64,000 nt of DNA from Granulosicoccus antarcticus IMCC3135 (lineage in GTDB: Bacteria > Pseudomonadota > Gammaproteobacteria > Granulosicoccales > Granulosicoccaceae). The DNA is taken from positions 1,670,501 through 1,734,500 of the forward strand of contig NZ_CP018632.1 of assembly GCF_002215215.1 (NCBI RefSeq). The letters run 5' to 3'. Both the position numbers and the translations under genes were made by a program. Positions 1-64,000 of this stretch are shown here, piece after piece (position 1 is the first letter of the stretch; every line of letters begins with the position of its first letter). The notes under the pieces were generated by a model that searched no databases, was not told the DNA's origin, and saw only the letters and a list, made by a program, of their open reading frames with translations.

Positions 1-1
1 G

Positions 2-790
2 GTCGGCCTGTCCGTTGTCATTTCCTTCTTTCCCATTGTCTGGTTGATACTGACCTCGATGAAAACAACGGCGGGGATCTATGCCTGGCCGGTACAGTAC
101 TGGCCGGATCCGGTGACCCTGAAAAACTACTGGTCGATTTTTACCGAAACTCCAGAGCTGCTGCGATACGTACTCAACAGCTTTATCGTTGGCGTGGGTT
201 GTACGATCCTGACATTGTCAGTGGGAGGTTTGTCCGGCTATGCACTCTCCAGATTGCGCATGCGTTTTGCCGGTGTGCTGATGGTCGTCATTCTATCTGT
301 GTCCATGTTCCCGCCCATTGCCTTGTTGCCAGCCTTGTTCCAGAGTTTCCTGCAGCTGGGTTTGCTGAACAGTTACTCCGGGTTGATACTGGCCCATACC
401 GGTTTGTTTCTGCCGTACACAGTATGGATGCTGGCCAGCTATTTCAGGACCTTGCCTGTGGAGATTGAAGAGGCTGCACGGATGGATGGTATGGGTTTTC
501 TGCGTATTTTCTTCACCATTATCCTGCCGCTGTCGTGGCCTGGTTTTGTGGCAACGGGTTTGATTGTATTCATCTTTTCCTGGAATGAATTTCCGTTGTC
601 GCTGGTATTGATGACGCAGGATGCAATGCGCACAGCACCTGTCGGTATTTCTCTTTACCCGGGTGAGTTTGCATTCCCCTGGGAGACTATCTCCACAGCA
701 ACAGTCATCGCGATCATTCCGATTCTGATCATTACCGCGATATTTCAGAAACAGATTCTTGGCGGTCTGACTGCCGGTTCAGGTAAGTAG
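2..790 (+). CDS. Sugar ABC transporter permease (MalG type), 5' end outside the window
   Basis: Inner-membrane permease of a carbohydrate ABC importer. The frame is open from base 2, so the gene starts before the window; the ATG at 44 is internal. The remaining ~262 residues show several hydrophobic segments and the EAA loop (EEAARMDG followed by FLRIFFTIILP, about nt 467-530) that contacts the ATPase. The stop is 12 bases before the ATPase start, so the two are one operon. This is the second permease of a typical periplasmic-binding-protein/permease/permease set whose other parts must lie upstream. Substrate unknown; the sulfatase and sugar-acid genes nearby suggest an oligosaccharide or sulfated sugar. 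Confidence 0.9.
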   Translation, partial: VGLSVVISFFPIVWLILTSMKTTAGIYAWPVQYWPDPVTLKNYWSIFTETPELLRYVLNSFIVGVGCTILTLSVGGLSGYALSRLRMRFAGVLMVVILSVSMFPPIALLPALFQSFLQLGLLNSYSGLILAHTGLFLPYTVWMLASYFRTLPVEIEEAARMDGMGFLRIFFTIILPLSWPGFVATGLIVFIFSWNEFPLSLVLMTQDAMRTAPVGISLYPGEFAFPWETISTATVIAIIPILIITAIFQKQILGGLTAGSGK

Positions 791-801
791 GAGCACAGAT
801 A

Positions 802-1908
802 ATGGCGAATGTCTCATTGCAGCAAGTGGGCAAGTCCTACGGTAAAAGTGTCGCAGTAGAAGCCTTCAACCTTGATATCAGGGATGGCGAGTTTCTGGTT
901 TTGCTGGGACCATCAGGTTGTGGTAAATCAACGACGCTGCGAATGATTGCCGGACTTGAAAGTATTACAACTGGTGATCTGCTGATTGGCGGTGAAAGGA
1001 TGAACGAAGTTGACCCGAAAAATCGTGGGGTGGCGATGGTGTTTCAGAATTACGCACTGTATCCACACAAGACGGTCGAGGAAAACATGGGTATGGCGCT
1101 GAAGCTTCAGAAAATGCCGAAAGCGGAAATATCAGAACGGGTTGCCGGTGTGGCAGATATGCTGGGTTTGACAGAATATCTGGAACGCAAGCCGGGCTCG
1201 CTATCAGGTGGGCAGAGGCAACGGGTGGCGATTGGCAGAGCCATTGTTCGTACGCCGCAGGTCTTCCTTTTTGATGAGCCCTTGTCGAACCTGGATGCAA
1301 AGCTGCGTGTGAAGATGCGTATGGAGCTACAGGAGTTACACGATCGTCTGGGTGTCACCTCAGTCTATGTGACTCATGATCAAGTGGAGGCCATGACATT
1401 GGCAGATCGCATCGTTGTCATGGACGGCGGTGTTATCGCGCAGGTCGGTAGCCCGCGTGAAGTCTACGATACGCCAGCCACCGAATTTGTCGCAGGCTTC
1501 ATTGGTAGCCCGGCCATGAATTTCATATCGGTAGAGCGTGCCAGTAACGGTGAATGGGCGTCGATGGATTCAGATCTGCGCCTGCCAGAATTGCCGGGTA
1601 TCGATTTGTCCAGGTTTCAGCATGTGAAAGTCGGTATTCGGCCGGAACATCTGACGATACTGGAGCCGGGGGAAGGTGTTGGTGATCCCTGGGTGTTGAG
1701 TGCCAAAGTTGTATTGGCAGAATTGCTCGGTGCTGATGCATTGCTCAGCCTGTCAGTACAAGGTGAATTGATAACGGCACGGGTCAATGGTGTCGATTAC
1801 CCGGAGCAAGGTCAGGAGCTGCGTCTTCGATTGAATCCGGACCAACTTCATGTATTTGACAGCGAAACCAGAAAAGCGCTCCCTCGCATAAAAGGTACAA
1901 CAGTATGA
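802..1908 (+). CDS. Sugar ABC transporter ATPase (MalK/UgpC/MsmK family)
   Basis: Cytoplasmic ATPase of 368 residues that powers the sugar importer. It has Walker A (GPSGCGKST, near residue 36), Q-loop (VFQNYALYPHKT), signature LSGGQRQRVAIGRA, Walker B with catalytic Glu (VFLFDEPLSNLD) and switch His (YVTHDQ). A C-terminal TOBE/regulatory region from about residue 240 is typical of MalK-like subunits. Length is normal for the family. The stop overlaps the sulfatase start (ATGA at 1905-1908), which indicates translational coupling and a shared operon. Such ATPases often serve several permeases, so it does not identify the sugar. Confidence 0.94.
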   Translation: MANVSLQQVGKSYGKSVAVEAFNLDIRDGEFLVLLGPSGCGKSTTLRMIAGLESITTGDLLIGGERMNEVDPKNRGVAMVFQNYALYPHKTVEENMGMALKLQKMPKAEISERVAGVADMLGLTEYLERKPGSLSGGQRQRVAIGRAIVRTPQVFLFDEPLSNLDAKLRVKMRMELQELHDRLGVTSVYVTHDQVEAMTLADRIVVMDGGVIAQVGSPREVYDTPATEFVAGFIGSPAMNFISVERASNGEWASMDSDLRLPELPGIDLSRFQHVKVGIRPEHLTILEPGEGVGDPWVLSAKVVLAELLGADALLSLSVQGELITARVNGVDYPEQGQELRLRLNPDQLHVFDSETRKALPRIKGTTV

Positions 1909-3431
1909 CTAAGAAACCCAATATTGTTTTCATCATGGCGGATGATCACGCATCCAAGGCGATCAGTTGCTACGGTGCAGGCATCAATAAAACCCCTAAT
2001 CTTGACCGTCTGGCGGATGAGGGAATGCGTTTCGATCATTGCTATGTGACCAATTCCATCTGCACACCCAGTCGGGCGGCAATCCTGACGGGGACGTATA
2101 ACCATGTCAATTGCGTTACGACACTGGATACGCATATCGATAACCGACTGCCCAACGTGGCCAAGCATCTGCGCACGGGAGGTTATCAGACGGCCATTAT
2201 CGGTAAATGGCATTTAGGTGAAGGAGGGCAGCATGAGCCGACCGGTTTTGACTTCTGGTCGGTATTGCCGGGGCAAGGCGAATACTTTGATCCGCTCATG
2301 ATTGAAATGGGAGAGGAAATCGAGGTGCCCGGTTATGCCACCGATGTCATTACCGACAAGAGTCTGGATTGGCTGGAGCAGCGCGACGAATCAAAGCCTT
2401 TCTTCCTGATGTGTCATCACAAGGCGCCACATCGAGAGTGGGAGCCGCACCCGAAGAATCGTGGTCTTTATCAAGAAGATATCGCCATCCCGGAAACGTT
2501 TGATGATGATTACAAAAATCGTGCTAAGGCGGCATCAGAAGCCAAGATGCGTATCAAGGATGATATGAAATACGCAGATCTTGGTCTGGTACAACCCGAA
2601 GGCGGATCGGAGGTTGGCGAGCGCACCATGCGCAGCAGCACGAATCGAAAGGTCCCTAACCCGGAGGATGTGTCGGGTCTGAAATTGATCGACAAGGATA
2701 CCGGCGAGGTGTTCACTTTCAAGAGCCAGGAGGAGCTCAGCCACTTCAAGTATCAGCGCTACCTGAAGCGTTATCTGCGCACGATTGAATCCATCGATGA
2801 AAGTGTCGGACGTGTTCTTGATTATCTTGACGAGAATGGACTGGCTGATAACACCATTGTCATCTACACCTCGGATCAAGGGTTCTTTCTAGGAGAGCAT
2901 GGCTGGTTTGACAAACGTTTCATGTACGAGGAATCTTTTCAGATGCCTTTCATGATTCGCTATCCAGAAGAGATCAAGCCGGGTGAAATCTGCAAGAACG
3001 TTGTCTGTAATGTGGATTTTGCACCCACATTCCTGGACCTGGCTGGATTGACAATTCCAAGCTATATGCAAGGCAAGAGTTTTCGGGGCATTCTGAATAA
3101 CAATGAATCCGGCGAATGGTCTGATGTTGCCTATCATCGCTACTGGATGCATCGTGATCCGGATCACAATGCCTATTCTCACTACGGTATTCGAAACCAG
3201 CGCTACAAGTTGATCTACTGGTACAACGAAGGCTACGACCTGCCGGGCACCAATCATGGTGGCGAGGATCGGGAGTGGGAGCTATTCGATTGTGAGCAGG
3301 ATCCGCTGGAATTGTTCAGCGTGTATGCCGATCCGGCCTACGCAGACGTAGTGGCGGACATGACATTGCAGCTTGAGCGGAAGATGGTTGAAATCGGTGA
3401 TGAGCCGGAGCACCCGAGAGCAGTAGCCTGA
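1905..3431 (+). CDS. Formylglycine-type sulfatase, cytoplasmic
   Basis: Type I sulfatase (alkaline-phosphatase superfamily) of 508 residues. The N-terminal metal-site Asp pair (MADDH, residues 11-15) and the maturation motif C-T-P-S-R (Cys53) are intact; Cys53 is the residue converted to formylglycine. The C-terminal part has the usual RNQRYKLIYW and ELFDCEQDP patterns. There is no signal peptide, so substrate would be desulfated in the cytoplasm after import by the preceding ABC system, to which it is translationally coupled (ATGA). No formylglycine-generating enzyme is seen in the window. A sulfated sugar is the best guess; choline sulfate or another ester is possible. Confidence 0.9.
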   Translation: MTKKPNIVFIMADDHASKAISCYGAGINKTPNLDRLADEGMRFDHCYVTNSICTPSRAAILTGTYNHVNCVTTLDTHIDNRLPNVAKHLRTGGYQTAIIGKWHLGEGGQHEPTGFDFWSVLPGQGEYFDPLMIEMGEEIEVPGYATDVITDKSLDWLEQRDESKPFFLMCHHKAPHREWEPHPKNRGLYQEDIAIPETFDDDYKNRAKAASEAKMRIKDDMKYADLGLVQPEGGSEVGERTMRSSTNRKVPNPEDVSGLKLIDKDTGEVFTFKSQEELSHFKYQRYLKRYLRTIESIDESVGRVLDYLDENGLADNTIVIYTSDQGFFLGEHGWFDKRFMYEESFQMPFMIRYPEEIKPGEICKNVVCNVDFAPTFLDLAGLTIPSYMQGKSFRGILNNNESGEWSDVAYHRYWMHRDPDHNAYSHYGIRNQRYKLIYWYNEGYDLPGTNHGGEDREWELFDCEQDPLELFSVYADPAYADVVADMTLQLERKMVEIGDEPEHPRAVA

Positions 3432-3473
3432 TAGGATCACTGCCAGTATTTGACACTTTCAGGCACCGGCAAA

Positions 3474-4259
3474 ATGAAGAACAACTTGAACCAGAGCACG
3501 TTGATTGTTCTGGCGCATCCCGAGCCGCGCTCATTCAATGGGAAATGGGCTCAGGCAAGTGCTGAAGCTTCACAGGCAAGTGGTCATACGGTACTTTTTT
3601 CCGATCTCGTCTCGATGGGTTTTGATCCTGTGGAAAAGCGCTCTCACTACGAGTTTGTGCCGGATGGTGGCAGTAAGGATGCTTTTGACCCTCTCAGAAT
3701 GCAGGACGAGGCGGCAAAAGGGGATCGTCTACCGGCACAGGTGGCTACAGAGATTGACAAGGTTCGTCAGGCAGATCGGATCATTTTTCACTTCCCGCTC
3801 TGGTGGTTCGGACCGCCTGCCATTTTGAAAGGTTGGCTGGAAAGGTGTCTGGTGCACGGTGCTCTGCATTCCAGTTCGCAGCGATTTGACTCCGGTATGT
3901 GTGCCGACAAGAAAGTGTTGTTTTGTGTCTCAACGGGGTCAACGGCTATGGAGAGTTCTCCGGCGGGTAAGGAAGGTGATGTGAATATGCTGTTATGGCC
4001 TTTGGCTTATACGTTGCGCTATCTGGGCTGCACTGTGTTGCAACCGTGTTTGGTGCATGGCGTGCACGGATTCCATCAGGGGGAGGCTAAAACAGAGCTG
4101 GAGCAACGATTGGAACAATCGATCAACAATCAGGCTCAACTGATCTCGAATTTTGATGACATGCCTGTCATGAGTTTCAATCGTGATGACGAGTTTGATG
4201 ATCGTGGCGTGTTGAAGCCTTCAGCAACGAGCCAGACGCGTTTCATTCATCACAATTGA
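3474..4259 (+). CDS. NAD(P)H:quinone oxidoreductase-like flavoprotein
   Basis: Flavodoxin-fold protein of the KefF/MdaB/NQO family. Visible: IVLAHPEPRSFNGKWA near the N-terminus (flavin phosphate loop), and ADRIIFHFPLWWFGPPAILKGWLER, the typical FMN-contact/dimer segment. About 261 residues from the ATG at 3474. A TTG at 3450 would add eight residues but has no better ribosome site. It lies 42 bases after the sulfatase stop and could be the operon's last gene. It may detoxify quinones or electrophiles made during catabolism; the true substrate is not readable. Confidence 0.8.
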   Translation: MKNNLNQSTLIVLAHPEPRSFNGKWAQASAEASQASGHTVLFSDLVSMGFDPVEKRSHYEFVPDGGSKDAFDPLRMQDEAAKGDRLPAQVATEIDKVRQADRIIFHFPLWWFGPPAILKGWLERCLVHGALHSSSQRFDSGMCADKKVLFCVSTGSTAMESSPAGKEGDVNMLLWPLAYTLRYLGCTVLQPCLVHGVHGFHQGEAKTELEQRLEQSINNQAQLISNFDDMPVMSFNRDDEFDDRGVLKPSATSQTRFIHHN

Positions 4260-4296
4260 CAAAAGGCCTGTTTACTCAGGGAGCCATGATTCGCAC

Positions 4297-4317
4297 CGCT
4301 TGCCACTGAGGCAAGCG
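4297..4317. terminator. Hairpin between two convergent genes
   Basis: A perfect 8-bp stem (CGCTTGCC/GGCAAGCG) with a 5-nt loop. It sits between the oxidoreductase (+) and pabB (-), where a bidirectional terminator is expected. No T-tract follows on either side, so activity is uncertain. Confidence 0.45.
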
Positions 4318-4324
4318 TAAGCAT

Positions 4325-5572
4325 TCAAGGGGCAAGGGAAGGGGGTGGGTTCGCAAACCGAACCTTCCACAATGCCTCTTCGTATTCACCCGCAGCGTGC
4401 GAGTCGTACACGATGCCGCCGCCTACATCCAGTTGCATGCTGTTGTTCTCAAGCAGGCTGATGGTCCGGATGCCGACGCTGAATCGTGCGGATCCATCAG
4501 GCGCTAACCAGCCTATTGCACCACAGTAGGCGTCCCGGGATCGTTGTTCGAGGTCGATTATGACTTGCATGGCCCGAATTTTTGGTGCGCCGGTTATCGA
4601 GCCGCAGGGGTGCAGGGCATTGAACAAGTCTCTTGTTGATACATCGCTGCGCATCGTTGCACGGATGTCCGACACCATCTGATAGACCGTTTCGTATTGC
4701 TCCACCTCGAACAGTCTGGGAACGTTGACAGAGCCGGTGAGGGCAATGCGGCCCAGATCATTGCGCAGCATGTCCACAATCATCAGGTTTTCGGCGCGAT
4801 TTTTTTCATCTTGCTGCAAGAATTGTCTGTTGTCAGAGTCTTCAAGAGGGTCGCTCATTCTCGGTACCGTACCTTTCATGGGGCGGGTAGTCAGCTCACC
4901 TTCTGCACTCAGGGAAAAAAACAATTCAGGTGAACGACTGAGTAGAACAGGACCCTCTGCCAGATCTACATAGGCGCCGTATTTGACGGCTTGGTTTCTA
5001 GCCAATGCAAAATAGAAGTCCAGCGGCTTGCCCTCTAGAGCACTGCGCAATGCAAATGTGAAATTGGCCTGGTAGATATCACCGGCAATGATCAGCTCGT
5101 GAATGCGGTTGAAGGCACGCTCATAGTCCCGCTTACTGACAGCAGGCGTCCAGGCATCCCAGCGAACCGCGTCTGGTTGAGACTGATCAGACAGGCTTTG
5201 AGCTGCGGCGACATCCGGGCCTGCATAGACACCGAATTGCATCAGGGGGGTCTTGCGTTGCTCTGGCATGAGTGATTGCAGGGTGGGCTCCAGGGCATAG
5301 CCCAGTTCGTAGGAGCTGTAGCCCGCCACCCAGAAACCTGCCTCTCTAGCCGCGTCGATTGCACCGAATGCGTGATCGATTTCAGACGGGTGCCACGCAG
5401 TTATCAGACAATGGGGAGCCTTGAACAAGACAGGCTGGCCATGTACGGGGCCCTGGTCAAAGTATACGATTGAGTCAGACAATAGCGGCGTATGAAGAAT
5501 GCAGGTTTGCAGGGATGATAGCCTGCTCAAAAGCTCAACGGTCAAGGCGTATTCAATGCGAGTGCAGCGCAT
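4325..5572 (-). CDS. pabB: Aminodeoxychorismate synthase component I
   Basis: Chorismate-binding enzyme of 415 residues that aminates chorismate to 4-amino-4-deoxychorismate for folate synthesis, using ammonia from a PabA partner. The family blocks SPELFFSL, TRPMKGTVPR, HPCGSITGAPKIRAMQVI and FSVGIRT are present. The Lys in MKGT matches the PabB nucleophile and argues for PabB over anthranilate or isochorismate synthase. No fused PabC or amidotransferase domain is seen. It starts at an ATG at 5572 and is divergent from the aldehyde dehydrogenase. A housekeeping gene placed among sugar genes. Confidence 0.9.
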   Translation of the reverse strand: MRCTRIEYALTVELLSRLSSLQTCILHTPLLSDSIVYFDQGPVHGQPVLFKAPHCLITAWHPSEIDHAFGAIDAAREAGFWVAGYSSYELGYALEPTLQSLMPEQRKTPLMQFGVYAGPDVAAAQSLSDQSQPDAVRWDAWTPAVSKRDYERAFNRIHELIIAGDIYQANFTFALRSALEGKPLDFYFALARNQAVKYGAYVDLAEGPVLLSRSPELFFSLSAEGELTTRPMKGTVPRMSDPLEDSDNRQFLQQDEKNRAENLMIVDMLRNDLGRIALTGSVNVPRLFEVEQYETVYQMVSDIRATMRSDVSTRDLFNALHPCGSITGAPKIRAMQVIIDLEQRSRDAYCGAIGWLAPDGSARFSVGIRTISLLENNSMQLDVGGGIVYDSHAAGEYEEALWKVRFANPPPSLAP

Positions 5573-5738
5573 GTGCAGCTTTGGGCCGTCACAGGCTGAT
5601 TGTCGTGGTTCTATGGCCGGCGGGGTTGCTTTTTTTCAGTATGGTTTTATCTTTACCAACCTTGGCCTGCCCGACGTTCGTGATGATCTGGCTGGTAGGC
5701 TACTCAACTTTTCCAGACAAGCCCGGATTCAGATTCCT

Positions 5739-7196
5739 ATGAATACTCGACAGTTCTACATTGATGGTGCGTGGGTCAATCCGCTCGCGGGCACTGAGCT
5801 CGATGTCATCAATCCTTCCAATGAGACTGTCTGCGCGACCATCTCACTCGGTGGGGAGGCGGATACGCAAGCTGCTGTCGAGGCCGCCAGACGTGCGTTC
5901 GATAGCTGGTCCGAGAGTTCGAAATCGCAGCGCCTGGAGCTGATGAACCGCATCCTGGAGGTTTATGTCTCTCGTTCGGGTGAAATCGCTGAGGCGATCA
6001 GCCAGGAGATGGGGGCTCCTGTGGATATGGCTGCCAGCAGTCAGGTCGGCACCGGTAGTTACCATATCAAGGCTTTCATTCGAGCATTAGAAGCGTTCGA
6101 GTTCGAGCGCGAATTGCGGCCGAATACGCCTAATGATCGTATTCTTTATCAGCCAATTGGCGTTTGTGGTTTGATCACACCCTGGAACTGGCCCATGAAT
6201 CAGATCGCTCTGAAAGTCATGCCAGCTCTGGCCAGCGGCTGTACGATGGTACTTAAACCATCCGAACTGTCGCCGCTGTCGGCGATGGTGTTTGCAGATA
6301 TATTGCACGAAGCTGGGGTTCCAGCAGGTGTTTTCAACCTGCTCAACGGCGATGGGGCCGGGGTGGGTACAGCCTTGTCCGGTCATCGGGATGTTGCTAT
6401 GATTTCGTTTACCGGTTCGTCGCGAGCAGGCATTGCCATTTCAAAGAATGCTGCGGACGGCCTTAAAAGGGTATCGCTGGAGTTGGGTGGCAAAGGTGCC
6501 AATATCGTGTTTGCCGATGCTGCCGCAGAGGCTGTGAGAGATGGGGTTGCCCGTTGTTTTAACAACACCGGACAGTCCTGCAATGCGCCAACCAGAATGC
6601 TGGTGGAGCGCTCGCGCTATGACGAGGCTGTCGCGCAGGCAAAAGAGCAAGCTGACAACACTGCGGTTGATCTGGCTGAGAAGCATGGCAGCCATATCGG
6701 CCCTCTGGTTAGCCAGATGCAGTATGACAAAGTGCAGGCCCTGATCGAGCGTGGCATCAGTGACGATGGTGCTCGTCTGGTGGCCGGTGGTCTGGGTAAG
6801 CCTGAAGGGCTGGAGACTGGCTACTTCGTGCGTCCGACTGTATTTGCCGATTGCAACAATGACATGGCCATCATGCGTGAGGAAATTTTTGGGCCAGTGT
6901 TGTCCATGATGCCTTTTGATACTGAGGAGGAAGCTATTGCGATAGCCAATGACACCGACTATGGCCTGACCAACTACGTACAGACAGGTGATGCTGCCAG
7001 AGCCAACCGCCTCGCCCGGCGTCTGCGTTCAGGTATGGTTGATATGAATGGTCAGGCACGTTCTTCAGGGGCACCATTCGGTGGCTTCAAACACTCCGGC
7101 AACGGTCGTGAAGGGGGAGTCTGGGGACTGGAGGAATTTCTGGAAGTGAAGGCCGTCGGTGGTTGGAGTAGTGAGATTCCGGAAGACTCTCACTAA
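5739..7196 (+). CDS. NAD(P)+-dependent aldehyde dehydrogenase
   Basis: Aldehyde dehydrogenase of 485 residues oxidising an aldehyde to its acid. Catalytic Cys281 (NNTGQSC), general base Glu248 (LELGGKG), the cofactor-binding TPWNWP and FTGSSRAG segments, and the EEIFGPVL signature are all there. The ATG at 5739 is chosen because MNTRQFYIDGAW matches normal family N-termini; an 80-residue upstream extension in frame overlaps the pabB start and looks non-coding. Its stop overlaps that of the EAL gene by four bases. It might oxidise a lactaldehyde-, glycolaldehyde- or semialdehyde-like product of the neighbouring sugar pathway, but substrate is inference only. Confidence 0.92.
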   Translation: MNTRQFYIDGAWVNPLAGTELDVINPSNETVCATISLGGEADTQAAVEAARRAFDSWSESSKSQRLELMNRILEVYVSRSGEIAEAISQEMGAPVDMAASSQVGTGSYHIKAFIRALEAFEFERELRPNTPNDRILYQPIGVCGLITPWNWPMNQIALKVMPALASGCTMVLKPSELSPLSAMVFADILHEAGVPAGVFNLLNGDGAGVGTALSGHRDVAMISFTGSSRAGIAISKNAADGLKRVSLELGGKGANIVFADAAAEAVRDGVARCFNNTGQSCNAPTRMLVERSRYDEAVAQAKEQADNTAVDLAEKHGSHIGPLVSQMQYDKVQALIERGISDDGARLVAGGLGKPEGLETGYFVRPTVFADCNNDMAIMREEIFGPVLSMMPFDTEEEAIAIANDTDYGLTNYVQTGDAARANRLARRLRSGMVDMNGQARSSGAPFGGFKHSGNGREGGVWGLEEFLEVKAVGGWSSEIPEDSH

Positions 7197-8899
7197 GTTG
7201 CATGTGAGCAGGGTAAAACGAACTCTCTCTTGAGCAGTGTCGCAAGCTCCTCTGCTGGCATCGGTTTGTGGAAGTAGAAGCCCTGAAACAGGTTGCAACC
7301 CTGTTCACGCAACATCGTAACTTCGCTGAGGGTCTCGGTGCCCTCAGCCAATACCTCCAGTTTCAGCTCGTGTGCAAGAGCGATCAGGGTGCGGCAAATG
7401 GCCTGGCGATCTGCATTGGAGGCGATGTCCTGGACAAATTCCCGATCAATCTTGAGCTTGTTGAATGGCATCGTACGCAGATAGCTCATGCTCGAGTAGC
7501 CGGTTCCGAAGTCGTCTATTGCGATCGACACTCCCAGATCGCGAACCTTGCTCATGATCGTGCTGGCATGCGCAGCATCGCTCATTGCGGAGGTTTCTGT
7601 GACTTCAAGTTCGAGAGTTCCGGGCCTGATAGCGAATTCCCTGAGTGTTTCGTCCAGATAGGTGAGCAGGGTTGGATCGTTGAACTGTCGGGCGGAGAGG
7701 TTCACGGCAATCTTTTGATCACGAATGCCCTGTTCGCGCCAGATTGCAATCTGCCGGCAGGCCGTGCGTAGTGTCCAGCGACCGATGAGCTCGATCAGAT
7801 CGCTCTCCTCGGCCAGAGGAATAAACGCTTCAGGCGATACCATACCGTGTGAAGGGTGCTGCCAGCGAATCAGCGCCTCAGCGCCAATGATGGTCTCGCC
7901 TTCGATGATCGGTTGATAGTGCATCGTCAGCTCGTCATCATTGTCGAGCGCTCGACGCAAATCACGCTCAAGGGCATGGCTCTCCACCAGTGCGTCGCGA
8001 CTCGCGCTGGAGAAAAAAGCAAATCGGGATTGTTCGCGTGCAGTCATGTCGAGTGCGCTCATTGCGTCGTCCAGCAACCCTTGCGCATCACATCCGTCGA
8101 GCGGACATAGCGAAATTCCCGAACGGCAGCCGAGTCTGACATCTATCTGGTCGTGGTAAATCTCGCTGAGACTCCGGTCAAGTGCCTCAAGAGTAGCTCT
8201 GATAGCGTCCAGATCATCTGTCTCGAGCATCAAGGCAAAGGTACGCGTGTCGAGACGCGACAGGGCATCATGATGCTCAAGCGTCAACTGGAGCTGTCGC
8301 ACGCATTGCCGCAAATAACTGTCGCCGTGTTCCTGGCCAAACGTGGTGGTGATATGGTCGAGCCGCTCGATGCTTAGTACGCACACAGCAAGTGGCCTCT
8401 CGTCGGCGTTCTTGATACGTTCTGCAAGCAGACGCAGGAAATGGGCGCGGTTGGGCAGTGCGGAGGCAGGATCGTAGTGCTCAAGATAGTCGATGGTCTC
8501 ATCGAGTCGTCTCAGCGCAAAGTCGGCGTCGCCCATCAGCGTGCCAGCCGCGTCGTGGAATCCTGATGGCAGGTCTGGTAGTGTCCGGTCAACGATGTAG
8601 TTGCGCAGCCCTTTCGAGGTCAGCACGATCGGGCGTAGCAGATGGTGCAGCATAATCAGAGAAAGGGTAGTGCCGACCAGCGTCGCAACGAGCGCGACCC
8701 CGACCATCTTGAGTGCGTAGTCCATGTCCGACGCTGACGTTACGCCAATATAGGCTATAAGGGCTATCAGAGGAATATGTGTGCCGGCGAAGGAAACAAA
8801 CATGATCTTGCCGCTATAGCTCAGGCGATGAAAACGATCCAGAGTCCGGTACATCCATAATGACGGCAGAGCGGAGGCATCATCGGCAGAATGTTTCAT
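7193..8899 (-). CDS. Membrane GGDEF-EAL protein, probable c-di-GMP phosphodiesterase
   Basis: Protein of 568 residues from the ATG at 8899; a TTG at 8950 would add 17. Two membrane segments (about residues 32-54 and 64-85) precede a GGDEF-like domain (~140-305) and an EAL domain (~312-560). The cyclase signature is replaced by RLDTRTF (215-221), so cyclase activity should be lost. The EAL domain keeps EALIRWQHP (from 341), NLSARQF, DDFGTGYSS, KIDREF and EGTET and looks catalytic. Expected role: membrane-located c-di-GMP hydrolysis with a degenerate GGDEF regulating it. A TATAAT on the minus strand at 8978-8983 is a possible -10. Confidence 0.9.
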   Translation of the reverse strand: MKHSADDASALPSLWMYRTLDRFHRLSYSGKIMFVSFAGTHIPLIALIAYIGVTSASDMDYALKMVGVALVATLVGTTLSLIMLHHLLRPIVLTSKGLRNYIVDRTLPDLPSGFHDAAGTLMGDADFALRRLDETIDYLEHYDPASALPNRAHFLRLLAERIKNADERPLAVCVLSIERLDHITTTFGQEHGDSYLRQCVRQLQLTLEHHDALSRLDTRTFALMLETDDLDAIRATLEALDRSLSEIYHDQIDVRLGCRSGISLCPLDGCDAQGLLDDAMSALDMTAREQSRFAFFSSASRDALVESHALERDLRRALDNDDELTMHYQPIIEGETIIGAEALIRWQHPSHGMVSPEAFIPLAEESDLIELIGRWTLRTACRQIAIWREQGIRDQKIAVNLSARQFNDPTLLTYLDETLREFAIRPGTLELEVTETSAMSDAAHASTIMSKVRDLGVSIAIDDFGTGYSSMSYLRTMPFNKLKIDREFVQDIASNADRQAICRTLIALAHELKLEVLAEGTETLSEVTMLREQGCNLFQGFYFHKPMPAEELATLLKREFVLPCSHAT

Positions 8900-9166
8900 T
8901 GTCGCGTGGTTTCTCGAGTCACGAAAGCGGGTCAGCCTGTTTGATGTCAAATCGAATTGCCGAGGTTACATTGCTGCATTATAGATATAAAGCTGGCCAG
9001 CCTCTCCGACATGGCGTTACAGTGGCGCAGGTGCCGTTCCTGGCTGACCACTCTTCCCCTTCGAATCTGGCAGCGGGGTCACTCATACCTTCCGAATACT
9101 CATCGTTTGCTGGCAGAGCTCGGGCCTCGGATAGTGCTGAAGTACTTCGCAGATATTGCTTTCTGA
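8900..9166. other. Intergenic region between the EAL gene and lacI
   Basis: No credible coding sequence. Apart from the possible -10 TATAAT (minus strand, 8978-8983) for the EAL gene I see nothing recognisable. The lacI promoter and operator begin just after it. Confidence 0.6.
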
Positions 9167-9195
9167 TTGACACTTTGCTCCGACAGGCGTATTGT
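9167..9195 (+). promoter_or_regulatory. Sigma-70 promoter of the lacI-type operon
   Basis: TTGACA at 9167-9172, a 17-base spacer and TATTGT at 9190-9195. The -35 is perfect and the spacing ideal. Transcription would start near 9202, inside the palindrome described next. Confidence 0.7.
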
Positions 9196-9197
9196 TA

Positions 9198-9211
9198 TTT
9201 TAACGTTAAAA
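9198..9211. promoter_or_regulatory. LacI-family operator (perfect palindrome)
   Basis: TTTTAACGTTAAAA is a perfect 14-base palindrome with the central CG typical of LacI/GalR operators. It covers the predicted transcription start of the regulator gene, so binding should block transcription: autorepression of the regulator, dehydratase and hydrolase operon. Confidence 0.7.
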
Positions 9212-9236
9212 ACGCCTTGAAAGTTTAAATACTACA

Positions 9237-10265
9237 TTGAGACGCAGGACCACACTGAGTGAAGTCGCCGAGTCGGCGGGCGTTTCCGTGCAAACCGTTT
9301 CGAACGTCGTCAACAACAAGCCAATCGTTCGTGATGAAACTCGCGAGCTGGTTTTGAAGCATCTTGCCGAGTGTGGCTATCGCAGCAATGCCATGGCACG
9401 CTCACTCAAGACCAACAAGTCCAGGTTGATCGGGTTGGTGGTTCCCAGCATGACCAATTCGATGTATGCCGAAGTGGGTGAATCCGTTGTTCACGAAGCG
9501 GAGAAGCGTGGCTATACCGTCATGATGGCGGTCACTATGCGCGATGCCAAAACTGAACTTGAACTGGTGAACACCATCATTGATCACAGTGCTGCCGGCA
9601 TTCTGATGTCACCTTCAGACCCCGCGGCGCAGGCCTGTAACACTGTCGTCAAGGAAGGTGTTCCCTATGTGGAAATGCTCAATCGAGGTCTGCCGTCAGA
9701 ATGCAATATATTCGAAGCGGACAATTGTAATGGTGCCCGGGAAGCGGTCGAGCATCTGATCAAACTGGGCCACCGCAGTATTGCTCATATAGGTGGGCTT
9801 CAGAATTCGACAGGTACGGCTCGACGCGAAGGCTATGAGCTGGCTCTGCAAAAGGCAGGTATCAGCTGCCTGCCGGGCTTGTTTGAAAATGGGGAGTACA
9901 CAAGAAAGGGTGGCCAGGCCGCCTGTGAGAGGCTCTTGTCAAGTGGTGAACCCTTCAGTGCGATCTTCTGCGCCAGTGATCTGATGGCTTACGGTGCCAT
10001 GGAAACACTGGCCTTGAAGGGACTGAGGATTCCGGATGATGTGTCACTCATCGGATTTGATGATATGAGTATGTCCTCGTTGCCCGGGATCGACTTGAGT
10101 AGTGTTTCGTTCAACCCCGCTCAGTTGGCTAAAAATGCGATAGAGCAATTGATTCGCATCATTGAAAACCCGGCAGGAGAGATAGAGCCTGTGCACGAGG
10201 TTGCCAGATGTACTCTGATGGTACGGGGTAGTGTTTCTGTACCCGCTAGTCTGGACTGTTCATGA
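9237..10265 (+). CDS. LacI/GalR-family transcriptional repressor
   Basis: Regulator of 342 residues. The N-terminal helix-turn-helix TLSEVAESAGVSVQTVSNVV and hinge helix (MARSLKTNKS) are followed by a periplasmic-binding-protein-like sensor domain with VGLVVP-type and GFDD motifs. The start is a TTG: it gives the family's usual N-terminus, an in-frame stop lies upstream at 9207, and no ATG occurs before the DNA-binding domain ends. It is the first gene of a likely operon with the dehydratase (63-base gap) and hydrolase. The ligand is probably a pathway sugar, lactone or acid. Confidence 0.92.
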   Translation: MRRRTTLSEVAESAGVSVQTVSNVVNNKPIVRDETRELVLKHLAECGYRSNAMARSLKTNKSRLIGLVVPSMTNSMYAEVGESVVHEAEKRGYTVMMAVTMRDAKTELELVNTIIDHSAAGILMSPSDPAAQACNTVVKEGVPYVEMLNRGLPSECNIFEADNCNGAREAVEHLIKLGHRSIAHIGGLQNSTGTARREGYELALQKAGISCLPGLFENGEYTRKGGQAACERLLSSGEPFSAIFCASDLMAYGAMETLALKGLRIPDDVSLIGFDDMSMSSLPGIDLSSVSFNPAQLAKNAIEQLIRIIENPAGEIEPVHEVARCTLMVRGSVSVPASLDCS

Positions 10266-10328
10266 ATTTCCAGCTCAGAGCAGTGCTTCAGAATTTAATT
10301 GAAACTTGAGAGTAACCGAGAATACCTG

Positions 10329-12110
10329 ATGAAACTTCGTTCCCAGAAATGGTTCTCCAATCCCGATAACCCGGCAATGACGGCTCTCTATCTTGAGCGC
10401 TACCTCAATTACGGGTTGACACGGGAGGAGCTTCAGTCCGGTAAGCCCATGATCGGTATTGCACAGACTGGCAGCGACCTGTCGCCGTGCAATCGGCATC
10501 ATATTGAACTTGCCAAGCGAGTACGCGAAGGTATTGTGGCTGCGGGCGGTATCTGTTTCGAATTTCCGGTTCATCCCATACAGGAAACAGGCAAACGTCC
10601 TACGGCGTCCCTGGATCGGAATCTGGCCTATCTGGGGCTGGTTGAAATGCTGTATGGCTATCCACTGGATGGTGTTGTTCTGACAATTGGTTGTGACAAG
10701 ACAACTCCGGCACTCTTGATGGCAGCTGCCACGGTCAATATACCGGCCATTGCTCTGTCGGTTGGACCCATGCTTAATGGCTGGGAAGGTGAAGAACGCT
10801 CTGGTTCCGGTACGGTTATCTGGAAGTCGCGTCTGAAGCTGGCAGTTGGCGAGATCGATAATGAAGAATTCATGCGGCTTGCTGCAGACTCCGCACCATC
10901 GGTCGGTTATTGCAACTCGATGGGGACTGCAAGCACCATGAATAATCTGGCAGAAGCGCTGGGCATGCAGTTGCCGGGCTCGGGCGCCATTCCGGCACCT
11001 TATCGCGAGCGCGGGCAGATTTCCTACCTTACTGGCAAGCGTATCGTTGACATGGTGCACGAGGATCTAAAACCATCGGACATCATGACGCGAGGCGCTT
11101 TCGAGAATGCCGTTGTCGTGAATTCGGCGATTGGAGGTTCAACCAATGCACCTATTCATCTGAACGCGGTTGCTGCTCATATGGGAGTTGCACTGGATAA
11201 CGATGATTGGGAAAACATCGGACACGATGTACCGTTGATCGTTGACATGCAACCGTCGGGCAAATACCTGGGCGAGGACTTTCATCGTGCCGGTGGGGTG
11301 GCCGCTGTTATCAGCAGCTTGCTGGAAGCAGGAAAACTGCCATCGCCAGATGCTGTGACTGCAACAGGGAAAACAGTGCTGGAAGAATATACCGGTATTC
11401 CGGTTACCAACGAGAAGGTGATTCGCAAGCTAGACGCACCCATGAAAGATTCGGCGGGTTTTCTCAATATGAAGGGCAACCTGTGGGACAGTGCCATCAT
11501 GAAAACCTCGGTAATTTCAGAGGGTTTTCGAAAGTTCTATTTATCCAATCCTGATGATCCGGAAGCCTTTGAAGGTCGAGCCATGGTGTTCGATGGTCCT
11601 GAGCATTACCATGAAATGATTGATGATCCTTCGCTGGAGATGGATGAGAACTGCATCCTGGTGATGCGAGGCGCAGGCCCTATTGGTTATCCGGGTGGCG
11701 CTGAAGTGGTCAACATGCAACCTCCGGCCTATCTGATCGAACGCGGTATCACCGAGCTACCCTGTATCGGAGATGGCCGTCAGTCGGGCACTTCAGGTTC
11801 TCCTTCCATTCTCAATGTAGCGCCTGAGGCGGCAGTGCAGGGCGGGCTTGCCATCTTGAAAATGGGCGATCCGCTGCGCGTGGATCTGCGCAAACGCCGG
11901 GTTGACCTGTTGGTCACTGACGAGGAAATGCAGGCTCGTCATGCTGAACTGGCGCAGAACGGAGGCTATGGGTATCCAGCTGATCAGACGCCATGGCAAC
12001 AGATCCAACGCTCCCTGGTCAGTCAGTTCGACAAGGGAATGGTGTTGAAAAACGGTCCGGAGTATCAGCGCGTTGCGCAGACTAAAGGTATACCGCGCGA
12101 CAATCACTAA
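10329..12110 (+). CDS. IlvD/EDD-family sugar-acid dehydratase
   Basis: Dehydratase of 593 residues that converts an aldonic acid to its 2-keto-3-deoxy acid. Cys54, Cys122 and Cys195 have spacings of 68 and 73 residues, as I recall for the [2Fe-2S] ligands of pentonate dehydratases such as Caulobacter D-xylonate dehydratase; [14 protein letters not shown] and [11 protein letters not shown] are also present. It is therefore more likely a D-xylonate/L-arabinonate/L-fuconate-type enzyme than IlvD or Edd. ATG 10329 is preferred to a TTG at 10299. It sits between the repressor and the hydrolase acting later in the same route. Substrate not determined. Confidence 0.9.
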
Positions 12111-12175
12111 GTGTGTGAGGCGTTAACTGGTATCATTGTGGTACGACTAAACTAAGGCATCAAGGAGCCAATTCA

Positions 12176-13015
12176 ATGAAGTTTGTCAGGTATGGGGTAA
12201 GAGGGCAGGAGAAGCCAGGTCTGGTGGATCCGGAAGGCAATATTCGTAGTCTTGAAGGTCAGTGCGATGACATCGCTGGCGATGTCTTGTCCGATCTGGG
12301 CAAATTCAAGGATATCGACTGGAAGACTTTGCCGCTTGTTGAAGGCAGTACGCGTCTGGGTGCTTGTGTAGGGCAAACAGGCAAGTTCATCTGCATCGGC
12401 TTGAACTATGCTGATCACGCTGCCGAAAGTGGACTGGATGTGCCGAGTGAGCCTGTTGTTTTCATGAAGGCAACCAGTGCCATTTGCGGACCCAATGATC
12501 CCATCATCATTCCTCGCGGATCAGAGAAGACAGATTGGGAAGTCGAGCTGGGTGTGATTATCGGCAAGAGCGCAAAATACGTCGATGAAAGTGATGCACT
12601 GAATTACGTTGCTGGTTACTGCGTGATCAACGACGTGTCTGAGCGAGCGTTCCAGATCGAGCGTGAAGGCCAGTGGACCAAGGGAAAATCTTGCGACAAC
12701 TTCGGTCAGACTGGACCGTACCTGGTGAGCACGGATGAAGTCAGTGATCCTCAGAATCTGTCCATGTGGCTTGAAGTGAATGGTGAGCGTGTACAGAACG
12801 GTTCTACGCGTACCATGGTCTATGGCGTTGCGCATCTGGTGAGCTACCTCAGCCAGTTCATGACGCTGCATCCGGGAGATATTATCTCCACCGGAACACC
12901 TCCGGGTGTCGGGTTGGGATTCAAGCCGCCTCGTTATCTGAAGGCGGGTGATGTAGTTGAGTTGGGTATCGAAAATCTGGGCCAGCAGAAGCAGACCTGC
13001 GAGAACGACAAGTAG
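12176..13015 (+). CDS. FAH-family 2,4-diketo-3-deoxy-sugar-acid hydrolase
   Basis: Fumarylacetoacetate-hydrolase-family protein of 279 residues, close to enzymes that cleave 2,4-diketo-3-deoxy-L-rhamnonate or -L-fuconate to pyruvate and lactate, and often misnamed ureidoglycolate lyase. Visible: GLNYADHAAE, the metal-site pattern DWEVELGVIIG, YVAGYCVINDVSER, the TKGKSCDNFGQTGPYLV segment and STGTPPGVGLG. AAGGAG lies 11 bases before the ATG. A sugar dehydrogenase to make the diketo acid would be needed and is not in the window. Confidence is high for the family, moderate for the reaction. Confidence 0.88.
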   Translation: MKFVRYGVRGQEKPGLVDPEGNIRSLEGQCDDIAGDVLSDLGKFKDIDWKTLPLVEGSTRLGACVGQTGKFICIGLNYADHAAESGLDVPSEPVVFMKATSAICGPNDPIIIPRGSEKTDWEVELGVIIGKSAKYVDESDALNYVAGYCVINDVSERAFQIEREGQWTKGKSCDNFGQTGPYLVSTDEVSDPQNLSMWLEVNGERVQNGSTRTMVYGVAHLVSYLSQFMTLHPGDIISTGTPPGVGLGFKPPRYLKAGDVVELGIENLGQQKQTCENDK

Positions 13016-13028
13016 TACGGGTCTGGAG

Positions 13029-13071
13029 GCATCGGTGCTCCCGGGAAGCTATATTCCGGGAACATCGATGC
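13029..13071. terminator. Hairpin after the dehydratase-hydrolase operon
   Basis: A long imperfect stem: GCATCG/CGATGC, TG/CA and TCCCGG/CCGGGA, broken by one wobble and one mismatch. The loop is about 10 bases and TGTTTCAGTT follows. It lies 14 bases after the hydrolase stop and before the convergent ovoA, consistent with a terminator used from either side. Confidence 0.55.
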
Positions 13072-13148
13072 TGTTTCAGTTGCCCTGACAGGCAGATAAC
13101 GATTTGACTAAAGGCAGAAGGGCGGAATCCCGCCGGTAAGCTGGTTTT

Positions 13149-15296
13149 TCAAAGAGTCTGAATTTTTTCCCAAACGGTCAGTTGCGCCAGTGAATGCTGG
13201 TACTTGCGCCGCGTTTCACGAATCACGAAAGGCACATCTGTCTCTTGCCCCAGTTGTCGAAACTCCGGCGCCAGAGCGTCGCGCAATCCATCAAGTGTTG
13301 AGTAGTTTTCGCCTGTTTGTGCCTTGAATCCACCCAACCACTTTTCCTTTTCGGTGAATTCTTCCAGCCAGGTATACGGTGATGTGATCACCAGCAATCC
13401 ACCTTGACGGATACGTGCCTTTATCTGTTCCAGAAACAGAGAAGGGTCGTAGAGTCGGTCGATCAGATTGCCAGCAAAAACCATATCGTAGTCAGCGAAC
13501 TTATCAGGCAGGTTGCAAGCATCCCCCTGCATGAAGCTGACCTTGTCTTTGATCTCCTTGTAACCCAGTTCGTCAAGAGTGACTTCCTTGTAGGTGACCA
13601 GATCTCCTTCGTCCTGCAGCGCGAAGCGTTGAATACCACTGGACTGCAATGCCGTGGGAGCCTGAATGAGTCTTGCAGAGAAATCCAGCGCGTCTACATG
13701 ATCGAAGTGTCTTGCGAGTTCAAAGCTTGATCGTCCGGTTGCACAGCCGATATCCAGAGCTCTTTGTGTCTTGCGGTTTTCCAGATGTCGAGATGCTTCG
13801 GCGATACAGCTAACCGGAAAGTTGGGCACGCCAAAGTAGCTGTCCCCATAATGGAACTCGATGTACTGGGCCACCATGTCATCCTTTTCGTAAACGTTCA
13901 TCCTGGTCTCCGGAAGCGGGTCGGCCTGTATGTAGCGAAACCCTGAGTGTTGATAGAAATGTCGACGAAAAGCATAGCGTGCATCCTTGATTGCGTAATT
14001 GCCGGTTGATGCCCAGCAACCTCCCTTGAAGATATTGTGCTTGCCATCGAAGGTGGGTGTCGAGAAATCATCATAGGCGGGGTGGACTTCAAACCCTTCT
14101 AAAGCATCGACGGGAGTCTCGCTCCATTGCCATACATTGCCGATGATATCGTGGAAGCCGCCAGGAAATTGATGACGATTAACAGGACAGGAGGAGGCGT
14201 AGTATTCCAGGTTGATATTGCCTGGTGCGCTGTCCCAGTAGGGTTGGTCTGTATCGACGATGTTACGTAGTGCATGCCACTCTGATTCAGTGGGCATTCG
14301 GATGTGCAGGCCTGTCTGCTCCGACTTCCAGTTGCAGAAAGCCTTGGCTTCCAGATAGGCAACATCCACGGGCCAATCCCAGGGCATATCGATCACTTCG
14401 AGCATGGTTCGATACTGGTAGCTTTCGCCATCGGGTACCCAGAAAACCGGGTGGGTGGCCTTGCGATAACTGATCCAGCCCCAGCCTTCATCAGTCCAGT
14501 AACGCCGTGTTGCGTAACCGTCTGCCTGCATGAATTCAAAAAATTCCTGATTGGAAACCAGAAACTTTCCTGCTTTGAAATCGGCGACCTCTGTCGTTTG
14601 CGTTCCGTACTCGACATCCCAGCCATACAAGGGATCCTGGCGGGATTTTCCAATACTGATTGCACCGCCAGCCACCGGTAGCAGTGAGTTCTCAGGTGCC
14701 TGATTACTGGTCGTACAAATGGTGCTCCACAGAGAATGGGGCTTTACCATCGCCAGCGGTAATTCACGGATGAGTACGGTAGATGTCTCCAGATGAATAC
14801 GCTCGTGCTCAATGCCCATCATGATCATCCACAAGGGCTCATCCCAGCCGACAGGCAGCTGCACATCACACGTTCTGATGAAACGGTCGATGATAGTGCG
14901 TGTCTTGTCGCGATAGGCTTTGACCTGCTCCGAGGTGGGCCAGGGATAGTTTTTGTCATTGAGATCATCCCATGACATTTCATCCACTCCGATGGCCAGA
15001 GAGGACTCCAGTGCCGGGTCGACACGTTCGTCTATCAGTTTGGCAACGTTCAGTTTGTTGATATAGAAAACGGCTGTATGACCAAAGTAGAAAATCAGCG
15101 GATGGCGCAGTGGACTGGCTTTTGTGGTGAACGCATTCTCATTGGCCAGGCAATCGAAGAGACTTTCATACAGATCGAAGCTCTTGTGAAAGTACTGAAG
15201 AATTTCACTGCGCTTTTGCTCGGCCTCACCCTCATTCAGTACCGTTGTCCGAGTGACGATATTTTCGGGCATGGCAGACAGTTCATTCGAAGTCAT
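13149..15296 (-). CDS. ovoA: OvoA: 5-histidylcysteine sulfoxide synthase / 4-mercaptohistidine methyltransferase
   Basis: Ovothiol biosynthesis enzyme of 715 residues. The N-terminal DinB-like domain holds the iron ligands His73 (FGHTAVFY) and the HERIHLE motif (His164, His168). The middle FGE-sulfatase-like domain (about 220-450) has the GNVWQWSE and KGGCWAS blocks. The C-terminal SAM methyltransferase domain (about 480-700) has ALDIGCATGRSSFELA. Together these join cysteine to histidine as a sulfoxide and methylate the thiohistidine after a separate PLP lyase (OvoB) acts. No ovoB-like gene is in the window. The ATG at 15296 gives a full-length protein. It stands alone. Confidence 0.93.
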   Translation of the reverse strand: MTSNELSAMPENIVTRTTVLNEGEAEQKRSEILQYFHKSFDLYESLFDCLANENAFTTKASPLRHPLIFYFGHTAVFYINKLNVAKLIDERVDPALESSLAIGVDEMSWDDLNDKNYPWPTSEQVKAYRDKTRTIIDRFIRTCDVQLPVGWDEPLWMIMMGIEHERIHLETSTVLIRELPLAMVKPHSLWSTICTTSNQAPENSLLPVAGGAISIGKSRQDPLYGWDVEYGTQTTEVADFKAGKFLVSNQEFFEFMQADGYATRRYWTDEGWGWISYRKATHPVFWVPDGESYQYRTMLEVIDMPWDWPVDVAYLEAKAFCNWKSEQTGLHIRMPTESEWHALRNIVDTDQPYWDSAPGNINLEYYASSCPVNRHQFPGGFHDIIGNVWQWSETPVDALEGFEVHPAYDDFSTPTFDGKHNIFKGGCWASTGNYAIKDARYAFRRHFYQHSGFRYIQADPLPETRMNVYEKDDMVAQYIEFHYGDSYFGVPNFPVSCIAEASRHLENRKTQRALDIGCATGRSSFELARHFDHVDALDFSARLIQAPTALQSSGIQRFALQDEGDLVTYKEVTLDELGYKEIKDKVSFMQGDACNLPDKFADYDMVFAGNLIDRLYDPSLFLEQIKARIRQGGLLVITSPYTWLEEFTEKEKWLGGFKAQTGENYSTLDGLRDALAPEFRQLGQETDVPFVIRETRRKYQHSLAQLTVWEKIQTL

Positions 15297-15696
15297 GGGA
15301 CGTTGCTTGCTCTGAGTTGACAGACCTGCATGCGTATGGGGACTGATACGAGGTGATCAGGTCCCATGCGGCAGTTGCGCTGCATGTTCGGATTGAGTTG
15401 ATACGCCGGCCGGCCGAGGGATCACCAAAGCCCGGCAGGAGCGTGCGACATAGTTGAGATTCTAGTTACGGGAAAAGTTCATTGATGGATCTGAGTACGG
15501 GGTGTCCAGACCAGCAAGGGGCTCGCTAAAAACGGATTCTCTGATCTGTGAGGTTGAACACGTTGAGTGGGTTATGACTCAATGCGAGTTAACCTTTTCG
15601 TCCTGCTTGCCGAAAAATTGTGTAGAGCTCGTTTGGTTGACATGTCTTCCGTCTGAGACCCTTTTACTTTAAGCCGACAGGAACGGATTCTTCAGT
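15297..15696. other. Divergent intergenic region, ovoA / kinase-GGDEF gene
   Basis: About 400 bases without a credible gene, holding promoters for both flanking genes. Visible: an inverted repeat TTGAGT/ACTCAA at 15563-15568 and 15577-15582, and a TTGACA at about 15637 without a convincing -10. No riboswitch or small RNA was recognised. Confidence 0.5.
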
Positions 15697-18600
15697 ATGG
15701 CCCCAACGCCTTTCAACACAGTTCACGACTACAGCAATGAGTCATTGAACATCGATGACGAAGTGTTGTATCGCAGCTCGCAGACTGTGGTCGTACGACG
15801 ACAGCTGGGCGAAGGACGTTCACAAGTGGTCAAATGGGCCTTTGGAGCGGGGGCTGTAGCGCGGCTGCAACGTGAAAATACCTGCCTTGTTCTGTTGGAA
15901 GGTATTGATGGCGTCATGCAGCTGGGCGAAAGTCCTCAAGAACAGGATTCGCTGTATCTAGAGGATAACCACGGTATTGAGTTGAGCGAGTGGCTGGCTC
16001 GCTCCGAAATAACCCTGGGGCGGAAAATCCAGGTAGCACTGCGGCTGGCGCGCATAGTGGCCCGGGTGCACCATAATGGCGTACTGCACAGAGATATAAA
16101 TCCGAGAAATATTCTTGTTGGCGACCCGGATGATCGTGTTGTTCTGATCGATTTCGATCTGGGTTGTCTGGCCTCTGAGGCGGTGTCGCAAGGGACAGCT
16201 TCACGTGAACTGGTCGGTACTCTGGCGTATCTTGCGCCCGAGCAGTCGGGTCGTACCGGCTCCACTCTGGACCAGCGATCTGATCTTTACGCAGTAGGTG
16301 CGACCTTCTATGAGATTTTCTGTGCTCGGCCACCGTTCGTGGAAACAGATGCATTACGGTTGATACACAGCCATTTGGCACAAGTGCCAACACCCCCCCA
16401 TACGATAGACTCACAGTTGCCTGTGGCCCTGTCGCGCATTGTCATGCGCCTGTTGGAGAAAGAGCCGGAAAGCCGTTACCAGAGTGCAGATGGTCTGGCT
16501 TCGGACCTGCAGCGTCTGGCAGATGCCCCGAACAGTACCCGTGCGGAAGACTTCATTCTGGGAAATCATGATTTTGGTTTGAGAATCAATCCGCCTGCCA
16601 AACCTGTCGGACGCAGCGCTGATCTGGCAAGAACGTTTGAGGTGTTCCAGGGGGCCATGGCAGGCGAGGGGAGCGTACTTCTGATCTCCGGGGTTCCGGG
16701 GGTTGGCAAAACGGCCGTGGTGGAAGGACTGCGAGCTGAGGTGGAGGCACGCAACGGGTATTACGTCAGAGGCAAGTTCGACCAGTTTCGACGGGATATG
16801 GACACAGATGCCGTACTGAGCGCATTCATATCTCTTGGTCGGCAACTATTGGCCGAACCGGAAGCCGAGTTGCAGGCGTTACGCCAGCAACTGCGAGAAG
16901 CTCTTGGACCAAACATGCATCTGATGGTTGATCTCAATCCGGAATTCGCAACGCTCTTTCAAATTGAAAGCAGGCAGGCAAGTCACATGGATCCGCTGGT
17001 TGAAGGTCGACGATTGATTCAGGGCTCTCTGGATATGCTCAGAACAATCTGTGCCGCAGGTCGTCCAGTGGTCATGGTGCTTGATGAATTGCAATGGGGG
17101 ACGTCCGCGCCAATCAGTTTTCTGGATAACCTGGTAACGGCTGAACCCATAGCCGGATTGCTTCTGATTGGCACTTACCGGGATAACGAGGATGAGCCGA
17201 CTGATCACCTGGCTATTCATCAGGCTCAATGGCATCGGAACAAGGTGGCACCGCAGCAGATCCATCTCGAGAACCTACAAGACGAAGATCTAGCCCTTTT
17301 TCTGTCCCAGATGCTGAACCTTCCAACGGATACCGCCACTGAGTTGGCCGAGGTTCTGGCTCCCTACACACTGGGTAATCCGTTCGACACAGTCGAGTTC
17401 ATCAATATACTTTACACACAGAAGTTGTTGGTACATGACGAAGGATGGCACTGGGATATAGAGACAATTCGCGAAGCGGCGAGAAACAGTGAGGTCCGGG
17501 GACTTGTAGAGGCGAGCCTGAAGCGATTGCCCTCAGGCACGGTTCGGTTGTTAAGGCTTATGGCTTACCTGGGTGGAGAGGTCGAGCGGGATCTGTTATT
17601 ACTGGCCTCTGCCGAGTCAGAATCGGGTCTTGAGTTGAGGTTGCAGCCAGCCCTGGATGCGGGTCTGGTGCTGCAAGGTAGTGGGCGTGAATGCTCGCTC
17701 AGGTTTCTTCATGCTCGTGTCCAGCAGGCGAGCCTGGGTGAGAGAAAGACTGATACAAAACGTCGGCTGCATCTTCTGTTGGCACGCAGGCTTTCGTTAT
17801 CCGATTCGTATTCCACACTGGCGGCTGAGCATTACCTGATCGCCAGCTCACTGATCAATACAGTCGAAGAAAAGGTGCATGCAGCCACATTGTTCCATCA
17901 GGCTGCAAGCAATCTGCTATTGATCAACCCGGTGTTGGTGGAACGCCTGCTGGATGGTGGTATTACATTACTGGATGACCGCATCGGTGAGCGACAACTT
18001 GATTGCGACTTGAAATTCGAGTTGATGTGCACTCAGCACACGGTTTTGTACAGTATGGGAAGGTTGGATGATGCGGATAGTGTCTACCAGCGAATCGTTG
18101 AGATCAGGGTGGCCACGCTGAAGATTGTCGATGTCAGTTGTGTGCAGATTTCCAGCCTGACCAATAGAGGCCGAGCTGTTGAAGCTGTTGAGCTGGGTCT
18201 TTCATTAATGAAAACACTGGGCGTCATTGTTCCTGATCAGCAAGCTTTGACAGAAATGGTCCAGATTACCTTGAAAGGCTTTGATGTGTGGATTGATCAC
18301 CCGCAACGCAAAACAGATTTTGATCGAGCTGAGATTACGGATCCAGCGCTCATTGCTGTGTCTCGTGTCATCATGAGGCTCATGACACCGGCTTTCTTCT
18401 CCGCACCGGATTTGATGGCGTGGCTCTGTATTGAAAGTCGCCGTATATGGAGTGAGCATGGCCCCTGCGGTGCATTGGTTGGACCTCTGGCGCATTGTGC
18501 TCCAGCGTTGATTGGTCCCGATAACGCTTATGTTATCGGACATCGCGTAATAGAGCATGTCCTTGAAGTAGCCAAAATACGTGAATTCGACGTCGATGTC

Positions 18601-20733
18601 GCACGAGCGCATTATCTGTATGCATTGTCGTCAGGACACTGGTTTGACTCATTGACGAGTAATGCAGACCTGGCGCGACGGACTCATGAATCGCTGGTGC
18701 AAAGAGGGGATTATCAGAATGCCTGCTTCTGCCATATAGCCATGCTGAGTAGTGCCATGGACAGCTCGCCCTCATTGGATGAGCACGCCGATGAGATTGC
18801 TGCCTCGTCAGCGTTTGCGCTCCGAACGTGCAATGATTTTGCCGCCGCTATATTCACGCAACATGATTGCTGGGCAGAGGTACTTCGGGGTAAGCAGCCT
18901 GTACTGCAAGGTTCTGAGTTGGAAGAATATGTGCGCTTGGAAGCATGCAGGATAGAAGGTTTTCCGATTGCCGTTATCTATCTGTATCTGTTACAGGCTC
19001 ATCTGGCACTGATGTTCAATCTGCCGGAACAGCTTGCCAGATATTCAGCTGTCGCCATGAATTTCCTACCTCATATAGCAAGCTCTCATACCAGTGTGCT
19101 GGGCTATCTGTTGCGCGCTTGCGCTCTGGCCAGAGAGGGTGCTGCACAGGCACATGAGGATGATCCGCAGTTCAGAGAGTTCGCACTGTGTCGTCAATGG
19201 ATCTGCAATCGGGCTGCTGATGCACCTGATAATTTCGAACATCTGCTCCACCTGGTGGATGCTGAAGCTGCGTGGAAGGGTGAGGATTATCAGGCAGCAG
19301 CGCTGGCATTTGACAAGGCACGGCAAATGGCTTCGACGCAGCCCCGAGCCTGGCAGCAGGCATTCATTGCCGAGCGTTCAGCACAGTTTCAGCATGCTTA
19401 TGGGGTGACTGGTCTCAGTCGTGATCTACTTGCTGAAGCACACGAAAGATATCTTCTCTGGGGAGCCCGCCAGAAGGTATTGCAGTTGGAAGAGTCACAC
19501 CCCTGGCTGGGTGATAAAGAATCTGCCAGCGCCCGCACATTGTTGAAACCAGAGCTGTTGTCGGCGCAGACTATTTCGACCCGATCGGGCAATAATATTG
19601 GCACGTCTGTAGATGCGATTGATTTGCTGGGTATTCTCAAAGCGTCCCAGGCACTGAGTTCCGAGACCAGCCTGGATCCTCTGAAAACAAGAATTACCGA
19701 AATTCTTGAAGCCTTGAGTGGGGCAACGTCAGTGTCGATCATTCTGTGGCATGAGGATGAACAGGCGTGGCGTCTGTTGCCACGGGCAGGGTCTGAAGGC
19801 GAGAAATCCCTGTCGGTAGAGGAGGCGGGTGAACGCAACTTGCTGCCACTGAGTGCCTTTCGCTATTTTGAACGTACGCGTGAGATGTTAGTGGTGGACG
19901 ATGCTATCTGCGATGACAGGTTCTCGCGAGATCCCTATATGAGAGGCCTGCAGCATTGCTCTCTGATGGTGATGCCATTGTTCAGCAACGGCACCGTGCG
20001 TGCGGTGCTGATGCTGGAGAACAATCTGAGTAGTAGTGCATTTGTTGCTGACCGGCTGGAGGCTGTCAACCTGGTAGCGGGTCAGCTGACGGTATCGTTG
20101 GACAATGCCTTGTTGTACGCCTCGCTGGAGCGCAAGGTGACTGAGAGAACAGAGGCGCTGGCTGAAGCCAATGACAGGCTTGAATCTCTGAGTATTACCG
20201 ATAGCCTGACAGGGATTGCCAACCGTCGCAGATTTGATCAGGTACTGGAAACGGAATGCCTGCGAGCGCAGGCCAAGGGTAGCTCGATTGGTCTGGCACT
20301 CATCGACATCGATGAATTCAAGCGCTACAACGATAACTATGGTCATCTGTATGGCGATGATGCGCTGCGCGAGGTGGCGAATGCACTGAGTGGGGCTGCA
20401 CGGAGCGATGAGGATCTCGTCGCTCGCTATGGTGGCGAGGAATTTGTGGTGGTGCTACCGGACACTGACATGCGCGGTATAGCGCGTGTGGCCGAACGCA
20501 TGCGTGCTGCGGTTGAAAAGCTACAAGTGCTGCACGAATACAGTGGTCATGGTTTTCTTTCCATCAGCGCGGGTGTGACCGCCTTCGTACCGTCTGTGGG
20601 ATTGAATATAGAGGCTGAAATCGACCTTGCTGATAAAGCCTTGTACCTGGCTAAAAGCCGAGGCAGGAATCGCATCGTAGCCAGTGACGACGATTCGGAT
20701 TCGGATAACCAGCCCGTTCGAAAAGCGTCCTAG
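15697..20733 (+). CDS. Ser/Thr kinase - AAA ATPase - helical repeat - GAF - GGDEF fusion protein
   Basis: A 1678-residue cytoplasmic sensor. Residues ~25-275 form a protein kinase with Gly loop (LGEG), Lys46, HRDINPRN and DFDLG. A PknB-like AAA module follows, with Walker A GVPGVGKT (~residue 335) and Walker B MVLDELQWG. Residues ~600-1250 are a long TPR/helical sensor region. A GAF domain (~1308-1475) and short coiled coil lead to a GGDEF domain with intact YGGEEF (~1578), so diguanylate cyclase activity is likely. The plan resembles large kinase/ATPase/histidine-kinase hybrids, but with c-di-GMP synthesis as output. No membrane segments. Signal unknown. Confidence 0.9.
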   Translation: MAPTPFNTVHDYSNESLNIDDEVLYRSSQTVVVRRQLGEGRSQVVKWAFGAGAVARLQRENTCLVLLEGIDGVMQLGESPQEQDSLYLEDNHGIELSEWLARSEITLGRKIQVALRLARIVARVHHNGVLHRDINPRNILVGDPDDRVVLIDFDLGCLASEAVSQGTASRELVGTLAYLAPEQSGRTGSTLDQRSDLYAVGATFYEIFCARPPFVETDALRLIHSHLAQVPTPPHTIDSQLPVALSRIVMRLLEKEPESRYQSADGLASDLQRLADAPNSTRAEDFILGNHDFGLRINPPAKPVGRSADLARTFEVFQGAMAGEGSVLLISGVPGVGKTAVVEGLRAEVEARNGYYVRGKFDQFRRDMDTDAVLSAFISLGRQLLAEPEAELQALRQQLREALGPNMHLMVDLNPEFATLFQIESRQASHMDPLVEGRRLIQGSLDMLRTICAAGRPVVMVLDELQWGTSAPISFLDNLVTAEPIAGLLLIGTYRDNEDEPTDHLAIHQAQWHRNKVAPQQIHLENLQDEDLALFLSQMLNLPTDTATELAEVLAPYTLGNPFDTVEFINILYTQKLLVHDEGWHWDIETIREAARNSEVRGLVEASLKRLPSGTVRLLRLMAYLGGEVERDLLLLASAESESGLELRLQPALDAGLVLQGSGRECSLRFLHARVQQASLGERKTDTKRRLHLLLARRLSLSDSYSTLAAEHYLIASSLINTVEEKVHAATLFHQAASNLLLINPVLVERLLDGGITLLDDRIGERQLDCDLKFELMCTQHTVLYSMGRLDDADSVYQRIVEIRVATLKIVDVSCVQISSLTNRGRAVEAVELGLSLMKTLGVIVPDQQALTEMVQITLKGFDVWIDHPQRKTDFDRAEITDPALIAVSRVIMRLMTPAFFSAPDLMAWLCIESRRIWSEHGPCGALVGPLAHCAPALIGPDNAYVIGHRVIEHVLEVAKIREFDVDVARAHYLYALSSGHWFDSLTSNADLARRTHESLVQRGDYQNACFCHIAMLSSAMDSSPSLDEHADEIAASSAFALRTCNDFAAAIFTQHDCWAEVLRGKQPVLQGSELEEYVRLEACRIEGFPIAVIYLYLLQAHLALMFNLPEQLARYSAVAMNFLPHIASSHTSVLGYLLRACALAREGAAQAHEDDPQFREFALCRQWICNRAADAPDNFEHLLHLVDAEAAWKGEDYQAAALAFDKARQMASTQPRAWQQAFIAERSAQFQHAYGVTGLSRDLLAEAHERYLLWGARQKVLQLEESHPWLGDKESASARTLLKPELLSAQTISTRSGNNIGTSVDAIDLLGILKASQALSSETSLDPLKTRITEILEALSGATSVSIILWHEDEQAWRLLPRAGSEGEKSLSVEEAGERNLLPLSAFRYFERTREMLVVDDAICDDRFSRDPYMRGLQHCSLMVMPLFSNGTVRAVLMLENNLSSSAFVADRLEAVNLVAGQLTVSLDNALLYASLERKVTERTEALAEANDRLESLSITDSLTGIANRRRFDQVLETECLRAQAKGSSIGLALIDIDEFKRYNDNYGHLYGDDALREVANALSGAARSDEDLVARYGGEEFVVVLPDTDMRGIARVAERMRAAVEKLQVLHEYSGHGFLSISAGVTAFVPSVGLNIEAEIDLADKALYLAKSRGRNRIVASDDDSDSDNQPVRKAS

Positions 20734-20840
20734 AATGCTATTCCTCTGATTCAAGAGAGGCGAGCAAAAAACTCAACGGTACGATTGGCCGTGAAGATAT
20801 TGCTATTCTGCGCATTGACTCTGTAAAGGCTCTTGAGTGC

Positions 20841-22256
20841 ATGACAGCCAGAATGCTTCTCCGAATGGTATTTATCGTGACCTTGCTGGTCACACCTGTA
20901 TTTGCTGTTGCAGATGTCCTCAACGACTTGCTGGGCTCGGAATCTGCAACTACTCAAAACACCGTGCAGGAAAAGATCGAACTGGAAAGTGATGCCCGCT
21001 CAGATAATGAAATCAGCAAGCGTCTGGTAGGTATTTTTACAGAGCTGGATACGCTTGAGAGCGTGAATGTCGCTGTTGTCAACGGTATCGTTACGCTTAG
21101 TGGCACTGTCCCTACAGCTCGCGGAAGCGAACGTGCAACCAGGATTGCCGGTCAGGTTAAAGGCGTTATCGAGGTGGTTGATACGCTGACTGTTGATACC
21201 AATGTAAGCCGACGGGTTGATTCGATCCTGGATCGTTTGCAATTGTCTGCTCTGTCGTTCATTGCCGCATTACCCATTTTCCTGCTCTCACTCGTGTTGA
21301 TGGCCATCTTCTGGTGGGCAGGGCGCAGAGTAGGGCAGCATCGACGTGTGTTCAATGCGGTGGCCCCCAACGGGTTCATTGCCGATCTACTTGCAACTCT
21401 GGTACGCATCATTGTGACACTGGCAGGCCTGGTGCTTGCCCTGTCATTACTGGATGCCACCTCTGTGCTCGGTTCAGTGCTCGGGGCTGCGGGAATTGTA
21501 GGTCTGGCAGTCGGTTTTGCAGTGAGGGACACCGTTGAGAATTTCATAGCCAGTATTCTGCTTAGTCTCAGAGCCCCGTTTCTGGTTCGCGACTATGTGC
21601 AGATAGGTGAACATGAAGGCTCGGTTGCACGTCTTACCTCCCGAGCCACCATACTCATTTCACGTGACGGTAATCATGTGAGGGTGCCCAATGCCATTGT
21701 CTATAAATCGATAATCATCAATTTCACGCGTCAGCCTGATAGACGATTTGAGTTCGTTGTCGGTATCGATACCGATCTGGATCTGAATGCTGCTCAGAAA
21801 ACTGCCGTAGAGGCTGTCTACGCGATTGAGGGTGTGTTGCCCCATCCTCCCGTGATTGCTCTGGTTACAGAACTGGGCGATTCCAGTGTCACTCTTACCA
21901 TTGGCGGCTGGATCGACCAGACCAGAAGCGATCTGATGAAAGTTAGAAGTGAAGCTATACGTCAAGTGAAACAAGCGTTTGATGATGCCGGCATAGTGAT
22001 GCCTGAACCGATTTATCAATTACGTTTTCGTGGTTTGGATGCTCAAACGATGGCGTCACAGCTCAGCAGTGGTGACAGTAGGCTGCTTGAAAGCCTTCGA
22101 AAAGACAAACCGCCATTGATTCGAGGTAGTGCGAATGCTGCTGGGAGTGAGAGTGGCGATACCGCTGTGGACGAATCCATTCGTCAGAGCATCGATCGTG
22201 AATTATCGGCTTCCGGATCACAAAACCTGCTCAATGGCAGCGTCAAGACTGAATGA
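20841..22256 (+). CDS. MscS-family mechanosensitive channel with periplasmic BON domain
   Basis: Inner-membrane channel of 471 residues. A signal-like segment (about 5-24) is followed by a BON domain (~52-112, VNVAVVNGIVTLSGTVPT), which usually binds lipid or sits in the periplasm. Membrane helices follow (~133-160, ~180-205), then the MscS pore helix region (GAAGIVGLAVGFAVRDTVENFIASILL) and a cytoplasmic beta domain ending near 395. The last ~75 residues are Ser/Asp-rich and probably disordered. Likely protects against osmotic downshift. BON-MscS fusions occur in marine proteobacteria. Confidence 0.9.
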   Translation: MTARMLLRMVFIVTLLVTPVFAVADVLNDLLGSESATTQNTVQEKIELESDARSDNEISKRLVGIFTELDTLESVNVAVVNGIVTLSGTVPTARGSERATRIAGQVKGVIEVVDTLTVDTNVSRRVDSILDRLQLSALSFIAALPIFLLSLVLMAIFWWAGRRVGQHRRVFNAVAPNGFIADLLATLVRIIVTLAGLVLALSLLDATSVLGSVLGAAGIVGLAVGFAVRDTVENFIASILLSLRAPFLVRDYVQIGEHEGSVARLTSRATILISRDGNHVRVPNAIVYKSIIINFTRQPDRRFEFVVGIDTDLDLNAAQKTAVEAVYAIEGVLPHPPVIALVTELGDSSVTLTIGGWIDQTRSDLMKVRSEAIRQVKQAFDDAGIVMPEPIYQLRFRGLDAQTMASQLSSGDSRLLESLRKDKPPLIRGSANAAGSESGDTAVDESIRQSIDRELSASGSQNLLNGSVKTE

Positions 22257-22346
22257 CATCAATGTCGTTGTCATACGCAAATGAGCGTTCAGGGCTATCG
22301 CCGCTGACAAGTTCCGGCCAGCGCACGAATGAGTAGCCCCGGGGTT

Positions 22347-22583
22347 CTATTCGGCCTTTTTCACACGAATGGACAGACCGGAGACCTCTTGCCCATTGAG
22401 TTGCTTCACGGCTGCCTTTGCCTCGCCGGGAATGGGCATTTCGATAAATCCGAAGCCTTTTGAAGTGCCGGATTTCTGGTCCAGAACCAGTGTGCAGGAC
22501 TGGATTTTTCCGAACGGTTCAAACAGAGCTTTGAGGTCTTCCTCGCTCAGGTCGCGATCCAGATTACGGACTAGCAGTTTCAT
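22347..22583 (-). CDS. Small RRM-type RNA-binding protein
   Basis: A single RNA recognition motif of 78 residues: RNP2 (LLVRNLD, near residue 3) and RNP1 (KGFGFIEM, about 43-50) are intact and in normal order, with no tail. Bacterial proteins of this type bind single-stranded RNA and are often cold- or stress-induced, as in cyanobacterial Rbp proteins. It ends in a Lys/Glu-rich stretch. The gene is monocistronic and convergent with the MscS gene. Role here unknown; post-transcriptional control is inference. Confidence 0.9.
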   Translation of the reverse strand: MKLLVRNLDRDLSEEDLKALFEPFGKIQSCTLVLDQKSGTSKGFGFIEMPIPGEAKAAVKQLNGQEVSGLSIRVKKAE

Positions 22584-22645
22584 GGGGGACAGTTATCAGT
22601 AGTGTATCTGTCAGTGTATCCGATCTGTTTAGCTCAAGTGATGAA

Positions 22646-22669
22646 ACTCTGCGCAGTTCTGTGCAGAGT
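22646..22669. terminator. Hairpin between the RRM and EamA genes
   Basis: ACTCTGCGCAG pairs with CTGTGCAGAGT over a two-base loop, with one wobble. It lies downstream of the EamA gene and upstream of the RRM gene (both minus strand), so it could be a terminator or a palindromic operator for the RRM gene. No T-tract. Confidence 0.4.
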
Positions 22670-22710
22670 GTCAGGTACGGCACAACAAGGGCACGTGAGA
22701 GCTTGTTGTT

Positions 22711-23616
22711 TCACGACTCTGCAGTCGCTTTGATCTGGTCACGCTTCAAGGTGTAGATGCCCGCCGAGACGATGATGGCCGTGCCGATCCAGGTCCATTG
22801 GTCGGGTAATTGATCGAACACCAGGTAGCCGTAAAGTGTTCCCCAGATAATGAGAGAGTAATGGATGGGGGCAACGGCTGCGGCTTCAGACACTTCCAGA
22901 GACTTGACCACCATAACTTCCCCGACACCAGCAAACAGGCCCATGGCTATCAATGCCAGCCATTGGAGTCCGGTTTCTGGCGATTGCCAGAAAAAGGGCA
23001 AGGCGACCGATGCGATGCAGCTGGCGGTGAGGGCGGTATAGCTCACAGTCGTGATGGTCTTGTCGGTGTCGGCCAGCAAGCGGCCGAGCACCTGTCTGGT
23101 GGCATAGCAGGCAGCGGCGACAACAACCAGTAGAACAGCAGGGTGGACTGCCCCTGTTCCTGGTCGAACAATGACAAGGGCACCGATAAAGCCGACGCAG
23201 ACGGCTAACCAGCGACGGATGCCCACTTTTTCCCCGAGCAGTAACGCGGCAAGAATCGTCAGGAAGAAGGGGGCGACAAAGCTGGCAGCCACAGCATTAG
23301 CCAGCGCAACATGTCGCACAGCAAAAATGAAGAACAGGCTGGAGCCAACAACCAGCACTCCTCGAGTGATCTGCAGACCTCGTCGCCTGGTGATCAGAAT
23401 CGAAGGTCCGTGAAGGCCCAGCATGAATAGCACCCCCAGTAGCAGTGCAAGTTGCCTGAACCAGAATATCTGGATGGGGTGAAATGACTGGGTAAGAAAT
23501 TTTGCCAGTACGTCTGCCGTGGCAAACAGGAACATGCCAGCCAGCATCAGCTGGATGCCATGCTGGCTATTTGTCTGCCTTATCGGGTGGAGGGAGGTAG
23601 TGGCCTCTGTGGACAT
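22711..23616 (-). CDS. EamA/DMT-superfamily transporter
   Basis: Inner-membrane protein of 301 residues with about ten hydrophobic helices in two homologous halves, the drug/metabolite transporter arrangement. Visible: FATADVLAKFLTQ with FWFRQLALL in the first half, and GLFAGVGEVMVVKSLEVSEAAAVAPIHY with SLIIWGTLYGYLVFDQLP in the second, typical of EamA proteins. Probably a metabolite exporter; substrate unknown. Single gene with its own promoter region. Confidence 0.88.
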   Translation of the reverse strand: MSTEATTSLHPIRQTNSQHGIQLMLAGMFLFATADVLAKFLTQSFHPIQIFWFRQLALLLGVLFMLGLHGPSILITRRRGLQITRGVLVVGSSLFFIFAVRHVALANAVAASFVAPFFLTILAALLLGEKVGIRRWLAVCVGFIGALVIVRPGTGAVHPAVLLVVVAAACYATRQVLGRLLADTDKTITTVSYTALTASCIASVALPFFWQSPETGLQWLALIAMGLFAGVGEVMVVKSLEVSEAAAVAPIHYSLIIWGTLYGYLVFDQLPDQWTWIGTAIIVSAGIYTLKRDQIKATAES

Positions 23617-23732
23617 GGAAACAATCGTGCTCCAGTGCGGGTGTGAGCGTGCAGTGTAACTCTGACCATCTCACAATCCGAGCCGGTATGTGGAATTATT
23701 CTACCTGCACCAGCAGGCACTAACCCGCACCA

Positions 23733-24422
23733 TCAGGAGGGAGGGTCAATGAGTCCACCGTGGCTTTGATTGAGGTGGAACCAGCCTGCGATGGAGCGCC
23801 TGTCTTTGTTGGTCACTAAAACTTCGTGTTCGATATCTTCACTCAGAAACATGACCAGTGTGCCGAACTGCGGGTGAATGACCAGCCGTTCCTCTGGTGA
23901 CGTGCCGGTATAGAGGACCAGCTCCCCTGCATCACCTGCCTGCCACTCAGGGTTGAGATAGACAATTAATGAAAGAACACGGTTGGCATCACCATGGAAT
24001 GCGTCTTGATGTCGGCCGTAGAAGCAACCAGGCCCATAGTGAGCATAATGGCTTTCGAATGAAAACAATCCGAGAAACAGATGAGCGTTGAGGTAGCTCT
24101 GCAACTCTGCAATCCAGGCTATCCAGGCAATTCCAGCGACCGTGCTGTCATTTATCCATGAAATCTGATCATTGCGAATGTCGGTTTGCAGCGACAATTT
24201 CGATCTGCGGCCGATACTGGCAGGGCGGAATTCTTTGGAGGGTGTTGCTATTGCCTGATTCAACAGGCAGTGGGAGAGAAGGTGTGGTAATGCGTTGAGG
24301 TGGACAGAGTAGCCATGTTCACGAAGGTTGTTTGATATAGATTCCAGTAGCGATAGATTATCGAGGCTGGTTGCGGTAGTGATAGGGGCTGCGTCTATTA
24401 GATGTCCAGGTTGGGGCGGCAA
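23733..24422 (-). CDS. 2-oxoglutarate/Fe(II) oxygenase (SM-20/prolyl-hydroxylase-like)
   Basis: Protein of 229 residues whose C-terminal half has the double-stranded beta-helix motif set: HQDAFHGDANRVLSLIVYLN (H-x-D iron ligands), GELVLY, FGTLVMFLSEDIEHEVL (distal His) and RRSIAGWFHL (Arg for 2-oxoglutarate). This is the prolyl 4-hydroxylase/SM-20 type that hydroxylates protein or small substrates. The N-terminal ~90 residues are not recognised. The only start giving this length is a TTG at 24422, so the 5' end is uncertain. Target unknown. Confidence 0.85.
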   Translation of the reverse strand: MPPQPGHLIDAAPITTATSLDNLSLLESISNNLREHGYSVHLNALPHLLSHCLLNQAIATPSKEFRPASIGRRSKLSLQTDIRNDQISWINDSTVAGIAWIAWIAELQSYLNAHLFLGLFSFESHYAHYGPGCFYGRHQDAFHGDANRVLSLIVYLNPEWQAGDAGELVLYTGTSPEERLVIHPQFGTLVMFLSEDIEHEVLVTNKDRRSIAGWFHLNQSHGGLIDPPS

Positions 24423-24578
24423 TGGAGATGTCCATTCGCCACTTATAGCACGTTAACAGAGCCATGAATTCTAAACTAATGGCCTGACGGCCCCCCACGC
24501 AAGTGCAGGCAAACGCTATGGAAACAGCAACGTTAGTCTTTGCCGCCGTCGCTTACTCTGGTTTGTTTGCCGATAAGG

Positions 24579-26474
24579 TCATGGACTGGTTTCGAATTCG
24601 CTGCGTAAAGTCTGAGAAAGCGTTGCAAGGGATATGGGTTTCATCAGCTTTGTGAGTTCGTCATTGGCACAATCCGCCTGGTTTTCCATTCCTTTGGGAT
24701 AACCTGACATGAAGACAATTTTCAAATCAGGATTCAACTTCAAGACAAGCTTTGCCAGTTCCGGGCCTTGCAGGCTTCCAGGCATGACGACATCGGTTAA
24801 TAGCAGATCTATGCTGATATCTGATTTGATGAGTTGATAGGCACCGTAACCACTAGAGGCTTCGATGGTTTCATAACCCAGTAACTGCAGTTGCGAGACA
24901 ACCGTATTGCGTACGGCATCTGAATCCTCTGCAACCAGAATTCGTCGTGTGCTCCCAAACGATACATGGACAACCGGACGATACGTGATGTCAATCGCTT
25001 CACCATCAGAGCTGACAGGGAATATCAGCCTCACGGAGGTACCCATACCCAGCTTGCTTCTGATCTGTATGCTGCCGTTGGACTGTTGTACAAATCCGTA
25101 GGCCATGGAAAGCCCAAGCCCCGATCCTTTTGATTCAGGCTTAGTAGTGAAAAAAGGTTCAATCGCCTGTTCGAGTACCTCCTCACTCATGCCTGTACCA
25201 CTATCGGTTATGGATATACGGACGTAGTGACCAGAGAGTAACAGTCGATCATCTTCTACTGAGAGGTCATTCTCCTGGTAGAAGTTATCGGTTTCAATAC
25301 TGATGAAACCGCCACCTTGCAGGGCGTCGCGAGCATTGATGAGCAGATTGAGCAGAACGTTTTCCAGTAATGATCTATCGACGGACACTGATCTGAGGTC
25401 ATTGGACAGATGCAATTGCAACGTATTTTTTTCCGAAATAGTCTGCAGAAAAAGACCTTCAAGGTCGGTAACGATCCGGTTCAGATTGACAACTTCAGGC
25501 TTGAGCGGAGAACGCCGGCCAAAAGCCAATAGTTTTCGCGTCAGCTGGCTACCCATGATCGTTGCGGATAGGGCGTTATCCAGGTATTTGCTGGCTTTTG
25601 GGGCGCGATCGCTACTCATCAGGAGTTCGATATTACCCATGATGACGGCTAGCAAGTTATTGAAGTCATGGGCAACACCTGCGGTTATCCTGCCGACCGC
25701 TTCCATCTTCTGCACTCGATGCATTTGCTGGTCGCGCTCGGCCAAGGATTTTTCAGCACGTTGTCGTTCTGCTATCTCTCGTTTGAGTTCGTTGTTGCTG
25801 TTCTGAAGATCCAGTGTTCGAATGCGTATCTTTGCTTCCAGCTCTTCACTGAAGCGTGTTTTTTCTCGCAAGCTGTACCAGAATCGACCCAGAGCCAGAG
25901 CACAGAGAATCAATGTCGATGCCAGCATCAAGGTACCCACACGAAGACTGTGCGCAAGACTCTCATCAATTTGCAGATACTTTGAAAACTGGTGCTGACG
26001 AGTGATGTTGCTTAATTGAGATAGTGGCGAATGCATTTCCTTGAACTGATCCCTGATCGCCATGGCGTTTGCGGTGTCACCAGTCTGTAGCGCAAAGAAA
26101 GCTTCTTCCAGGCTTAGTAGTTTGACTTTCTGGGCTTCAAGTAGTTGGTGAAACCGTACATCTGCCAGAGTGAATTCGGTCAGAAATGCCGACTCATAGT
26201 GTGTGTACCTGGAAAGCAGAACGTCGTATCGTATCTGCATTTCTTCCGGGCTCGAGTACCCCAGAGCGAACTCGTTGAGAGATGAGATGAGCACAGCCAG
26301 GTCAAACTCTGCCCTGACTGCGTAGGAGGGCAGATCGTCATTGAAAATATTCTGGGAAGAGGCTAGTTCCTTGTTCAGACCGAACAGCATCACGATCGCG
26401 CCAGTAGCCAGAATGGCCGCAGCGATCAATAAGCCGGAGTCAAGGGTCCTCCATGCCCCCCTCTTCAGGTTCAT
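24579..26474 (-). CDS. Hybrid sensor histidine kinase with C-terminal receiver
   Basis: Membrane sensor of 631 residues. A helix at ~12-33, a periplasmic helical sensor (~34-177) and a second helix (~178-198) lead into a coiled coil. HisKA follows with GVAHDFNNLLAVIMGN (His269), then an HATPase with NLLINARDAL, DSGTGM and GSGLGLSMAYG. The C-terminal receiver has RRILVAEDSDAV, phospho-acceptor LLTDVVMPG and FMSGYP. The ATG at 26474 overlaps the stop of the upstream gene (ATGA), so they are translationally coupled; a longer frame from 26555 overlaps that gene and is rejected. No separate output regulator is nearby. Confidence 0.9.
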   Translation of the reverse strand: MNLKRGAWRTLDSGLLIAAAILATGAIVMLFGLNKELASSQNIFNDDLPSYAVRAEFDLAVLISSLNEFALGYSSPEEMQIRYDVLLSRYTHYESAFLTEFTLADVRFHQLLEAQKVKLLSLEEAFFALQTGDTANAMAIRDQFKEMHSPLSQLSNITRQHQFSKYLQIDESLAHSLRVGTLMLASTLILCALALGRFWYSLREKTRFSEELEAKIRIRTLDLQNSNNELKREIAERQRAEKSLAERDQQMHRVQKMEAVGRITAGVAHDFNNLLAVIMGNIELLMSSDRAPKASKYLDNALSATIMGSQLTRKLLAFGRRSPLKPEVVNLNRIVTDLEGLFLQTISEKNTLQLHLSNDLRSVSVDRSLLENVLLNLLINARDALQGGGFISIETDNFYQENDLSVEDDRLLLSGHYVRISITDSGTGMSEEVLEQAIEPFFTTKPESKGSGLGLSMAYGFVQQSNGSIQIRSKLGMGTSVRLIFPVSSDGEAIDITYRPVVHVSFGSTRRILVAEDSDAVRNTVVSQLQLLGYETIEASSGYGAYQLIKSDISIDLLLTDVVMPGSLQGPELAKLVLKLNPDLKIVFMSGYPKGMENQADCANDELTKLMKPISLATLSQTLRSEFETSP

Positions 26475-27028
26475 GGAAGAATCGTCAGTGACTTGAGCTG
26501 CCAGATGGACCGAGAGTAATACTGTGGACGACGCAAGTCTGAAACGTCCGTCCATGGATAGATTATCCAGACAGGACCATTGTCACGTATCGTGATAGGT
26601 TCGCCGTTCTTGCGCGTGGCAAGTATCACATCGTATTCAAAGAAATCTTCGATAGGTATGTCTACGATGTAGTCATCAAGCGCCCTTGCCTGGACCGATT
26701 TGCCAGTTGCGTCGATTTTTGCAAATAGATTTCTTGCCAGAACACCTTCAAATTCAACCAGCCCTTTTGTCCATGGGGTCTCTGTGATTATTTTTGTGAG
26801 GCCCGATGCTTCAAGCATGGTTCGGTCAAAGCTGACAGTATTTTGTTGCGATGGATCTTTTTGGGCCGCTGTGCCGGGCTCCTTGGACGCGTTGATTGCA
26901 CCTGAAACTGTCAGGATGACTTTACCTGGCGGTGGCGTCTCCAGATCCTGAGCGTGGGAACTGAGTGAGGACAACGTCAGAAATATAAAAGCACCAGCAA
27001 AAGTATTGATGATTCGAAGTAATTTCAT
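26471..27028 (-). CDS. Exported molybdopterin-oxidoreductase-like (COG3915-type) protein
   Basis: Periplasmic protein of 185 residues with a signal peptide (cleavage about after SSHA, residue 26). The body has VILTVSGAI near the start, FEGVLARNLFAK in the middle and GPVWIIYPW near the end, which I recall from proteins related to the sulfite-oxidase molybdopterin fold but lacking its catalytic Cys; none is visible here. Such genes are often followed by histidine kinases, and here the coupling is direct (ATGA overlap). It is best read as a periplasmic signal-sensing partner of the kinase. Function is inference. Confidence 0.75.
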   Translation of the reverse strand: MKLLRIINTFAGAFIFLTLSSLSSHAQDLETPPPGKVILTVSGAINASKEPGTAAQKDPSQQNTVSFDRTMLEASGLTKIITETPWTKGLVEFEGVLARNLFAKIDATGKSVQARALDDYIVDIPIEDFFEYDVILATRKNGEPITIRDNGPVWIIYPWTDVSDLRRPQYYSRSIWQLKSLTILP

Positions 27029-27163
27029 AGTGATCCAGAGTTAAGGTAGCAATGCCAATAAAATGGCAGGCGTGTGCGGGCTTGGCTGCCCGACTTATAG
27101 GCAGCGCTATCTAGCTGATCGCAAATTGTATCTTAACAATGTCGGGAAGAAATACTGGAGCAG

Positions 27164-27664
27164 TCAACGCAGACTGACGGGAAGCACTGCATGGGCTTTG
27201 CCCAGAATGCGCTTCAACCATGGCAACTTCCCGATACTGGCAGAGTCAGGTAACTTGTTGTAGTTGGCACCTTCAATCATGATGCTGCTCAGTGTCGCGT
27301 AAGTGTTTGCCCATGCTTCTCGTGTAGGGGCATCAAAGGCTTTTCCCAGCCCCTCTTTCATCGTCCAGAACAGGCAGTTGGCGAATTTCTCATAGTCCTC
27401 CTCGTTGACGCCATAGCTGCGGTGCGCACGTCCGGCCTGCTTGAGAGGCTCGATAGATGATTCCATGTTCTCCAGAGAGTCAACGGCTTTATCCAGCATC
27501 TGCATGAGCTTTTCACCTTGCACCTTCATGTCGCCTTTGAACATGGGAGCCAATTCCGGATAAACGGAGAATAATCGTTGGTAGAACAGTTCAGCAGCCG
27601 TGTCGCGAATGGGTGAAAGTTTTTTCCACGACTCTCTGACAAGATGGTGCTGATGGGGGAGCAT
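27164..27664 (-). CDS. Single-domain globin
   Basis: Haem globin of 166 residues of the flavohaemoglobin-like/myoglobin-like lineage. The proximal His is His81 (AGRAHRSYGV). Tyr28 (ELFYQRLF) and Gln49 fit the B10 and E7 positions common in bacterial NO- and O2-reactive globins. No reductase domain follows. Likely role: NO detoxification, O2 binding or redox sensing; a partner reductase is not seen. It is monocistronic, downstream of the sensor-kinase pair on the same strand. Confidence 0.88.
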   Translation of the reverse strand: MLPHQHHLVRESWKKLSPIRDTAAELFYQRLFSVYPELAPMFKGDMKVQGEKLMQMLDKAVDSLENMESSIEPLKQAGRAHRSYGVNEEDYEKFANCLFWTMKEGLGKAFDAPTREAWANTYATLSSIMIEGANYNKLPDSASIGKLPWLKRILGKAHAVLPVSLR

Positions 27665-27904
27665 GGTCAGTTATTCTCACTGATGTGTGAATTGGAATCG
27701 CTCGGTGCAGGCTACAAACGAGGCAGAGTTATCAAGAGCTGATACCTGCCAAATTCTGCGAACAGGAACCCTGAAAGTAAGATAAAAGAGGGGCGCTGTC
27801 GTGGGCTAATTTTGCAGCACGGTGCTGCATAGAGTGCAGTGCACCAACAAAGGGGGGTGTGGCGAAAGCCCCTGTGGGTGATTATCAACACATCCTCCAA
27901 TGGA

Positions 27905-28657
27905 TCAATACGTCAATGCAAGTAATGACCCTTCGACAGTCACCATTCTGATGTCTGTTTCATAGAGCGCAGACAGTACTTCAGAGTTGAGCACGGCTGC
28001 CGTATCTCCTGCCATGAAAATTTCACCGTTCTTCATCGCCACGATATAGTCAGCGTGACGTGCCGCATGGTTCAGGTCGTGGAGTACCAGTGCGAAGGTG
28101 CGACCCTTGTCGACGTGCAGGCGAATCAGCTGCATCAGTTGGCGTGCATGACGAATATCCAGATTGTTCAGAGGCTCATCGAGCAACACCATGTCGGTGG
28201 CCTGAGCAAAGTTCATCGCTAACAGGGCTCTTTGCCTCTGACCTCCTGACAAGGTTTCGAGAAAGCGATCGGACAGACTGCTCAGGTCGAAATCTGCCAG
28301 TGCCTGTTCGATGATGACATCGTCGGCTTTGCTGCCACGCCCCTTGTTGTGCGGATATCGGCCGAATGCGACCAGCTCACGCACACGCAAACGAGAGCCG
28401 ATACTGCTGTGTTGGCGCAGCACCGATAAGTGCCTGGCAAGTTCGTCGAAGGCATAGTCATTGAGCAGACGACCTGCCAGTTCGACCTCGCCTCTGTCCT
28501 GTTTTTGCAGTCGTGACAGCGTATGTAGCAGGCTGGATTTACCTGCGCCATTAGGACCGATCAAGGCCGTTATCTTGCCCGGTGGAAGTTCAACTGAGAT
28601 ATCTCTGAGAATCTGGTGCTTGTCCAGGCTCAGATCGATTGCACGGGTTTTGATCAT
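27905..28657 (-). CDS. Siderophore ABC transporter ATPase (FepC/CeuD/VctC type)
   Basis: ATPase of 250 residues powering ferric-siderophore import. It has Walker A GPNGAGKSS, signature LSGGQRQRALLAMN, Walker B MVLLDEPLNNLD and switch His (VLHDLNHAARH). The length and FepC-like LSVLRQHSSIGSRLRVRELVAFGRYPH segment fit iron-chelate ATPases. It is the last gene of a four-gene operon; its start overlaps the preceding permease stop by four bases. Confidence 0.92.
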   Translation of the reverse strand: MIKTRAIDLSLDKHQILRDISVELPPGKITALIGPNGAGKSSLLHTLSRLQKQDRGEVELAGRLLNDYAFDELARHLSVLRQHSSIGSRLRVRELVAFGRYPHNKGRGSKADDVIIEQALADFDLSSLSDRFLETLSGGQRQRALLAMNFAQATDMVLLDEPLNNLDIRHARQLMQLIRLHVDKGRTFALVLHDLNHAARHADYIVAMKNGEIFMAGDTAAVLNSEVLSALYETDIRMVTVEGSLLALTY

Positions 28658-29631
28658 GGCCGTTTTACCAGAAGCAGATAGAGAAACAGGAGTCCACCCA
28701 GTAGTTCGATAACGACGCTGATGGTGATCTGCATATGCAGCAGGCGTTCTAGAATCAGTTGCCCGCCGAGCAGGATCAGAATGCCCACCAGAATGGTCAG
28801 AGGAATCAGTATGGCGTGGCTGTGGCGTGGACTGATTGCGTAGACCAGACTGCTGATGAGCAATCCGAGAAAGACAACAGGGCCTACCAGCGCTGTGGCT
28901 GTGGCGACCAGAACAGCGATCAGTGTCAGAATCTGGAAAGCAGTCTTGTCATGCTCGACGCCCAGTCCAATAGCCAGGTCGCGCCCTAGTGCCATGATAT
29001 CGAGTTTGCGCCGTAACAGCCAGGTCAGCCACAACGAGACAATCACAGCCAAGCCTGCATAGCCCAGTAGCGATTCATTGATATTGCCAAACCGGGCGAA
29101 GCTGGCTGATTGCACCACGGCGTAATCATTGGGTGCCAGAATGCGGGACATGAAACCAGACAGTGAGCGAAATAGCACACCGACAATGATGCCGGTGAGA
29201 ATCAGGCGTGAAAAATCGGACTGTCCGCGTTTCAGCAAAGTGCTGAACAAAGCCACCGCCAACAGAGACATGATGGCCAGTTCGGCCATGAATTTAGCTG
29301 ATGGCGGCAGAGTGACGTAGTGACTGCTGCCAAGAAAGAAGACGACACTGGTCTGAATGAGAACGTACAGAGAGTCGAATCCCATTAGGGAGGGAGTGAG
29401 TATGCGATTGCCGCTGAGTGTCTGGAACAGCAGTGTCGATACACCGATGGCTGAAGCCGTTATCAGTAAACCCAGCAGGGTAGGCAGCCTGAATGCCATG
29501 ATGAACACTGTGTTGCCATCAGCTCCCTGGAACAAGTAGAGGCAGGATACCAACAAGACCATCAGGCTCAGTACCGCCAGCAGCCATGCAGTGTGTCTGC
29601 GCTCTCTACCTCGATTGTTTGAAAGATTCAT
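28654..29631 (-). CDS. Siderophore ABC transporter permease (FecCD/BtuC family), second subunit
   Basis: Polytopic inner-membrane permease of 325 residues. Family blocks include SGNRILTPSLMGFDSLYVL, GLGVEHDKT, and VGPVVFLGLLISSLVYAISPRHSHAILIP near the end, which contacts the ATPase. It pairs with the next permease to form the channel. Its start overlaps the previous stop and its stop overlaps the ATPase start, a tightly coupled operon like vctPDGC/ceuBCDE. Confidence 0.9.
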   Translation of the reverse strand: MNLSNNRGRERRHTAWLLAVLSLMVLLVSCLYLFQGADGNTVFIMAFRLPTLLGLLITASAIGVSTLLFQTLSGNRILTPSLMGFDSLYVLIQTSVVFFLGSSHYVTLPPSAKFMAELAIMSLLAVALFSTLLKRGQSDFSRLILTGIIVGVLFRSLSGFMSRILAPNDYAVVQSASFARFGNINESLLGYAGLAVIVSLWLTWLLRRKLDIMALGRDLAIGLGVEHDKTAFQILTLIAVLVATATALVGPVVFLGLLISSLVYAISPRHSHAILIPLTILVGILILLGGQLILERLLHMQITISVVIELLGGLLFLYLLLVKRP

Positions 29632-30626
29632 GCCTGTCGGGCTGCGGGTCGGCTATACAAAAGCCACAGGGTGACGACGGCTCCAACAACACCAAAGACG
29701 GTACCTACCGGAATTTCGTAAGGGGCTATGAGCAGCCTGCCCAGCATGTCACTCAACAGAGTCAGCATGGCACCGAGCCATGCTACCAGGGGGAGCGAAT
29801 ATCGAAGGTTGTCGCCCCGCAGACGGCTCACGATATTGGGCACAACCAGGCCGATGAACGGGATGATGCCGACAGTGACAATAGTGACAGCGGTAACGAC
29901 CGATACCACCAACAGGCCCAATGCCATGATGGTGCGGTAGTCCAGGCCCAGGTTGCGCGCCTGATCGCGTCCCAGGCTGGCAATCGTGAACTGGTCAGCC
30001 ACGAAATAGGTAAATACGGCGAGAATACCGGCGATCCACAATAGTCCATAGCGGCCGCGCATCATTCCGGAGAATTCGCCTGTCATCCAGATATCCAGTA
30101 ATTGAAGCAGGTCCGCCTGCCATGCCAGCCAGGTGGCGATGGCACCGATGACCCCTCCATAGACAATGCCGACCAGAGGTACCAGATAGGTTTCCTGTAC
30201 CGGTAGTTTTCTGATCATCAGCAAGAACAACAGCGTTCCCAGTAGTGCGCCGATACTGGCTGCAATCATCTTTGTCACGATGGAGCTTGCGGGGAACAGT
30301 AGCGTTATCAGTACGATTCCCAGGACCGCAGATTGTCCGCTACCGGCGGTTGACGGTTCAACAAAACGGTTCTGCACCAATACCTGCAAGACTTGACCAG
30401 CAATAGCCAGTGAGACACCAGTCAATAATACTGCCAGGGTTCGTGGTAGTCGGCTGACGCTCAACAACCAGAGTGCTTCAGGGTCGGTAAACAGTTCGCT
30501 GGGGCGCATGTCGATGACGCCGATAAAGAGACTGGCAATCACACAGATTGCCAGCGCGCCGATGGCCAGTCCCGGCTGCGGGGAGAGCCGGAAAAGTGTC
30601 GTTCGCTTGTTCATGCAGGGTAACAA
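29628..30626 (-). CDS. Siderophore ABC transporter permease (FecCD/BtuC family), first subunit
   Basis: Polytopic permease of 332 residues. It shows RLPRTLAVLLTGVSLAIAGQVLQVLVQNRFVEPSTAGSGQSAVLG as the N-terminal FecCD block, SLGRDQARNLGLDY, and GIIPFIGLVVPNIVSRLRGDN. The binding-protein gene lies 36 bases upstream on the same strand. Both permeases together carry ferric siderophore from the periplasm. Confidence 0.9.
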   Translation of the reverse strand: MLPCMNKRTTLFRLSPQPGLAIGALAICVIASLFIGVIDMRPSELFTDPEALWLLSVSRLPRTLAVLLTGVSLAIAGQVLQVLVQNRFVEPSTAGSGQSAVLGIVLITLLFPASSIVTKMIAASIGALLGTLLFLLMIRKLPVQETYLVPLVGIVYGGVIGAIATWLAWQADLLQLLDIWMTGEFSGMMRGRYGLLWIAGILAVFTYFVADQFTIASLGRDQARNLGLDYRTIMALGLLVVSVVTAVTIVTVGIIPFIGLVVPNIVSRLRGDNLRYSLPLVAWLGAMLTLLSDMLGRLLIAPYEIPVGTVFGVVGAVVTLWLLYSRPAARQA

Positions 30627-30662
30627 GACTCGGATCTGGATTCAGCGAAGTAGAAATACTGT

Positions 30663-31577
30663 TTAGTTGGCAATCGTGAAAGCGCTACTGATTTGATTCA
30701 GTGTGCGTATTTGTGCTTGTATGCCACCACCCGCGATGTAGAGATCGGCACTGTTCAGGTAGACAAGGCGTTTGTTCTGCCAGGCTTGTGTCTCGTGAAT
30801 CAACTCATTGTCCAGTGTTTGCCGGGCACTATCGCCCTCTTGGCCAATGGCCGCAGTTCTGTCGATGATCAGCAGCCAGTCCGGATCGTATTGCAGTACG
30901 AATTCAAAAGAGACGGCGTCGCCATGGCCGGCGATGGCAACATCATCAACGGCAGCCTCCAGGCCCAGTTCCGAGTAAATCCATCCGAAGCGTGAGCCGG
31001 GACCGAAGGCCGAGATCTTCGGGCCATTGGTCATCAGTATCAGAGCTTTACCCTTGCCGGCAACCGCTGAACGAGCCTTGTCCACTGCTACATCCAGTTG
31101 TGCGACCAGCTCATCGGCTTTTTCGGACTTGTTGAACAGTTCGCCGTATTGCAGTGTGCGTTCTCGTGTCTGTATCAGTAGATCATTACCATCGATGCTC
31201 ATGTCGATGGCTGGAGCCAGTTTGGAGACGGTGTCGAGGGTGCCGGCTGAACGACCACCGACGATGACAAGATCGGGTTGCAAGGCTGACAGTGCCTGAT
31301 AGTCGGGGTCAAAGAGACTGCCCACTTTCGTTGCGGAGCTTTGCACCTCATCCAGATAATCGACAAACAGCTTGTCGACAGTCCCAGCGATGGGGACTCC
31401 CAGAGCATGGAGAGTATCTACAGCGGGGATGTCAAATACCGCAAGTGTGGTTGGATGATCTGTCACTGTGACCACACCTCTGGCCGTCTCGATATCAACA
31501 GCTGATGCTGTCAGTGGAGTGATGGCCGCGCTCAGGATCAGCGCGATGCCAGCGGTGGAATGTAGAAGCTTCATCAT
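30663..31577 (-). CDS. Periplasmic ferric-siderophore-binding protein
   Basis: Class III periplasmic binding protein of 304 residues from the ATG at 31577; a longer frame to 31685 runs into the Fur box and is rejected. Signal peptide MMKLLHSTAGIALILSAAIT with cleavage around TASA. The mature protein has the TroA-fold pattern: HPTTLAVFDIPAVDTLHALGVP, LQPDLVIVGGRS and DPDWLLIIDRTAA. It resembles binding proteins for catecholate/petrobactin-type siderophores (FatB, CeuE, VctP). First gene of the import operon and divergent from the TonB receptor. Confidence 0.9.
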   Translation of the reverse strand: MMKLLHSTAGIALILSAAITPLTASAVDIETARGVVTVTDHPTTLAVFDIPAVDTLHALGVPIAGTVDKLFVDYLDEVQSSATKVGSLFDPDYQALSALQPDLVIVGGRSAGTLDTVSKLAPAIDMSIDGNDLLIQTRERTLQYGELFNKSEKADELVAQLDVAVDKARSAVAGKGKALILMTNGPKISAFGPGSRFGWIYSELGLEAAVDDVAIAGHGDAVSFEFVLQYDPDWLLIIDRTAAIGQEGDSARQTLDNELIHETQAWQNKRLVYLNSADLYIAGGGIQAQIRTLNQISSAFTIAN

Positions 31578-31650
31578 TGAGTTCCGAGGTTGAAAACCGG
31601 CTGTCGCATTTGATAAATCAGACAGGCATCGGTGGGAGAGCACTTTGTGA

Positions 31651-31678
31651 TTGATTTTGCAAATTACCTGTGTATCAT
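31651..31678 (+). promoter_or_regulatory. Promoter of the TonB receptor gene
   Basis: TTGATT (31651-31656), 16-base spacer, TATCAT (31673-31678). Predicted start near 31685, immediately before the Fur box, so Fur binding would block initiation. Confidence 0.5.
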
Positions 31679-31687
31679 AATACAAAT

Positions 31688-31706
31688 GCTAACAATTCGC
31701 ATTATC
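31688..31706. promoter_or_regulatory. Fur box between siderophore operon and TonB receptor
   Basis: The minus strand reads GATAATGCGAATTGTTAGC, matching 14 of 19 positions of the Fur consensus GATAATGATAATCATTATC. It lies in the divergent promoter region and could repress both the import operon and the receptor when iron is plentiful. Confidence 0.75.
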
Positions 31707-31773
31707 ATTAGTGTTTGTTGCAATTCAATTCAGATTGCTGCCTGTGGGCATGCAATGGCTCATAGGGAAATCA

Positions 31774-33906
31774 ATGACTGTTCCAGCTAAACCGCCAGTA
31801 CTCTTGTCGCGGACTTTGTTTGCGGTGCTGCCTTTAGTGCTATCCATGCAACAGGTGTACGCCCAGCAGCTGGAAGGTGAGGAGGAGCCATTAGTGCTGG
31901 GTCCGATGGTTGTCTGGGGGACTCAGGTTCAATCCTCATCTGTAAAGTTGGGCAGCGAGGGCATTGGCATCAAGCAGGCGGATCACATCAGTGATTTGCT
32001 GCGTTCTGTACCTGGTGTGGATGTGGGGGGCGCACATTCCCTGAACCAGCGCATCACTATCCGGAGTATGGACGACAAGGATTTGCGTATCAGCATTGAT
32101 GGCGCTAACCAGAACACCTATATGTATCACCATTTGGGAAATCTTCAGATACACGCCGATATTCTGGAATCTGTCGATATCGACGTCGGCAATAACAGCG
32201 TAGTCAATGGTGGTCTGGGAGGTTCTGTACGCTTCAGGACAAAATCAGCCGAGCAGCTACTAGAGGAAGGGCAGCGTGCAGGTGGCCGTGTGCAACTAGG
32301 TTATGGCGACAACTCAGGGACAAGCTTTGCCTTGACGGGTTACGGTCAATTAACAGAGGCCGTGGATGTCATTGCCTACTACAACGGCGTCAACCGAGAT
32401 AATTACGAAGTTGGTGGTGGTGAAATCAAGGACTTCAGCGGTAATACCATCGAAGGTACTGACGGAACCGTGCGCGGTCTGGAGGGAGATCTGCAGGATG
32501 TACTACTGAAGTTTGGCTGGGATATCAATGATAACCATCGCCTCAGTTTTGGTGTTGAAAATTATGTGGATGAGGGCGATTACAGTTACCGCCCAGATAT
32601 GGGGCTCGCTACCGACCTTGCCATTACAGAGAGTCTGGGAGTTCCCCTGCTGTGGCCAACCGAGCTCAGCCGCAATACCGTAACCCTGAACTATGAGGGA
32701 GAATCCAGACGAGGTGGCAGCATCAATGCAAGTCTGTTCCGCAATGACAGCACACTGCAGCGAGACGAGAGTGGCTGGGCGCAGAATGCCGATTTTGCGG
32801 ACTCTGCCGGACAGATAGAAGGGGAAGCTGCGAATACGGGAGTGAATGTTATTGTCCGCAAGGATCTGGGGCAGCATGGCTTTAGCTACGGCGCCGAGGT
32901 TACGCAGTACGAAACAGATTTCTCAGCAGACTATCAAAACGGTAGTCAGGAAAAATCTTCAGAAGAAATAATCGACTCGGCCATTTTTGTACAGGATCGT
33001 ATCCGTCTGAATGAGCGTTTCTCACTGACTCCTGGAGTTCGTTACAACGTTCAGAAGAATGACACGGTAGTCACGGACGATACTTTCGATGAAGTGACGG
33101 CCGCATTAGCCGCTGATTTCGAACTGACTCCCACGGTGCATTTGCGAGCCAGTACCACCCAGTTGTTCAAGGGGCCGGAAATTGGCGAAGTATTCACTGG
33201 TGCCGGGCTCTACGATTCTGTCAACGCCGATATTCGTCAGGAGACAGGACTTAATACCGAGCTGTCACTGGCTTATGCCAATGCGGTGCTTGGAGCTGAT
33301 GAATTCAGCGCCGGGTTTACGCTGTTCAATACACAACTTGATGATTATATCTACGACTATGCACCCATTGCTGAAGCCGATGGTGGCGGTAGCTGGAAAG
33401 ACAATGTCGGTGATATGAACGTTCAAGGTATCGAGGCCTACCTGGGCTATGAAATTGGTCAGTTAGAAGCACTGTTCAGCTATTCGATCGCGGATAGTGA
33501 GCTGGATGCTGACAGCGAATATCTGGTACTCGACAAGGCACGACTCGATCGCAAACAGGGAGATACATTTGCTATCGCACTGGATTATCATCTGGCGAAA
33601 TCTCGCCTGGCATTGCATTGGGATGCTCAGGTGGTGAAATCGCTGGGCAGCGGTGTTGATCTGGATGGCGCTACCGAGAACAATGCCAAGGACGGATTTG
33701 CAGTCCACAATATATCTGCCAAATGGCATCCGACTGTCCTCAAGGGATTATCCATAACCGTCGGCATCGACAATCTGTTCGATGAATACTACGCTTCGCA
33801 ATCATCACGTACAGGTCTGAGTCTGCATCCACGATTCGGAGAGCTCTACTTGCAGGATTATGAGCCGGGCCGTAATTTCAAATTGACAGCTGACTACACG
33901 TTCTAG
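31774..33906 (+). CDS. TonB-dependent outer-membrane siderophore receptor
   Basis: Outer-membrane receptor of 710 residues from the ATG at 31774, which has GGGAA just upstream. A GTG at 31711 is less likely because it adds a non-signal stretch. Signal peptide ends near VYA. The plug domain has ISDLLRSVPGVDVGGAHSLNQRITIRSM and DILESVDIDVGNNSVVNGGLGGSVRFRT. Beta-barrel strands follow, ending in the typical NLFDEYY, the GRNFKLTADYTF C-terminus and terminal Phe. Transport is driven by TonB-ExbBD, not in the window. It feeds the divergent ABC importer. Confidence 0.92.
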   Translation: MTVPAKPPVLLSRTLFAVLPLVLSMQQVYAQQLEGEEEPLVLGPMVVWGTQVQSSSVKLGSEGIGIKQADHISDLLRSVPGVDVGGAHSLNQRITIRSMDDKDLRISIDGANQNTYMYHHLGNLQIHADILESVDIDVGNNSVVNGGLGGSVRFRTKSAEQLLEEGQRAGGRVQLGYGDNSGTSFALTGYGQLTEAVDVIAYYNGVNRDNYEVGGGEIKDFSGNTIEGTDGTVRGLEGDLQDVLLKFGWDINDNHRLSFGVENYVDEGDYSYRPDMGLATDLAITESLGVPLLWPTELSRNTVTLNYEGESRRGGSINASLFRNDSTLQRDESGWAQNADFADSAGQIEGEAANTGVNVIVRKDLGQHGFSYGAEVTQYETDFSADYQNGSQEKSSEEIIDSAIFVQDRIRLNERFSLTPGVRYNVQKNDTVVTDDTFDEVTAALAADFELTPTVHLRASTTQLFKGPEIGEVFTGAGLYDSVNADIRQETGLNTELSLAYANAVLGADEFSAGFTLFNTQLDDYIYDYAPIAEADGGGSWKDNVGDMNVQGIEAYLGYEIGQLEALFSYSIADSELDADSEYLVLDKARLDRKQGDTFAIALDYHLAKSRLALHWDAQVVKSLGSGVDLDGATENNAKDGFAVHNISAKWHPTVLKGLSITVGIDNLFDEYYASQSSRTGLSLHPRFGELYLQDYEPGRNFKLTADYTF

Positions 33907-34060
33907 CCTGAGGCCGAGATGCCTTTCCAATCGAGCGCCTGCGTGCGGGGGAGTAGAGAAGTAGAGCAGAGAAGAGTGGGGCGACTATTCATGTGTCGAT
34001 GGTAGTTTCGGTCATGTGAAAACTATTTCAAATGTTTGTAAAAATACCTCGTTCTGCCTC

Positions 34061-34089
34061 TTGACAGCAACTTCGCAGAAGCCGATAAA
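34061..34089 (+). promoter_or_regulatory. Promoter of the FG-GAP lipoprotein gene
   Basis: Perfect TTGACA (34061-34066), 17-base spacer and GATAAA (34084-34089, four of six matches to TATAAT). It is 86 bases before the predicted start codon. Confidence 0.55.
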
Positions 34090-34174
34090 GCGCACTTGAA
34101 TCACACTGATTCTTCACTTGTCGAGCCGGAAAAATAACCTGCCGCTCTGCATTACTCTACGATCAAACAGTAGC

Positions 34175-35677
34175 ATGATGAACCTTACGAACTTCCGTTA
34201 TTCCCTGATCCTGCTGGCTATCCTGGCTGGCTGCAGCAGTTCGGATTCGACCCCGAACACAGTGCCTGACAATACGGGCGATACGGATACGCCGCTGATC
34301 CCCGGTGATATTGATGGTGATAGCGATGGCGATGTTGAAGCACCGGAGGTGCCCACAGCATCCCAGATCATTTATCTGGATAACGAAGCTGTGTCTCTAC
34401 CCACTGGCGGTCTCTTTCTGGTATCCGAATATATCGGTGACCTGAATAATGACGGCAAGGGCGATATTCTGGCTGATACCTCCACCTTCATACTCGGATC
34501 TGAAAATTCTGAGCAAGATGTCTTTGCATCCAACGAGCGTATTTCCACAGCACTCGAGCTGTTTAGTGCAACAGTCCTTGACTTCAATGGCAACGGGGTC
34601 GCGGATATTCTGCTGCCGAACTATGAGGGAAACTTGCCACAATCCCGATTTGGTGGTTTTGACCTGGTACTGGACCGCTCCGATCTGAGTACACCCATTG
34701 TCTTCGACGGTACCAACGGTGGTCGTATCAAGGGCGTTGAGCCGGGTCAGGAAAACATGAGTTTCACCTCAGTCGGTGATGTCAATGGTGATGGTCGCGA
34801 TGACCTGGCTGGATACCTCGGTGGCTCCTTGACTCAGGCAGGCGCAGCTATGGTTGTGCTCTACGGTGCGAACGGATTGCCGGAAGCGGAGAACGATGTC
34901 ACTGTCTTCAGTGGTAGTGCGGTCGATCGTCTGGTACCTGCAAACAACGTGCGTTTCGAGGGTGGGCGGGTCACCTATGTACTGCCACTTGGAGATATCA
35001 ACCAGGACGGGCTGGACGACTTCGCGTTGCGTTATTCCTACCCACAAGGTGCTGATGTTGAAGGCGATCGATCCTTTGACATGCTGATTGTCTATGGAGC
35101 TACTGATGGTATTGTTTCGGTGGAAGCTTTCGATGCTGAGACCTCAACCAGTGCTGGCACACGTTTCGCCGACTCGTTGATTCAGGAAACTGCGGGTGAT
35201 TTCAATGCCGATGGCGTGACCGATCTTGTTATCGCATCAGAAACGATCGAGGGTAATCGTACCGTGTATAGCGAAGGTGTGTTGCTGGGCCAGGATTGGC
35301 AGTCTCAGTCGAGCTTTAGTGCTGCTGAACTGGCAGAGCACACCATCACCTTCACGGGATATGGTGCTGACTTTGGTTCCATCAAATTACATTCCGCAGG
35401 AGACTTCAATGGCGATGGCTTTGATGACCTGCTGGTAGAGGATGCAGCGCGAATGATCTTGATACCGGCAGGGATTGTCGGATCAGTAAACATTATTGAC
35501 CTGAATGATCTGCCTGCAGGTTCTGTGGAATTCAGAGCCAGTTCTGAGACCGATGCTGTCTACACCTACGAGTATCTGGATAGCCAGGCCGATGTTAATG
35601 GCGACGGATTTGATGACTTACTGGTTTACAGTCAGTCTGCCGGTGTAAGGGTACTTTTTGGGAAGGCTCAGTTCTGA
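34175..35677 (+). CDS. Lipoprotein with FG-GAP/VCBS-like calcium-binding repeats
   Basis: Exported lipoprotein of about 500 residues. The ATG at 34175 puts the lipobox (LAILAGC) near residue 22; a TTG at 34118 would place extra residues before the signal. An Asp-rich linker (GDIDGDSDGD) follows. Seven repeats carry a Dx(N)xDGxxD loop: DLNNDGKGD, DFNGNGVAD, DVNGDGRDD, DINQDGLDD, DFNADGVTD, DFNGDGFDD and DVNGDGFDD. Together these should form a beta-propeller binding Ca2+, as in integrin-like FG-GAP proteins. Probably surface-anchored with an adhesion or scaffold role. No enzyme domain seen. Confidence 0.88.
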   Translation: MMNLTNFRYSLILLAILAGCSSSDSTPNTVPDNTGDTDTPLIPGDIDGDSDGDVEAPEVPTASQIIYLDNEAVSLPTGGLFLVSEYIGDLNNDGKGDILADTSTFILGSENSEQDVFASNERISTALELFSATVLDFNGNGVADILLPNYEGNLPQSRFGGFDLVLDRSDLSTPIVFDGTNGGRIKGVEPGQENMSFTSVGDVNGDGRDDLAGYLGGSLTQAGAAMVVLYGANGLPEAENDVTVFSGSAVDRLVPANNVRFEGGRVTYVLPLGDINQDGLDDFALRYSYPQGADVEGDRSFDMLIVYGATDGIVSVEAFDAETSTSAGTRFADSLIQETAGDFNADGVTDLVIASETIEGNRTVYSEGVLLGQDWQSQSSFSAAELAEHTITFTGYGADFGSIKLHSAGDFNGDGFDDLLVEDAARMILIPAGIVGSVNIIDLNDLPAGSVEFRASSETDAVYTYEYLDSQADVNGDGFDDLLVYSQSAGVRVLFGKAQF

Positions 35678-35691
35678 GAAGAGCGTTTACT

Positions 35692-35721
35692 AGCCCGGAA
35701 TGGTCTTGAATAATCCGGGCT
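35692..35721. terminator. Bidirectional terminator hairpin
   Basis: AGCCCGGA/TCCGGGCT, a perfect 8-bp stem with a 14-base loop, exactly between the convergent FG-GAP lipoprotein and MFS genes. No clear T-tract. Confidence 0.5.
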
Positions 35722-35726
35722 GGCTT

Positions 35727-37055
35727 CTAAGCCATCGTATGCGCAACCTTGTTTGCCGGCTTGCCAGAGGAGCCTATTACCGTCAGCACGGTGAGTAGGC
35801 TCGCGAGAGCCACTATCCAGAAAACACCATTGGCCGCTCCACGATCCAGCAGGAAGCCAAAGATGGGTGGTGCGATGATGCCACCCAGATTAAAGCCGGT
35901 AGAGACAAAGCCGAACACCGTACCAGCCTGGCCTGGGGGTGTGAGTGAACGCACGAGCATGTCGCGCGAGGGGGCAATGGCGCCACTGGCGAATCCGCAT
36001 AACGCAAACAGCGTGCCGCTGAGCCAGATACCCGGCGTCATCCAGGCCAGGAGCGAGATACCCGCGGCGATGAACAGCAGGCAGGCGACAATCGTTTTCT
36101 GAAAATCACGTTTGCCATCGGCTATCCGACCTCCTGCCAGAACGCCTAAGGGTGAGGCAAACAACCAGGCGGAAATCAGAGTTCCAGCCAGAGTCAGACT
36201 GAATCCGTGCTGCTCATGTAAGGCGGTGACGCCAAAACCTGTCACGCCTCTACCGACCAGTGTCAGGCCGATGAAAAACGCTACCGACATGAGAATGGGG
36301 CGAGACAGCAGCAGATGACGACGTGCCAGTGCCGCTTCAGATTTGCTGTTGATCGGCTGGGTGGGCGCTGGTGCGGCATCGACTTTTAGAGCTGTCGCCT
36401 CATGTACAGCCTCAGCCTTGCTGGAAGCAGAGTTCGCTGCCGATTCAGACGATTCGGTACCGGTGTTGAACCAGGCACGGCGACTGTACAAGACCCCCGC
36501 AATAACAACGCCTAGCAGGCCGCAAATCATTAATGCATGCTGCCAGCCGTACAATGAGGCCAGCAGCAATACGGTCAATGGCGCCATGGCTTCGCCAAAA
36601 TGACCTGCCGCCGTGTGATAGGAAAACGCCCGACCCATTCGCTCTGGTAGGGCAACGGCATTCAGAATGGCGTAGTCGGCAGGATGATAGACAGCATTGC
36701 CTAATCCGGCCACACCCATCAGAAAGACGAATGCGCCATAAACTGGCCAGACACCTATCAACGAAAAAGCCAGACCCTCTAACGCCAAGCCGATGATAAG
36801 TACCCATCCAGCTCCGATACGATCCACAAACACCCCCATCGGAGCCTGAGCCAGCCCTGTCATGAGGCTGAACATGGTGATCCCGAATCCCAGTTGGGTG
36901 TAACTGATCTGCATGGCTTCGCTGATTACCGGCAACAATGGTGGTAGCAGCAACATGTAGAAGTGACTGAAAAAGTGGGCTATGCAGATCAGCGCTATAG
37001 CCCACCGGCCGTGGTTCTGTGTTGAGGAATCTGAGAAGGGCACAGGCAAACGCAC
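35727..37055 (-). CDS. Major facilitator superfamily transporter
   Basis: Polytopic membrane protein of 442 residues with two six-helix halves and a long charged/Ala-rich cytoplasmic linker (about residues 193-240). Visible MFS features: FGITMFSLMTGLAQAPMGVFVDRIGAGWVLIIG (loop 2-3 motif) and, in the second half, LAGGRIADGKRDF. The linker is unusually long. It resembles nitrate/phosphonate- or sugar-type MFS members but substrate cannot be read. Single gene, convergent with the lipoprotein. Confidence 0.88.
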   Translation of the reverse strand: MRLPVPFSDSSTQNHGRWAIALICIAHFFSHFYMLLLPPLLPVISEAMQISYTQLGFGITMFSLMTGLAQAPMGVFVDRIGAGWVLIIGLALEGLAFSLIGVWPVYGAFVFLMGVAGLGNAVYHPADYAILNAVALPERMGRAFSYHTAAGHFGEAMAPLTVLLLASLYGWQHALMICGLLGVVIAGVLYSRRAWFNTGTESSESAANSASSKAEAVHEATALKVDAAPAPTQPINSKSEAALARRHLLLSRPILMSVAFFIGLTLVGRGVTGFGVTALHEQHGFSLTLAGTLISAWLFASPLGVLAGGRIADGKRDFQKTIVACLLFIAAGISLLAWMTPGIWLSGTLFALCGFASGAIAPSRDMLVRSLTPPGQAGTVFGFVSTGFNLGGIIAPPIFGFLLDRGAANGVFWIVALASLLTVLTVIGSSGKPANKVAHTMA

Positions 37056-37158
37056 TCTGAGTTGAATTCCGTATCAATTCAGTTAACCACGTTCAATATC
37101 CCGACGGCAATATATCGCGGCCATTTTCCTGGCCGAAACCCTCAAGTTCAACCTGCAC

Positions 37159-40100
37159 TTATCCGCAGCTGTCGGCCGAAACCTGCGTGTTGATTGGAAC
37201 CGCACACTGAGACAAAGCCTGTGCTGCCGATAGTGCCGGAAATAGCTGAGTGTTCAATGTCGCCCCGGTCCTCGAATCGAGCCTTGCCCGAAAAGCCCCT
37301 TCTTTTTTCCAGCCGCTCAAGAGGGTAAGATCCGCATCGACTCTGGCGCTATAGTGTTCGCCGTAGACATAGACGTCACTGGTAAAGCCCAGGGAGGAAT
37401 CACTAGCCTGTCGAACAGGGCCGCTACGCACGATGAGATTCAGGCCATCCAGATTGACGCCGGCAAAGTCTGTACCGGCAGGATTTTCTATATCGGCAAT
37501 GATGTGATAGGTACCTACATAGGCGCCAGTCTGCTCGAACAGCGACATGTCGAAAGCTGAATCATCGGGCGAGGGCGTTGCATCAGCGATGATGGCGACC
37601 TGATGGCCATTGACGAAACTGATGGATTCCATGTGATTCGAGGCATTCTCACCCGGTAACGGGAATTGCCAGGTGATCTGACCACTTTGCTCGATCCTCA
37701 TCAGACGCCTGTCTGCCGGACTGAAGCAGTAGAAGGGGGCGCTGTCAGGTGAGGCTGTCAGCAGACAATCTGCAGGTGCGGCTGCGCTGGCCTCTGCACT
37801 CATCAGACCTCGAACGTAGGCGCCATGAAGTGTTGCTGTATCGGTGGCATCAGGTTTGGAATTGCTGACCAGATACACCATGTTGTTGCGCTTGCTGAAC
37901 AGATACAACTCACCATCGGGGCCTTGTCCATAGCGAATGTCCACTCGATCATTGGTATTTACAAACCCGTCGGCTGATTGCACGATGGATTTCATGCTGC
38001 TGCTGATCGCCTCGGTTGCCGGGTTGTTATCGTGATCGAAGGCAATACCATCGCGCCAGGTCTTGGCAACGCTCAGGCTGCTGGGTGTACCTTGTGTCTT
38101 GGCTGCCAGTAAGTCCGATACCCGAGAATGGTAGATCTCGCCTGACTTGGGAAAGTCGACATAGAAGTAAAGACCGTCCAGTTCTGAACCATTCTCGACG
38201 ATAAAGCCACCTCCCAGAGCCTGCCTGGTAAATGAGGCACCGACACTGCCGGTGTGGCCGTATTGTGCAACGGGGTAGATATATGAAAGAGTGGCATCAT
38301 CAGCCGGCAAGGTGTCGATGCCGTCGCTCAAGCCGGGTTGCCCCAGTTGTAGATAAGCACCTTCTCGCTGCGACCAACCGTAGTCACCACCAGCCACAAT
38401 CAGGTTGATCTCGTCGATATTGTCACGGCCATCCTCACCCACCAGTAGAGTGCCATCTTGCATGAAAGCCAGGTGATGCGGATTCCGATGTCCTAGCGAC
38501 CAGACCTCATCAAGCATGGCAGAGTCACCGACGAACGGATTGCTTCCCGGCACCGAATAACCACTGGAACCATTGGCCAAAGGGTTGATGCGCAGAATCT
38601 TGCCCAGCGCGTTGTTGCCCTGACCACCGACTGTGGTTGTGGATTCCTGGCTGCCATCACCGTGAGCAATGTACAGCAGACCATAGTCGCTATCACCGGG
38701 ACTTGTGGAAGGGTCAAAGGCGATCTGTTTGATCGGGTGATCGTACTCAGGTATGCCAACACGAAACACTTCACGGTAGCTGCTGGGGTCCACCGTCATG
38801 GTGTGGGTATTGACCGTCCATTCCACAAGCACGCTGTCAGCGTCCAGTGCAGCGGCATCCGACAGGTAGTGATGTTGTTCCGGGTCAGCCGGTCGCTCCT
38901 CTAGTAGTGATGCGTACAGCTTGCCGTTGCTGGTAAAATCCGGATGAAAGGCGATGCTTCTGACTCCGCCATGGAAGGGGTTATCGATATTCAATGCACG
39001 CCCGGTGCTGGCTTGAATGGCTGCCCCCATGTCGAACCACAGTGTGGCTTGACCTCCTGTAATTTCATGGATGCGCCCGTCTTGTTCATCGACAATGAAG
39101 AGCTTGTCACCCAGCGTGGTCATTGAGTTCCAGCGAGCAGGGTTGCCATCGCTGGCCAGAGGCATTTCGACAAAGGGTTCTATGTCGAGTGTCACGTCCG
39201 AATCGACCGGATCGAAGGCCCAGCTCACCTGATTGTTGGCATCGACCGTCGGGGCCATGGCCGCTGCTATCAAATCATTACCGGTAGTAGGCGGTTCTGG
39301 GTTGCTACTGTCTCCAGTGGTGGTCACTTGGACAACGGTGCTCGCACTTTCATTGCCATCATTGTCAATGGCAAGCACCTGGTATTCATAAGTGGTTCCG
39401 GGGCTCAAGGTATCTTCGTAATAGCTGTGCGCATCAAGGTTCTGCTGCAAGCGCTGACCATCGCGGTAGATATCGTAGCCGGTAACCCAACCATCGTCTT
39501 GGGAGGCTTGCCAGAAAATTTCGGCTTGAGTGCTCGAATACACATCAGCACGCAGTGCGCCCGGGGTGGTCGGGGCCTGGGCATCAACGGGTGGATTGGT
39601 GGTGCCACCGACTTGAAAGTTGTCGATGCGGACACCGCTGGTCAGATTGATGATGTGATAGTTACCGGGGTCAACCGTGCAACTGTTGCCACCTTCACAG
39701 ACGGTTTGATAGTTGTTCGCGTTCTGTACTTGATACCAGTCGTCGCCTTGCCAGGAAAGGGTGTTGCCGTTGAGTGTGATGCCGGAGGAGGGCGGTGAGG
39801 CGTCGTCGACCACAATTCCGGTAAAACGCTTGCCTGTAGTAAGATTGATGACCCGATAACTGCCGTCGGCAACAATGCAAGACCTGCCACCTTGGCAGAC
39901 GGAGGAATTGTCGGCTTCGGACTGCACCTGATACCAGCCGTCGTCAGGCCAGCTGATGGTATTGCCGCTGATCGTCACACCGGTGCTCGAAGCAGGTTCT
40001 GATGGCACGGTAATGCCCGTGAAACGCTGCCCATTAGTGTGATTGATGACGATATAGGTACCGTCGGGGACGGTACACTGGGTTGCGCCTTGGCACAGAG

Positions 40101-40359
40101 AATCGTAACTGGTCGCGGATTGAACCTGGTACCAGCCATCATCCGGGACTTCGATCACATTGCCGGTGACTGTCGGCTGTGCATTGGCCAAAGGTAGCCA
40201 AAGGATCATCGCACCGAGCAGAGTAAGCGTACTGCTTTGTGGTGAAACGAATTTTCCTGTTTTTTTCGTGCGGATAGTCGCCTGTGAGGCGCCTCCGGCG
40301 GTGAGATCAGCCTGGTCGCCAGAGTTGTAATTAAAATGAGGCGTAGTGTGTGACGACAT
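37159..40359 (-). CDS. Exported PQQ-dependent dehydrogenase-like protein with three tandem repeats
   Basis: Secreted protein of 1066 residues. A strong AGGAGG lies nine bases before the ATG at 40359, fixing the start although ~42 residues precede the hydrophobic signal core (43-60). Three repeats (about 64-118, 127-184, 193-250) share WYQVQ, a CX5C pair and an I-N-x-T/(G) turn; the Cys pairs C89/C95, C155/C161 and C221/C227 are exactly 66 residues apart. A fibronectin III domain follows (~262-347). From ~365 is a six-bladed glucose/sorbosone-dehydrogenase-like propeller (GGVRSIAFHPDF, EVWSLGHRNPHHLAF, VGEDGRDNIDEINLI). Likely sugar or alcohol oxidation outside the cytoplasm. Confidence 0.85.
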   Translation of the reverse strand: MSSHTTPHFNYNSGDQADLTAGGASQATIRTKKTGKFVSPQSSTLTLLGAMILWLPLANAQPTVTGNVIEVPDDGWYQVQSATSYDSLCQGATQCTVPDGTYIVINHTNGQRFTGITVPSEPASSTGVTISGNTISWPDDGWYQVQSEADNSSVCQGGRSCIVADGSYRVINLTTGKRFTGIVVDDASPPSSGITLNGNTLSWQGDDWYQVQNANNYQTVCEGGNSCTVDPGNYHIINLTSGVRIDNFQVGGTTNPPVDAQAPTTPGALRADVYSSTQAEIFWQASQDDGWVTGYDIYRDGQRLQQNLDAHSYYEDTLSPGTTYEYQVLAIDNDGNESASTVVQVTTTGDSSNPEPPTTGNDLIAAAMAPTVDANNQVSWAFDPVDSDVTLDIEPFVEMPLASDGNPARWNSMTTLGDKLFIVDEQDGRIHEITGGQATLWFDMGAAIQASTGRALNIDNPFHGGVRSIAFHPDFTSNGKLYASLLEERPADPEQHHYLSDAAALDADSVLVEWTVNTHTMTVDPSSYREVFRVGIPEYDHPIKQIAFDPSTSPGDSDYGLLYIAHGDGSQESTTTVGGQGNNALGKILRINPLANGSSGYSVPGSNPFVGDSAMLDEVWSLGHRNPHHLAFMQDGTLLVGEDGRDNIDEINLIVAGGDYGWSQREGAYLQLGQPGLSDGIDTLPADDATLSYIYPVAQYGHTGSVGASFTRQALGGGFIVENGSELDGLYFYVDFPKSGEIYHSRVSDLLAAKTQGTPSSLSVAKTWRDGIAFDHDNNPATEAISSSMKSIVQSADGFVNTNDRVDIRYGQGPDGELYLFSKRNNMVYLVSNSKPDATDTATLHGAYVRGLMSAEASAAAPADCLLTASPDSAPFYCFSPADRRLMRIEQSGQITWQFPLPGENASNHMESISFVNGHQVAIIADATPSPDDSAFDMSLFEQTGAYVGTYHIIADIENPAGTDFAGVNLDGLNLIVRSGPVRQASDSSLGFTSDVYVYGEHYSARVDADLTLLSGWKKEGAFRARLDSRTGATLNTQLFPALSAAQALSQCAVPINTQVSADSCG

Positions 40360-40455
40360 GGTGAAATCCTCCTGGGGCTTGCGCAGGTATGTTTCACATG
40401 ATTGTACTGAGTGTTACTGACTGGAAACCGGTTTTAATACCCGATTTTGATGGGC

Positions 40456-40500
40456 TACTTGCGCTCCGTGTGCCCTTTCAGGCACGTTGGAGCACAAGTA
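40456..40500. terminator. Long hairpin downstream of the beta-helix gene
   Basis: TACTTG-GCTCC-GTGCC pairs with GGCAC-GGAGC-CAAGTA, with two small internal mismatches and a six-base loop. It lies just after the stop of the minus-strand beta-helix gene and before the dehydrogenase promoter, as expected of a terminator, although no T-tract follows. Confidence 0.5.
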
Positions 40501-40530
40501 GAATATCAGTCCAAATGATTGCTCATTGAT

Positions 40531-41619
40531 TCACGGCAGCGGTATGACGGCACCGTCGTTGGTGAACAGATGCCCGGCGGGAATATCCGTATTGGCAGGG
40601 ACTGTTGCCCCATTATCAACGATCGAACCATCGCCAATCGTGACGCCTTCGCCCACTGTTGCTTGTCGACCGATCAAGACACGATTGCCAATGCTTGCCT
40701 GAGTGTTGATGACGGCAGCATTCATGATGAGTGAATTGTCGCCGATCTCGGTGTAACTACCGATAGTTACGGCACGTTGGACAATGCTGTTGTTGCCCAA
40801 TCTGACAACAAAATCAAGCGTGCTGTTATTGTCGATGACCACGCCATTTCCACCGTTGAATCCACCGTTGATTGTCACTTTACGGCCAATGGTTACGTTG
40901 TCGCCGACGGAGCCACCTTCATCCCAACGGCTGTCGTTACCGAAAGAAAAGTCATTGCCGGCAGTCAGGCTCTGGCCAATCTCGGCACGAGCACCAATGG
41001 TGGCACGGTCTCCCAGGCTACGGATTCGTATTTTGGCGCCAGCACCGAGTGAGAGGCTATTGCCTATACGCATGATGTCAATGCCTCGCCCACCGGCGAC
41101 ATTGGCATTTCTGTCAATACGCGCATTGCTGCCAATGAAGGCTGCAAATATATTTGCACCTGCCAATACCACAGCACCTTCACCCAGGGCCGCTTCGGTT
41201 TCCGGGGATCCTAGTGTGGCGCGATCGACATGTGAATTGGCGCCGAGTTGGAACTGGCCCAACGTGGATTGAATCACGCTGCTGTTGGAGCCGATATTGG
41301 AGGTATTGGCAACGTCGGATTTGACCAGTTTGCTGCCGCTTCCAACGCTACTATCACAGCTGAGAGCTCCTCCCAATATAGCAACGTCGGTAGCCACCAG
41401 ACGATCATCGAAGCCATCGTTATCAGTGTCGATAAAGTCAGCGTTAGTCTCGTCCGGTGCGCAGCTGGCCGCGGCAATTTGTGCACCCAGCAGAAGTGGC
41501 GAGCACACAATGAGGGCGGCAAGATGTTTACGTGGCCGATAATTTTGGGCGATACGTCTTGCTAGTGTCGGCTGTTGGGCGGTGTCTTCAGTCGTTTGAA
41601 TTTCAATATATCCTTGCAT
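40531..41619 (-). CDS. Exported left-handed beta-helix (hexapeptide-repeat) protein
   Basis: Protein of 362 residues. A long charged N-region (1-31) precedes a signal core (32-50) ending near IAAASC. A calcium-loop motif DTDNDGFDD follows (~63-71). From ~75 to ~345 the sequence is almost all hexapeptide repeats ([IVL]GxxxxI type, e.g. IGSNARI, IGNSLSL, IGARAEI, VTIGRKV, IGNRVLI), giving about 16 coils of a left-handed beta-helix. No acyltransferase catalytic extension is visible and the export signal argues against a cytoplasmic enzyme. Possibly structural, adhesive or ice/surface-binding; unknown. Confidence 0.8.
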   Translation of the reverse strand: MQGYIEIQTTEDTAQQPTLARRIAQNYRPRKHLAALIVCSPLLLGAQIAAASCAPDETNADFIDTDNDGFDDRLVATDVAILGGALSCDSSVGSGSKLVKSDVANTSNIGSNSSVIQSTLGQFQLGANSHVDRATLGSPETEAALGEGAVVLAGANIFAAFIGSNARIDRNANVAGGRGIDIMRIGNSLSLGAGAKIRIRSLGDRATIGARAEIGQSLTAGNDFSFGNDSRWDEGGSVGDNVTIGRKVTINGGFNGGNGVVIDNNSTLDFVVRLGNNSIVQRAVTIGSYTEIGDNSLIMNAAVINTQASIGNRVLIGRQATVGEGVTIGDGSIVDNGATVPANTDIPAGHLFTNDGAVIPLP

Positions 41620-41657
41620 GAAATGTCCAAAATATGTGAATGAGTCGACACTTTAAC

Positions 41658-41684
41658 GCAGCCTTGAAAACTCACAAAGGCTGC
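41658..41684. terminator. Hairpin after the nucleosidase gene
   Basis: GCAGCCTT/AAGGCTGC, 8-bp stem with an 11-base loop, 87 bases beyond the nucleosidase stop (minus strand) and upstream of the beta-helix gene. Confidence 0.4.
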
Positions 41685-41770
41685 CAGGACGAATTCAGTG
41701 ACCGTTTGGAGAATGTTTCTGTTTGGTAGTTATTTTATTGCGTCGACCGCTTGGCTCGCAAAAAGTTTTT

Positions 41771-42304
41771 CTAACCAAGCTGTCGCAGAAACACCTGAGC
41801 ACCCAGGCTGACATTCTCTTGCCAGTGCTCAGCGGCATTCTCGTCGGCAAGGTCCGTAATGAATTTGAAGCAGGAAAAGGGCACGTTCTCCAGAGCGCAT
41901 ACTTTGGCGATTGCGTAGGCTTCCATATCAACAGCGTCAGAGCTTTGTTCGGGAGGCGCTGTGACAAAGCTGTCTCCAGTGCCAAGGCTGTATTGTCCCT
42001 GGGGAAGATGAATCTCGCTGGCAGACAGTCGGGTTTCCAGAGGCGTTTCCCCCAGTGCGGCCATTGGTCTGGCATTCATGTCGCGTTGGTGCAAGGTGCC
42101 GATCTGCAGTAACTCCCCGACGTGATCAGGCTGGAAAGCACCGGCGGTGCCATAGTTGATAATGGCCTCACAATCATCCTGAAGCGTCGTTTTCAGTGCC
42201 GCATAGCCTGCGTTGATCTTGCCGATGCCGGTGTAAACCAGCTTGTAGCCAGGGGGGAGTTCGTCAGGTAATTCGCTCTGCAGAGCAACGAGTACATAGA
42301 TCAT
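41771..42304 (-). CDS. Short purine-nucleoside-phosphorylase-superfamily nucleosidase
   Basis: Protein of 177 residues of the MTA/SAH nucleosidase-futalosine hydrolase family. Glu11 (VALQSEL) matches the N-terminal catalytic Glu region, YTGIGKINA the ribose/base loop, and VDMEAYAIAKVC plus FKFITDLAD the Glu and Asp that hold ribose and purine N7. It is about 50 residues shorter than E. coli MTAN because loops in the middle are missing, but the active-site set looks complete. It starts in an ATGA overlap with the truncated PhnD-like gene. Exact nucleoside not readable. Confidence 0.8.
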   Translation of the reverse strand: MIYVLVALQSELPDELPPGYKLVYTGIGKINAGYAALKTTLQDDCEAIINYGTAGAFQPDHVGELLQIGTLHQRDMNARPMAALGETPLETRLSASEIHLPQGQYSLGTGDSFVTAPPEQSSDAVDMEAYAIAKVCALENVPFSCFKFITDLADENAAEHWQENVSLGAQVFLRQLG

Positions 42305-42639
42305 GAGTTGGGAAATTGTCTGTTAGGGGATTGGTAGTTGGCAAGCAGTGATGTATCCGGCATGTCAAGCAAGTTCTCGCCGTGCAATGGCGGCGACGCC
42401 TGCATCTGCCAACGGTTCTTGTCTGCAAGTGTCGTTGCCATTGGCAAGCCGCAGGTTTGACCAAGTACGAGATCGGGCCGAGTCCAACAGGCATCATACG
42501 GCAGCTCGCGTGCGAGCCGGGCAGGTGCGCTGATGCCACAATTGTGCAATTCATGGGCAATTTCAGACCACAAGTGGTCCATCGGTGACTGCAATTCCGG
42601 CCAGTCGTACATGGGAAGTGCAGCGATACCGCCATTCAT
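42301..42639 (-). pseudogene. Truncated PhnD/SsuA-like substrate-binding protein
   Basis: A 112-residue frame whose first ~70 residues match the N-terminus of cytoplasmic-type PhnD-like binding proteins: MNGGIAALPMYDWPE, HLWSEIAHELHNCGI, and WTRPDLVLGQTCGLP. These proteins are normally ~250 residues with more ligand-binding sequence after GQTCG. Here an unrelated ~40-residue tail ends in the nucleosidase start codon (ATGA). ATG 42639 is preferred to an upstream GTG/TTG-type extension to 42696. Either a remnant kept for translational coupling or a domain-sized protein. Confidence 0.65.
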
Positions 42640-42969
42640 CGTCACAGTGAGGTCGGATTGCTCAAGTCGATGGAGGTGTGGCGCGATTGGCGACAAGCAG
42701 GAGATTCATGCGCGAGACTATACAAGATTGAGGTTTGGACTGCACTGGAGTGCTCGATCGGCGTGTAATTCTGACTTCAATAATCGCGTGTGTTGCCGAT
42801 AGTTCTCACTGGAGAATTAGCTCGGGAGCAGAATTTTTTGAAAGGCATGCCACGTGTTTCTGTAACGCAAGGTTCTGGAAGCAATATCAAGCAGCAGCCT
42901 GGGTGCAAACCGATCGGTGAATGGTTGAAAGGCGTGGACATCGAGTTCAATTCGGCTATTTGATGCGCA

Positions 42970-45006
42970 ATGAGTAACAATTCTCAGCTCTCAGTACGTC
43001 AGGCCACCGTGGTCTGTCTCGAAAACCGCCTGTCTGAGTTGAAGCGTGTTCACCAGCCTCTCTGGGTGTATGACTTTGACGACGCCAGCATTGTCTGGGC
43101 TAATACAGAAGCATTGGCGCTCTGGCGAGCGCAAACAAGACAGGAGCTCAGCGAGCGCGATCTGTCCGTAGACATGACGCAGGTGGTAATGATGCGGCTG
43201 CGACAGTACCAGCAGGACTTTGCGAACGATGATACTGCTGAATTCAAAGAGTACTGGACACTGTATCCGAATGGCGAACCGCAGCCGGTGGAAGTCCTGT
43301 TCAGTGCTTTTCGACTGGGAGATGGGCGGATGTCCATGTTCTGTGAGGCGCAGGGATTCCAGCGGCTGGATAACGATGCGCTCAGAAGTTCGCAAGCTTT
43401 GATGCATACCTCGGTCATGATCACGCTCTATAGCGCCAAGGGGGAGCCCTTGTATCGCAATCCGGCTGCACGTGCCTCGGTACGCAGTAGTGATGAACAT
43501 CTGCATGAGCATTTCACTGATAAGACTGCAAGGCACCGACTCGATAACTCAGGTGAGCAGGAAGTCAACTTCGTCGCCAGCGTTCATGTCGGCAGTGGCG
43601 ATCGATGGCACGATATATCCGCACGTCGCTGCCTGGATGCGGTTTCCGCAGAGTCTGCGTGGTTGATCAGTGAGGTGGATGTTTCACAGCTGAAAGCCAC
43701 CCAGGAGCGTGCCAACTATCTCGCCGAGCACGACACACTGACCGGCTTGCCCAATCGGAATCATGTATCAGTCGTGCTGGAGCAGCGCGTCCTGCAGATG
43801 TGTGCGCGAGGTGAGCAAGGCGCGCTGATATTCATTGATCTGGATCACTTCAAGGACATCAATGACTCGCTGGGACATGAGGCCGGTGACCGCCTGTTGG
43901 TAGAAATTGCCGACCGGCTCAAGCATCTGGTTGGTGACACCGACAATATTGCACGGCTCGGTGGGGATGAATTTCTGCTGCTGATGGGACCCTTGAGGGA
44001 TAGGCGAGAGGTCGATGAAATGATTAACCAGCTGAAGCAACATTTGTCGGAACCGATGATGCTGCAGGGTAGGAACGTACGCGTCACCCCCTCTATTGGC
44101 GTGAGCCTGTTTCCGGCAGATGGCAAGAATATCAATGAACTGATGCGCCACGCAGATCTTGCGATGTATCACGCCAAGGGTCTGGGGCGCAACGAGGCTG
44201 CGTATTTCACGCCGGATATGAGCGAGGCGGTGGATAGTCGTATCAATCTGGAATCCGAACTGATGGTGGCCCTGCAGGAAGATCAATTCTCTGCCTATTT
44301 TCAGCCGCGGGTTGATGTGCAGACGGGAGATATACATGGCGCGGAAGCCCTGGTGCGCTGGCTCCATCCAGAGCGTGGCATGATCAGTCCGGCCGATTTC
44401 ATCCCTGCTTGTGAGGACTCGGGTCTGATCGGCAAGCTGGGTAAGTTTGTACTGACGCAGGCCGTTATTGCGCAACGTTGCTGGGCCGAGAACGGCCATA
44501 CTCTCAAAATATCGGTCAATCTGTCGCCGGTACAGTTTGTTGCGGAAACGCTGGTTGAGGACTTCATACAGATTGTCGAAGACAATGGGGGTGATCCGCA
44601 TTCTATGGAGCTTGAGATCACTGAGTCGGTGTTGCTAGGCAATGATCAAGCGACCATCAACAAGTTGCAGGCGCTGGTGGACTATGGGTTTCACATTGCC
44701 ATCGACGACTTCGGTACGGGATACTCGAATCTTTCCTACCTGCATCGTTATCCGATCAGTTGCCTGAAGATAGATCGCTCCTTCATTGCACAGATCGAAT
44801 CGGCGCAACCGATTATCGAACTGATCATATCCATGGCACGTCTGTTTGATCTCGACGTTGTCGCCGAAGGGGTAGAAACTGCTGCGCAGTTGCAGGCATT
44901 GAAAGCGTATGACTGCCAGGAATATCAGGGTTTTTTCTATGCCGGAGCTGTTGCGCTGGGGGATTTTACGGCGCTACTTGATTGTGATGGGGCGGCGGCG
45001 GCGTAG
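42970..45006 (+). CDS. PAS-GGDEF-EAL c-di-GMP protein
   Basis: Cytoplasmic protein of 678 residues. The N-terminal ~250 residues contain one or two PAS-like domains (PLWVYDFDDASIVWANTEAL; MITLYSAKGEPLYRNPAA). GGDEF (~255-415) keeps DLDHFKDINDSLGH and RLGGDEF (~331). EAL (~425-670) keeps EALVRWLHP (~457), NLSPVQF, ELEITES, DDFGTGYSN, KIDRSF and EGVET. Both catalytic sets look intact, so it may synthesise or degrade c-di-GMP depending on its signal. No membrane helix seen, so a soluble ligand or redox signal is expected. Confidence 0.92.
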   Translation: MSNNSQLSVRQATVVCLENRLSELKRVHQPLWVYDFDDASIVWANTEALALWRAQTRQELSERDLSVDMTQVVMMRLRQYQQDFANDDTAEFKEYWTLYPNGEPQPVEVLFSAFRLGDGRMSMFCEAQGFQRLDNDALRSSQALMHTSVMITLYSAKGEPLYRNPAARASVRSSDEHLHEHFTDKTARHRLDNSGEQEVNFVASVHVGSGDRWHDISARRCLDAVSAESAWLISEVDVSQLKATQERANYLAEHDTLTGLPNRNHVSVVLEQRVLQMCARGEQGALIFIDLDHFKDINDSLGHEAGDRLLVEIADRLKHLVGDTDNIARLGGDEFLLLMGPLRDRREVDEMINQLKQHLSEPMMLQGRNVRVTPSIGVSLFPADGKNINELMRHADLAMYHAKGLGRNEAAYFTPDMSEAVDSRINLESELMVALQEDQFSAYFQPRVDVQTGDIHGAEALVRWLHPERGMISPADFIPACEDSGLIGKLGKFVLTQAVIAQRCWAENGHTLKISVNLSPVQFVAETLVEDFIQIVEDNGGDPHSMELEITESVLLGNDQATINKLQALVDYGFHIAIDDFGTGYSNLSYLHRYPISCLKIDRSFIAQIESAQPIIELIISMARLFDLDVVAEGVETAAQLQALKAYDCQEYQGFFYAGAVALGDFTALLDCDGAAAA

Positions 45007-45046
45007 TTTGGCAAGAGGGGAGGGCGGAGTTGTCTTCGGGTTATAA

Positions 45047-45069
45047 AAAAGCTGCGTATAGCGGCTTTT
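45047..45069 (+). terminator. Terminator of the PAS-GGDEF-EAL gene
   Basis: AAAAGC-T-GC pairs with GC-G-GCTTTT over a five-base loop and ends in a short T run. It lies 40 bases after the stop. Confidence 0.6.
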
Positions 45070-45070
45070 G

Positions 45071-45121
45071 TAGGACCGGGACCATCTGATGTCCGCGAAT
45101 TGTGACCATCCCATGTCCGCG
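45071..45121 (+). repeat. Left inverted terminal repeat, with two internal direct repeats
   Basis: Matches the reverse complement of 47410-47460 at 44 of the first 49 bases. Inside it, GACCATC-NN-ATGTCCGCG occurs twice, at 45080-45097 and 45104-45121, a 24-base period. Multiple short repeats at an element end resemble the ends of IS21-like elements, but no transposase gene is present. Confidence 0.8.
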
Positions 45122-45250
45122 GTATAAGGACCTTGAATTGCAATATATCGCATCAAATCTCCTCTTGAGATGTTACTCGCTACTCCTGACTTATTGACTG
45201 GCGGCTTCGACTTTTTCGCCTGATGAAATCCAACACTCAAGCCGCATGGA

Positions 45251-45284
45251 TGACTAATTGTATGGTTGTATGTACAATTAGTCA
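45251..45284. promoter_or_regulatory. 12-bp perfect inverted repeat upstream of the ATPase gene
   Basis: TGACTAATTGTA (45251-45262) and TACAATTAGTCA (45273-45284) are exact reverse complements across 10 bases. The second arm ends two bases before the ATG at 45287. It could be a repressor site overlapping the start, or a leader hairpin hiding the ribosome site, since no Shine-Dalgarno is otherwise apparent. Confidence 0.7.
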
Positions 45285-45286
45285 CG

Positions 45287-46498
45287 ATGAATGAACCAAA
45301 GCTCCCCGCGAACCCTGTCCCGCGCCAGATAATATCAGTGGCAGAGGAACGCCTGCGTTCGTATCCGGTCCTCACAATCACCGGTCCCAGACAGTCAGGA
45401 AAGACAACGCTGGCTCGTTTGCTCAGACCGGAAGCACGATACATATCGCTGGAAGATCCGGATATCCGTGCTTTTGCTACAGAGGACCCACGTGGGTTTC
45501 TGGCAGATACCGGAGATAAGGCAATTATTGATGAGGTGCAGCGGGTGCCTGATCTGTTGTCCTACCTGCAGGGCATTGTGGATGCAGGCAACGAAATGGG
45601 TCGGTTCATTCTCACTGGTTCCAGCCAGTTCGAACTCATCGAATCTGTCACACAGAGCCTGGCTGGGCGCACAGCCTTATTGACGTTGCTGCCTTTCTCG
45701 CTCGGTGAGCTAACGGCGGCGGGGCGCGCACCGTCTTCAGTTGCCGAGTTGTTACAACAGGGTCTGTTCCCGCCCATTCATGATCGTCCGGTCGCCGCCG
45801 AGGTCTGGCTGCAGGATTACATCGCTACTTACGTGGAGCGCGATGTGCGGGCACTGATGAACATTCGTGATGTGGTGGCATTTCAGCGCTTTGTGCAACT
45901 GTGTGCGGGCCGCTGTGGGCAGTTGCTGAATATCAATTCGCTGGCTGAGGATGCCGGAATCAATCGTGCGACAGCGCAAAGCTGGCTGAGCGTATTGCAG
46001 GCGAGCCATCTGGTGTTGCTGGTGCAACCATGGACTACCAATATTTCCAAGCGTCTTATCAAGACACCAAAGCTGTATTTCGTAGATAGCGCTTTGGCTG
46101 CATCTCTGGTGGGCATCCGTGATGTCTCGCAAGTCATGACCCATCCGCTGCGTGGAGCGCTATTTGAGAATTGGGCCATCATGGATCTGATAAAAGGGCA
46201 GTGCAACGCAGGGCTAAAACCAAGCGTGTATTTCTTGCGTGATAAGCAGGGACACGAGCTTGATGCGCTTATCGAAACGGGTACCGGTAGCCTCATGGGC
46301 GTTGAGATTAAGTCGGGCGCTACAGTGGCCAGTGACTTCTTCAAAGGGCTTGACTACTGGCGTGAACGCCTTGGCTCGATTACGCTAGACCCGTGGCTGA
46401 TCTATGGTGGTAATAGCCGACAACGCAGAGAGCGTGGACATGTGGTGCCATGGAACGATATGGATGCACTGCTCAACGAGATGGTAGCGACACGATGA
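45287..46498 (+). CDS. AAA ATPase with DUF4143-type C-terminal domain
   Basis: Protein of 403 residues (ATG 45287; a TTG at 45266 lies inside the inverted repeat). N-terminal ATPase: Walker A GPRQSGKTT and Walker B AIIDEVQRVP, sensor FILTGSSQFEL. The second half has the DUF4143 pattern: DYIATYVERDVRALMNIRDVVAF, NINSLAEDAGINRATAQSWLSVLQASHLV, KLYFVDSALAASLVG and FLRDKQGHELDALIE near the end, whose Asp/Glu set is PD-(D/E)XK-nuclease-like. Such ATPases are widespread accessory genes, often horizontally transferred, without firm function. It is alone inside the inverted repeats with its own palindrome. Confidence 0.88.
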   Translation: MNEPKLPANPVPRQIISVAEERLRSYPVLTITGPRQSGKTTLARLLRPEARYISLEDPDIRAFATEDPRGFLADTGDKAIIDEVQRVPDLLSYLQGIVDAGNEMGRFILTGSSQFELIESVTQSLAGRTALLTLLPFSLGELTAAGRAPSSVAELLQQGLFPPIHDRPVAAEVWLQDYIATYVERDVRALMNIRDVVAFQRFVQLCAGRCGQLLNINSLAEDAGINRATAQSWLSVLQASHLVLLVQPWTTNISKRLIKTPKLYFVDSALAASLVGIRDVSQVMTHPLRGALFENWAIMDLIKGQCNAGLKPSVYFLRDKQGHELDALIETGTGSLMGVEIKSGATVASDFFKGLDYWRERLGSITLDPWLIYGGNSRQRRERGHVVPWNDMDALLNEMVATR

Positions 46499-46579
46499 CG
46501 AATCCAGCGAGGACTGAGCGGCTCACCCAGTAACGTGTGGTTCGACTGTTTACTGTGAGCTGAAATCTGGAGCAGTCGC

Positions 46580-46603
46580 ATCCAGGCCTGTGTCGGCCTG
46601 GAT
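46580..46603. terminator. Hairpin between two convergent genes
   Basis: ATCCAGGCC/GGCCTGGAT, a perfect 9-bp stem with a six-base loop, between the ATPase gene and the DUF6515-like gene. Likely bidirectional; no T-tract. Confidence 0.5.
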
Positions 46604-46617
46604 CCTTGCCGAGCGCC

Positions 46618-47271
46618 CTATTTGACGGTATAGCCACGACCTTCCAGACAGGCGGAGTTGGCACGCGTGTAATCGCTCGATGCGGCCGAGTCATTCACTC
46701 CAGAAGCCGGGTCATAGCCTGTCTCATCCACTGCCCATTGGTAGCATTCATATCTATCACGTGCTCGCTGCTCATCACTTTGCCCCTCGCTGGGGTAGAC
46801 GATGCTGTTGCCGGGGCTTGTGACGGTGTCTTGAGCCGAGCCCATTGCCGATTCTGCACCATCAGGCTTGTCCACGACGATATATTCAGATCGGCCCTGG
46901 TCCCACAGGTAATAGGTGAGGTTGGCAAAGAAGAAGTTTCTGTTGCCAATTCTGAAATTCACCCGATTAGCGGGCAGTGTTCGTACTCTTGCCCCTATGG
47001 GGGCGCGCACAACGACATAAGCACCCTTGTTGTTGGGGCGATAGAAGCTGCCGTTGGTATAGCGATAATTCTTGCGATTGACCAATACGGTCTGGTTGCC
47101 CTTGGGCAAGGTACGAATTTCATGTCCGATATTTGGGTACTGGTATTTGCGTGAGTCCGCTTTTCCATGGGATTGTGCGAATACGTTGTTTGCCGGCAGA
47201 ACGATACTCAGCATCAGGCCGAGAGTCGCTGCTATCAGAGTTGCTTTCAGTGTTTTCCTGATCATCTTCAC
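46618..47271 (-). CDS. Exported DUF6515-like protein
   Basis: Secreted protein of 217 residues. Signal peptide about residues 1-32, cleaved near NNVFA. The mature part has two repeats of a hydrophobic pattern (IRTLPKGNQTVLVNRKNYRYTNGSFYRP; VRTLPANRVNFRIGNRNFFFANLTYYL) that I recall from DUF6515 family proteins. A C-terminal motif, RARDRYECYQWAVDETGYDP, is a common tail in small exported proteins of Gammaproteobacteria. Function unknown; cell envelope or stress related is a guess. It starts in ATGAAGATG at 47271 and lies inside the inverted-repeat pair. Confidence 0.75.
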   Translation of the reverse strand: MKMIRKTLKATLIAATLGLMLSIVLPANNVFAQSHGKADSRKYQYPNIGHEIRTLPKGNQTVLVNRKNYRYTNGSFYRPNNKGAYVVVRAPIGARVRTLPANRVNFRIGNRNFFFANLTYYLWDQGRSEYIVVDKPDGAESAMGSAQDTVTSPGNSIVYPSEGQSDEQRARDRYECYQWAVDETGYDPASGVNDSAASSDYTRANSACLEGRGYTVK

Positions 47272-47409
47272 TCCGTCAGTTCTGGTAAGAAAGAACTATA
47301 GAGCGGCAGCAACCCGATTTGGTTGCCGCTTAATTGTGCAAAGAATGTGGATTTGGCAGGGCCGTGTCCCGGTCCTGAAAATTTGGTGCCGAGACCATCC
47401 GCTATCCAT

Positions 47410-47460
47410 TTCGGACTTGGCGTGGTCACAATCCGCGGACATCAGATGGTTCCGGTCCTA
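47410..47460 (-). repeat. Right inverted terminal repeat
   Basis: Reverse complement of the left repeat at 45071-45121, 44 of 49 outer bases identical. The second internal copy of the GTCCGCG motif is degraded here. It ends 24 bases before the 3' end of the tRNA-Ile gene. Confidence 0.8.
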
Positions 47461-47484
47461 TATAGGAGGTATTTGGATAATAAA

Positions 47485-47813
47485 TGGTGGGCCCGGCAGG
47501 ACTCGAACCTGCGACCAAGGGATTCACTTGTCCCGAACATTTCTGCACGGAGCGGACTATCTCATCACCCTCAATCGAAGTGACTGGTGGGGCGCGGGAA
47601 GCTCTAGCCTGTTATCAAGAACACTAAAGTTCTCAGGTAGTCTCTGCACCTTCCAAAGGTGTACCTTTGGCTTGGCTCAGGATTGCCATCAGCCTCAGTG
47701 ATTAACTGAGCTGTTAAGGTTTCCCTGAATTCATCCCGTTCATTTCATATCTTACGATATGAACGCACCATTTAAGATGAGTCCCCTGCTCTAACCAACT
47801 GAGCTACAGGCCC
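47485..47813 (-). tRNA. ileX: tRNA-Ile(CAU) gene, interrupted by a group I intron
   Basis: Minus strand. The 5' exon (47813-47777) runs from acceptor GGGCCTG through D arm AGCTCAGTTGGTTAGAGC to GGGGA-CTCAT; the 3' exon (47524-47485) runs from AA-TCCCT through T arm GCAGG-TTCGAGT-CCTGC and acceptor CGGGCCC to ACCA. Joined, all four arms pair fully (T6-G67 and G27-T43 wobbles) and the anticodon is CAT. The CAGG.GACTCATAATC.CTTGGTCG context resembles E. coli ileX, so the minor isoleucine tRNA needing TilS lysidine is more likely than elongator Met; Met is not excluded. CCA is encoded. A possible -10 (TAGAAT) is at 47825-47830. Confidence 0.92.
47525..47776 (-). ncRNA. Group I self-splicing intron (IC3-like) in the tRNA anticodon loop
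   Basis: 252 nt, inserted directly after anticodon position 36. Conserved elements in order on the minus strand: P near 47732-47711 (CAGGGAAACC), Q 47684-47669 (AATCCTGAGCCAAGCC), R 47650-47638 (GGTGCAGAGACTA) and S 47566-47554 (GATGAGATAGTCC). R and S can pair as P7 (GACTA/TAGTC). The upstream exon ends in T, the intron ends in G (47525), and a GTG near the intron start can pair with exon CAT with T.G at the splice site, as in the Azoarcus tRNA-Ile(CAU) intron. No homing endonuclease is encoded. Confidence 0.92.
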
Positions 47814-48000
47814 ACAAGGTCGCTATTCTAACTCATGCGATTGTATAAGTGTGCTGCTTTTCATAAGGTGTTGCAGCCTGGGTGAGTTCGTGGGTAGTCA
47901 TGCAGAGTTACATGCTCCTCTGTCGCTAGTTGAGGCTGTCAGTCGTATACGTCAGGGCGATTTGTTTAGTCGCCTAAATGCTCCTTGCTGAATTTCAGGC

Positions 48001-48045
48001 AAAAAAAAGCGCGACCCACTCTGTCATGAACAGAGCGGGCCGCGC
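48001..48045 (-). terminator. Strong rho-independent terminator of rpoD
   Basis: On the minus strand, GCGCG-CCCGCTCTGT pairs with ACAGAGTGGG-CGCGC across TCATG and is followed by eight T. About 16 paired positions; the best terminator in the window. Confidence 0.9.
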
Positions 48046-48060
48046 GTCTCTACAGAAAAA

Positions 48061-49875
48061 TTATTCCTGATTATCCAGAAAACTTCGCAGTTGCTCTGAA
48101 CGGGTAGGGTGACGCAGCTTGCGCAGAGCCTTGGCTTCGATCTGACGAATACGCTCGCGGGTTACATCGAACTGTTTGCCCACTTCCTCAAGGGTGTGGT
48201 CAGTGTTCATGTCGATACCAAAACGCATTCGCAGTACCTTGGCTTCACGAGGTGTGAGGCTGGCCAGTACTTCGTGGGTGGTTTCACCCAAGCCCAGGCC
48301 TGTGGCTGTTTCGACCGGAGACAGAATGTTGTTGTCTTCGATGAAGTCACCCAAATGGCTGTCTTCGTCATCACCGATTGGTGTTTCCATGGAGATGGGC
48401 TCCTTGGCGATTTTCAGCACCTTGCGGATCTTGTCTTCAGGCATTTCCATCTTTTCAGCCAGCTCTTCAGGCGTGGCCTCACGACCCATGACCTGCAGCA
48501 TCTGACGAGAGATACGGTTCAGCTTGTTGATGGTCTCGATCATGTGTACCGGAATACGAATGGTACGGGCCTGATCCGCGATAGAGCGGGTGATGGCCTG
48601 ACGAATCCACCAGGTAGCGTAGGTCGAGAACTTGTAACCACGACGATATTCGAACTTGTCGACAGCCTTCATCAGGCCAATGTTGCCTTCCTGGATCAGA
48701 TCGAGGAACTGCAGGCCACGATTGGTGTACTTCTTGGCAATCGAGATAACCAGTCGCAGGTTTGCTTCAACCATCTCTTTCTTGGCGCGGCGAGCTTTCG
48801 CTTCACCGATGGACATCTTGCGATTGATTTCCTTGATATCGGTAATCGGCAGCAAGCTACTGACACAGATTTGCTGAATACGAGTCTGCAGCAGTTCGAT
48901 CTCGGTACGACGCTCTTCCAAGGCCTTGGTGTAAGGCTTCTTGTTGCTGATGACAGAGTCCAGCCAGCCCGGATCTGTTTCGTGACCCGGAAAGCTCTGG
49001 ATAAACGCACTGCGTGGCATCTTGCATTGCTTGACACACATGTCACGAATCTGACGTTCCAGTGAGCGAATACGTTCTACCTGGCCACGCAATCCACCAA
49101 CTAGTGTGATTACGAAAGCGGGTGCGTATTTGAACTCGAGGAAAATGGCAGAAACCTGTTCCATCTCTTCCTTGCTGGCCGCATCCTGGATGCCACCGGC
49201 TGCGTCAATTGCCTTCAGCGCTTTGCCGTAGGCTTTCTGCATGGCCATCATGCGGCGCTGGATTTCTTCCATATCCGGGCCGGTGTCAACAACTTCATCG
49301 TCGTCATCATCGTCAGAAGGTGGCTTGGCAACCTTGATTTCTTCGGATGTCTCCGCGAAATTGATAATGATGTCCGTGAAGCGCAACTGCTCTTCCTGGA
49401 ATTGCTGATAGCGTTCCAGTAGCAGGTTGATTGTTTCAGGGTAAGTACCCAGAGCGCGCAGGACCTGCTTGAGGCCATCTTCGATGCGCTTGGCAATCTC
49501 GATTTCGCCTTCTCGGGTCAGGAGCTCAACGGTTCCCATTTCCCGCATGTACATGCGTACGGGGTCGGTTGTACGGCCGAACTCTCCGTCAACCGTGGCG
49601 AGCACGGCTGCTGCTTCATCCGCCGCATCATCATCGGCGCTGGAGTTTTTGTCGGAGAGAATCAGGGAGTCGGCTTCAGGCGCAACTTCGCCGACCGATA
49701 TGCCCATATCGGCAATCATTGCAATGATTTCTTCGACCTGTTCCGGATCAACTATCCCTTCAGGCAGATGGTCATTGACTTCGGCGTAAGTCAGGAAACC
49801 CTGCTCTTTCCCTTTTTTAATCAGTTCTTTCAGGCTGGACTGTTGGGACTTGTCCATTGCGATGCGAGCGGTCAT
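48061..49875 (-). CDS. rpoD: RNA polymerase primary sigma factor RpoD (sigma-70)
   Basis: 604 residues. Region 1.1 begins [25 protein letters not shown]; region 1.2 has [21 protein letters not shown]. Sigma non-essential region spans ~150-340 and has an Asp-rich segment. Region 2 holds [39 protein letters not shown] and ATWWIRQAI; region 3 [14 protein letters not shown]; region 4 [12 protein letters not shown] and [31 protein letters not shown] at about -8 supports ATG 49875; an ATG six codons in would match E. coli more closely. A TATAAT on the minus strand (49904-49909) is a likely -10. The usual dnaG neighbour is absent. Confidence 0.97.
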
Positions 49876-49903
49876 AGAGTACCTGCGGTCAGCGTAACCC
49901 CCT

Positions 49904-49909
49904 ATTATA
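49904..49909 (-). promoter_or_regulatory. -10 element upstream of rpoD
   Basis: Perfect TATAAT on the minus strand, 29 bases before the rpoD start. No good -35 is found at 16-18 bases, so strength is uncertain. Confidence 0.45.
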
Positions 49910-50144
49910 CTCGGAGGGGCGCCAAATGGTAGTAAAAAAGGTAGTTTGTAGCTGAATTCTTAATTATTTAATGCATGGAGAGCATCATGTGGGCCATAGA
50001 GGAGGAACATATTGCCAACGGCTTCAATTTAAAGGCCTAACGTCGCTTATACTGCGGCCCCCAGTGGTGTGTCCCGGTAGGTAACGGGCGATACTGCGCT
50101 GCGCGATCATACGCGCGGAAAAATTATCAGGAGAACGTTCTCGC

Positions 50145-52151
50145 ATGACAACACGCCGCGAACTTGCAAATGCCGTCAGAGCCCTGAGCATGGACGCAGT
50201 CCAGAAGGCCAACTCAGGTCATCCAGGCGCCCCTATGGGCATGGCTGATCTGGCCGAAGTCGTGTGGAACGACTTTCTGCGACACAACCCGGGTAATCCG
50301 CAATGGGCAGATCGCGACCGGTTCGTGCTGTCCAACGGCCATGCGTCAATGCTGCTGTATTCACTGCTGCATCTGACAGGTTACGACCTGCCAATCGAAG
50401 AGCTGAAGAATTTCCGTCAATTGCATTCCAGAACACCGGGTCATCCAGAGTATGGCTATGCACCTGGCGTGGAGACTACGACAGGGCCTCTGGGGCAGGG
50501 TATTGCCAACGCGGTGGGGATGGCTCTGGCTGAACGTACACTGGGTGCGCAGTTCAATACGTCCGAGCATACGATTGTCGACCATAACACCTGGGTCTTT
50601 CTGGGCGATGGCTGCCTGATGGAAGGTATCTCCCATGAAGCTTGCTCGCTGGCAGGCACTCTGGGGCTAGGTAAGCTGATTGCTGTTTATGATGACAACG
50701 GCATCTCGATTGATGGACAAGTTGAGGGTTGGTTCACCGATAACACGCCTATGCGTTTCGAGGCCTACGGATGGCACGTGATTCAGGCAGTCGATGGTCA
50801 CGATTCTGACGCCATCAAGGCGGCGGTGGAGGCTGCACGTGCCGAGACCGGCAAGCCGACACTCATCTGTGCTCGCACAACCATTGGTTTTGGTTCACCA
50901 AACAAGGGTGGCAAGGAAAGTAGTCATGGCGCACCGTTGGGTGATGATGAAATCAAGCTTGCCAAGGCGCAGTTGGGCTGGGAACACGGTGCTTTCGAGG
51001 TACCTGCTGATGTCTACGCAGGCTGGAATGCGCGTGATGCTGGTGAAACTCAAGAATCAGAATGGAACAAGCTGTTCGATGCCTATGCGGCTGCGAACCC
51101 TGAGCTGGCGGCTGAATTCAAGCGCCGTACGGCAGGCGATTTGCCGGAGAACTGGGAAGCTGATTCCAACGCTTTCATCAAGTCGATTGTCGAAAAGGGC
51201 GAGACGATCGCTTCGCGCAAGGCATCTCAGAACGCATTGAATGGTTTTGGACCCTTGCTGCCTGAATTTCTGGGTGGTTCTGCGGATCTTGCAGGTTCGA
51301 ACCTGACCATCTGGAGTGGCTCCAAGGTCGTCCATGATGACCCAGCCGGCAATTACATCAACTATGGCGTGCGTGAATTTGCCATGAGCGCCATGAGCAA
51401 CGGCATCAGTCTGCATGGGGGCTTTCTGCCTTACACAGCCACTTTCCTGATGTTCTCCGAATACGGCCGTAATGCACTGCGCATGTGTGCTTTGATGAAA
51501 CTGCCCAATATTTTCGTGTTCACACACGATTCTATCGGGCTCGGCGAAGACGGCCCGACTCATCAACCTGTAGAGCAGACAGCCACACTGCGCTTGCTAC
51601 CCAATATGGCAGTCTGGCGTCCTTGCGATGCCGTGGAATCATCCATCGCCTGGAAAAGCGCGATCGAACGCAAGGATGGGCCTTCTTGCCTGATCTTCAG
51701 TCGCCAGGCTCTGACGCACCAGCAACGTTCCGATACACAGCTCGCTGATGTTTCACGAGGTGGCTATATTTTGCATGAACCTGCCCAGGCTCCAGTGGCT
51801 GTCATCATTGCTACAGGCTCCGAGGTCGGTATGGCAATGGAGGCGGCTCAGGCATTGGCAGATCAAGGTACGCCAGTACGAGTGGTTTCCATGCCGAGTA
51901 CCGATCATTTTGATGCTCAGGATCAGTCCTATCGTGACTCGGTTCTGCCGCCAGCCATGCGGGCGCGGATGGCTGTCGAAGCCGGAACAACTGACTTGTG
52001 GCGCAAATATGTCGGCCTGGATGGTGATGTAATGGGAATTGATACCTTCGGTGAATCAGGACCGGCAGAAGAGGTTTTCAAGCACTTCGGTCTGACTACC
52101 GATGCATTGGTTACTCGCGTTCAGGCGCTGGTTGCCGCAGTGAATAGCTGA
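50145..52151 (+). CDS. tkt: Transketolase
   Basis: 668 residues. Moves two-carbon units between ketoses and aldoses in the pentose phosphate pathway (and the Calvin cycle where present). Thiamine-diphosphate motif [13 protein letters not shown](C)SLAGTL with [10 protein letters not shown]-terminal [26 protein letters not shown], and C-terminal [21 protein letters not shown] (catalytic Glu/His) are intact. AGGAG lies upstream of the ATG. First of tkt-gap-pgk-fba, a gene order common in proteobacterial cbb/glycolysis clusters. A possible -10 TATACT is at 50048-50053. Confidence 0.96.
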
Positions 52152-52221
52152 ACGAGTTGGTAAAGGCGTCCTGTAATCGTATGTGTCTGTAACAAAGTGT
52201 TTGTACTGGTGTTGCAGACGT

Positions 52222-52247
52222 GGCAAGTGTCGATCTCGACACTTGCC
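52222..52247. terminator. Perfect palindromic hairpin between tkt and gap
   Basis: GGCAAGTGTCGA/TCGACACTTGCC, 12 bp over two bases. No T-tract. It could end tkt transcription or be a dispersed palindromic repeat; a similar GGCAAGTG stem lies before kpsF at 58498-58526. Confidence 0.55.
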
Positions 52248-52299
52248 CTTCCAGCGAAACATTTCGAAGCTTAATACTTAGAAAAAAGGAAAATTCCAG

Positions 52300-53304
52300 A
52301 TGACAATCAAAATTGCAATCAACGGCTACGGCCGGATCGGTCGAAACGTGCTCCGCGCTATCCATGAATTGGGACGCAGTGAGGAATTTGACGTTGTTGC
52401 CATCAATGATCTGGGTGACGCCGCCACCAATGCACATCTGACTCAGTACGACACCGCACACGGCAGATTTCCCGGCGAGGTTTCTGTTGATGGTGACTAC
52501 ATGGTGGTCAACGGAGATCGGCTGAAAGTATTCGCCGAACGTGATCCATCCAAGCTGCCTTGGGGTGAGCTGGGTGTCGATGTGGTTCTCGAGTGCACAG
52601 GCCTTTTCAAGAACCGGGAAAAAGCCGGGCTGCATCTGAAAGCTGGGGCCAAGAAAGTCATCATTTCTGCGCCCGGTGCCTCAGATATTGATGCCACCGT
52701 GGTCTTTGGTGTCAACGAAGGTGTTCTGAAGTCTTCAGACCAGATCATCTCTAATGCATCGTGCACGACTAATTGTCTGGCACCTATGGCCAAGGCCCTG
52801 AATGACTCTGTGGGTATCGTCAATGGTTTGATGACAACCATCCACGCCTACACCAATGATCAGGTGCTGACTGATGTCTATCACGAAGATCTGCGTCGTG
52901 CTCGTTCAGCGACCATGTCCATGATCCCAACCAGCACGGGAGCTGCGAAAGCGGTGGGACTGGTATTGCCAGAACTCAATGGCAAACTCGATGGCTTTGC
53001 CATGCGCGTGCCGACCATCAATGTCTCTATCGTGGATCTGACTTTTACTGCCGGTCGTGATACGACGGTGGAAGAGATCAACAGCATCCTGAAGAAGGCG
53101 GCTGATGGCAAGGTTCTGGCCTATAACGACAAGCCTCTGGTATCGATCGATTTCAATCACACCTCTACCTCATCAAACTTTGATTCAGGCATGACACGCG
53201 TCATGGCCGGCAATCTTGTCAAGGCATGCAGCTGGTATGACAACGAGTGGGGCTTCTCTTGCCGCATGCTCGATACCACACTGGCAGCGATGAACGCCGC
53301 CTGA
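52300..53304 (+). CDS. gap: Glyceraldehyde-3-phosphate dehydrogenase, type I
   Basis: 334 residues. Catalyses oxidative phosphorylation of glyceraldehyde 3-phosphate. NAD-binding [14 protein letters not shown], catalytic Cys155 in [12 protein letters not shown], the [10 protein letters not shown] segment with catalytic His, and RAARSA-like substrate loop ([20 protein letters not shown]) are intact. [21 protein letters not shown] resembles the proteobacterial GapA/CbbG group. AAAGGAAA lies before the ATG. The stop overlaps the pgk start (TGATG at 53302-53306). Confidence 0.96.
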
Positions 53305-54479
53305 TGATGAAGCTACTCAAGGAGCTGCCCCTGGCGGGGCAGCGCGTGTTGATTCGGCAGGATCTGAATGTGCCTTTGAAAGATGGCAAGATCACCTCGG
53401 ATGCACGTATTCGGGCCTCTGTGCCCACAGTGCAGTACGCCATTGAAGCCGGTGCCCGTGTATTGATCATGTCGCATCTGGGACGTCCCACTGAGGGCCA
53501 GGTGGATGCCGAGTCAACACTGGCTCCCGTGGCAGAACGATTGAGCGAGTTGCTGGGCCAGCAGGTGCGTCTGATTACGGATTATCTGGAGAAGGCGCCA
53601 GAGGTGGCTGAAGGCGAAGTTGTACTGTTGGAAAACGTTCGCTTCAATGTGGGTGAAAAAGCCGATGACGATGAGCTGGGCAAGCGATACGCATCCTTGT
53701 GTGATGTCTATGCGATGGATGCATTTGGTACTGCTCATCGGGCTCAGGCATCGACACATAGTGTTGGCATGCATGCGCCTGTCGCCTGTGGCGGTCCCTT
53801 GCTGGCGGCAGAGCTGGATGCTTTGAATGCTGCTCTTGATAACCCCAGACGACCGCTGGTCGCCATTGTCGGTGGTTCCAAGGTGTCCACGAAGCTCAAA
53901 GTGCTGGAGTCTCTGGCTGACAAAGTCGATCAGCTGATCGTGGGTGGCGGAATCGCGAATACCTTCATCGCAGCGGCTGGGCATGAAGTGGGCAAATCGC
54001 TCTACGAAGCCGATCTGGTTGGCGATGCTGCGGCATTGATGCGTCGAACCGAGGCGCGTGGTGCTGCAATACCGATTCCCTCGGATGTGGTTTGCGCTGC
54101 GGAGTTGGCGGATAACGTGCCAGTATTCACTCGGGCAACTGCTGATGTGCAAGGTGATGATCGAATTCTGGATATAGGCCCTGAAACCGCTGAAGCCTAC
54201 GCCGCTATATTGCGCGGCGCTGGCACGATCGTCTGGAACGGCCCGGTGGGTGTGTTCGAGATTGATGCGTTCGGTAACGGTACCCGAGTTGTTGCTGAGG
54301 CCGTTGCTACCTCATCGGCATTTTCAATTGCTGGTGGTGGAGACACACTCGCAGCTGTTGACAAGTACGGCATAGAAGACCAGGTCTCCTATATTTCCAC
54401 CGGTGGTGGTGCTTTTCTGGAGTTCATTGAAGGCAAGACATTGCCGGCGGTTGCGATGCTCAACTCACGCAGTGTGTGA
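53304..54479 (+). CDS. pgk: Phosphoglycerate kinase
   Basis: 391 residues from the ATG at 53304, which overlaps the gap stop; the next codon is also ATG. Converts 1,3-bisphosphoglycerate and ADP to 3-phosphoglycerate and ATP. Family motifs: [20 protein letters not shown]-like [41 protein letters not shown] and [20 protein letters not shown] near the C-terminus. Full length. A longer frame from 53247 is inside gap and is rejected. Confidence 0.96.
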
Positions 54480-54540
54480 GCCGCAATAACGGGTATCACT
54501 TTTTTTTGATTTTTCGAAGACAACTCACAGGACGAAAGTT

Positions 54541-55590
54541 ATGACCGATACAGTTTCTCTATTGGGCGATGAAGCGGAATATCTGCTTGATCACACCTGT
54601 AAAGGATTACCCAAGGAACTGGTGCAGCTACCTGGCCCGGACTTTGTCAGTCGTGTCATTGGTGAAAGCGATCGTGGGGCCGGAACCATGCGTTCCATGC
54701 AGCAGTTGTTCAACAGTGGTCGTCTCGCAGGCACTGGCTATATGTCCATGTTGCCTGTCGATCAGGGCATTGAGCATTCTGCAGGAGCTTCATTTGCTCC
54801 TAATCCCATCTATTTTGATCCGGCCAATATTGTTGAGCTGGCGATAGAAGGTGGTTGCAACTGTGTTGCCTCAACACTGGGTGTTCTGGGTTCGGTCTCG
54901 CGTCGTTACGCGCACCGTATCCCGTTCATGGTGAAACTGAATCACAATGAGACACTGACATACCCGGCCATCTATGAACAGACACTGTTTGCTCAGGTAG
55001 AGCAGGCATTTGATCTGGGAGCTGTCGCTGTTGGTGCCACTATCTATTACGGTTCTCCGGATTCACGTCGTCAGATTCAGGAAATTTCAGAAGCTTTCTA
55101 TCGTGCTCACCAGTTGGGTATGGTCACCGTATTGTGGGCTTATCTGCGAAATCCGGCGTTCAAGAAAGACGGCGTTGACTACCATGTGTCAGCCGATTTG
55201 ACGGGACAGGCGAACCATCTGGCAGCCACGATTCAGGCAGATATTGTCAAGCAGAAGCAGGCTGAGAACAACGGCGGCTATAACGCTGTCAACTTCGGCA
55301 ATACCCACCCGAAAGTCTATTCAGAACTGACGACTGATCACCCGGTTGATCTGGTGCGTTATCAGGTGGCTAACTGCTACATGGGCCGTGCCGGCTTGAT
55401 CAACTCCGGTGGCGGGTCAGGCGAGAACGATCTGAGTCAGGCTGTGCGCACGGCTGTTGTCAATAAACGTGCGGGTGGCATGGGACTGATTTCAGGACGC
55501 AAAGCCTTTCAGAAGGATATGAAGGATGGCGTAGAGTTGTTGAATGCGATTCAGGACGTCTACCTGGATGAGCGCGTCACTGTCGCATAA
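54541..55590 (+). CDS. fbaB: Class I fructose-bisphosphate aldolase (FbaB/DhnA type)
   Basis: 349 residues. Splits fructose 1,6-bisphosphate into two trioses through a Lys Schiff base, without metal. [66 protein letters not shown] and GLISGRKAF are typical of the archaeal-type/DhnA family, not the class II enzyme usual beside gap-pgk in Gammaproteobacteria. It follows pgk by 61 bases with an 8-T run but no hairpin between them, so it may be co-transcribed. Confidence 0.92.
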
Positions 55591-55621
55591 TTTTACGACA
55601 CCTTAAGCAAGACGTTGTATC

Positions 55622-55649
55622 TGCGGCCTGCGAGTAATTGCAGGCCGCA
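55622..55649. terminator. Hairpin between fba and purC
   Basis: TGCGGCCTGC/GCAGGCCGCA, perfect 10-bp stem with an eight-base loop, 31 bases after the fba stop. The genes are convergent; probably a bidirectional terminator, although no T-tract follows. Confidence 0.6.
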
Positions 55650-55711
55650 ACATCAACTGTTCAGGGTACAAGGCCAAGGTCTGGATCTGGCCCTGCACCT
55701 GGCCGATGTTA

Positions 55712-56611
55712 TTAACGAGTCAGACGATCAACCGCTTCCTGGTAGCGTTCCAGCGTGCCGTTGATAACCTCTTGCGGCACTTCTGGCCCCGGTGAGGTTT
55801 TGTTCCAATCCAGCGTTTCCAGCCAATCGCGCACATATTGCTTGTCGTAACTAGGTGGGCTGATACCCGGTTTCCAGGTTTGAGCTTCCCAGAAACGTGA
55901 TGAATCGGGGGTAAGAATCTCGTCCATCAAGACCAGGTTGCCTTGAGAGTCCTGACCGAATTCGAATTTTGTATCAGCGATGATGATGCCGCGTTCCAGA
56001 GCATAACTGGCCGCATCATTGTATAGGGCCAGGCTGACGCGTCGAATATCGTCGGCCAGCTTCTCGCCTACGATGCCTACCATGGTGTCAAAACTGATGT
56101 TTTCATCGTGATCACCCAACTCCGCCTTGGTCGCTGGCGTAAACAGGACCTGGGGCAGCTTGTCGGCTTGTTGCAGGCCCTCTGGCAGGGTGTGTCCGCA
56201 AACAGAGCCTGTGTCCTGGTAGTCTTTCCAGCCGGAGCCGATGATATAGCCTCTGACTATCGCTTCAATGGGAAGGGCTTTAAGCCGCCTGACGATCATG
56301 CAACGACCTTCAGCCTGGGCGCGCTCTGCCGGGTCGGGCAATATGGATTCCAGAGAAAGGTTGGCCAGGTGATTCGGGATCATTGCCTGGACGCGATTGA
56401 ACCAGAACATGGCAAGTTTTGTCAGTAACTTGCCTTTGCCCGGGATAACGTTGGGCAGGATGACATCGAAGGCAGATACCCGATCGGTGGCTATGATTAG
56501 CCAGTGTGCATCGTCAATGACGTAGATATCACGCACCTTGCCACGGTATTGCAGCTCCAGAGAGCGTATCGAGGTGGTGTGCAGGCCTTCATCGGTTGAA
56601 TGTGCGCTCAT
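55712..56611 (-). CDS. purC: Phosphoribosylaminoimidazole-succinocarboxamide synthase
   Basis: SAICAR synthase, about 299 residues from the ATG at 56611; an ATG at 56674 adds 21 residues across the divergent promoter and is less likely. Adds aspartate to CAIR in purine synthesis. Motifs: RGKVRDIY, LIIATDRVSAFDVILP, VVR-type MIVRRLKALPIEAIVRGYIIGSGWKDY, and IIADTKFEFG plus LMDEILTPDSSRFW. Divergent from purE-purK, which make its substrate. This is the longer eukaryote/gamma-type form with DxTSPGPE-like C-terminal end. Confidence 0.94.
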   Translation of the reverse strand: MSAHSTDEGLHTTSIRSLELQYRGKVRDIYVIDDAHWLIIATDRVSAFDVILPNVIPGKGKLLTKLAMFWFNRVQAMIPNHLANLSLESILPDPAERAQAEGRCMIVRRLKALPIEAIVRGYIIGSGWKDYQDTGSVCGHTLPEGLQQADKLPQVLFTPATKAELGDHDENISFDTMVGIVGEKLADDIRRVSLALYNDAASYALERGIIIADTKFEFGQDSQGNLVLMDEILTPDSSRFWEAQTWKPGISPPSYDKQYVRDWLETLDWNKTSPGPEVPQEVINGTLERYQEAVDRLTR

Positions 56612-56689
56612 GCTCTGGAGGTTTTTGCCAAGTTCGGAAAGAGGCTCCAGTATACTGCGCTGTAAAGACAACATTCTCTAGAAGTGGCT

Positions 56690-57187
56690 ATGACGGATAT
56701 CAAGGTTGGTGTTTTGATGGGCAGTAGTAGTGACTGGCCCGTCATGCAGCGCGCGGTGGAAATATTGGAATTTTTCGACATTCCTCATGAAAAACAAGTG
56801 GTGTCTGCGCACCGAATGCCCGATCAGATGTTTCGGTATGCCGAAACGGCTGCATCGCGCGGTCTGAGTAGCATCATTGCCGGAGCGGGTGGGGCAGCTC
56901 ACCTCCCGGGCATGTTGGCAGCCAAGACGACGGTGCCAGTGTTGGGTGTACCGGTGCCTAGCCGACATCTGAGCGGCCTGGATTCTCTGTATTCCATTGT
57001 GCAGATGCCCAAGGGCGTGCCCGTGGCGACTTTTGCCATCGGTGAAGCAGGTGCGGCCAATGCTGCCTTGTTTGCCGTCGCCATGCTGGCAATAGGAGAT
57101 CCGCAGCTGGCTGAGAAGCTACAGGCTTTCCGGATTGAGCAGCAAGCCAAGGCACAAGCCATGACTTTGCCACCCGAGCAAGTCTGA
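56690..57187 (+). CDS. purE: N5-carboxyaminoimidazole ribonucleotide mutase
   Basis: 165 residues from the ATG at 56690 (a GTG two codons upstream is possible). Moves the carboxylate of N5-CAIR to C4. [10 protein letters not shown], catalytic His in [40 protein letters not shown] and PVATFAIG are characteristic of class I PurE. Its stop overlaps the purK start (TGATG), so the pair is coupled. Confidence 0.95.
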
Positions 57188-58353
57188 TGACTGCTGATTC
57201 AGCGAATGAAGCTCTGCAACCACTGCTTCCGGGTGCGACTATTGGTGTTGTGGGCGGGGGGCAGTTAGGGCGATACTTCGTTCTTGAAGCCAGACGATTG
57301 GGCTATCACACCTGGGTTCTGGATCCGGATGCCAACGCTCCTGCCATGCAATTGACAGAGCACAAGCTGGTGGCAAGTTACGATGATGCCGATGCATTGA
57401 CAGCGCTAGGGGAGGCCTGCGATGCGGTGACTGTCGAGTTCGAGAATGTGCCCGCTGAAAGTCTGGAGCAACTCGCCCGGCATTGTCGTGTTGCACCCGG
57501 CGCGAGCAGCATTCGCATTGCCCAGGATCGCAATGTGGAGAAGGCGGTGGCCAGTCAGCATGGTTTGCAGCCGGTCCCGTTTGCACCCCTGCGAGAAATG
57601 GCGGATATCAGCCCGGCGGTCGCGACTGTCGGTCTGCCTGCCATCGTCAAAACAGCGCGACTGGGTTATGACGGTAAAGGCCAGATAGTTTGTCAAACAG
57701 AGGCAGACGTAAAAGCCGCCTTTATCAGTCAGGGTCAAACTGTTTGTGTTCTGGAAAAAAGGATCGAACTGGTTGCTGAAGTCTCGGTGGTGTTGGCGCG
57801 TGGTTATGCGGGTGATACTGCTGTTTTTCCCATCGCAGAGAATGTTCATGTCAATGGCATTCTGAGCACGTCGACATTACCGGCCTCGCTGGATGAAGCT
57901 CTGCTCGAGCGTGCGCGTCAGCTGGCGCTGCAATTGGCGAATGGGTTGGATTATCACGGAGTCCTGGCTGTCGAGTTTTTCATTGATTCAGCAGGCGAAA
58001 TCCTGTTCAACGAGATGGCGCCCAGGCCACATAACAGTGGCCATTACACACTGGACGCTACGGTTTGTTCGCAGTTCGAACAGCAGCTGCGGGCCTTGTG
58101 TGGATTGCCATTGGGCAGCACTCAGTTGCTGTCACCGGTGTGCATGCTGAACCTGCTGGGCGATGTCTGGACGGAAGGAGAGCCTCGCTGGTCTGCACTT
58201 TTCGAGCAGGCCGGCGTGCATTTGCATTTGTACGGAAAGGCCGAGGCGCGACCTGGGCGCAAGATGGGGCATGTCAACTGTCTGGCAGAGACGCGCAGCG
58301 AGGCGCTGGCACTGGCCGAGCTGATCAGTCGGGAGCTGCCTGGGAGGAAGTAG
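57187..58353 (+). CDS. purK: N5-carboxyaminoimidazole ribonucleotide synthase
   Basis: 388 residues, ATP-grasp. Carboxylates AIR with bicarbonate and ATP for PurE. N-terminal VGGGQLGRYFVLEARRLGY, ATP-grasp VKTARLGYDGKGQ, EVSVVLARG and metal-binding FNEMAPRPHNSGHYTLDA are intact. ATG overlaps the purE stop. Length is normal. Confidence 0.95.
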   Translation: MTADSANEALQPLLPGATIGVVGGGQLGRYFVLEARRLGYHTWVLDPDANAPAMQLTEHKLVASYDDADALTALGEACDAVTVEFENVPAESLEQLARHCRVAPGASSIRIAQDRNVEKAVASQHGLQPVPFAPLREMADISPAVATVGLPAIVKTARLGYDGKGQIVCQTEADVKAAFISQGQTVCVLEKRIELVAEVSVVLARGYAGDTAVFPIAENVHVNGILSTSTLPASLDEALLERARQLALQLANGLDYHGVLAVEFFIDSAGEILFNEMAPRPHNSGHYTLDATVCSQFEQQLRALCGLPLGSTQLLSPVCMLNLLGDVWTEGEPRWSALFEQAGVHLHLYGKAEARPGRKMGHVNCLAETRSEALALAELISRELPGRK

Positions 58354-58399
58354 GCGCAGGTGTAGGTAACGCCAGGGCTTGGAAGTTCTGAGAGAGCCT

Positions 58400-58440
58400 G
58401 GTACCTTGCCTGATGCTTTTGGCTCGTCAGGCATGGTACC
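58400..58440. repeat. Hairpin downstream of purK
   Basis: GGTACC-T-TGCCTGA pairs with TCAGGCA-T-GGTACC; only the central T-T is unpaired, loop 13 bases. It is 47 bases after purK. Terminator, transcript end or dispersed repeat. Confidence 0.5.
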
Positions 58441-58497
58441 TCCTCAGGGCTGACAGACAGATACATATCTGATGGGCTGCAAGGCTCTGGTACGAAA

Positions 58498-58526
58498 ATG
58501 GCAAGTGCAGTCGTGACACTTGCCAT
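58498..58526. repeat. Palindrome upstream of kpsF
   Basis: ATGGCAAGTG/CACTTGCCAT, perfect 10-bp stem with a nine-base loop, 33 bases before kpsF. Its core GGCAAGTG/CACTTGCC is shared with the hairpin at 52222-52247. May be a regulatory hairpin in the kps leader or a small repeat. Confidence 0.5.
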
Positions 58527-58559
58527 GGGGCCTTTGGCCTTCCAAGAACAGATATCACG

Positions 58560-59564
58560 ATGAGCCTAACTCAACGAACCTTACGCTCCAACGATCACTC
58601 GTCGAGCTTCATACCGACGGCCGTTGAATCGCTGACGATTCAAAGCAAGGCACTGGCAACGATTGCCAGCAAGATCGGCTCGGAATTTGACGACGCGGTT
58701 AGCCTGGTCCTGAGCTGCAAAGGTCGGGTCATTGTCTCCGGAATGGGAAAGTCGGGCATTGTGGGCAAGAAGATAGCCGCCACACTTGCCTCAACGGGGA
58801 CGCCTAGTTTCTATGTACACCCGGGGGAGGCCATTCATGGTGACCTGGGCATGATCACCGCAGAAGATCTGATTGTTCTGATCTCCTATAGTGGTGAGAC
58901 CGAAGAGGTGATCAAGTTGATGCCTTCGCTGAAGTATTTTGGCAACAAGATCATCGGGATTGTAGGGGCTGATAATACGACGGTGGGAAAACAGTCTGAT
59001 GTTGTATTACGCGTCGACATCGAACGTGAGGTCTGTCCGAATAATCTGGCACCGACAACATCTGCCTTAGCCATCATGGCTTTGGGGGACGCACTTGCCG
59101 TTTGCCTGATTCGTGCTCGCGACTTCAAACCATCCGACTTTGCCCAGTTCCATCCTGGCGGCATATTGGGACGACGTCTGCTATCACGCGTCTCCGATAC
59201 GATGTTGACTGAAAACCTGCCTTTGATAGGACCTGAAGAATCGGTCAGAGAAGCCATCTTTTGTATGACATCCGGCAGATTAGGGCTTTGCATCATCATC
59301 GAAAATGATCGTCTGCTGGGGATTCTGACCGATGGGGACCTGAGACGTGCACTCATCATGGATCCAACCATGTTGGATAAACGCGTCCGGGATTTCATGA
59401 CGCCTGTCCCGGTGACCATATCCGCAGATGCGATGGTAACGGATGCCGAAATACTCATGCGTAAATACAAGATTCGTGCATTGATCGTGACTGGTGCGCG
59501 TGAAGGTGAAGAGGATCAGGTTTGCGGATTGATTGAAATCTTCGCCAACAACAAGGGCGGATAG
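58560..59564 (+). CDS. kpsF: Arabinose-5-phosphate isomerase, KpsF/KdsD family
   Basis: 334 residues. Converts ribulose 5-phosphate to arabinose 5-phosphate, the precursor of Kdo for capsule linker and lipopolysaccharide. SIS domain (~30-195) with VIVSGMGKSGIVGKK, ISYSGETEEV and PTTSALAIMALGDALA; two CBS domains (~210-330) with VREAIFCMTSGRLGLCIIIENDRLLGILTDGDLRRAL and VRDFMTPVPVTI. Its place before kpsM-kpsT-kpsE argues for the capsule paralogue. Downstream are small degenerate copies of this gene and of the next. Confidence 0.92.
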   Translation: MSLTQRTLRSNDHSSSFIPTAVESLTIQSKALATIASKIGSEFDDAVSLVLSCKGRVIVSGMGKSGIVGKKIAATLASTGTPSFYVHPGEAIHGDLGMITAEDLIVLISYSGETEEVIKLMPSLKYFGNKIIGIVGADNTTVGKQSDVVLRVDIEREVCPNNLAPTTSALAIMALGDALAVCLIRARDFKPSDFAQFHPGGILGRRLLSRVSDTMLTENLPLIGPEESVREAIFCMTSGRLGLCIIIENDRLLGILTDGDLRRALIMDPTMLDKRVRDFMTPVPVTISADAMVTDAEILMRKYKIRALIVTGAREGEEDQVCGLIEIFANNKGG

Positions 59565-59567
59565 AGA

Positions 59568-60137
59568 ATGACGATGACCAGACCCATGAATAAGGAATTT
59601 GCGATGTTGTTATTACCGTTCCTGTTGGGAGCCTGTGCAACTAGCGGAAGTCAGTCGGGCTACATGACGAATAGCTATAAGGAAGCACAGAAATTGCTGG
59701 TCATATCTGAACGTGAGGATCGCACTCGCATAGAAGGGGCCGGTGAGGTGGCAATCAGTTCTACTTATACAGCTGCAAGCGGGCGCAAGTGTCGCAAATT
59801 GGAAACCCTCGATGGTCGTGCTTTGCCGCTGCGCAGCTGCGATAGTGGGAAGGGAGAGTGGTACACCACGCGAAGTATTTCTTTATTGGATTCATTTTCC
59901 TCGTCTGCTAAGTCTGTTAAGTCTGAAAGCTCTGTCGAGGCGAGAACGGCTGTAGCTGAATCCGTCAGCATGAAATTGAGCGCAGGTGAGACGTTGTGGG
60001 GTTTTGCTGCCAGAGTCACAGGTAACGCGCTGAACTGGAAAAATATTGCTGAGTTCAATAATATCGAGGATGCCAATTCGATAAGAGCTGATCAGTTATT
60101 GGAGGTCGAGTCTTCTTTGTTGTTGGAAGTTTTATAG
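59568..60137 (+). CDS. LysM-type lipoprotein
   Basis: 189 residues, four bases after kpsF. Signal peptide with lipobox LLGAC (Cys23), so outer- or inner-membrane anchored. A central block with VAISSTYTAASGRKCRKLETL and LRSCDSGKGEWYTTRSI (a conserved ASGR-x-C motif seen in some surface-antigen-like lipoproteins) precedes a Ser/Ala-rich linker. The C-terminus (~133-185) is LysM-like: LSAGETLWGFAARVTGNALNWKNIAEFNN. Possible peptidoglycan or capsule-anchoring role. ATGs at 59568, 59574 and 59586 are all possible starts. Confidence 0.75.
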   Translation: MTMTRPMNKEFAMLLLPFLLGACATSGSQSGYMTNSYKEAQKLLVISEREDRTRIEGAGEVAISSTYTAASGRKCRKLETLDGRALPLRSCDSGKGEWYTTRSISLLDSFSSSAKSVKSESSVEARTAVAESVSMKLSAGETLWGFAARVTGNALNWKNIAEFNNIEDANSIRADQLLEVESSLLLEVL

Positions 60138-60680
60138 CTTGTGAGTGGCAGGCTTGACTAGACAGCTTCGCTCCAGTATTTACAGTTTTCGCAGACTTGT
60201 CACTCTATGATGGATTTCGTTACGCTACTGATTGTAGTGCCTACGAAGAGAAATTCATCCAGCGTATTGCGCATGGCCAATGCCACTACTCGTTCAGAGA
60301 GTGCCACCCCTTGCCCCTGAGTAGTACGGGGCTATTATCTCGTGTGGCCGTACCTAACCTGTCGGGCTAAGTGTAGTCACCGCAAGGGACAGCATTACAG
60401 ATGTTTTCGCACATGCTGGCTGCCAGTTCACCTCTATGGAGAAACGGCTGCCACGCGCTGATGCGAGATGGGTCGCATCAGCTGCCTGGCTTCTGATGGT
60501 ACGAGTGCGCAGACGTTGGTGGAGCAGGAAAACGATGCTCTGTTGGCTGAGCAATCGAAAATGGTTAACTTGGGTTTTGTTCTCTTGGTATGGATCTCGC
60601 ATCGGTATTAGCCACAGAGTTTCATCCGATGCATCCAACGCGACATAAGTTTCGCTCAGCGCAAAGCGTACGCCCAAGGC
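60138..60680. other. Region between the capsule lipoprotein and the kpsF remnant
   Basis: About 540 bases without a credible gene on either strand. Short frames occur (for example 60468-60611 plus, 47 residues, and 60354-60677 minus, 107 residues) but none has a ribosome site or recognised motif. It looks like decayed or rearranged DNA within the capsule locus. Confidence 0.5.
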
Positions 60681-60998
60681 AACTCCTCCAGTTTCATGCC
60701 CGCCGCTGTAGGATCAATGACCATTCGAGCGGCTGCACTTGCACCGATTGCAGCCAATCTGAACGAGAAGTTAGACGAGGTTATTGTAATGATACTGGAG
60801 TGCAAGGGACATGACATTATCTCGCGAATGGGCCAGTCAGGAATCTTTCGAAAGCCGTTGATTATTACCAGGCAGATGCATGATTTCATAGCGTCAGCGC
60901 CTGTCACCATGTATGCAGGCGCTCTGGTGTCTGATCTAGAGTTTGTTAGTGTGCAATACAACCTAGAGCTAATAGGACTGGTAGAGGTGATTCTGTGA
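60681..60998 (+). pseudogene. Internally deleted remnant copy of kpsF
   Basis: The plus frame reads SSSFMPAAVGSMTIRAAALAP and CKGHDIISRMGQSGI, parallel to kpsF SSSFIPTAVESLTIQSKALAT and CKGRVIVSGMGKSGI. It then jumps to MHDFIASAPVTMYAGALVSD, parallel to kpsF VRDFMTPVPVTISADAMVTD near its end. Roughly 220 codons of the SIS/CBS core are therefore missing. Homology extends upstream of the only ATG (60696), so the original start is lost. The frame ends in a TGATG overlap with the next small frame. No isomerase activity is possible. Confidence 0.8.
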
Positions 60999-61255
60999 TG
61001 TCTGAAAAGGGTAGTACGGCGTCCTTGGGAAATGTCGCCATTTGGGGAGGATTCACAACGGCCAGTGGTCGATCTTGTGAAAAAAACAATAGTGCTTCTG
61101 TCAATGAGTTCGTCCCGGTAGCCTGTCGTATGAGCAACGAGTACTTGTACATGCGTCCGAGCGCTAGTGGGCCATTGGGTTCGGTCCCGTTGGCTGGTGT
61201 GCGGAGGCGGATGGCAGTTCGCCACTCTTGCCGCACTGCTGAGTTAGGACGATAG
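60998..61255 (+). pseudogene. Remnant copy of the capsule lipoprotein
   Basis: 85 residues. GNVAIWGGFTTASGRSCEK then a Cys-containing VPVACRMSNEYLYMRPSA aligns with the lipoprotein at 59568 (GEVAISSTYTAASGRKCRK; LRSCDSGKGEWYTTRSIS). The signal peptide, lipobox and LysM part are absent and the tail is unrelated. ATG 60998 overlaps the stop of the kpsF remnant, and the stop is two bases before kpsM, so the frame is intact and possibly translated. Confidence 0.7.
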
Positions 61256-61257
61256 AG

Positions 61258-62097
61258 ATGCCTGAACTTTTACACAGTTCGCGGAGATCTGCTCGTCCTC
61301 CGATAACGTCTGCTCAGGTGGCAGGTGCGTTATCAACACAAGCGCGCGTCACTAAAGCGCTAATTCTACGTGACGCAAAATCCCGCTATGGAGAACACAA
61401 ACTCGGCTTTGTCTGGGCTTTTCTTGAGCCTGCCTTGATGGTTAGTATCTTTGTAGCCATGTTTACGCTGATGGGACGTTCAAGTGCCGGCGGCATGCCA
61501 ATACAGCTGTTTATGATTACAGGTTTTGTGCCTTTCATGATGTTCCGAGAACCTATGAGTCAATTACAGGGGGCGATTACACAGAACAAGTCTTTATTGG
61601 GATTTCCGCAAGTTACAACATTTGATGTGATTAGTGCTCGGGCCTTGCTTGAAGTGGCCGTACTGGCAACAGTATTCGTGGTCCTTATCACGGCCGCACA
61701 CATCGGCGGGGTGGAAGTGCGCGTGCAGAATCCCCTGGGAGTACTTGCCGCGTGCACCCTGCTGGCATTGTTCGGTGTCGGCGTCGGTTTCGCATTGGCG
61801 TGCGTGGTGCCCCTTGTTCCATCTCTTAAACAGTTCATGAATGTGGCTCTTGGACGCCCTTTGTTCTTCGGTTCTGGACTTTTTTATACTGCAGATTCAA
61901 TACCACAGCCCTATCGTGATTATCTATTGTTAAATCCTTTATTACATATGATTGAGCTATTACGCTCATCGTTCTTCTATTCTTTTGAAACCGCACATGG
62001 TAGCTGGCGCTACGCGATCGAGGCAACCATAGCGTCGCTAGCGTTCGGGCTGCTGGTGCATCAGGCGATGAAACGCCGGGCGATTGTCGGCTTGTGA
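61258..62097 (+). CDS. kpsM: Capsule polysaccharide ABC exporter permease
   Basis: 279 residues, ABC-2 type, about six membrane helices. LILRDAKSRYGEHKLGFVWAFLEPALMVSIFVAMF is the characteristic first block, and FGSGLFYTADSIPQPYRDYLLLNPLLHMIELLR the conserved last periplasmic segment. With KpsT it moves group 2-type capsule polysaccharide across the inner membrane. The kpsT start overlaps its stop (GTGA at 62094-62097). Confidence 0.92.
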   Translation: MPELLHSSRRSARPPITSAQVAGALSTQARVTKALILRDAKSRYGEHKLGFVWAFLEPALMVSIFVAMFTLMGRSSAGGMPIQLFMITGFVPFMMFREPMSQLQGAITQNKSLLGFPQVTTFDVISARALLEVAVLATVFVVLITAAHIGGVEVRVQNPLGVLAACTLLALFGVGVGFALACVVPLVPSLKQFMNVALGRPLFFGSGLFYTADSIPQPYRDYLLLNPLLHMIELLRSSFFYSFETAHGSWRYAIEATIASLAFGLLVHQAMKRRAIVGL

Positions 62098-62756
62098 TAG
62101 AGCTTACTTCAGTATGTAAAAGCTATCGTACATCTGCCGGCAAGCGAGTAGTGCTTGACAACGTGAATATAAAATTTCCTGTAGGAAAAAATGTCGGTAT
62201 TCTGGGGCTTAACGGTGCGGGCAAGTCCACTTTGATTCGTATTATTGGCGATGCCGAGCCTCCCGATTCCGGGCATATCAGCCGTGTAGGCAGGGTGTCC
62301 TGGCCGCTGGGGTATACCGGTGGGTTCCAGTCAACAATGACCGCTCGCGAGAACGCCATGTTCGTAGCCAGAATATATGGTGAAGATCCTGAGTATATCG
62401 TGCAGTTCACTCAGGAGTTTTCAGAGCTGGGTGACTATTTTGATGTGCCATTGCGCAGTTACTCTGCAGGAATGAGAGGCCGCTTTGCGTTTTCAGTAAG
62501 CCTTGCATGTGATTTTGACTACTACCTTGTTGATGAAGCACTGGAAACTGGTGACGCGCGCTATAAGGAAAAGTTTCGTCGAGCCTTCGATGAACGAAGT
62601 GCAAATTCGTCCGTCATTCTTGTGTCTCACAATGAGCAGACCATACGGCGCAATTGTGATATGGCTGCAATTTTGCAAGATGGCAAGCTTGTTATGTATG
62701 ACAACTTGAAAGAGGCCTTGCATGAATACCAGATTCTACAAACACGCCCAGCCTGA
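62094..62756 (+). CDS. kpsT: Capsule polysaccharide ABC exporter ATPase
   Basis: 220 residues, GTG start coupled to kpsM. Walker A GLNGAGKST, KpsT-type RISWPLGYTGGFQSTMT-like RVSWPLGYTGGFQSTMT, signature SYSAGMRGR, Walker B YYLVDEALETGD and switch His (VSHNEQTIRRNCD) are all visible. Typical short polysaccharide-exporter ATPase with no carbohydrate-binding extension. Cytoplasmic face of the capsule exporter. Confidence 0.93.
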   Translation: MIELTSVCKSYRTSAGKRVVLDNVNIKFPVGKNVGILGLNGAGKSTLIRIIGDAEPPDSGHISRVGRVSWPLGYTGGFQSTMTARENAMFVARIYGEDPEYIVQFTQEFSELGDYFDVPLRSYSAGMRGRFAFSVSLACDFDYYLVDEALETGDARYKEKFRRAFDERSANSSVILVSHNEQTIRRNCDMAAILQDGKLVMYDNLKEALHEYQILQTRPA

Positions 62757-62759
62757 ATC

Positions 62760-63845
62760 ATGAATTTAATAGTAAGAAGTCTTATTATAGTGGTCGGGAT
62801 ACCTACCCTGATTGCCACTTTTTACTTTGGTACGATGGCTTCGGATATTTATGTCTCCGAAGCACGCTTCGCCATACGCTCTGCCGCAGGAAGTTCAGGG
62901 GGAGGGCTTGCAGCAATATTGTCGTCGCCCGTCATATCTTCAGGTAGTAGCGAGACGATGATTGTTGCAGACTATCTGCACTCTAAGGATATACTTAGAA
63001 AAATCCGTGAACGCATGGACTTTGATAATCACTATTCCGATCAATCAATCGATCGATTTACTCGACTAAATGAACATGCAACACAGGAGCAGGTACTCAA
63101 GTACTTTCAACACAAGGTGGATGTAGTGCGCGATACACAAAGCGATGTGGTGACCTTGCGAGCTCGCGCTTTCGATCCAAATACCGCTCAGAATCTAGCT
63201 AATCTGGTGATAGAGCTCAGCGAAGAGCTGGTCAACGAGATGTCTCAACGCATAGAGGAAGATACACTGGCAACGGCTTATGCAGAGGTTGAGAGAGCAA
63301 CTCAGAAGGTGAGTGTCGCCAGCCGTGAGATGACGAGTTTTCGAAATACCCGCGAATCCATCAACCCTGCCGAAGAATCAAGCGCCATGTTGGGAATCGT
63401 GTCGAACCTTGAGGCAAGGCTTATCGAAAACCGCACAACGTTGACAGAGAAGCGGGCATTTATTCGTGATGACTCTCCGATTATCATTAGTCTGAAGAAT
63501 CGTATAAACGCGTTGTCCAAGCAATTGAGCCTGGAGAAAGGTCGTCTTGTTGGTGTTGATGGAACACAGATGAGTAGCTTGATACAGGACTACGGTCCAC
63601 TTGCGTTGGCAGAGCAACTAGCGCAACACCAGTATACTTCGGCTTTGAATTCTCTGGAGGTGGCGCGTCTGGAAGCTCAGCGCAAGAAACAATACATTGT
63701 TACGTTTATCGAACCTGGTTTGCCTGATGAGGCTCTAGAACCTCGTCGATTTATGGAGGTTTTAACCGTGGCTATATTTGCTTTCCTGAGCTACCTGATT
63801 GGGGGGCTATTGTGGTCAGCACTGCGTGATCACATCGGTCGCTGA
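62760..63845 (+). CDS. kpsE: Capsule export inner-membrane protein (KpsE/CtrB family)
   Basis: 361 residues, polysaccharide co-polymerase/export family. N-terminal helix (~5-27), a periplasmic coiled-coil-rich region with YVSEARFAIRSA and AFDPNTAQNLANLVIELSEELVNEMS, and a C-terminal helix (~335-355). It links the KpsMT exporter to an outer-membrane KpsD-type channel, which is expected downstream outside the window. It follows kpsT by three bases. Confidence 0.92.
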   Translation: MNLIVRSLIIVVGIPTLIATFYFGTMASDIYVSEARFAIRSAAGSSGGGLAAILSSPVISSGSSETMIVADYLHSKDILRKIRERMDFDNHYSDQSIDRFTRLNEHATQEQVLKYFQHKVDVVRDTQSDVVTLRARAFDPNTAQNLANLVIELSEELVNEMSQRIEEDTLATAYAEVERATQKVSVASREMTSFRNTRESINPAEESSAMLGIVSNLEARLIENRTTLTEKRAFIRDDSPIIISLKNRINALSKQLSLEKGRLVGVDGTQMSSLIQDYGPLALAEQLAQHQYTSALNSLEVARLEAQRKKQYIVTFIEPGLPDEALEPRRFMEVLTVAIFAFLSYLIGGLLWSALRDHIGR

Positions 63846-64000
63846 AGATAGATTGAACAAACAGTTCGAAGTCAGATTAAGACTTTACTGTAACAGTTGC
63901 ATGAGCGTTTTGTAGTAGGTGAGCACTGGCAGAGCGTTGAGCTGCTAGCTTTGCCAATCAACTGCGGACAACGGTCTCTGACAGGTCTAGATTGCACACC
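63846..64000. other. End of window, no gene seen
   Basis: No start codon with a credible frame and no hairpin with T-tract. The operon may continue beyond the window, for example with kpsD or glycosyltransferases. Confidence 0.4.

Follow-up and report, generated by a model that had tools for sequence, protein, structure and literature searches.

A P7.1-bearing group I intron splits the tRNA-Ile(CAU) gene of Granulosicoccus antarcticus

Introduction

How AUA codons are read in a bacterium whose only detected tRNA-Ile(CAU) gene is cut in two by an intron is the question raised by a short minus-strand locus of Granulosicoccus antarcticus IMCC3135. The locus occupies positions 47485-47813 of the window, the term used here for the whole 64-kb stretch of DNA that was analysed, and consists of a tRNA-Ile(CAU) gene in which a group I intron of 252 nt follows the anticodon. 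Group I introns are removed through two transesterifications, with a guanosine held in the P7 helix. Introns in tRNA-Ile2 were known earlier from Azoarcus, Acidovorax and Burkholderia, according to the available text of PMC8450103 and PMC4033280, and the Azoarcus pre-tRNA-Ile(CAU) intron, a member of group IC3, is a ribozyme template whose 197 letters, seven of them N, are printed in the accessible part of PMC8890501.

The split gene and its boundaries

Read along the minus strand, the gene consists of GGGCCTGTAGCTCAGTTGGTTAGAGCAGGGGACTCAT, then 252 nt, then AATCCCTTGGTCGCAGGTTCGAGTCCTGCCGGGCCCACCA. The 5′ exon (47777-47813, 37 nt) comprises the acceptor strand, the D arm and the anticodon arm through CAU, and is identical to the corresponding part of an uninterrupted gene in a sister genome (G017). 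It is followed by the intron (47525-47776, 252 nt) and by a 3′ exon with an encoded CCA (47485-47524, 40 nt). The intron boundaries are set by empty sites, since in sister genomes the gene is uninterrupted and its halves abut exactly at CAT|AAT; the joined window exons match the G017 gene at 77/77 letters. The base before the intron is T and the last intron base G, while the first intron base is C and the first base of the second exon A, and because both pairs differ, the splice junction cannot be slid by one base.

The Rfam group I model (Intron_gpI, RF00028) matches 47533-47789 over its whole length (1-253) with 66.7 bits (E 1e-14; cut-off 50). This is the sole match at Rfam gathering thresholds within the window, and RF00028 matches nowhere else in the genome, which consists of one contig of 7,783,862 bases (90/90 candidates scored). 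The first-pass annotation, made from the letters, had placed a group I intron directly after the anticodon of a tRNA-Ile(CAU) gene; on the minus strand, its exon and intron coordinates are correct, the covariance-model match covers the intron it predicted, and host gene and insertion point are borne out by the empty sites. The split gene with its group I intron is confirmed. Inspection of the reading frames found no homing endonuclease gene, the mark of a mobile group I intron, in the 252 nt, where the longest stop-free stretch is 58 codons.

The expectation that ordinary annotation would overlook such a gene was also correct: ARAGORN with default settings finds no tRNA in the window and detects 0/107 of the related split genes described below, which explains how tRNA-Ile(CAU) genes drop out of annotation. 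Given the joined window exons, the same program returns a cloverleaf with a CAU anticodon. Its intron mode names the locus tRNA-Gln(CUG), a call that was rejected, the intron being placed two bases off and without empty-site or splice-site evidence; the same name is given to 100 of the 107 relatives, and two others are called Met(CAU).

Identity of the tRNA and AUA decoding

Only two other CAU tRNAs were found in the genome, L024 for the elongator Met and L040 for the initiator. An elongator or initiator identity for the split gene was rejected: both functions are encoded elsewhere, by genes each 52/77 identical to it. The split tRNA is distinct from both, and tilS is present (above the curated cut-off, in a 515-aa frame), as expected for a tRNA-Ile2. 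In tRNA-Ile(CAU), the pairs C4-G69 and C5-G68 are marks for TilS.

Three genome searches returned no second intact tRNA-Ile(CAU), in agreement with the earlier suggestion that this is the sole gene. With the tRNA family model, 35 matches came from 150/210 scored candidates, and this list is incomplete, tRNA-Ile(GAU) and tRNA-Ala(UGC) being missing from it. Using the complete uninterrupted gene as query returned ten matches (18/18 scored), the best two of which are the halves of the split gene. The third search used a longer CAU-tRNA pattern that caught the initiator and missed the elongator Met, whose T arm does not fit, as well as the split gene itself; a shorter pattern hit 384 places and was uninformative. 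A divergent second isoleucine tRNA or a tRNA-Ile(UAU) elsewhere in the genome is unlikely, with the proviso that the tRNA list is incomplete. ATA makes up 151 of 17758 codons in 38 mechanically defined window ORFs, not all of which need be genes. AUA decoding would then depend on splicing of the intron. If so, a presumably essential and apparently single-copy tRNA would be made only by way of a ribozyme, tying AUA reading to RNA catalysis.

Structure of the intron

Relatives of the intron were collected by a scan with the 5′ exon and the guide (CATC plus GGTGCGT required), which returned 112 stretches. Genes were parsed on the condition that GGACTCAT precedes the intron and that G|AATCC spans the 3′ junction, with no requirement for the P7.1 hairpin described below; over all loci, this yielded 107 distinct genes with introns of 226-321 nt. 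From these, 48 rows with less than 89% identity were picked for diversity and aligned. A structure of 91 pairs, pseudoknot included, was drawn on the window intron, a procedure that favours the proposed pairing over slid versions; across the 48 relatives, 98.6% of 4357 structure cells are paired, compared with 32.6-46.9% in slid-partner controls. Thirty-six pairs changed on both sides (shuffled mean 24.2; 0/500 as high).

At the 5′ splice site, P1 (47766-47779) pairs the exonic CAU (47779-47777) and the first intron base, C1, with the guide GGUG (47769-47766), leaving a U.G wobble at the cleavage point; it is invariant in 48/48 rows and shows no covariation. P2 (47744-47763) is a hairpin with a GUAA loop of the GNRA type, all eight of whose pairs changed on both sides. 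The two strands of P3 (47732-47738 and 47595-47601) are paired in 99.4% of cells of the 48-row alignment, and a U-U mismatch in the window accounts for one of the two unpaired cells at P3 positions. The P4-P5 domain (47677-47728) is placed by the RF00028 match together with the alignment, and P6a (47653-47670) changed on both sides at six of seven pairs. P7, the guanosine-binding helix (47638-47642 with 47555-47559), is invariant in 48/48 rows, with 100% of its cells paired. P8 (47567-47593) is drawn from the same alignment, and P9 (47533-47550), capped by a GAAA loop, changed on both sides at six of seven pairs. In P9.0 (47525-47554), CGCU (47554-47551) pairs with AGUG (47528-47525), the last four bases of the intron; 99% of these cells are paired and one pair covaries between UA, GC and AU. 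In the window itself, P1, P4, P6, P7 and P7.1 are paired throughout. P1, P7 and the outer helix of P7.1 are neutral as covariation evidence because they never vary.

The P3-P7 pseudoknot core with the P, Q, R and S elements noted at first reading is present, and the U at the 5′ splice site, the terminal G and the GUG guide are all found in the window. In the relatives, the CAT before the intron and the terminal G add nothing, since the parser required both, and the GGTG found in 107/107 was a search criterion for many of them.

Between P7[5′] and P3[3′] stands a 30-nt hairpin (47608-47637) with a six-nucleotide bulge, URAUNA, on its 3′ side, here named P7.1 by its position. It follows the pattern CCUG-RGRRC ... 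GYYCU-URAUNA-CAGG directly after P7[5′], with the six-base bulge conserved and the tip sometimes longer. The core of this pattern is present in 107/107 distinct parsed genes. Contig ends truncate six of the 112 stretches; 103 of the remaining 106 fit the pattern, and the other three show the hairpin on reading. The outer helix is invariant and the inner helix covaries, one pair being GC in 25 and AU in 23 of the 48 rows. R1, a covariance model of the region built from 26 tRNA-Ile rows, matches 29 of 67 sources (the window and 66 loci of the class sample), namely 24 tRNA-Ile introns, one tRNA-Lys(CUU) intron and four tRNA-Thr(UGU) introns, the last weakly (21.6-28.5 bits). It has no match in the other 38, which include tRNA-Leu, tRNA-Arg, tmRNA and rRNA introns, a tRNA-Ile intron inserted before the anticodon (L139) and a truncated tRNA-Ile copy (L137). 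Among 398 genomes of the phylum sample, with 14 candidates scored per genome, R1 matched only the window's own genome; weak matches may be lost in such a search, and it did not recover G601, the genome of intron L283 with its Thr-like hairpin.

Introns of subgroup IA carry P7.1 and P7.2. The window intron shows one hairpin at this place, and no P7.2 was seen there. In the available text of PMC3984707, P7.1 and P7.2 are named as class features, while a P7.1 region is mentioned for tmRNA group I introns in the accessible part of PMC11915505, and P7.1 is therefore not new as such to bacterial group I introns. No earlier description of this P7.1-bearing lineage of tRNA introns was found in the open-licence literature searched. 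The hairpin may have a role in the ribozyme, and this form gives ribozyme studies a naturally occurring counterpart to set beside the Azoarcus model, at the same site and with the same guide.

Comparison with known tRNA introns

Like the Azoarcus intron, the window intron sits in tRNA-Ile(CAU), has a GUG guide after eight leader nucleotides and a CNU tag before the splice site, and shares the P3-P9 core with a GAAA-type L9; the guide rule is given in the available portion of PMC6274277. The two differ in other respects. The printed Azoarcus sequence runs straight on from P7[5′] (GACTAGACGGCACCC), joining it directly to P3[3′] without a P7.1, whereas 30 nt of hairpin intervene in the window. 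The 3′ end reads ACAAACCGG in Azoarcus, as printed, and ACAAGUG in the window, and the lengths are about 205 nt, including the eight leader nucleotides, and 252 nt, respectively.

Acidovorax and Burkholderia are Betaproteobacteria. The tRNAscan-SE 2.0 paper (PMC8450103), in its available text, attributes the missing fMet or Ile2 tRNA of 36 genomes to group I introns and names these two genera for tRNA-Ile2; by this description, their introns resemble that of the window in being of group I, in interrupting tRNA-Ile(CAU) and in being overlooked by a tRNA finder. The hosts given in the accessible parts of PMC4033280 and PMC11408192 are cyanobacteria, alpha- and betaproteobacteria, and the corresponding part of PMC5733544 describes cyanobacterial introns in tRNA-Arg, tRNA-Gly and tRNA-Lys, termed group I there, one of which is 49 nt long. 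The tRNA-Leu(UAA) and tRNA-Arg(CCU) introns are likewise small group I introns of the anticodon loop with a similar core, but they occupy other tRNAs and sites, and P7.1 is absent in the ones inspected. By its sequence, the window intron is best described as a widespread new P7.1-bearing form of the known tRNA-Ile2 intron type and not simply as the Azoarcus ribozyme.

Distribution and inheritance

In a sample of 48 genomes of the order, RF00028 matches occur in 21, and all 21 loci are tRNA-Ile(CAU). Eleven genomes have an uninterrupted gene (G003, G006, G016, G017, G018, G030, G031, G058, G064, G067 and G068), and no whole tRNA-Ile(CAU) was found in the other 16 (G001, G004, G005, G007-G011, G015, G021, G025, G026, G032, G034, G035 and G062), with 23 genomes searched for the uninterrupted gene. 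Some of these 16 are listed as at least 90% complete, and contigs end in the gene in G034 and also in G016; the missing genes perhaps reflect assembly breaks at mixed alleles, or are perhaps truly absent. In the class sample, at least 56 of 369 genomes have an RF00028 match, at least 41 of them above the cut-off, with at most five candidates scored per genome; as read from the flanks, 24 of the 369, spread over 17 family codes, carry an intron after the CAU of tRNA-Ile. Taxa represented among the matches listed (80 of 112) and in the rpoD tree include Woeseiaceae, Granulosicoccaceae, Thiohalobacter, Ectothiorhodospiraceae, Acidiferrobacteraceae and one member of the Nitrosomonadaceae. One copy of this tRNA-Ile intron, with an upstream rpoD match, lies on a contig titled Halobacteria archaeon (L176), which is probably a wrongly binned gammaproteobacterial contig.

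The gene upstream of the tRNA in the window is rpoD (48061-49875, minus strand; NCBIfam NF004208, RpoD, 865.2 bits, cut-off 555). A same-strand upstream rpoD is found at 86 of the 107 intron loci; the other 21 comprise 12 with fewer than 600 bases upstream, two with rpoD elsewhere (L212 and L234) and seven with 1.4-7.6 kb that lack it. Uninterrupted genes adjoin rpoD too (15 of 17 loci fetched). Distances between introns correlate moderately with those between the adjoining rpoD genes (rho 0.358; 0/999 permutations as high; 0.217 for pairs with an rpoD distance above 0.15), and for 51 of 76 introns the closest other intron belongs to one of the five loci closest by rpoD (about 5 by chance). 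An rpoD tree was built for 76 intron loci (of the 107) plus 15 empty ones, which were not a random sample; it needs 13 gains or losses of the intron, hardly below the number for shuffled labels (mean 14.2; 102/500 as low). The intron seems to be old at the rpoD-tRNA-Ile locus, mostly inherited with it and often lost, and local transfers are possible.

Proposed splicing and alternative readings

We consider it very probable, from the sequence comparisons, that the locus is expressed as a tRNA-Ile(CAU) precursor carrying a group I ribozyme of the P7.1 lineage, which would be spliced out to give the AUA-reading tRNA. The intron would fold with the anticodon CAU paired to the guide GGUG in P1 and with a U.G wobble marking the splice site; guanosine bound in P7 would cut after CAU, and the freed 5′ exon would attack after the terminal G, placed by P9.0, joining the tRNA halves. 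In the spliced tRNA, C34 would be converted to lysidine by TilS, allowing AUA to be read. Splicing in the cell, and self-splicing without protein, are both inferred on these grounds. As CAU would be held in P1 before splicing, we propose that TilS should act only afterwards.

The incomplete tRNA list (150/210 candidates scored) leaves some room for a dead gene, with an inactive intron and AUA read by another tRNA; yet the exons are fully intact, P1, P4, P6, P7 and P7.1 are fully paired, no other tRNA-Ile(CAU) was found, tilS is kept and ATA is in use, which makes this reading hardly credible. That the intron reached this genome recently as a mobile element is improbable, though less extremely so. 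It could account for the absence of the intron at the same locus in the close relatives L258 and L259, whose rpoD genes are 93-94% identical to that of the window, but the intron has no endonuclease gene, relatives have introns up to 94% identical in the same tRNA, and intron and rpoD distances correlate. Moreover, the smallest starred clade containing the window holds five intron rows and two empty rows grouped as sisters (94), for which one loss suffices.

The comparison with Azoarcus leaves a closer contest, in which the intron might be a plain IC3 member of the Azoarcus family with P7.1 as a trivial local extension. The first-pass annotation had matched the position and guide to the Azoarcus ribozyme, and this part stands: the tRNA, the site and the GUG guide are held in common. 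The likeness does not extend to the architecture, as the printed Azoarcus sequence lacks the hairpin and a tree of 39 cores, from which the P7[5′]-P7[3′] region was removed, separates 27 introns with the hairpin from 12 without it (split 100/95). In that tree, two Azoarcus-type introns group with two tRNA-Leu(UAA) introns (99/86, with long branches flagged), but a tree holding the post-anticodon tRNA-Ile introns and the two Azoarcus-type introns together is not rejected (p-AU 0.098). Its rows cover 21 of the 107 tRNA-Ile introns; two rows were left out, L087 was dropped because it nearly duplicates L084, and four rows (the window, L080, L082 and L084) have less sequence at the 5′ end than the others. 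With P7.1 in 107/107 relatives, its outer helix invariant and its inner helix covarying, we regard a plain Azoarcus-family intron as rather unlikely. A bolder form of the P7.1-lineage reading, which we put forward tentatively and hold to be possible but doubtful, is that these introns are an undescribed gammaproteobacterial lineage that reached the CAU site independently of Azoarcus and spread by re-matching of the guide (from CAU to UGU and perhaps CUU), and that the ribozyme gates both lysidine formation and mischarging with Met. Such gating would follow from P1 hiding the anticodon in the guide helix, so that only the spliced tRNA would be a substrate for TilS and MetRS.

Other introns in the samples

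Four group I introns of the class sample (L082, L084, L087 and L090) interrupt tRNA-Thr(UGU) downstream of its anticodon, with a guide that reads as GCAA and matches UUGU; ARAGORN names the four genes Asp, His, His and Ser. They are predicted to fold a variant of P7.1 and fall on the same side of the core tree as the tRNA-Ile introns, but differ in host tRNA. A post-anticodon group I intron in tRNA-Lys(CUU) (L093) is predicted to have the same P7.1 fold as the tRNA-Ile introns and lies on the same side of the tree; its genome, G046, also has an uninterrupted tRNA-Ile(CAU) (L268). A different tRNA-Ile(CAU) group I intron, in G093 (L139), is inserted before the anticodon, at U33|C34 by reading, lacks P7.1 and scores 29.1 bits, below the RF00028 cut-off.

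In the phylum sample, 34 of 398 genomes have RF00028 matches, at 36 places, and flanks were read at the window's own locus and at 29 others. By reading, one is a plain Azoarcus-type tRNA-Ile intron (L287), another is the tRNA-Ile(CAU) intron with the Thr-like hairpin (L283), and a third lies in tRNA-Arg(UCU) and has a hairpin at the P7.1 place (L276).

G036 holds, besides an intact intron locus (L086), a second tRNA-Ile 3′ exon with the 3′ half of an intron (L137/L308), whose match to L086 starts just after the P7.1 hairpin. No endonuclease was found there, the preceding ORF being just 74 aa and no GACTCATC occurring in the 3.6 kb fetched; the locus reads as a truncated copy.

Group I introns were also seen in the T loop of apparent tmRNA genes (L128, L130, L131, L138 and L140), a known kind according to the available text of PMC11915505. 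By their flanks, seven others lie in apparent 23S rRNA genes (L095, L102, L106, L108, L119, L135 and L141), some genomes having several close together.
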